DNA from: an uncultured beta proteobacterium
Lineage (GTDB): Bacteria; Pseudomonadota; Gammaproteobacteria; Burkholderiales; Burkholderiaceae_C
Reading direction: 5' to 3'
Length of the DNA stretch: 18,966 nucleotides
Assembly: GCA_903920405.1 (NCBI GenBank)
Contig: CAIXMC010000364.1
Coordinates: forward strand, 1-18,966
Below the pieces are notes generated by a model. That model ran no database searches. It had not been told where the DNA came from and saw only the letters and a list, made by a program, of their open reading frames with translations. Of this stretch, positions 1-18,966 are shown piece by piece. Positions within the stretch are counted from its first letter, which is position 1, and each line of letters begins with the position of its first letter. The translations under genes and the position numbers were made by a program.

Positions 1-1176
1 GCCAGCCAGCGGTGTGCCGTCTGCGGCAAACGTAATTTCGGCGACTTCCCTGACCCAACGAATCTGATCACCCACAAGAATGCGGTGTTCGATGTCGTAG
101 GGTTGACGCAAAAGGGCCAGATTCCAGGCTGCAAAAACGGCAGCCTTGTCGTCTGCGGGGAGGTAACTGGCAAAGGTCTCAAGGTTTTGGGCAACACCAG
201 GTTGAATACCAAAGATGCGGTAAGTTTCATCTGACCAGATCAAGGTCTGACTGACAATGTCAAGATGCCAACTGCCAACCTCGGCAACCCGCTGGGCTTG
301 TGTGAGGTTGCTTTCGCTCAGAGACAACTTGGCATTCAGCGCATCAAGGTCGTGCTTGTGTTGCGCCATTTCCCGAAAAATAAGTTCCAAAGGCTGGCGT
401 ACGCCAGAGAGAACAATCGCCATGAAGGCCAAGGCAACTGACAAAAACCTCGAGTAGTGACCCAATTCATTGTTGAAGTCAAAAAACTTGACGTAGCGCG
501 TGAAGCAAAATTCAGTCAAAATCGCAAGCACCAGTGAGCCGACCAGCAACAAAAAGATGCGTGGCTCAAAGCGACTTTTGAAACGACAGAGCATGACCAA
601 ACCCACGATCAGCATGCCGATGATGACGTACTCGCTGTAAATTTTGAAGGGTGTCAGGCCAACGCCATCAACGAACGTGACAGGAAACCACTGGTTTGCC
701 ACGGCAATGCAAGCCGCAGTTCCAATCGCCGCAAAACAGGTACTGACCAGATAAAAGTTGGTTTTTTTGTCAATGACGAGAGGCGCGCACAGCACCGCCA
801 GTGCTTCCAGAAAGCGTGCGACTAGCCAAAACTGGGTGGGATGGTTGGTTGTGACATTTGGAAACAGGTTCATGCCCCTGAAGGTCAGTGTATGCAAAAC
901 ATCCACCATCCCCACAGTGGCGTAAGAGCCGCCCAACATGATCAGATAGCTGTTGGACAGGTATCTGCTGCTGAGCCAGGCCATCACAAAAATCGAAAGG
1001 CTTACCACAATGGCAAACAATTCGGCTATGGTGTGAAAAAGCAGGTAATGCGTGGACCGGGCTGCTGCCAGCACGGCAACGATGATGAGCAGCGCACCGA
1101 CCGCAAAGAGGTTTGACTTTTTGAATATCTCGGTCAGGTGCCAAGCTGAAGCTAATGGGGCCAATAGTGGTTTCAT
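1..1176 (-). CDS. MASE3-PAS membrane sensor protein, C-terminal part beyond the window
   Basis: An uninterrupted minus-strand reading frame runs from an ATG at 1176 to the left edge, giving about 392 residues. Residues about 20-260 hold repeated hydrophobic segments and the HTIAELFAIVVSLSIFV and VDVLHTLTFRGMNLFP stretches typical of a MASE3 membrane sensor domain. A short coiled linker with alternating charged residues follows (about 275-300, ending SESNLTQAQRVAEVGSWHLD). A PAS fold of the PAS_3 type then begins, with WSDETYRIFGI and later IEHRILVGDQIRWVRE. In known MASE3 proteins this sensor precedes a GGDEF/EAL or histidine kinase output module; that part is outside the window, so the output cannot be named. 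The frame is read by my own translation. The start is the first ATG in frame and has no strong ribosome site. Nothing shows a functional link to the neighbouring restriction-modification genes. Confidence 0.8.
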   Translation of the reverse strand, partial: MKPLLAPLASAWHLTEIFKKSNLFAVGALLIIVAVLAAARSTHYLLFHTIAELFAIVVSLSIFVMAWLSSRYLSNSYLIMLGGSYATVGMVDVLHTLTFRGMNLFPNVTTNHPTQFWLVARFLEALAVLCAPLVIDKKTNFYLVSTCFAAIGTAACIAVANQWFPVTFVDGVGLTPFKIYSEYVIIGMLIVGLVMLCRFKSRFEPRIFLLLVGSLVLAILTEFCFTRYVKFFDFNNELGHYSRFLSVALAFMAIVLSGVRQPLELIFREMAQHKHDLDALNAKLSLSESNLTQAQRVAEVGSWHLDIVSQTLIWSDETYRIFGIQPGVAQNLETFASYLPADDKAAVFAAWNLALLRQPYDIEHRILVGDQIRWVREVAEITFAADGTPLAG

Positions 1177-1199
1177 AGGCGTGATAAGATATTAAAATG

Positions 1200-1235
1200 A
1201 TAGCAATCTATGCAGTGTTGACTAGCCCTGGAGCC
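1200..1235 (+). repeat. Diverged copy of the 36-bp dispersed repeat
   Basis: This stretch starts ATAGCAATCTATGCA and ends TAGCCCTGGAGCC. Aligned without gaps to the copies at 4998-5033 (reverse strand) and 8412-8447 it keeps the ATAGC start and the TAG-GAG-C end, with many differences between. It lies just upstream of the MASE3 gene. Confidence is low because the identity is only moderate. Confidence 0.35.
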
Positions 1236-1298
1236 GAATTTGGCAAAATCCATGACGAATCTTATTGTTGGCAACAGTTGAACTAAAACAACTCAATC

Positions 1299-1317
1299 GT
1301 AGCCGTTTAGACACCCC
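1299..1317 (+). repeat. Lone relic resembling the end of the 140-bp miniature element
   Basis: The sequence GTAGCCGTTTAGACACCCC differs from the 17-bp terminal repeat at 5095-5111 (GTAACCGTTTAGACCCC) by one substitution and two extra bases. No matching inverted end was found within the following 550 bases, so it would be a solo or truncated end. Confidence 0.4.
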
Positions 1318-1341
1318 TTGGCCTCGACGGAACCGAGTTCT

Positions 1342-1560
1342 ATGGAAATCAATCACTTGGAGCAGACTTTGCAAAAAATTACAAAGGGGGATGCGAATCA
1401 ATCTGTTCGCTCCACAATCCGCTTGGGCCATGATGTCTGCGTTCATCCCAGATTCCTCTGTTGACCGCTTGTTATCCCCATCCGTGACCAACGTGAGCAG
1501 CTTGATAATAGCCAGATCAAGGACATTTGTCATATTTTATGTGGGATAACTTTTGCTTAG
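1342..1560 (+). pseudogene. Possible small gene remnant with an in-frame stop
   Basis: From the ATG at 1342 one frame reads 40 codons (start MEINHLEQTLQKITKGD, end GHDVCVHPRFLC), meets TGA at 1462-1464, then stays open for 31 further codons (PLVIPIRDQREQLDNSQ to CGITFA) before TAG. The two halves are in the same frame and have a protein-like composition, which suggests a nonsense mutation. I do not recognise the family. The opposite strand is also open over much of this stretch, so chance cannot be excluded. Confidence 0.22.
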
Positions 1561-1588
1561 GCACTTAATTTGGTGGTAAATCTGCCCA

Positions 1589-1795
1589 TCATAACGTTGC
1601 AAGTAAATCGCGGGCTTTCGCGCATTGAGAGCTGACAAAAAGTGGGATACTGGGATTTATGCGGTTGGCAAGCCTGTCCGTTGTCTGTAGGGTTTTGCCT
1701 GTAGTGATATCTTTGGCGCGCCTTACGAGGGTGACCTGCTTTTGTGGAATGGTTTTTTTGAAGTCTTTGGTATTTTGTGGCGCAAGGTGTCTGCG
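1589..1795 (-). pseudogene. Possible gene fragment without a start
   Basis: One minus-strand frame is open for about 68 codons and ends at TGA (1589-1591). It reads like a soluble protein segment, including QKQVTLVRRAKDITTGKT, LQTTDRLANRINPSIPLF and SSQCAKARDLLATL. It has no ATG and an in-frame TAA directly upstream (1796-1798). The family is not recognised. It may be the C-terminal remnant of a gene removed when the restriction-modification pair arrived. Confidence 0.2.
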
Positions 1796-1858
1796 TTACA
1801 CACGATTTAGCCACAGGAATATCGTCAAAATAAACCAATCCGTTGATGGAATAAAACT

Positions 1859-3427
1859 ATGATACAAAAAAATAAATATGGTCAATACTTTACGCCAAAC
1901 ATGGTGGCTGATTTCATGATTGATTTATCTGACATTCCTGCCACCGCCAAAATTTTGGAACCTTCATGCGGTGAAGGCATTTTTTTGGAATTATTGAAAC
2001 ACAAAGGATTTCATAATTTGACCGCTTACGAAATAGATGATTCATTGGCAAATAAATATCCCTTTGTCAAACATGAAAGTTTCGTCACGGCTAATATTAA
2101 TGATAATTTTGATTTAATTATTGGAAATCCGCCATATATTCGCTGGAAAAATATGCAGGATGAATTAAAAAACGAATTAACACATCACTATTTATGGAAT
2201 AAATATTTTAATTCACTGTGCGACTATTCGTATATTTTTATATTAAAAGCCATTGAATTATTGAATGAGAATGGCCAATTGATATTTATATGCCCTGAAT
2301 ACTGGTTAAATACAACACATTCGGAAACATTACGAGACTACATGGTTCAAAACGGTTATTTTGAAAAAATATACCATTTCAATGAAACCCCAATTTTTGA
2401 TAAAGTCACTGTTTCTATTATTATTTTTAAATACATAAAATCAAAACACAAAACCGCAACTATTGATATTTCCAAGCATAATGTCAATCAGAAACTAACA
2501 ATAAAAACATTGGACAATTTACGACAGAAAATACAGACTGAAACCATCAAGCATTTCACAATTTCTCAATTTCAAACCAATGAACGTTGGCTTTTACATA
2601 CCGATGAAGTGAAAAACGAAATAAAAACAACAGAAGCCAGGTGCAAAAAGATACATCAAAATCAATCACTTTTTGATAATAGTAGCCAGATCGACTATCA
2701 CACGATTGGAGATTTCTGTGATATAGGAAATGGACTGGTGAGCGGTCTTGATAAAGCGTTTCAGCTTCATGAACGCTCTTTGAACAGTGATGAGGAAAAA
2801 TCCGTTTTGAATGTTGTCAAGGCAAAAGACATTCAACCTTATTATTATCAAGGTATCACAAGATACCTGTATATTTCGGATAATTACCAGGAAGAAGATA
2901 TAAAACGCATCTATCCAAATTTTTATAGTCATTTACAACCCTATAAAATTGAACTTGAAAAACGTTATCAATACAACAAAAAAATCCCTTACTGGCAATG
3001 GGTATTCCCACGCAGTTTCAGTTTATTCAGTCGTAATGAAAAACGAATTTTTGTGCCATGCAAGGAACGAATTTCAAATAAAAATTATTTTCGTTTTGCA
3101 TTGGCAAACAGTGGAATTTACCCAACACAAGATGTCACAGCTATTTTCAAAAAGACATCAACAAAAGAAAGTATTGAGTATATTTTATGTTGGTTAAATC
3201 ATCACAGAACTTTTGATTGGCTCAAAGTCAACGGAATCATCAAAGGGAATATAGTTGAATTTTCAGAGAAACCAATAACGAGCATTCCATTTCGAGCAAT
3301 AGATTGGGACAATAAAGAGGAAACGATGATCCACCATCAAATTACCGAAATTAGCCAGTCTCTTGTGTGTATGAAAAATGACGATTTAATCTCTAAAATA
3401 AATGAGCTGATTGATAAACTTTTTTAA
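1859..3427 (+). CDS. hindIIM: Type II N6-adenine DNA methyltransferase, HindII/HincII family (predicted GTYRAC)
   Basis: This 522-residue enzyme should transfer a methyl group from S-adenosylmethionine to adenine in the recognition site of its partner endonuclease and so protect host DNA. The N-terminal KYGQYFTP (residues 6-13) is the motif X region of gamma-class enzymes. LEPSCGEG (33-40) is the cofactor-binding motif I, AYEID (56-60) motif II, and NPPY (90-93) the catalytic motif IV. The C-terminal half, from about 275 (IGDFCDIGNGLVSG), resembles the TaqI-type target-recognition domain. The length matches known M.HindII/M.HincII (about 500-520 residues). The specificity is inferred from the adjacent endonuclease, which is clearly HincII-like. 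The gene is much more AT-rich than mutL or the right-hand operon, consistent with horizontal transfer. Its stop is only 7 bases before the endonuclease start, so the two are probably co-transcribed. Confidence 0.92.
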   Translation: MIQKNKYGQYFTPNMVADFMIDLSDIPATAKILEPSCGEGIFLELLKHKGFHNLTAYEIDDSLANKYPFVKHESFVTANINDNFDLIIGNPPYIRWKNMQDELKNELTHHYLWNKYFNSLCDYSYIFILKAIELLNENGQLIFICPEYWLNTTHSETLRDYMVQNGYFEKIYHFNETPIFDKVTVSIIIFKYIKSKHKTATIDISKHNVNQKLTIKTLDNLRQKIQTETIKHFTISQFQTNERWLLHTDEVKNEIKTTEARCKKIHQNQSLFDNSSQIDYHTIGDFCDIGNGLVSGLDKAFQLHERSLNSDEEKSVLNVVKAKDIQPYYYQGITRYLYISDNYQEEDIKRIYPNFYSHLQPYKIELEKRYQYNKKIPYWQWVFPRSFSLFSRNEKRIFVPCKERISNKNYFRFALANSGIYPTQDVTAIFKKTSTKESIEYILCWLNHHRTFDWLKVNGIIKGNIVEFSEKPITSIPFRAIDWDNKEETMIHHQITEISQSLVCMKNDDLISKINELIDKLF

Positions 3428-3434
3428 CAAAATC

Positions 3435-4202
3435 ATGACAATAGATTTTATAACATTACAAAAAATCATCAAAGGATGCGCTATTCCAAAGCCGATTTCT
3501 GGGACTTTATCAGGTCATGCTGCGGGAGAACCGTTTGATAAACATGTTTACGCTGAAATTAAAAAAATATTTCCAAAAAATACATTTCGACAATACGAGT
3601 ATTTAAACTTCTTGTTTACAAAAAACTCATCGATCATTGGTGTTGAAGATCGAAACAAGTTAATTAACTCACCAACAGTCATGTTTTTGTTAAGTCGCGG
3701 AAAAAATGCAACGGACAAATGGAGTCTTGAAAATCCATTTGACGAAAAACAAAACGATACTGCAGATATTCTTGTTGTAAAAGATAATTTCTTCGAACTT
3801 ATTGACATAAAAACAAGAAACATGTCCAAGTCTGCGCAATCACCTAATATTATTTCTGCATACAAATTGGCGCAACTGTGCGCAAAAATGATTGACAACA
3901 ATGAATTTGATAATTTTAGTATTAACTATTTTGAGCTTGATTGGTTATTGGAAAATAATTTACTGATATGCAAAGATACGCATTATGGTGATTTATTTAA
4001 GTCGAATCCTTCTGACTTATACATCAATTGGGCAGCAGCTATGCAAATACAATTTCATGTCAGTGATTTAGATCAAACTTACACAGAAACTAAACAAAAA
4101 TGGACAAGAGAATATTTAAAACACTTTGTTACACAAGCAGAAATAAGGTCGCAGGATATGATTATAAAATTCGTAAAACCGTTTGAAAAATATATCAAAT
4201 AG
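3435..4202 (+). CDS. hindIIR: Type II restriction endonuclease, HincII/HindII family
   Basis: The predicted enzyme cuts unmethylated DNA, by homology at GTY^RAC leaving blunt ends. From the ATG at 3435 it has 255 residues, against 258 for HincII as I remember it. Matching segments include [13 protein letters not shown] (22-34), [15 protein letters not shown] (76-90), [13 protein letters not shown] (105-117) and [14 protein letters not shown] (196-209). The catalytic PD-(D/E)xK residues correspond to D111, D124 and K126 (HincII D114, D127, K129). Q135 matches the DNA-intercalating Q138, and N198 matches N201 at the base-contact site. All are intact, so the enzyme is probably active. I chose 3435 rather than the upstream in-frame TTG (3411) because the ATG reproduces the family's N-terminal length and avoids overlapping the methyltransferase. 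The last bases overlap the end of the broken kinase gene on the other strand. Confidence 0.93.
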
Positions 4203-4820
4203 ACATGCTGACACTGGCTGTCGTTGCTAGCGCAGTGGTCACGAGCGCAATGTTGCGCACCTGGTTGGTCAGGTTGGCGGCCATGAAGTTGACCGATTCG
4301 GTGAGGTCTTTCCAGATGCCCACCATGCCTGGCACCCTGGCCTGGCCACCGAGCTTGCCCTCTGAACCCACTTCACGCGCCACCCAAGTCACTTCGACAG
4401 AGAAAGTGCCCAGGCGATTGACCATGCCGTTGACAATTTCGGCTGATTTTCGGAACTGGCCTTCCAATGTCTTGCCATCGACTTCAAGCGGCACGGTTTG
4501 CGACAGATCGCCCGTGGAGACTGCGTTGATGACCCGCACCATTTCACTCAAGGGGCTGACCAAATTTTCAATCAAGGTATTACTGGAATCCACCAGTTTG
4601 GCCCAGGAACCATGCAAGTCACACACCGACAAACGCGCTCAAAGTCGCCCGTGGTGCGATCGGCCATGTCGATGGCATCGGCCACCTTTCCCGGCAGTCC
4701 CATCCAGTCGCTGGGCATTCGCGTTGCAAAATCACCGCGTCGCAAGGCGATCAGAGTGTTGAGCAGCAGCCCGATGTCGAGATCGTCGCTGTCCTTGTGT
4801 TTGGGGGTGTTAATGGCCAT
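4195..4820 (-). pseudogene. Broken HAMP-repeat hybrid histidine kinase, 5' fragment
   Basis: Two minus-strand frames together encode the N-terminal part of a large cytoplasmic kinase with tandem HAMP domains. The first starts at the ATG at 4820, with GGAG seven bases upstream, and reads MAINTPKHKDSDDLD, then [19 protein letters not shown] and [10 protein letters not shown]. Near 4632-4640 the frame changes to one reading [54 protein letters not shown] and [18 protein letters not shown]. These are classic HAMP-linker repeats. Compared with intact relatives, about 20 residues are missing at the shift, and the reading is cut after [10 protein letters not shown] where the AT-rich restriction gene begins. 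All later HAMP units, the kinase core and any receiver domain are absent. It therefore cannot signal and is best called a remnant truncated by insertion or deletion at the restriction-modification edge. Confidence 0.85.
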
Positions 4821-4997
4821 TGGTTGCTCCAAAGTGAGATGTGAATTAAAGGACAGCCTTGGACAGAAGCGCACAAAATGCTGATGTCTGTGTACGTGGT
4901 AAATTTATTTTCAGCCTTTAGGAAAGTGATGTGGATGCGGCAATGTTCCCTTGTCAAGCTACACGAACTTGAGTGAGTTTTTTTGCATAACAAATTG

Positions 4998-5033
4998 GCC
5001 TCTAGCGCCCGTCCTGCTTGCGTAGTTAGCTAT
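4998..5033 (-). repeat. 36-bp dispersed repeat, intergenic copy
   Basis: Read on the minus strand this starts ATAGCTAACTACGCA and ends GGGCGCTAGAGGC. It aligns without gaps to the copy inside mutL (8412-8447): the first 6 bases and 13 of the last 14 are identical. Here it lies upstream of the broken kinase gene and just outside the 140-bp miniature element. Confidence 0.6.
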
Positions 5034-5046
5034 CTTTTGGATAGTT

Positions 5047-5072
5047 AAATGGGCGATGAAATTCGCCCATTT
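5047..5072. terminator. Perfect 10-bp stem hairpin, possible terminator
   Basis: AAATGGGCGA (5047-5056) and TCGCCCATTT (5063-5072) pair perfectly around a six-base loop. It lies between the broken kinase and the methyltransferase unit. The T-run is only three bases on either strand, so it is at best a weak rho-independent terminator. It would sit downstream of the minus-strand methyltransferase unit. Confidence 0.4.
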
Positions 5073-5094
5073 GACTGCACGGAGCAAACGCTTC

Positions 5095-5234
5095 GTAACC
5101 GTTTAGACCCCGCCACCGTCATTCCCGCGAAGGCGGGAATCCAGACTGACTTTTGTATCCATGAAGACCAAAATACACTGGATTCCCGCCTTCGCGGGAA
5201 TGACGACATCTGGGCCAGGGGTCTAAACGGTTAC
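5095..5234. mobile_element. 140-bp miniature inverted-repeat element with 8-bp target duplication (IS66-like ends)
   Basis: The ends are perfect 17-bp inverted repeats: GTAACCGTTTAGACCCC at 5095-5111 and its complement at 5218-5234. They are flanked directly by the 8-bp duplication AACGCTTC at 5087-5094 and 5235-5242. Inside, a second perfect inverted pair of 27 bp (5118-5144 and 5178-5204) carries the ATTCCCGC....GCGGGAAT repeat known from many proteobacteria, similar to neisserial dRS3. No gene fits inside. An end starting GTAA with an 8-bp duplication is characteristic of the IS66 family, so I infer mobilisation in trans by an IS66-type transposase. The intact duplication suggests a fairly recent insertion. 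The insertion supplies the stop codon of the frame at 5231-5449. Confidence 0.88.
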
Positions 5235-5449
5235 AACGCTTCTGGTGTGTGGGATTTGTTTAAATCTTTTGAAAGCAATTCAAATAATTCCATGAAATTT
5301 TGCCCTTGCTTTGTGGTTGATATTTTTAATGCGGAAAATTTGAGAAATTTTTTAACCCATTCTTTTCTTATTATTGATTCGAGTTGAAGCCACAATAAAC
5401 CTGATTTATCAGAACTAAATTCTTCTAATTTTTCGCTTTTGCTTAATGC
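5231..5449 (-). pseudogene. 72-codon C-terminal remnant in frame with the upstream methyltransferase
   Basis: After the methyltransferase stop (5450-5452) the same frame stays open for 72 codons: start ALSKSEKLEEFSSDKSG, then LLWLQLESIIRKEWVKKF and end LLSKDLNKSHTPEAL. It is AT-rich like the methyltransferase and has a convincing amphipathic, lysine-rich composition, but no start codon near its beginning. Its TAA stop (5231-5233) comes from the first bases of the miniature element. Without that insertion the frame would continue through GAA GCG TTT for about 20 more codons. It may be the tail of a partner restriction gene fused to the methyltransferase by deletion, or a C-terminal extension of the methyltransferase split by a nonsense mutation. 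The family is not recognised. Confidence 0.5.
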
Positions 5450-6607
5450 TTAAGGAGTCCCAGTATTTAAATAAAGTCCTTCATTTACGATTTTCTGTTG
5501 ATGGCTAACTGACATAAAATGCTTTTTCTTCGGTGTGCAAACAAACAAAATTTCCTGACTGCCCGCTACGCTTCCTTTGCCGCCTCTGCCTTTGTGGTAT
5601 GTTTTCGCTTCAACCTTTACATCTCTATATTTTAAAATTAATTTTTCAAATTCTTCAATTCCAGGATAGCTCCGATTATTGTAACTGATTAACCAGTTTG
5701 GTATTTCAGTTGAAAGTTCAAAGAGTCTTTTAAATGAGTTTATAACATCCCTTTTCTTATCAAATCCACTCACATGCTGGGGATTGTAACGTTTTATTTT
5801 ATTTATAAATTCTTTGTCTTTCCAATATTCAGTGTAAGTTTCAAGCAGATGATAAAAACCTTGATAGTCTGCATGACTGTCACAATAGGGCGGGTCGAAA
5901 TAAGCCAAATCAACATGATTGACTGTTGGAAGCAAATCTAAAATATTTTTATTAAAACTTTGGTTTTCTTTCTTGTTCTCGAAAATGGCATCGTTATATA
6001 TCGGAAGTATTTCTTCAAATATATCTTTGAGAGGTCTAATCAAACTTCTATTACGTTTTATTCTTTCAGGGTCTGCCGCATACACCAAAGCTTGTGTATG
6101 TCCAAAATGACCCATAGTGATTTTTCTTGTCATACTTCTGTTCATCACGGCAAAAGCAAGCGCTTGCTTGATTGGATTTTCAAGCATGGTAACGTTAGCT
6201 CTAAAATTATCCAGAAACCGAGCTTCTGCTTTTTCAAAAAAATCATTTGTAAAAGTGTTTTCGATAAGTTCAAATTCCCTTTTGTTTTTAGCGGGCTGAA
6301 AAAGAAGTCTCAAATCTTCAGCATTTAATTTTATATCTATATTTTCAATCAGCGCTAATCCAATTTGATTATTAAAATTTAAAAAATCATTTGTGATTGT
6401 TTTATATCCCAATTGTTTAAACAGGAAGGCTACTGATTGAGAGCCTGCAAAAGCATCAATAGCAGTTTTTGTATTATTGGGTATGAACTTCTTTATCCAT
6501 GCCAAATGTGTGTGTTTAGCTCCCAAATACTGAGGCTCAGGAAATTGAAAGTTGAAATAAGCGTATTCTTCAAAAAGCATTTTTATATTTTTAATATTCA
6601 CAACCAT
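5450..6607 (-). CDS. D12-class N6-adenine DNA methyltransferase
   Basis: This 385-residue protein has the alpha-class (Dam/D12) order of motifs: PQYLGAKHTHLAWI (25-38, motif X region), AFAGSQSVAF (52-61, cofactor motif I) and DPPY (238-241, catalytic motif IV), with a recognition segment between. It should methylate adenine in a target I cannot predict. It is AT-rich, like the HindII pair but unlike mutL, which suggests separate acquisition of a second restriction-modification or orphan methyltransferase. No intact endonuclease gene accompanies it; only the in-frame remnant downstream could be one. The 5' end is uncertain: the ATG at 6607 has a poor ribosome site, and the ATG at 6580 (residue 10) is also possible, since homology begins only at about residue 20. 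Confidence 0.88.
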   Translation of the reverse strand: MVVNIKNIKMLFEEYAYFNFQFPEPQYLGAKHTHLAWIKKFIPNNTKTAIDAFAGSQSVAFLFKQLGYKTITNDFLNFNNQIGLALIENIDIKLNAEDLRLLFQPAKNKREFELIENTFTNDFFEKAEARFLDNFRANVTMLENPIKQALAFAVMNRSMTRKITMGHFGHTQALVYAADPERIKRNRSLIRPLKDIFEEILPIYNDAIFENKKENQSFNKNILDLLPTVNHVDLAYFDPPYCDSHADYQGFYHLLETYTEYWKDKEFINKIKRYNPQHVSGFDKKRDVINSFKRLFELSTEIPNWLISYNNRSYPGIEEFEKLILKYRDVKVEAKTYHKGRGGKGSVAGSQEILFVCTPKKKHFMSVSHQQKIVNEGLYLNTGTP

Positions 6608-6952
6608 ATGAACGATCCGTCAGTTGAATCGGATTTGAGGAAATTCACATTGGACTTTATTGGAAACAAGCCATTGATTTCTATAAAATCAACAAGTTAG
6701 CAAAATCCAGGAATGGGTTTCCAATCAAGTCTATTAGAAGACGGTAGATGAATCGAAATAAGCGTTTAGGATATGGTCAATAATAAGTTCCGCATTTGGC
6801 TCATCAGGCTCATCAGATTTGAGCGAACTGCGTCGTTACAAATCGCTTATGTGGTTGGGCCACACTGCGCGATTTGCGCCTGGCACTGCATCTTTAACTC
6901 TGACGGCCAAATGGGGGAACTTATTACTGACCACATCCTAAGTGGGAAGCCG
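6608..6952. other. Stretch without a gene, holding a miniature element
   Basis: The first 158 bases are AT-rich upstream sequence of the D12 methyltransferase, with no recognisable promoter. A 30-codon plus-strand frame at 6608-6700 is not convincing. The rest is occupied by the 176-bp element at 6766-6941, which ends 11 bases from the stop codon of the small exported protein gene. Confidence 0.6.
6766..6941. mobile_element. Miniature inverted-repeat element, second family, copy 1
   Basis: The left end reads TAGGATATGGTCAATAATAA and continues AGTTCCGCATTTGGC. The right end (6906-6941) is its imperfect complement, ending TTACTGACCACATCCTAA. TA lies at both outer edges, which may be a TA target duplication as in IS630/Tc1-type elements. 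The interior contains an inverted CAAATCGC/GCGATTTG pair and a CTCATCAG tandem duplication. The interior and ends closely match 14095-14258 and partly match 18847-18966. It encodes nothing recognisable. Confidence 0.7.
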
Positions 6953-7462
6953 TTATTTCGTTGGCGTTCCTAAGCGGTTCAGTTCGCGTTGAATGCCCGC
7001 GATGTCGCTCTCGTTGCGCACCATGCTGGCTTTGATTTCAGCCACCCGATCTTTGTATTTTTGATAATTACGCGCCTCTTCTCCGCGTTTTTCAGGCGAT
7101 CCATCGTTGTACTCTCTCTTAAGTTCTTCTTGGCGGGCTTGTGCTTTTTGAAGTTCGGTCTGCAAAATTAAGCGGGCATCAGAGTCGCGTGATTTTTGCT
7201 GACCTACATCCAAGCGGGGACTGCTGGATGCGCTGGCCGCACTTTGTTTAACCGCTTTGAAAACACGAGTACCTTGCACGACGGTCACGTTGCCACTTTC
7301 GACTAACCTACAGCCTTTGGTACGGGCATCAGGCTGTGTGTTGGTGTATTCGTTGCCACAGCGGTAAATTTGATCCTGCGCATGAACGCGTGCAACCAGG
7401 GCACCCAACACGATCAGCACTATGCTCATTTGTTTCATAAAAATGCCATACTTTTTAACCAT
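6953..7462 (-). CDS. Small exported protein with signal peptide, DUF4124-like N-terminus
   Basis: From the ATG at 7462 this encodes 169 residues. The N-terminus has a KK pair, a hydrophobic core (MSIVLIVLGALVA) and RVHAQ as a likely signal peptidase I site, so it should be periplasmic. The mature part begins DQIYRCGNEYTNTQPD with two cysteines, resembling the small DUF4124-type domain common in Burkholderiales. A low-complexity Ser/Ala linker follows, then a charged helix with coiled-coil character (LQTELQKAQARQEELKREY, then AEIKASMVRNESDIAGIQRE). Alternative starts are GTG at 7477 and ATG at 7438; I prefer 7462 because GAGA lies upstream and the basic residues complete the signal peptide. 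It lies downstream of mutL on the same strand with a 234-base gap. Function unknown. Confidence 0.75.
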   Translation of the reverse strand: MVKKYGIFMKQMSIVLIVLGALVARVHAQDQIYRCGNEYTNTQPDARTKGCRLVESGNVTVVQGTRVFKAVKQSAASASSSPRLDVGQQKSRDSDARLILQTELQKAQARQEELKREYNDGSPEKRGEEARNYQKYKDRVAEIKASMVRNESDIAGIQRELNRLGTPTK

Positions 7463-7549
7463 CTGTATTGATCTCACGGTTCTCTCATTTTGCTAGTTGT
7501 AAAACAAATTGTTTCATTCTGTAATGCCGACATCTTAGCAGTCGATATG

Positions 7550-7570
7550 GGTCAAATCATGCATTTGACC
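7550..7570. promoter_or_regulatory. Perfect palindrome upstream of the exported protein gene, possible operator
   Basis: GGTCAAAT (7550-7557) and ATTTGACC (7563-7570) form a perfect inverted repeat around CATGC, between mutL and the exported protein gene. A TATAAT box on the minus strand (7594-7599) lies about 25 bases upstream of it, without a good -35 box. The arrangement would suit a repressor site for the exported protein gene, but no regulator is identified. Confidence 0.3.
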
Positions 7571-7670
7571 GGTCATCATCACAGTGTGAATTTATTATAA
7601 GCTGTTAAAAACAAATAACTTTTACAAGTAATTGAACTAACCCAGTTCCTAAAATCCAAGAGATCAGGTT

Positions 7671-7700
7671 GTCTGAACTTATGATTGACACTATCCTTAA
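7671..7700. repeat. Relic end of the second miniature-element family at the mutL stop codon
   Basis: GAACTTATGATTGACACTAT followed by CCTTAA closely resembles the right ends of the elements at 6766-6941 and 18847-18966 (GAACTTATTATTGACCATAT plus CCTTA). Its outermost TTA is, on the other strand, the TAA stop codon of mutL. No second end or interior was found, so it is a solo end. Confidence 0.5.
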
Positions 7701-9607
7701 CGGCCACGCATAAACATGGCGTCGAGTTCTTTCAGGCTGATTTGCCGCCAGGTTGGGCGGCCATGATTGCATTGGTCTGATCGGGCAGTGGTTTCCATTT
7801 GACGCAATAATGCGTTCATTTCTTCTAAAGTTAGGCTGCAATTGGCGTGTAGGGCACCGTGGCATGCCATGGTGGCGAAGAGTTCATTCACGGCATGCTC
7901 GATGGCGGTACTGACATCGAGGTGAGCCAATTCGGCCAAAACACTGCGTGTGAGTTCAATGGCATCGCCTTTCGCCAGCGCGGTGGGCATCGTGCGAACG
8001 ACCAGTGTTTTGGCAGAAAACGGTGTAATGTCCAACCCCAATGTGTTGAGCGTTATGGCGTGATTTTGAGCTGTATCGATTTCAGTTGGGGTGGCAGCGA
8101 AAGTAGCTGGTATCAACAGCGCTTGACAGGGCAGAGCTGAGCGATGCTGCTCATCACCACGAAGGTTGTCTTGCCATTGGGCTTTGAGTCGTTCATACAG
8201 TATGCGTTCGTGAGCTGCATGGATATCAACAATGACCAATCCTTGTACGTTTTCCGTCAGAATGTAAATGCCCTGTAACTGCGCCAGGGCTTGTCCTAGA
8301 GGTTGATTGAATGATGTTTCCTGATAAGGATATGTCTCAGGAATCTGGGTTGGAGTTGAATTGCCCCATGGTGTCGTTGGGTCTCTGACCGTGTAGGTAG
8401 CTTCAAAATTTATAGCTGCCTGCGCATATCTGGCGGGCGTTAGAGGCTGATGAGATGGTACCGCTGTGTCTAATGTCTTCATGACATCATCTTCAACGCC
8501 ACCTGACCTCACTGGATTTACCGACAAATAGAGATTGGCACTTTGCATCGACAAAGGTGTTGCCAGAGCATTTTCAACCGCATGAAAAATGGCGTGATGA
8601 ACATCACGAGGGTCCCTAAATCGCAGTTCGATTTTGGTTGGATGCACGTTCACATCGACCCGTGTGGGGTCGATTTCGACATTCAGTGCATAGACGGGTT
8701 GGCGCTGGCCATGCAACACGTCCTGATACGCATGGTGAACGGCGTGGGTAATGACCTTGTCACGCACGAAACGGCCATTGACGTAGCAAAATTGCAAATC
8801 AGATCGCGATCGGGCAGCATCCGCTGTGCCGGCACGCCCCCATACCCGAACCACAGGCGCACAGGACATCTGTCTTGTTTTATCGTTGCTGGCAAAGTCC
8901 ACCCACACAGATCGTTCAACAAAATCACTGCCCAGTACGTCTGCCAGGCGCTGTTCCGTGGCGGGAAGACTGTTGAGTTCTCCACAACGTCGCCATTGCT
9001 CTATAAGTTTGCCATCGTGCCACACGGCAAAACCAACATCGGGGCGGGCAAGCGCATGGCGGCGAACGGCCTCAATGCAGTGAGCCAATTCAGTCACATC
9101 TGTTTTGAGAAACTTGCGACGTGCGGGCATGTTGGAAAACAGCTCTTTGACCTCGACCGTGGTGCCAACGCTGCGGGCAACCGGTTTGATTTCACCCGTT
9201 TGCCCGTCCAACAGATAAGCATGATGATGGCCTCTAGCCATTGATAGTATTGAGCAAGCAGCTACTGAGTTAATCGCTGCGAGTGCCTCCCCTCGAAAGC
9301 CCATGGTGTTCACCGATTCCAGGTCAGAAAGGCAGTCAATTTTGCTGGTAGCGTGGCGTTTGAGAGCCATGGGCAGTTCATTTGGCAAAATACCAAAGCC
9401 GTCATCCTCAACACCGATGAACCGAACCCCTCCGGCCAATAATCGAACCATCACTTGGTGGGCGCCTGCATCGAGTGCATTGTCAAGCAGTTCACGCACA
9501 ACCGAAGCTGGTCTCTCAACGATCTCACCTGCCGCAATTTGGCTGATCAGCTCATTGGGCAGTTCACAGATAGGACGGCGTGGGGTGGTAGGGGGGCAAG
9601 CAGGCAT
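7697..9607 (-). CDS. mutL: DNA mismatch repair protein MutL, endonuclease type
   Basis: MutL couples MutS mismatch recognition to strand removal. The 636-residue protein has the GHKL ATPase N-terminus: IAAGEIVERPASVVRELLDN with catalytic E39, DNALDAGA (42-49), DDGFGI (68-73) and GFRGEALAAI (about 104-113). A proline- and threonine-rich linker lies around 380-435. The C-terminal dimerisation domain carries DIHAAHERILYE from D461, which fits the DxHA(X)2E(X)4E metal-binding endonuclease motif, plus ACHGALHA and CNHGRP near the end. The gene is therefore of the nicking type found in bacteria without MutH. Part of the linker is encoded by a dispersed 36-bp repeat. The start at 9607 is the only ATG giving a full N-terminus, though no good ribosome site is visible. 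It is transcribed divergently from the kinase operon, 145 bases away. Confidence 0.97.
   Translation of the reverse strand: MPACPPTTPRRPICELPNELISQIAAGEIVERPASVVRELLDNALDAGAHQVMVRLLAGGVRFIGVEDDGFGILPNELPMALKRHATSKIDCLSDLESVNTMGFRGEALAAINSVAACSILSMARGHHHAYLLDGQTGEIKPVARSVGTTVEVKELFSNMPARRKFLKTDVTELAHCIEAVRRHALARPDVGFAVWHDGKLIEQWRRCGELNSLPATEQRLADVLGSDFVERSVWVDFASNDKTRQMSCAPVVRVWGRAGTADAARSRSDLQFCYVNGRFVRDKVITHAVHHAYQDVLHGQRQPVYALNVEIDPTRVDVNVHPTKIELRFRDPRDVHHAIFHAVENALATPLSMQSANLYLSVNPVRSGGVEDDVMKTLDTAVPSHQPLTPARYAQAAINFEATYTVRDPTTPWGNSTPTQIPETYPYQETSFNQPLGQALAQLQGIYILTENVQGLVIVDIHAAHERILYERLKAQWQDNLRGDEQHRSALPCQALLIPATFAATPTEIDTAQNHAITLNTLGLDITPFSAKTLVVRTMPTALAKGDAIELTRSVLAELAHLDVSTAIEHAVNELFATMACHGALHANCSLTLEEMNALLRQMETTARSDQCNHGRPTWRQISLKELDAMFMRGR
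8412..8447 (+). repeat. 36-bp dispersed repeat inside mutL
   Basis: The plus strand reads ATAGCTGCCTGCGCATAT and ends GGCGGGCGTTAGAGGC, equal in length and ends to the copy at 4998-5033. In mutL it encodes part of the linker segment PLTPARYAQAAINFEA and keeps the frame open. The sequence resembles a palindromic intergenic repeat I recall from Comamonadaceae genomes. Confidence 0.6.
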
Positions 9608-9739
9608 TCACGGGAGAATGTCAATGGGAACATGTGAAAAAGGGTGCAAGGATATTTTATCTTTATCGGATGTATCTCTCTATGTCGCCCCCACAAAAAC
9701 GCCACGCGCTGGTGGCATACTCACGCCCCAACGATTGTG

Positions 9740-9745
9740 AAGGAG
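9740..9745 (+). promoter_or_regulatory. Ribosome binding site fixing the GTG start of the kinase
   Basis: AAGGAG lies 7 bases before the GTG at 9753, supporting this non-ATG start. A small hairpin (GCCAC at 9701-9705 with GTGGC at 9712-9716) precedes it in the mutL/kinase divergent interval. No clear promoter boxes were found. Confidence 0.7.
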
Positions 9746-9752
9746 AACCTTT

Positions 9753-12443
9753 GTGAATCTTGCCAAATCAGCGTCTCTATGGCGCTCTGACAGTGTTATG
9801 GGCATCATAGTGGTGGCAGCCGTTCTGCTGCTTCATATCTCAACGGACTCCATTAGTACGCTGGAGCGGCGTTTTTATGACTTTGCCAGTACCAGCACAT
9901 CGCGTGCGCCCTCGGGCCAAATTGCTGTCATTGCAATTGATGATCAAAGCATTGCCAACATTGGGCGCTGGCCGTGGTCCCGTGATGTTCATGCCAGATT
10001 GATTGACATATTGGCCGATGCCAAGGCCAAGACCATTGTGCATACGGCTTTCTTTTTTGAGCCTCAGGTGGATCGGGGCTTGCACTACATTGCACAGATG
10101 AAAGACATGCTGACTGCCCAGACGCCTGCTTCAGGCAATTCAGCACTTCCAGAAGTGGTCGGTTTAGCCCTCCATGAACCTTTGCTCAAACTCATCAGTG
10201 AAGCCCAAACTGCGCTGGACACCGATGCCTTGCTTGCCCACAGTTTCAGCAAGGCGGGCAATGTCATCATTCCTTCTGTTTTTGTTCTGGGCGAACCTCG
10301 TGGCAACTCCGATAGCGATCTGCCCGCTTTTGCGCTTCAAAGTTCTGTTGATGAATTGGCCGGTTTTTCCATGCCCGCCGTCAGCGCGCAAGAACCTCTT
10401 GCCAGTTTAGGGCAAGCAGCAGCCGGTGTGGGGCATTTGAATCAGATTCAGGATGTCGATGGTGCGCTGCGCCAAGAGGCCTTGCTGGTCAACTATTACG
10501 GCAAGGCCGTGCCCTCCATGGCGCTACTCGCAGCCGTTAACAGCCTGAACATGAAAGTGGCCGACATCAAGCTGTACCCTGGGGCAGCAGTGCAAATTGG
10601 CAAGTTGCGCATTACCACGGACGCATCGGCCATGATGCTTCCCCAGTTCTATCCAGCACAAGCAGGACGCCCTGCGTTTGTGGTCGATTCTTTCTTTGAT
10701 GTGCTCAATGGCAAAATTCCAGCCTCCAAATACACCGGCAAAATCGTGATCATTGGAGCAACTGCCGCAGGTGTGGGGACACAGTTTGCCGTACCTGGCA
10801 ACCCCTCTTTGTCGCCGGCCGAGACTATCGCCCACGTGACCTCAAGCATTCTTAATGAGCATTTCATTGTGCAGCCCAGTTGGGCAACGGGTGCCACCTG
10901 GGGATTGTTTTTGTTGGTTTGTACTTACCTGATTTCTGTTTTACCGCGTTTGTCTGCGGGTAGGGCTGCGGCATTCACGATGATGTTGTTTGTGGCCCTC
11001 TTGGGCACTGAGTTTGGTCTTCTCTCAGGTTCTGCCCTGTGGCTCAATCTGATTTTTCCAGCCACCGTGCTGCTGCTGGGTCATCTGGCATTGACCACCA
11101 AACGATTTTTGGTGACAGAGGCCGGTAAAATCAAATCAGACGAAGAATCTGCCGAAACCAACCGCATGATGGGATTGGCGCTTCAAGGTCAAGGGCAACT
11201 TGACATGGCATTTGACCGTTTTCAGCGTGTTCCGATGGGCGACGATGTGATGGGCAATCTTTATAACCTGGCGCTTGATTTTGAGAGAAAACGCCAGTTC
11301 AACAAAGCGCAAGCCGTTTATGAACACATGGCCAATTTCAATGCCAATTACAAAGACCTGAAAGTCAAGTTGAATCGCGTCAAGAATCTTTCTGAAACCG
11401 TCATGTTGGGCGGCAGCACCCACCCTGGCGGCACACTGCAGCTTGACAGTGGTGCGGTTGAAAAACCCATGCTGGGACGCTATCAGGTTGAAAAAGAATT
11501 GGGAAAGGGAGCTATGGGTGTGGTTTATTTGGGTCGTGACCCCAAAATTGGCCGTGTGGTGGCCATCAAAACCATGTCGTTGGGCGATGAATTTGAAGGC
11601 AGTGAATTGGTGGATGCCCGTGAGCGCTTTTTCCGCGAGGCCGAAACCGCAGGCCGCTTGCAGCACCAAAACATTGTGACCATTTTTGATGCCGGAGAAG
11701 AGCACGATCTGGCCTACATTGCCATGGAGTTTCTCAAAGGCAAGGATTTGACAGCGTATTGCAAGCAAGACAACTTGTTACCCATGCCAACGGTGATCTC
11801 TATCGTGACACGGGTGGCACAGGCTTTGACGTATGCTCACCGTTCCCATGTGGTTCACCGTGATATCAAGCCCGCCAACATCATGTACGAAATAGAATCT
11901 GATACCGTCAAGGTGACCGACTTTGGCATTGCGCGCATCACCGATTCAAGCAAAACCAAGACAGGTCTGGTGCTGGGAACGCCAAGCTTTATGTCTCCTG
12001 AGCAATTGGCGGGCAAAAAGGTTGATGGTCGTTCAGACCTTTATTCTTTGAGTGTGATGCTGTTTCAAATGCTCACAGGTGTTTTGCCGTTTCGCGGCGA
12101 ATCCATGTCCGAACTGATGTTCAAAATAGCCAACGAAGAAGCCATCAATATTCGCACAGTGCGTCCTGATATCACACATGCGTTAGCAGCCGTGGTGGCA
12201 CGCGCTTTAAGCAAAGACCCCGCAGCACGCTATCAGGATGGTGACCTCTTTGCGCAGGCTTTGCAGGCGGCCACAGGCAGCGCCGCGGTGGGCATTCAAC
12301 CCCCTGTTGCACCGGCTGCCCCCTACCGAAAAACGGCAGATTTTGTGACCAAGACACCTGATTTTGAAAACACTGCCCATTTGACCTTGCCAGCCCATGC
12401 TCCCAAGGCGACCACTTCTTCAACCCCTGACTTTGAACTTTAG
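9753..12443 (+). CDS. CHASE2-domain transmembrane Ser/Thr protein kinase with TPR-like segment
   Basis: The 896-residue protein should sense an extracytoplasmic signal and phosphorylate cytoplasmic Ser/Thr residues. An N-terminal membrane anchor (about 14-30, VMGIIVVAAVLLLHIS) is followed by a periplasmic CHASE2 domain (about 35-370; RRFYDFASTST, IAVIAIDDQSIANIGRWPWS, YTGKIVIIGATAAG). Three membrane helices follow at about 378-450. A TPR-like helical stretch (about 470-540; LGLALQGQ-like then FNKAQAVYEHM) links to the kinase domain (about 572-840): GKGAMGVV loop, VAIK with K606, HRDIKPAN with D704, DFG at 723-725 and GTPSFMSPEQ. All catalytic residues are present. The tail repeats TADF (861-864), TPDFENT (868-874) and TPDFEL (891-896), likely phosphorylation or docking sites. 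It is first in a plus-strand cluster, 11 bases before its phosphatase. Confidence 0.93.
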   Translation: MNLAKSASLWRSDSVMGIIVVAAVLLLHISTDSISTLERRFYDFASTSTSRAPSGQIAVIAIDDQSIANIGRWPWSRDVHARLIDILADAKAKTIVHTAFFFEPQVDRGLHYIAQMKDMLTAQTPASGNSALPEVVGLALHEPLLKLISEAQTALDTDALLAHSFSKAGNVIIPSVFVLGEPRGNSDSDLPAFALQSSVDELAGFSMPAVSAQEPLASLGQAAAGVGHLNQIQDVDGALRQEALLVNYYGKAVPSMALLAAVNSLNMKVADIKLYPGAAVQIGKLRITTDASAMMLPQFYPAQAGRPAFVVDSFFDVLNGKIPASKYTGKIVIIGATAAGVGTQFAVPGNPSLSPAETIAHVTSSILNEHFIVQPSWATGATWGLFLLVCTYLISVLPRLSAGRAAAFTMMLFVALLGTEFGLLSGSALWLNLIFPATVLLLGHLALTTKRFLVTEAGKIKSDEESAETNRMMGLALQGQGQLDMAFDRFQRVPMGDDVMGNLYNLALDFERKRQFNKAQAVYEHMANFNANYKDLKVKLNRVKNLSETVMLGGSTHPGGTLQLDSGAVEKPMLGRYQVEKELGKGAMGVVYLGRDPKIGRVVAIKTMSLGDEFEGSELVDARERFFREAETAGRLQHQNIVTIFDAGEEHDLAYIAMEFLKGKDLTAYCKQDNLLPMPTVISIVTRVAQALTYAHRSHVVHRDIKPANIMYEIESDTVKVTDFGIARITDSSKTKTGLVLGTPSFMSPEQLAGKKVDGRSDLYSLSVMLFQMLTGVLPFRGESMSELMFKIANEEAINIRTVRPDITHALAAVVARALSKDPAARYQDGDLFAQALQAATGSAAVGIQPPVAPAAPYRKTADFVTKTPDFENTAHLTLPAHAPKATTSSTPDFEL

Positions 12444-12454
12444 TTCATTCCACC

Positions 12455-13252
12455 ATGAATTACACCTACTCCATGCAAACCAACCCTGGTTTGGTTCGTA
12501 CCAATAACGAAGATGCAGCGCTATTTGATGATCGCGCTGGCGTAGCGGTACTGGCCGACGGTATGGGTGGCTACAATGCCGGCGAAATTGCCAGCGGCAT
12601 GGCCACCACGTTTCTCATGTCAGAGCTGATACGTTGGTTGTCTGTTGTTACATACGATGTCGGCCCCGACCCTATCACGCATGCCATTGAACTGTGCGTC
12701 TCTAAAACCAATCTGTCCATTTTCAATGCCGCCAATTCCAATCCACAGTATGCTGGCATGGGTACGACTTTGGTGCTTGGTATTTTTCAGGGAAACTACT
12801 TAGTGTTGGGGCATGTGGGAGATTCTCGCTGCTACCGTCTTCGCGACGGAGTCTTGAGTCAAATCACGAAGGACCATTCCATGCTGCAAGAGCAAGTTGA
12901 TGCCGGATTGCTAACGGTACAGCAGGCCAGTACAGCGCCTGGAAAAAACCTGCTGACACGCGCTTTGGGTGTGGATGAAACAGTGCAGGTTGAAGTGCAT
13001 ACGCACACTGTCAAGGCTTACGATCTCTATTTGATGTGTTCGGATGGTTTGACCGACATGGTGACAGATGCCCAGATGGCCGATATTTTGAAGATACCCT
13101 CTGATCTCAGTGAAATTGCATCTGCACTGGTTCATAAGGCTATAGCGGGCGGCGGACGCGATAACATCACGGTTTTGCTGACAAGGGCACAACCATCCCA
13201 GGAAAAGCCCGGCTTGCTCTCACGTTTGCTCGGTAGAACAGCAACCAATTGA
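12455..13252 (+). CDS. PP2C-family Ser/Thr protein phosphatase
   Basis: This 265-residue metal-dependent phosphatase should reverse the action of the upstream kinase. It has the full PP2C motif series: RTNNEDA (15-21), VLADGMGGYNAGE (32-44), a GHVGDSRCYRLRDG block, QITKDHS, LTRALGV, CSDGLTDMV and GGRDNITVLL near the end. The aspartates in DGMGG, SDGLTD and RDN that coordinate the two metals are present. It is soluble and single-domain, of typical length for the stand-alone bacterial type (Stp/PppA-like). It starts 11 bases after the kinase stop. No strong ribosome site precedes the ATG, so translational coupling is likely. Confidence 0.95.
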   Translation: MNYTYSMQTNPGLVRTNNEDAALFDDRAGVAVLADGMGGYNAGEIASGMATTFLMSELIRWLSVVTYDVGPDPITHAIELCVSKTNLSIFNAANSNPQYAGMGTTLVLGIFQGNYLVLGHVGDSRCYRLRDGVLSQITKDHSMLQEQVDAGLLTVQQASTAPGKNLLTRALGVDETVQVEVHTHTVKAYDLYLMCSDGLTDMVTDAQMADILKIPSDLSEIASALVHKAIAGGGRDNITVLLTRAQPSQEKPGLLSRLLGRTATN

Positions 13253-13304
13253 ACTTGTTAGTTTCTTTCATCAAAATTGATACATAAAATCCATCGATTT
13301 TTGT

Positions 13305-13334
13305 AACAATTTTTGTGAAACGGACTACCAGGTT
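13305..13334 (+). promoter_or_regulatory. 30-bp block shared with the GAF-ATPase gene upstream region (copy 1)
   Basis: This block, with core CGGACTACCAGGTT, matches 14257-14286 at 26 of 30 bases. It lies in the 132-base gap before the FHA gene. Two related blocks upstream of two adjacent genes suggest a common control site or internal promoter, but no standard motif is recognised. Confidence 0.4.
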
Positions 13335-13384
13335 TTAGGTTTATGATTTTTGAGTCAGCTCTGACCCCTTTGAAGGAGGCATTC

Positions 13385-14020
13385 ATGCCCAAAGTGATTT
13401 TGTTGCTTGATGGTGTTGTCATCAAGGAAGTTGATTTGACCAAAGAACGTACCACGCTTGGTCGTCGTCCTTATAACGATATCGTGATCGAAAATTTGGC
13501 GGTCAGTGGTGAACATGCTGTCTTGATCATGGTAGGACAGCAAGTCGTCATTGAAGACCTCAACAGCACCAATGGCACTTATGTCAATGGCAAAGTGACC
13601 AAAAAACAAGCACTGCAACACGCTGATATCATTGAAATTGGCAAGTTCAAACTCAAATTTGAAAACGTGATGCCCAATGCCGATTTTGAAAGAACCATGG
13701 TCATCAGGCCTCATGCGCAGCAGCATGCACCTTCTGCATCGCCGGTTTATTCATCAGAATTGCGAGGATTTATCAAGGTCATTTCTGGTGCAGCAGCCGG
13801 ACGAGAATTGCCACTGACAAAGGTGGTCACCACCTTTGGCAAACCCGGGGTGGCCGTAGCGGCCATCACGCGGCGAACGCATCAGTTTCTTGTTCATCAC
13901 GTTGAGGGTGATGATGTGCCGTTCCTTAACGGTGTTGCTGTAGGTACAGAGCCTGTTGTTCTTAAACACGGCGACCAAATCGTGCTTGCGGGTACGCAAA
14001 TGCAGTTTTTGCAAAGTTGA
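13385..14020 (+). CDS. FHA-domain protein with a second degenerate FHA-like domain
   Basis: FHA domains bind phosphothreonine peptides, so this 211-residue protein is the likely reader of the kinase signal. The N-terminal domain (about 1-95) keeps the binding signature: LGRRPYNDIVI (25-35), SGEH (41-44) and DLNSTNGTYVNG (58-69). A linker holds NADFERTMVI (98-107), with T104 a possible phosphosite. The second domain (about 125-211) has the beta pattern and FLNG, HGDQI and VLAG, but GR is replaced by FGKPG and the SxxH signature by RRTH, so it may not bind phosphothreonine. I chose 13385 over the upstream in-frame ATG (13343) because AAGGAGG lies five bases before it and the FHA fold begins directly. 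Self-association of linker and domain, as in GarA/OdhI, is possible. Confidence 0.92.
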   Translation: MPKVILLLDGVVIKEVDLTKERTTLGRRPYNDIVIENLAVSGEHAVLIMVGQQVVIEDLNSTNGTYVNGKVTKKQALQHADIIEIGKFKLKFENVMPNADFERTMVIRPHAQQHAPSASPVYSSELRGFIKVISGAAAGRELPLTKVVTTFGKPGVAVAAITRRTHQFLVHHVEGDDVPFLNGVAVGTEPVVLKHGDQIVLAGTQMQFLQS

Positions 14021-14094
14021 TGAGTTGTGTGCAAGCCTTATGCTGGTTGCGCTGGAACATACCGCAAACGTCTGATCCACAGTGGGATAGTGTT

Positions 14095-14258
14095 AAGAAT
14101 GTGGTCGGAAATAAGTTCCGCATTTGGCTCGTCAGATTTGGGCGCATTGCGTCGTTACAAATTGTTATGTGGCTGTGCCACACTGCGCGATTTGCGCTTG
14201 GCATGGCATCTTTAACTCTGACAGCCCAATGCAAAACTTGTTTTTGACCCTATCCTAA
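14095..14258. mobile_element. Miniature inverted-repeat element, second family, copy 2
   Basis: This copy lies in the gap between the FHA gene and the GAF-ATPase gene. The left end reads AAGAATGTGGTCGGAAATAA followed by GTTCCGCATTTGGC; the right end (to 14258) reads TTTTTGACCCTATCCTAA. The interior (CGTCGTTACAAAT, CACACTGCGCGATTTGCGC, ATCTTTAACTCTGAC) closely matches copy 1 at 6766-6941. The right end is more diverged. It occupies most of the intergenic space and may affect transcription across the operon. Confidence 0.7.
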
Positions 14259-14286
14259 CCATTTTGGTGAATCGGACTAACAGGTT
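14257..14286 (+). promoter_or_regulatory. 30-bp block shared with the FHA gene upstream region (copy 2)
   Basis: The core CGGACTAACAGGTT and flanks match 13305-13334 at 26 of 30 bases. It begins where the miniature element ends and runs to four bases before the ATG at 14290, so its AGG may serve as the ribosome site. The element appears to have inserted just upstream without damaging it. Confidence 0.4.
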
Positions 14287-14289
14287 ACC

Positions 14290-16662
14290 ATGAATACCTC
14301 TTCCAGGTTACCTCATGTCGAGCGTGCCGGCATGACGTTTGAGGCTCTGTTTTACAAGCAACTGCAACACGTGACAGCCCGCATTCACGAGACCGACAAC
14401 ATCGAGCAAATCATGCTCGAATCCAGCCCTGACATTTGCAAGCTCTTCAATGCCGATCGTCTGACGTTGTATGTGGTGAATGAAGACTGCAATGCCATTG
14501 TCTCGAAAATTAAAACCGGACTCAACAGTAGCCGTGACCTCAAACTGCCCATCACACCTCAAAGCGTGGCGGGTTATGTGGCCTACAGCCGATCCCTGGT
14601 CAATTTGCCAGATGTGTATGACGATGAAGCACTCAAACGTGTCCATCCGTCCTTGACCTTTCTCAAGGAAGTTGATAAACGATCAGGCTACCGCACGCGA
14701 CAAATGCTGGTGGCCCCCATTGTGGATGGTGACACGCTCAATGGTGTGCTGCAAATCATCAACAACAAAAGCGACCAGCCCTTTGGCGATCTGGAGGTTG
14801 AAGGTATTGCCCAACTGTGCAAAACCCTGGCCACTGCCATCAGGCATCGCCTTCGCAAGCAGGAAGAAAGTGTTCGTCGCATGGTGACCAAGTACGATGC
14901 CTTGGTCACCAATGGCATCATGACGGCTGAAGAATTGCAACATTGCCTGCAAGAGGCTCGTACCGAGGGTCACACTGTAGAGCATATTCTGCTGACACGC
15001 TACCAGGTTCGGTCTGCACAAATTGGTCCCTCGCTGTCCAAATTTTTTGGTGTTCCTTATGAGCCTTTTAGCCCTGGCATTTTGCGATCTGAAATACTGC
15101 ATGGCAGCTTGAAGCGCGATTTTGTGGAGGAACAGGGCTGGATTCCACTAGAAGAATCGCCCGATGGCTTGGTGGTGATGTGTCTGGACCCTGAGGCCGT
15201 TCGCAGTTCACGCATCTTGCAGCAGGTGTTCCCCAAACTCACCAAATTTGCCTACCGTGTGACCACCCTCGGCGAATTCAAGGAAGCACTGGCCAAAATA
15301 TTTGGTGTAGAGGCCGCCGGTGGCAGCATTGACGATTTGCTGGCCGACATGGACAGTGGTCCGATGGACGATGGCACAAATGAAGATTCTCTTGAGTCTG
15401 CCGCTGCCGACAACGAGCTGGTCAAATTTGTCAATAAAGTCATCATTGATGCCTATTACCAGGGGGTGTCAGACATTCACATTGAACCGATGCCGGGAAA
15501 GCTCAAAACCGGCATTCGTTTTCGCATCGATGGCTCGCTGCAACCTTATATTGAAGTGCCGGCGCATTTTCGTGCAGCCATGGTCACGCGGCTGAAAATT
15601 ATGTGCGACCTTGACATTTCCGAGCGCCGCAAGCCGCAAGACGGTAAAATCAAGTTCAAAAAATACGGACCGCTTGACATTGAACTTCGCGTGGCAACCA
15701 TTCCATCAGCTGGTGGTGTGGAAGACGTGGTGATGCGAATTTTGGCAGCCGGTGAGCCTATCCCCATGGACAAACTGGGATTGACCCCTCACAACAAAGA
15801 TCGGGTCATCAAAACCATCGAAAAACCTTACGGTTTGTTTTATGTCTGTGGCCCCACAGGTTCAGGCAAAACCACCACACTGCACTCGATTTTGAAGCAC
15901 CTGAATACACCCGACACCAAGATATGGACAGCCGAGGATCCCGTAGAAATTACCCAAAAAGGTCTGCGCCAGGTTCAAATCAATAAAAAAGCCGGTATTG
16001 ATTTTGCGCTGGTGATGCGAGCATTTTTGCGTGCTGATCCTGACATCATCATGGTGGGTGAGTCGCGCGACAAAGAAACCGTGTCGATGGGTGTGGAAGC
16101 CTCTCTGACAGGCCATCTGGTATTTTCAACGCTGCACACCAATTCAGCGCCAGAATCCATCACACGCTTGCTCGACATGGGCATGGACCCCTTTAATTTT
16201 GCCGATGCACTGCTGGGCATTTTGGCGCAGCGTCTTGCCAAACGGCTGTGCGCCTGCAAGCAATCTTATGTGCCCGATGCTGAAGAATTGCGCCTGTTTG
16301 CTGCTGAATACGCCGAGGAACTTCGGCACTCTGTCAAATGGAAGACCGACTACAACTGTGAAATGGCCAAACTCCTTGCCAGTTGGCACGCCACCTATGG
16401 CGAAGGAGGTGAACTCAAGTTTTACCGCCATGGAGGGTGTGACAAATGCAATCAAACGGGCTACAAAGGCCGGGTGGGTCTGCATGAACTATTGATTGCA
16501 GATGATGGCATTAAAAAACTGATTCAAGAGCGTGCGCGTGTGGCTGAAATTTTTGCAGCGGCCGTAGAGGGTGGTATGAGAACTTTGAAAATGGACGGTA
16601 TGGAAAAAGTAATGATGGGTCTCACTGACCTGAAAATGGTGCGATCCGTATGTATCAAATAA
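14290..16662 (+). CDS. GspE/PilB-family secretion or pilus ATPase with N-terminal GAF domain
   Basis: The 790-residue protein belongs to the hexameric motors that drive type II secretion or type IV pilus assembly from the cytoplasmic side. It begins with a GAF domain (about 20-195; FNADRLTLYVVNEDCNAIV, LPITPQSVAGYVAYS, NGVLQIINNKSDQPFGDLE). An MshEN/GspE N-terminal domain follows (about 205-345). The ATPase core starts near 385 (NKVIIDAYYQGVSDIHIEP), with Walker A GPTGSGKTTT (521-530), the Asp-rich LRADPDIIMVGESRD block with D585, and the His box LTGHLVFSTLHTNS. C654/C656 and C717/C720 form a probable zinc site with an unusually long spacer. Usual family members lack GAF, so this is a fusion with a ligand- or redox-responsive sensor. 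No secretin, pseudopilin or platform protein lies nearby; neighbours are signalling genes. The downstream protease starts 14 bases after it. Confidence 0.93.
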   Translation: MNTSSRLPHVERAGMTFEALFYKQLQHVTARIHETDNIEQIMLESSPDICKLFNADRLTLYVVNEDCNAIVSKIKTGLNSSRDLKLPITPQSVAGYVAYSRSLVNLPDVYDDEALKRVHPSLTFLKEVDKRSGYRTRQMLVAPIVDGDTLNGVLQIINNKSDQPFGDLEVEGIAQLCKTLATAIRHRLRKQEESVRRMVTKYDALVTNGIMTAEELQHCLQEARTEGHTVEHILLTRYQVRSAQIGPSLSKFFGVPYEPFSPGILRSEILHGSLKRDFVEEQGWIPLEESPDGLVVMCLDPEAVRSSRILQQVFPKLTKFAYRVTTLGEFKEALAKIFGVEAAGGSIDDLLADMDSGPMDDGTNEDSLESAAADNELVKFVNKVIIDAYYQGVSDIHIEPMPGKLKTGIRFRIDGSLQPYIEVPAHFRAAMVTRLKIMCDLDISERRKPQDGKIKFKKYGPLDIELRVATIPSAGGVEDVVMRILAAGEPIPMDKLGLTPHNKDRVIKTIEKPYGLFYVCGPTGSGKTTTLHSILKHLNTPDTKIWTAEDPVEITQKGLRQVQINKKAGIDFALVMRAFLRADPDIIMVGESRDKETVSMGVEASLTGHLVFSTLHTNSAPESITRLLDMGMDPFNFADALLGILAQRLAKRLCACKQSYVPDAEELRLFAAEYAEELRHSVKWKTDYNCEMAKLLASWHATYGEGGELKFYRHGGCDKCNQTGYKGRVGLHELLIADDGIKKLIQERARVAEIFAAAVEGGMRTLKMDGMEKVMMGLTDLKMVRSVCIK

Positions 16663-16676
16663 CAGGGGCTTGAGTC

Positions 16677-17528
16677 ATGCCCCCTCTGAACAACATTTGC
16701 GCTTGCTGTGGGCGTCGCCCTTTTCTCAAGGGCATGGCGGCTTTGATCATGTTACCTGGCACTGAGGTCAATGCCCGTGAAGGCGTGGAAGTCGGCAACA
16801 ACTCCATGTTTGGCAACCTGGTGTCCGCCGATCAGCTTGAGCAGTCTGCCGCCCAACAATATGCGCAAATGCTGCAACAGGCAGCAGCCCAAAAAGCGCT
16901 GGCAGGCAACACGCATCCTCAGGTGAAGCGTCTGCGAACCATTGCCCATCAGTTCATTCCCCATGCACTCGGGTGGAACGTGCGGGCTAAAAACTGGCGC
17001 TGGGAAGTCAACCTGATTGGTAGCTCACAAATCAATGCGTTTTGCATGCCTGGCGGCAAAATTGTGTTTTACACCGGTATTCTTGATAAGCTCAAACTCA
17101 GCACCGACGAAGTCGCCTCGGTGATGGGGCATGAAATGGCACATGCCCTGCGTGAACACGCAAGAGAACGCATCGGTAAAACAACAGCCACCAGTGTGGG
17201 AGTCAGCCTCTTGAGCAGTGCCTTGGGGTTGGGGCAACTGGGCCAAACTGTGACCAACTACGGCGCCAAATTGCTTACGTTGCAATTCAGTCGCGGCGAT
17301 GAATCTGAAGCTGACCTTGTTGGTATGGAACTTGCCGCACGATCCGGTTTTGACCCACGTGCAGGGGTTTCGCTGTGGCAAAAAATGGCCATTGCCAACA
17401 AAGGCGCACCGCCGCAGTGGTTATCCACCCACCCGTCTGGCACCACCCGCATTGCCGACATTCAGGCCAATTTGCCCAAAGTCATGCCACTGTTTGGACG
17501 CTCTGCGACATTGTCAAAAATACAGTAA
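16677..17528 (+). CDS. M48-family zinc metalloprotease, probably Tat-exported
   Basis: This 283-residue protein is a stand-alone M48 peptidase of the BepA/LoiP-like periplasmic kind. HEMAH (152-156) supplies two zinc-binding histidines and the catalytic glutamate, and ESEAD (209-213) fits the third-ligand ExxAD motif. INAFCMPGGKIVFYTG and DEVASVMGHEMAHAL are conserved landmarks. The N-terminus carries RRPFLKG (13-19), close to the twin-arginine consensus, followed by a short hydrophobic stretch and a likely cleavage site after VNA. C8, C10 and C11 before the arginines are unusual. AGGGG lies upstream of the ATG at a usable distance. The 14-base gap to the ATPase gene implies co-transcription. 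Relatives act in outer-membrane protein quality control or processing, so a role in maturation of an envelope machine is plausible but not shown. Confidence 0.92.
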   Translation: MPPLNNICACCGRRPFLKGMAALIMLPGTEVNAREGVEVGNNSMFGNLVSADQLEQSAAQQYAQMLQQAAAQKALAGNTHPQVKRLRTIAHQFIPHALGWNVRAKNWRWEVNLIGSSQINAFCMPGGKIVFYTGILDKLKLSTDEVASVMGHEMAHALREHARERIGKTTATSVGVSLLSSALGLGQLGQTVTNYGAKLLTLQFSRGDESEADLVGMELAARSGFDPRAGVSLWQKMAIANKGAPPQWLSTHPSGTTRIADIQANLPKVMPLFGRSATLSKIQ

Positions 17529-17547
17529 TTGGCTTCACTTTGCTATA

Positions 17548-17566
17548 TTTATTGACCATATCCTAA
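17548..17566. repeat. Relic end of the second miniature-element family
   Basis: TTTATTGACCATATCCTAA matches the right end of the elements at 6766-6941 and 18847-18906 (TATTGACCATATCCT is shared exactly with the latter). No interior or partner end is present. It lies in the 75-base gap between the protease and J-domain genes. Confidence 0.5.
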
Positions 17567-17603
17567 AACCATATTTCATCCCTAACTTTTCAACATTGAA
17601 CCC

Positions 17604-18758
17604 ATGCCAAAATCGAGACGACTTTTTGCAGACGAGACGCCCGCCACATCAGCCCAGACATCAGACACCAACACGGCCTTGACGGCGCTGAAGTTTGATC
17701 ACTCAACCCAGTCGCCAGAGCAAAAGCGCTTCAACAAGTTGCTTGCGCAAACACAGACACTTGCGCGCAAAATAGATTCAGCGCAACAAAACGTCGATCA
17801 CTACCGCAGGATGAGTGCCAGTGTGCTGATGCCTCTTGAGAAAGATCGCGACAAATTGATGCGTCAGATGGCGCTTTGGCTGGATGCACGCCTTCAACGC
17901 AGGGGTTTAACTGCTCGGCAAAAGATGATCGCCAAAGAGCTGATTTGCGATTTGGCGGGTGCTCTGTCTGCGTCGGGTGATACAGAAATGCGGGCACTGC
18001 ACGATGCCCACAGCCCTGAGTCTTTGGATGAAAAGGAAAAGATTGATGCGCAAGACATACAAAGTTTCATTGAAATGATGACAGGTACAAAAATGGACAA
18101 ATCCTTTGAGAACCTGGATGATTTGATGCATGCCAGCTTTGAGCACATGAGCGCCCAAATGGAATCTGAACGTGACACATCTATCCGTCGCCATGCTTCG
18201 CGCAAAAAAACGGCCACCCAGAAAAAAACAGATGCACTTGAACAAGATGCCAATGGTGCACTGCGTACCATTTATCGTCAACTTGCCAGCGCCTTGCACC
18301 CCGACCGTGAAACAGACCCAGAAGAACAATTGCGCAAAACCGCGCTGATGAAAGATGCCAATACCGCCTATCAGCGCCGTGATCTGTTGGCATTGCTTGA
18401 GTTGCAATTCAAAGCCGATCTGGTGGACAGTACACACATTGCGGGAATGGCCAAAGAAAAATTGAATGCCTTGACCACTTTGCTCAAAGAGCGAGTGGGC
18501 GTGTTACAAAGTGAATTTGAACAATTCAGGATAAAAGAACAAATGGCGTTGAGCTTGCCGCTTGACTGCGGTTTGACAGCCACTGAACTGAACCAATGGT
18601 TGGCAAAATGTGAGCTTGACTTACGTGAAGAAATTACCGCGATGCAAGAAGACCTGCAGGAGGTACAAGACGATGCACGTTTCAAACGTTGGTTACAGGT
18701 GCAATATCAAAAAGACGATGCATCCGTTGACGCTTTGAACCCCTTTGATTTTTTCTAA
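17604..18758 (+). CDS. Protein with C-terminal J-domain (DnaJ-like co-chaperone)
   Basis: The 384-residue protein has a charged, helical N-terminal half with probable coiled coils (about 35-80 and 95-150). A J-domain lies at about 215-275: IYRQLASALHPDRETDPEE with the HPD triad at 232-234, then LMKDANTAYQRRDLLALLEL. HPD stimulates Hsp70 (DnaK) ATPase, so this should recruit DnaK to a specific client. The C-terminal 110 residues are again helical (LNQWLAKCELDLREEITAM) and end DALNPFDFF. There is no signal peptide, glycine-rich region or zinc finger, so it is a type III J-protein with a dedicated client rather than a general DnaJ. It is last in the plus-strand cluster, 75 bases after the protease gene, with no strong ribosome site. 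Its client may be the ATPase or FHA assembly, which is a guess from position. Confidence 0.85.
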   Translation: MPKSRRLFADETPATSAQTSDTNTALTALKFDHSTQSPEQKRFNKLLAQTQTLARKIDSAQQNVDHYRRMSASVLMPLEKDRDKLMRQMALWLDARLQRRGLTARQKMIAKELICDLAGALSASGDTEMRALHDAHSPESLDEKEKIDAQDIQSFIEMMTGTKMDKSFENLDDLMHASFEHMSAQMESERDTSIRRHASRKKTATQKKTDALEQDANGALRTIYRQLASALHPDRETDPEEQLRKTALMKDANTAYQRRDLLALLELQFKADLVDSTHIAGMAKEKLNALTTLLKERVGVLQSEFEQFRIKEQMALSLPLDCGLTATELNQWLAKCELDLREEITAMQEDLQEVQDDARFKRWLQVQYQKDDASVDALNPFDFF

Positions 18759-18846
18759 AAATTGATAGCAATTTAGATTTAAAAATTTTATTATGGTATG
18801 AAAAATTGTTGGAACTCAGTTAGTTACGCTTTTGAGTTTGACAAAC

Positions 18847-18966
18847 TCCTGGCATTGCATCCCAACTCTGACGGCCAAATGCGGAACTTATTATTGACCA
18901 TATCCTTAGGATGTGGTCAGAAATAAGTTTCGCATTTGGCCGTCAGAGTTGGGATGCAATGCTGGA
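18847..18966. repeat. Two second-family element ends meeting tail to tail: long palindrome at the right edge
   Basis: The left arm (about 18847-18906) ends CTTATTATTGACCATATCCT and the right arm (18908-18966) begins AGGATGTGGTCAGAAATAAG. The arms are near-perfect complements over about 58 bases, including GCATCCCAACTCTGACGGCC, around a single central T at 18907. Both arms match the ends and flanking interior of the element at 6766-6941. The right copy continues beyond the window. Transcribed, the pair would form a very long hairpin downstream of the J-domain gene and could end the operon transcript. The sequence between 18759 and 18846 is AT-rich with no gene. Confidence 0.75.

Follow-up and report, generated by a model that had tools for sequence, protein, structure and literature searches.

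PilB is usually regarded as the sole indispensable extension motor of the type IVa pilus, and a threonine-phosphorylation switch made up of PpkA, PppA and Fha is known to control type VI secretion. In the portions of the TfpB report cited here (PMC8213720), TfpB is described as a second extension motor of Acinetobacter baylyi, and P. fluorescens A506 is described as having a TfpB homologue but no PilB. For Ramlibacter tataouinensis, "three PilB paralogs" were reported in the part of the source cited here (PMC3164672), which gave no closer account of them. The main text of the TfpB paper (PMC8213720) makes no mention of GAF, and no motor of the kind described below appeared in the titles and abstract openings among the matches listed, a scope outside which lie two cyanobacterial pilus papers mentioning a "GAF domain" (PMC8794177, PMC7690835). 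Here, we describe a gene cluster in the draft genome of a freshwater bacterium of the Burkholderiales, which, as judged from its sequence, probably encodes a signal-gated extension motor of the type IVa pilus that in its own genome would replace the canonical PilB missing from the pilC-pilD operon.

The window, which is the whole stretch of 18,966 nucleotides analysed, contains six intact plus-strand open reading frames (Table 1), found at exactly the positions and in the order given in a preliminary description of this DNA. The gaps of 11 bases between the kinase and PP2C genes and of 14 bases between the ATPase and M48 genes were confirmed as well. The remaining gaps are of 90 bases (132 if the FHA protein starts at 13385), 269 bases and 75 bases, so that a single transcript is not implied. 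With respect to the FHA start, the alignment of relatives begins at the ATG at 13385 and not at the opening of the reading frame at 13343. No Rfam family at gathering score and no tRNA was found in the window, and promoter- and terminator-like sites there showed no excess over shuffled sequences. The cluster adjoins mutL rather than sucCD.

Table 1. Features of the cluster, in positions of the window
Feature	Position	Strand	Remarks
CHASE2 sensor and Ser/Thr kinase	9753-12443	+	GTG start; Pfam CHASE2 E 8e-49, Pkinase E 1e-53
Stp1/IreP-type PP2C phosphatase	12455-13252	+	NF033484 237.6 bits, cut-off 230
FHA protein	13385-14020 (ORF opens 13343)	+	FHA E 7e-23
Gap, 269 bases	14021-14289	.	Degenerate copy of a dispersed palindromic element at 14094-14258
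GAF-MshEN-T2SSE ATPase	14290-16662	+	Putative alternative extension motor of the type IVa pilus, from domain matches and comparison
ATPase domains	GAF ~14431-14841; MshEN-like N1 ~15049-15315; T2SSE 15406-16641		
M48 metalloprotease	16677-17528	+	Pfam Peptidase_M48 E 8e-35
J-like protein with HPD	17604-18758	+	Sub-cut-off DnaJ match; judged outside the system

The catalytic motifs had been described as intact from the window alone, and this is borne out among aligned relatives, in which the ATPase residues K527, E549, D550, E591 and H616 and four cysteines are invariant (111/111). The ATPase did not reach the cut-off of any of the three motor families against which it was scored, with 466.1 bits against 675.65 for canonical PilB (TIGR02538; 477.3 bits for the orthologue in genome G050), 377 against 850 for TfpB (NF053534) and 425.8 against 630.25 for the type II secretion GspE (TIGR02533). 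Its position is also not that of the canonical PilB, the ATPase being on contig C364 and the pilC-pilD genes of the same genome on contig C430. Its nearest solved motors are the type IV pilus ATPases PilF and PilB (348 and 347 bits), slightly above GspE (324 bits), and profile comparison of its N1 region gave weak matches to PilF/PilB (E 3e-5 to 9e-4). The RLG-type c-di-GMP motif of MshEN domains was found in none of the 111 aligned GAF-ATPases, and control by c-di-GMP through the MshEN domain was rejected for want of this motif. In a wider frame set including duplicates, a loose pattern occurred in 3/119 GAF-type and 8/89 other motors and a strict one in 0/119 and 1/89, so that the c-di-GMP pattern is rare in any motor here.

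The preliminary description had proposed comparing the occurrence of such ATPases with that of a secretin and pilin set. In 150 genomes of the order, of which 127 were PilQ-positive and 23 PilQ-negative, the GAF-ATPase tracked PilQ, being present in 67/127 and 1/23, respectively, and the single PilQ-negative carrier (G065) has a PilQ match below the cut-off. Rhodoferax ferrireducens T118 also has the protein. The PilQ-positive genomes comprised 29 with both motors, 38 with the GAF-ATPase only, 54 with PilB only and 6 with neither, and none of the PilQ-negative genomes had PilB. As a result, PilB over the cut-off was absent from 38/67 genomes with the GAF-ATPase compared with 6/60 without it (Fisher p 2e-8, uncorrected for kinship). 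On a tree of 46 GAF-ATPases, the presence of PilB switches 8 times, with at least 4 of the switches forced by starred branches. In the genome of the window, the pilC-pilD operon is intact with no pilB ahead of it over the 5.2 kb examined upstream, where we read the genes as mnmA, ftsY and an esterase. The same arrangement, pilC-pilD without pilB, was found in 13/13 further chosen PilB-negative genomes (3.1-8.7 kb examined upstream), whereas pilB lies directly ahead of pilC in 3/3 pilB-positive genomes, two of them contig-end pieces. Thus, the genome of the window appears to have lost the canonical PilB motor. Of the two options given earlier, that of a motor acting on an apparatus whose genes lie elsewhere is favoured. 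The type IVa pilus is the most probable apparatus, since other contigs of the same genome encode PilQ (C291), a pilin (C255), PilC/PilD (C430) and, by our own reading, PilT/PilU-type motors (C69).

It might be supposed that the ATPase is an accessory second motor, which starts or tunes extension as TfpB may do beside PilB and does not replace PilB, and that genomes devoid of PilB rely on another stand-alone motor, of the DUF4388-MshEN type or the C294 type. PilB is indeed kept in the 29 of the 67 PilQ-positive carriers mentioned above and is over the cut-off in 20/36 genomes of the window's genus (its own genome among the 36), the own genome also has motors on C32 and C294, and A. baylyi offers the TfpB precedent in the cited part of its report (PMC8213720). 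However, the loss of PilB is linked to the presence of the GAF-ATPase by the above counts, and in the complete genomes G050, G140 and G173, which consist of one or two contigs each, exactly one PilC lacks a motor in the surrounding 5 kb, and the GAF-ATPase is the sole extension-type motor found without a platform gene. We therefore consider an accessory role unlikely. The best explanation, from these sequence comparisons, would be that the GAF-ATPase is distinct as a motor from PilB, GspE and TfpB and took over from PilB on several occasions.

The neighbourhood of the motor was compared in 117 distinct ATPase loci, using for each count the loci with enough flanking sequence. Genes on the same strand ahead of the ATPase encoded the FHA protein in 85/88, the PP2C phosphatase in 83/88 and the kinase in 39/55 loci, indicating that PP2C, FHA and ATPase form a core conserved across Burkholderiales, in which the kinase is frequent. 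The association of kinase, phosphatase and FHA protein with the ATPase, claimed earlier from a single locus, is thereby upheld, and for PP2C, FHA and ATPase the contrary outcome, in which homologues would not be neighbours or the ATPase would be an ordinary paralogue belonging to a pilus operon of its own, was not observed. A pilin-type gene, detected by BLAST or an N-terminal pattern and confirmed by Pfam in one representative, follows within 4 kb of the ATPase in 42/80 loci, and a PglL-like gene lies within 5 kb in 17/75. Since genes that we read as sucC and sucD lie upstream in many loci and the kinase is not universal, the genes ahead of the motor could be an ordinary signalling module that shares its locus and regulates something else, such as sucCD or envelope stress. 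This is quite improbable, however, because the module stays with the motor in the window, where mutL and not sucCD is alongside, and because PP2C and FHA are so constant ahead of the motor. That the ATPase drives some other machine, of the type II-like secretion or pseudopilus kind, for which the GspE-type annotation and the MshEN/T2SSE architecture common to both machines might speak, is very unlikely, as the type II system of the own genome has its own GspE (670.5 bits, over the cut-off that the GAF-ATPase misses), adjoining genes that we read as secretin-like and Gsp-like, and as the GAF-ATPase tracks PilQ and often has a pilin-type neighbour.

The kinase retains the catalytic residues K606, D704, K706, N709 and D723 in 53/53 aligned relatives. 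CHASE2 and kinase are the sole domains over the cut-off, with no PASTA repeats among them, and the score with the PknB-type PASTA kinase model (NF033483) falls short at 301.9 against 450 bits. Just N-terminal of the kinase domain, Thr549 (SETVMLGG) is kept in 48/52 relatives and is a candidate linker phosphosite. The phosphatase scores over the cut-off of the Stp1/IreP model (Table 1). In the FHA protein, R41, S55, H58 and N77 are conserved in 98/98 relatives, and the threonine of FERTMVI, a candidate phosphosite between its two halves, in 74/93. By our own reading, the C-terminal half resembles a degenerate second FHA domain.

The top sequence-profile match of the GAF domain was CyaB2 (E 3e-34), followed mostly by GAF domains of cyclic-nucleotide phosphodiesterases. 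By fold, PtsP GAF domains ranked first; GAF matches filled that list, so that the MshEN part was hardly probed there. Just before the ATPase, the place of the 269-base gap between FHA and ATPase is taken in many relatives by two genes that the window does not have, one for a CHASE2 adenylate cyclase and one for an MBL-fold protein resembling class-II cAMP phosphodiesterases. Because of these genes, a cyclic nucleotide is the most probable candidate for the ligand of the GAF domain. GAF sequences did not differ clearly according to whether the locus has the cyclase gene or lacks it (60 and 43 rows, respectively).

The two downstream genes had also been counted as members of the set, a view that we do not retain. 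The M48 gene adjoins the ATPase in 20/80 loci and was rejected as a core part. We read its N-terminus as Tat-like (RRPFLKG); among its relatives, the strict RRxF[LI] occurs in 4/22, and a twin arginine followed by a hydrophobic stretch in all 14 N-termini examined. As for the supposed J-domain protein, a gene bearing HPD is present, but the label is weak, the DnaJ match being below the cut-off (E 0.0066; 17.0 against 27.8 bits). Such a gene followed the ATPase in 0/65 loci, and nine orthologues in the same genus (eight at 46-56% identity, one at 34%) lie on a separate contig from the ATPase or, in the single-contig G010, far from it, so that membership in the system was rejected.

Around what was computed, namely the parts, their neighbourhood, the catalytic residues, the co-occurrence with PilQ, the repeated absence of PilB and the orphan pilC, a mechanism can be proposed. 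The ATPase, of the hexameric-type PilB/GspE superfamily, would drive extension by acting on the PilC platform and polymerising pilin, both encoded elsewhere. The CHASE2 kinase would detect an extracytoplasmic cue, phosphorylate itself and its partners and be counteracted by the PP2C phosphatase, which would reset these phosphorylations, while the FHA protein would bind phosphothreonine and link the phosphorylation state to the motor. Another input would reach the motor through its GAF domain, with a cyclic nucleotide as the likeliest ligand. In its broadest form, the proposal is that the extension motors of type IVa pili include one more family, distinct from PilB and TfpB, which has a GAF sensor and is set in a kinase-phosphatase-FHA and adenylate cyclase-phosphodiesterase module. 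This family would have displaced PilB independently several times in Burkholderiales, so that threonine phosphorylation and cAMP run extension in the species of the window and in many more. We give this proposal about an even chance. If the same pilus can be driven by another, signal-gated motor, the absence of pilB would not mean the absence of pili, and annotation across a large bacterial order would need correction. These natural motor replacements would also make it possible to ask which of its components an extension motor depends on, and by what means phosphorylation and cyclic nucleotides could switch it directly.

Like PilB, the GAF-ATPase has a T2SSE core in which every motor motif is present and an MshEN-like N1 domain, and it co-occurs with PilQ, whereas it differs from PilB in that it has an extra N-terminal GAF domain, does not adjoin pilC, lacks a detected canonical c-di-GMP motif and falls in a separate clade (PilB rows 100/100). 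It would share with MshE and other c-di-GMP-binding extension ATPases, as described in the part of the review cited here (PMC11656802), an N-terminal domain serving as a second-messenger input to the motor, but its extra sensor is a GAF domain and the c-di-GMP pattern was found in 0/111. Like TfpB, in the cited part of its report (PMC8213720), it is a PilB-like motor that is away from pilC and would serve the same pilus, but it differs in its GAF domain, its kinase, phosphatase, FHA and cyclase neighbourhood and its low score with the TfpB model. The likeness to PpkA/PppA/Fha, suggested in the preliminary description, holds for the general logic of coupling a kinase, a PP2C phosphatase and an FHA protein to an envelope machine and not for the FHA protein itself, which scores 34.7 bits against a cut-off of 120.25 with the TagH-type model, and the machine here would be a pilus motor.

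The order and strand of the six genes claimed in the preliminary description were confirmed to match those found in the window. Pfam and NCBIfam assigned five products as a CHASE2 protein kinase, an Stp1-type PP2C phosphatase, an FHA protein, a GAF-MshEN-T2SSE ATPase (GAF-ATPase), and an M48 protease; the sixth gave a DnaJ match below the cut-off and nothing more. The cluster adjoins mutL, and its contig (C364) belongs to a draft genome of 2.68 Mb that is 89.8% complete.

Sequence comparisons argue strongly that the GAF-ATPase is an alternative extension motor of the type IVa pilus. Among 150 genomes sampled from the order (completeness of 90% or higher, with the window's genome added), PilB was above the cut-off in 83 and PilQ in 127, and the GAF-ATPase, judged by reading the search results, was present in 68. 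The 127 PilQ-positive genomes comprised 29 with both motors, 38 with the GAF-ATPase only, 54 with PilB only, and 6 with neither, and the 23 PilQ-negative genomes included one with the GAF-ATPase (G065, with a PilQ match below the cut-off) and none with PilB. The 39 GAF-only genomes, including G065, were spread over 17 families. The window's genome has PilQ above the cut-off (C291), one pilin (C255), platform proteins (C430 and C101), PilT/PilU-type motors (C69), and a third PilT-like motor (C83).

The gene order was greA-pilB-pilC-pilD-coaE-zapD in genome G010 and mnmA-ftsY-esterase-pilC-pilD-coaE-zapD in that of the window, with an esterase-pilC gap of less than 80 bases. With at least 3 kb of upstream sequence, pilB was absent upstream of pilC in 14 of 14 chosen PilB-negative genomes, including the window's. 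G019, having just 358 bases before pilC, and G021, whose stretch lacked the pilC-pilD locus, were uninformative, and pilB pieces were found at contig ends in G005 and G020, also chosen as PilB-negative. PilB was above the cut-off in 31 of 60 relatives. On a 46-row GAF-ATPase tree (18 rows without PilB, 27 with, 1 unlabelled), which is a gene tree that may differ from the species tree, the PilB label was clustered and changed 8 times, with starred branches requiring 4 of the changes and a mean of 14.3 after shuffling, and PilB-negative rows occupied four places inside the window's genus.

We listed T2SSE motors and T2SSF platforms in G050, G140, and G173 (100% complete, 1–2 contigs). All platforms but PilC had a motor within 5 kb, all extension-type motors but the GAF-ATPase had a platform, and the remaining above-cut-off motors were PilT/PilU-type by size and score. 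The elimination was not clean in G055, G177, G175, G059, and the window's genome because they have more stand-alone motors. A 633-bit PilB-like motor of the GAF-only genome G104 grouped with GspE rows on a tree, with modest support (91/75). Stand-alone DUF4388-MshEN-T2SSE motors were read on stretches L090 (C32), where a second N-terminal part adjoins the motor, and L057, with ParA-like genes (named by sequence reading) nearby. A relative of the C294 motor listed below adjoins a platform gene in G050. In G055 (L058), genes read as pilMNOPQ have a long PilB/GspE-like paralogue upstream.

Among the best 80 named ATPase loci of 587 relatives, Rhodoferax dominated the top titles, followed by Polaromonas, Ramlibacter, and further Burkholderiales; the closest was 99% identical. 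These titles suggest that the window's genome is from Rhodoferax. We collected 125 loci, 117 with distinct ATPases; neighbouring genes got their labels from BLAST against families seen at these loci, and each denominator counts the loci with enough sequence. Near the ATPase were FHA (85/88), PP2C (83/88), kinase (39/55), a CHASE2-cyclase (49/88; CHASE2 and Guanylate_cyc by Pfam, one representative per family here and below), an MBL protein (55/103; Lactamase_B_2/PDEase_II), a cNMP-binding protein (13/103; cNMP_binding and Rhodanese), a GAF/HD protein (23/86; GAF and HD_5), a pilin-type gene (42/80; Pilin and N_methyl), a PglL-like gene (17/75; Wzy_C/PglL_A), and M48 (20/80); the J-like gene was near none of 65. 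The fullest orders give the composite sucC-sucD-terC-kinase-PP2C-FHA-cyclase-MBL-(cNMP-binding)-ATPase-(GAF/HD)-pilin-PglL, of which some loci lack some genes; the window's cluster has no cyclase, MBL, or pilin gene. The names sucC, sucD, terC, recA, mnmA, ftsY, coaE, zapD, greA, PilD, PilT, and PilU come from sequence reading.

Elsewhere in the window, the chemoreceptor-like coding is probably a broken or partial gene. Palindrome-like copies on six further own-genome contigs (L088, L092, L093, L185, L198, and L248) indicate a dispersed MITE/REP-like element.

Further features of the window and a stand-alone motor of the same genome
Feature	Location	Strand	Remark
MASE3-PAS sensor protein	window 1-1176	-	truncated by contig end
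HincII-type restriction endonuclease and overlapping Eco57I/N6-type methyltransferase; D12-class methyltransferase nearby	window 1859-4202; 5450-6607	+; -	endonuclease PF09226, E 8e-138
HAMP-containing chemoreceptor-like coding	window 4195-4874	-	two overlapping frames
Degenerate relative of palindrome	window 14094-14258		between FHA and ATPase genes
Near-perfect palindrome, 111 bases	window 18852-18962		two 55-base arms, 93% complementary
Stand-alone motor, 525 aa	L089:3274-4851 (C294)	+	no platform gene read on 6.8 kb contig

With moderate confidence, the motor is predicted to be regulated by its own phosphorylation module. The kinase and FHA residues were invariant in the alignment, and Thr occurred in 48 of 52 kinase linkers (SETVMLGG) and 74 of 93 FHA linkers (FERTMVI), both candidate phosphosites; the kinase C-terminal tail had no conservation in the relatives' alignment. 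Both linkers resemble GarA's site of the ETTSVF type. Among the matches listed in the open-licence PMC literature, none described a locus of this kind. The term GAF is absent from the main texts of two papers (PMC11656802 and PMC8213720), which, in the parts consulted, provide in TfpB a precedent for a second extension motor.
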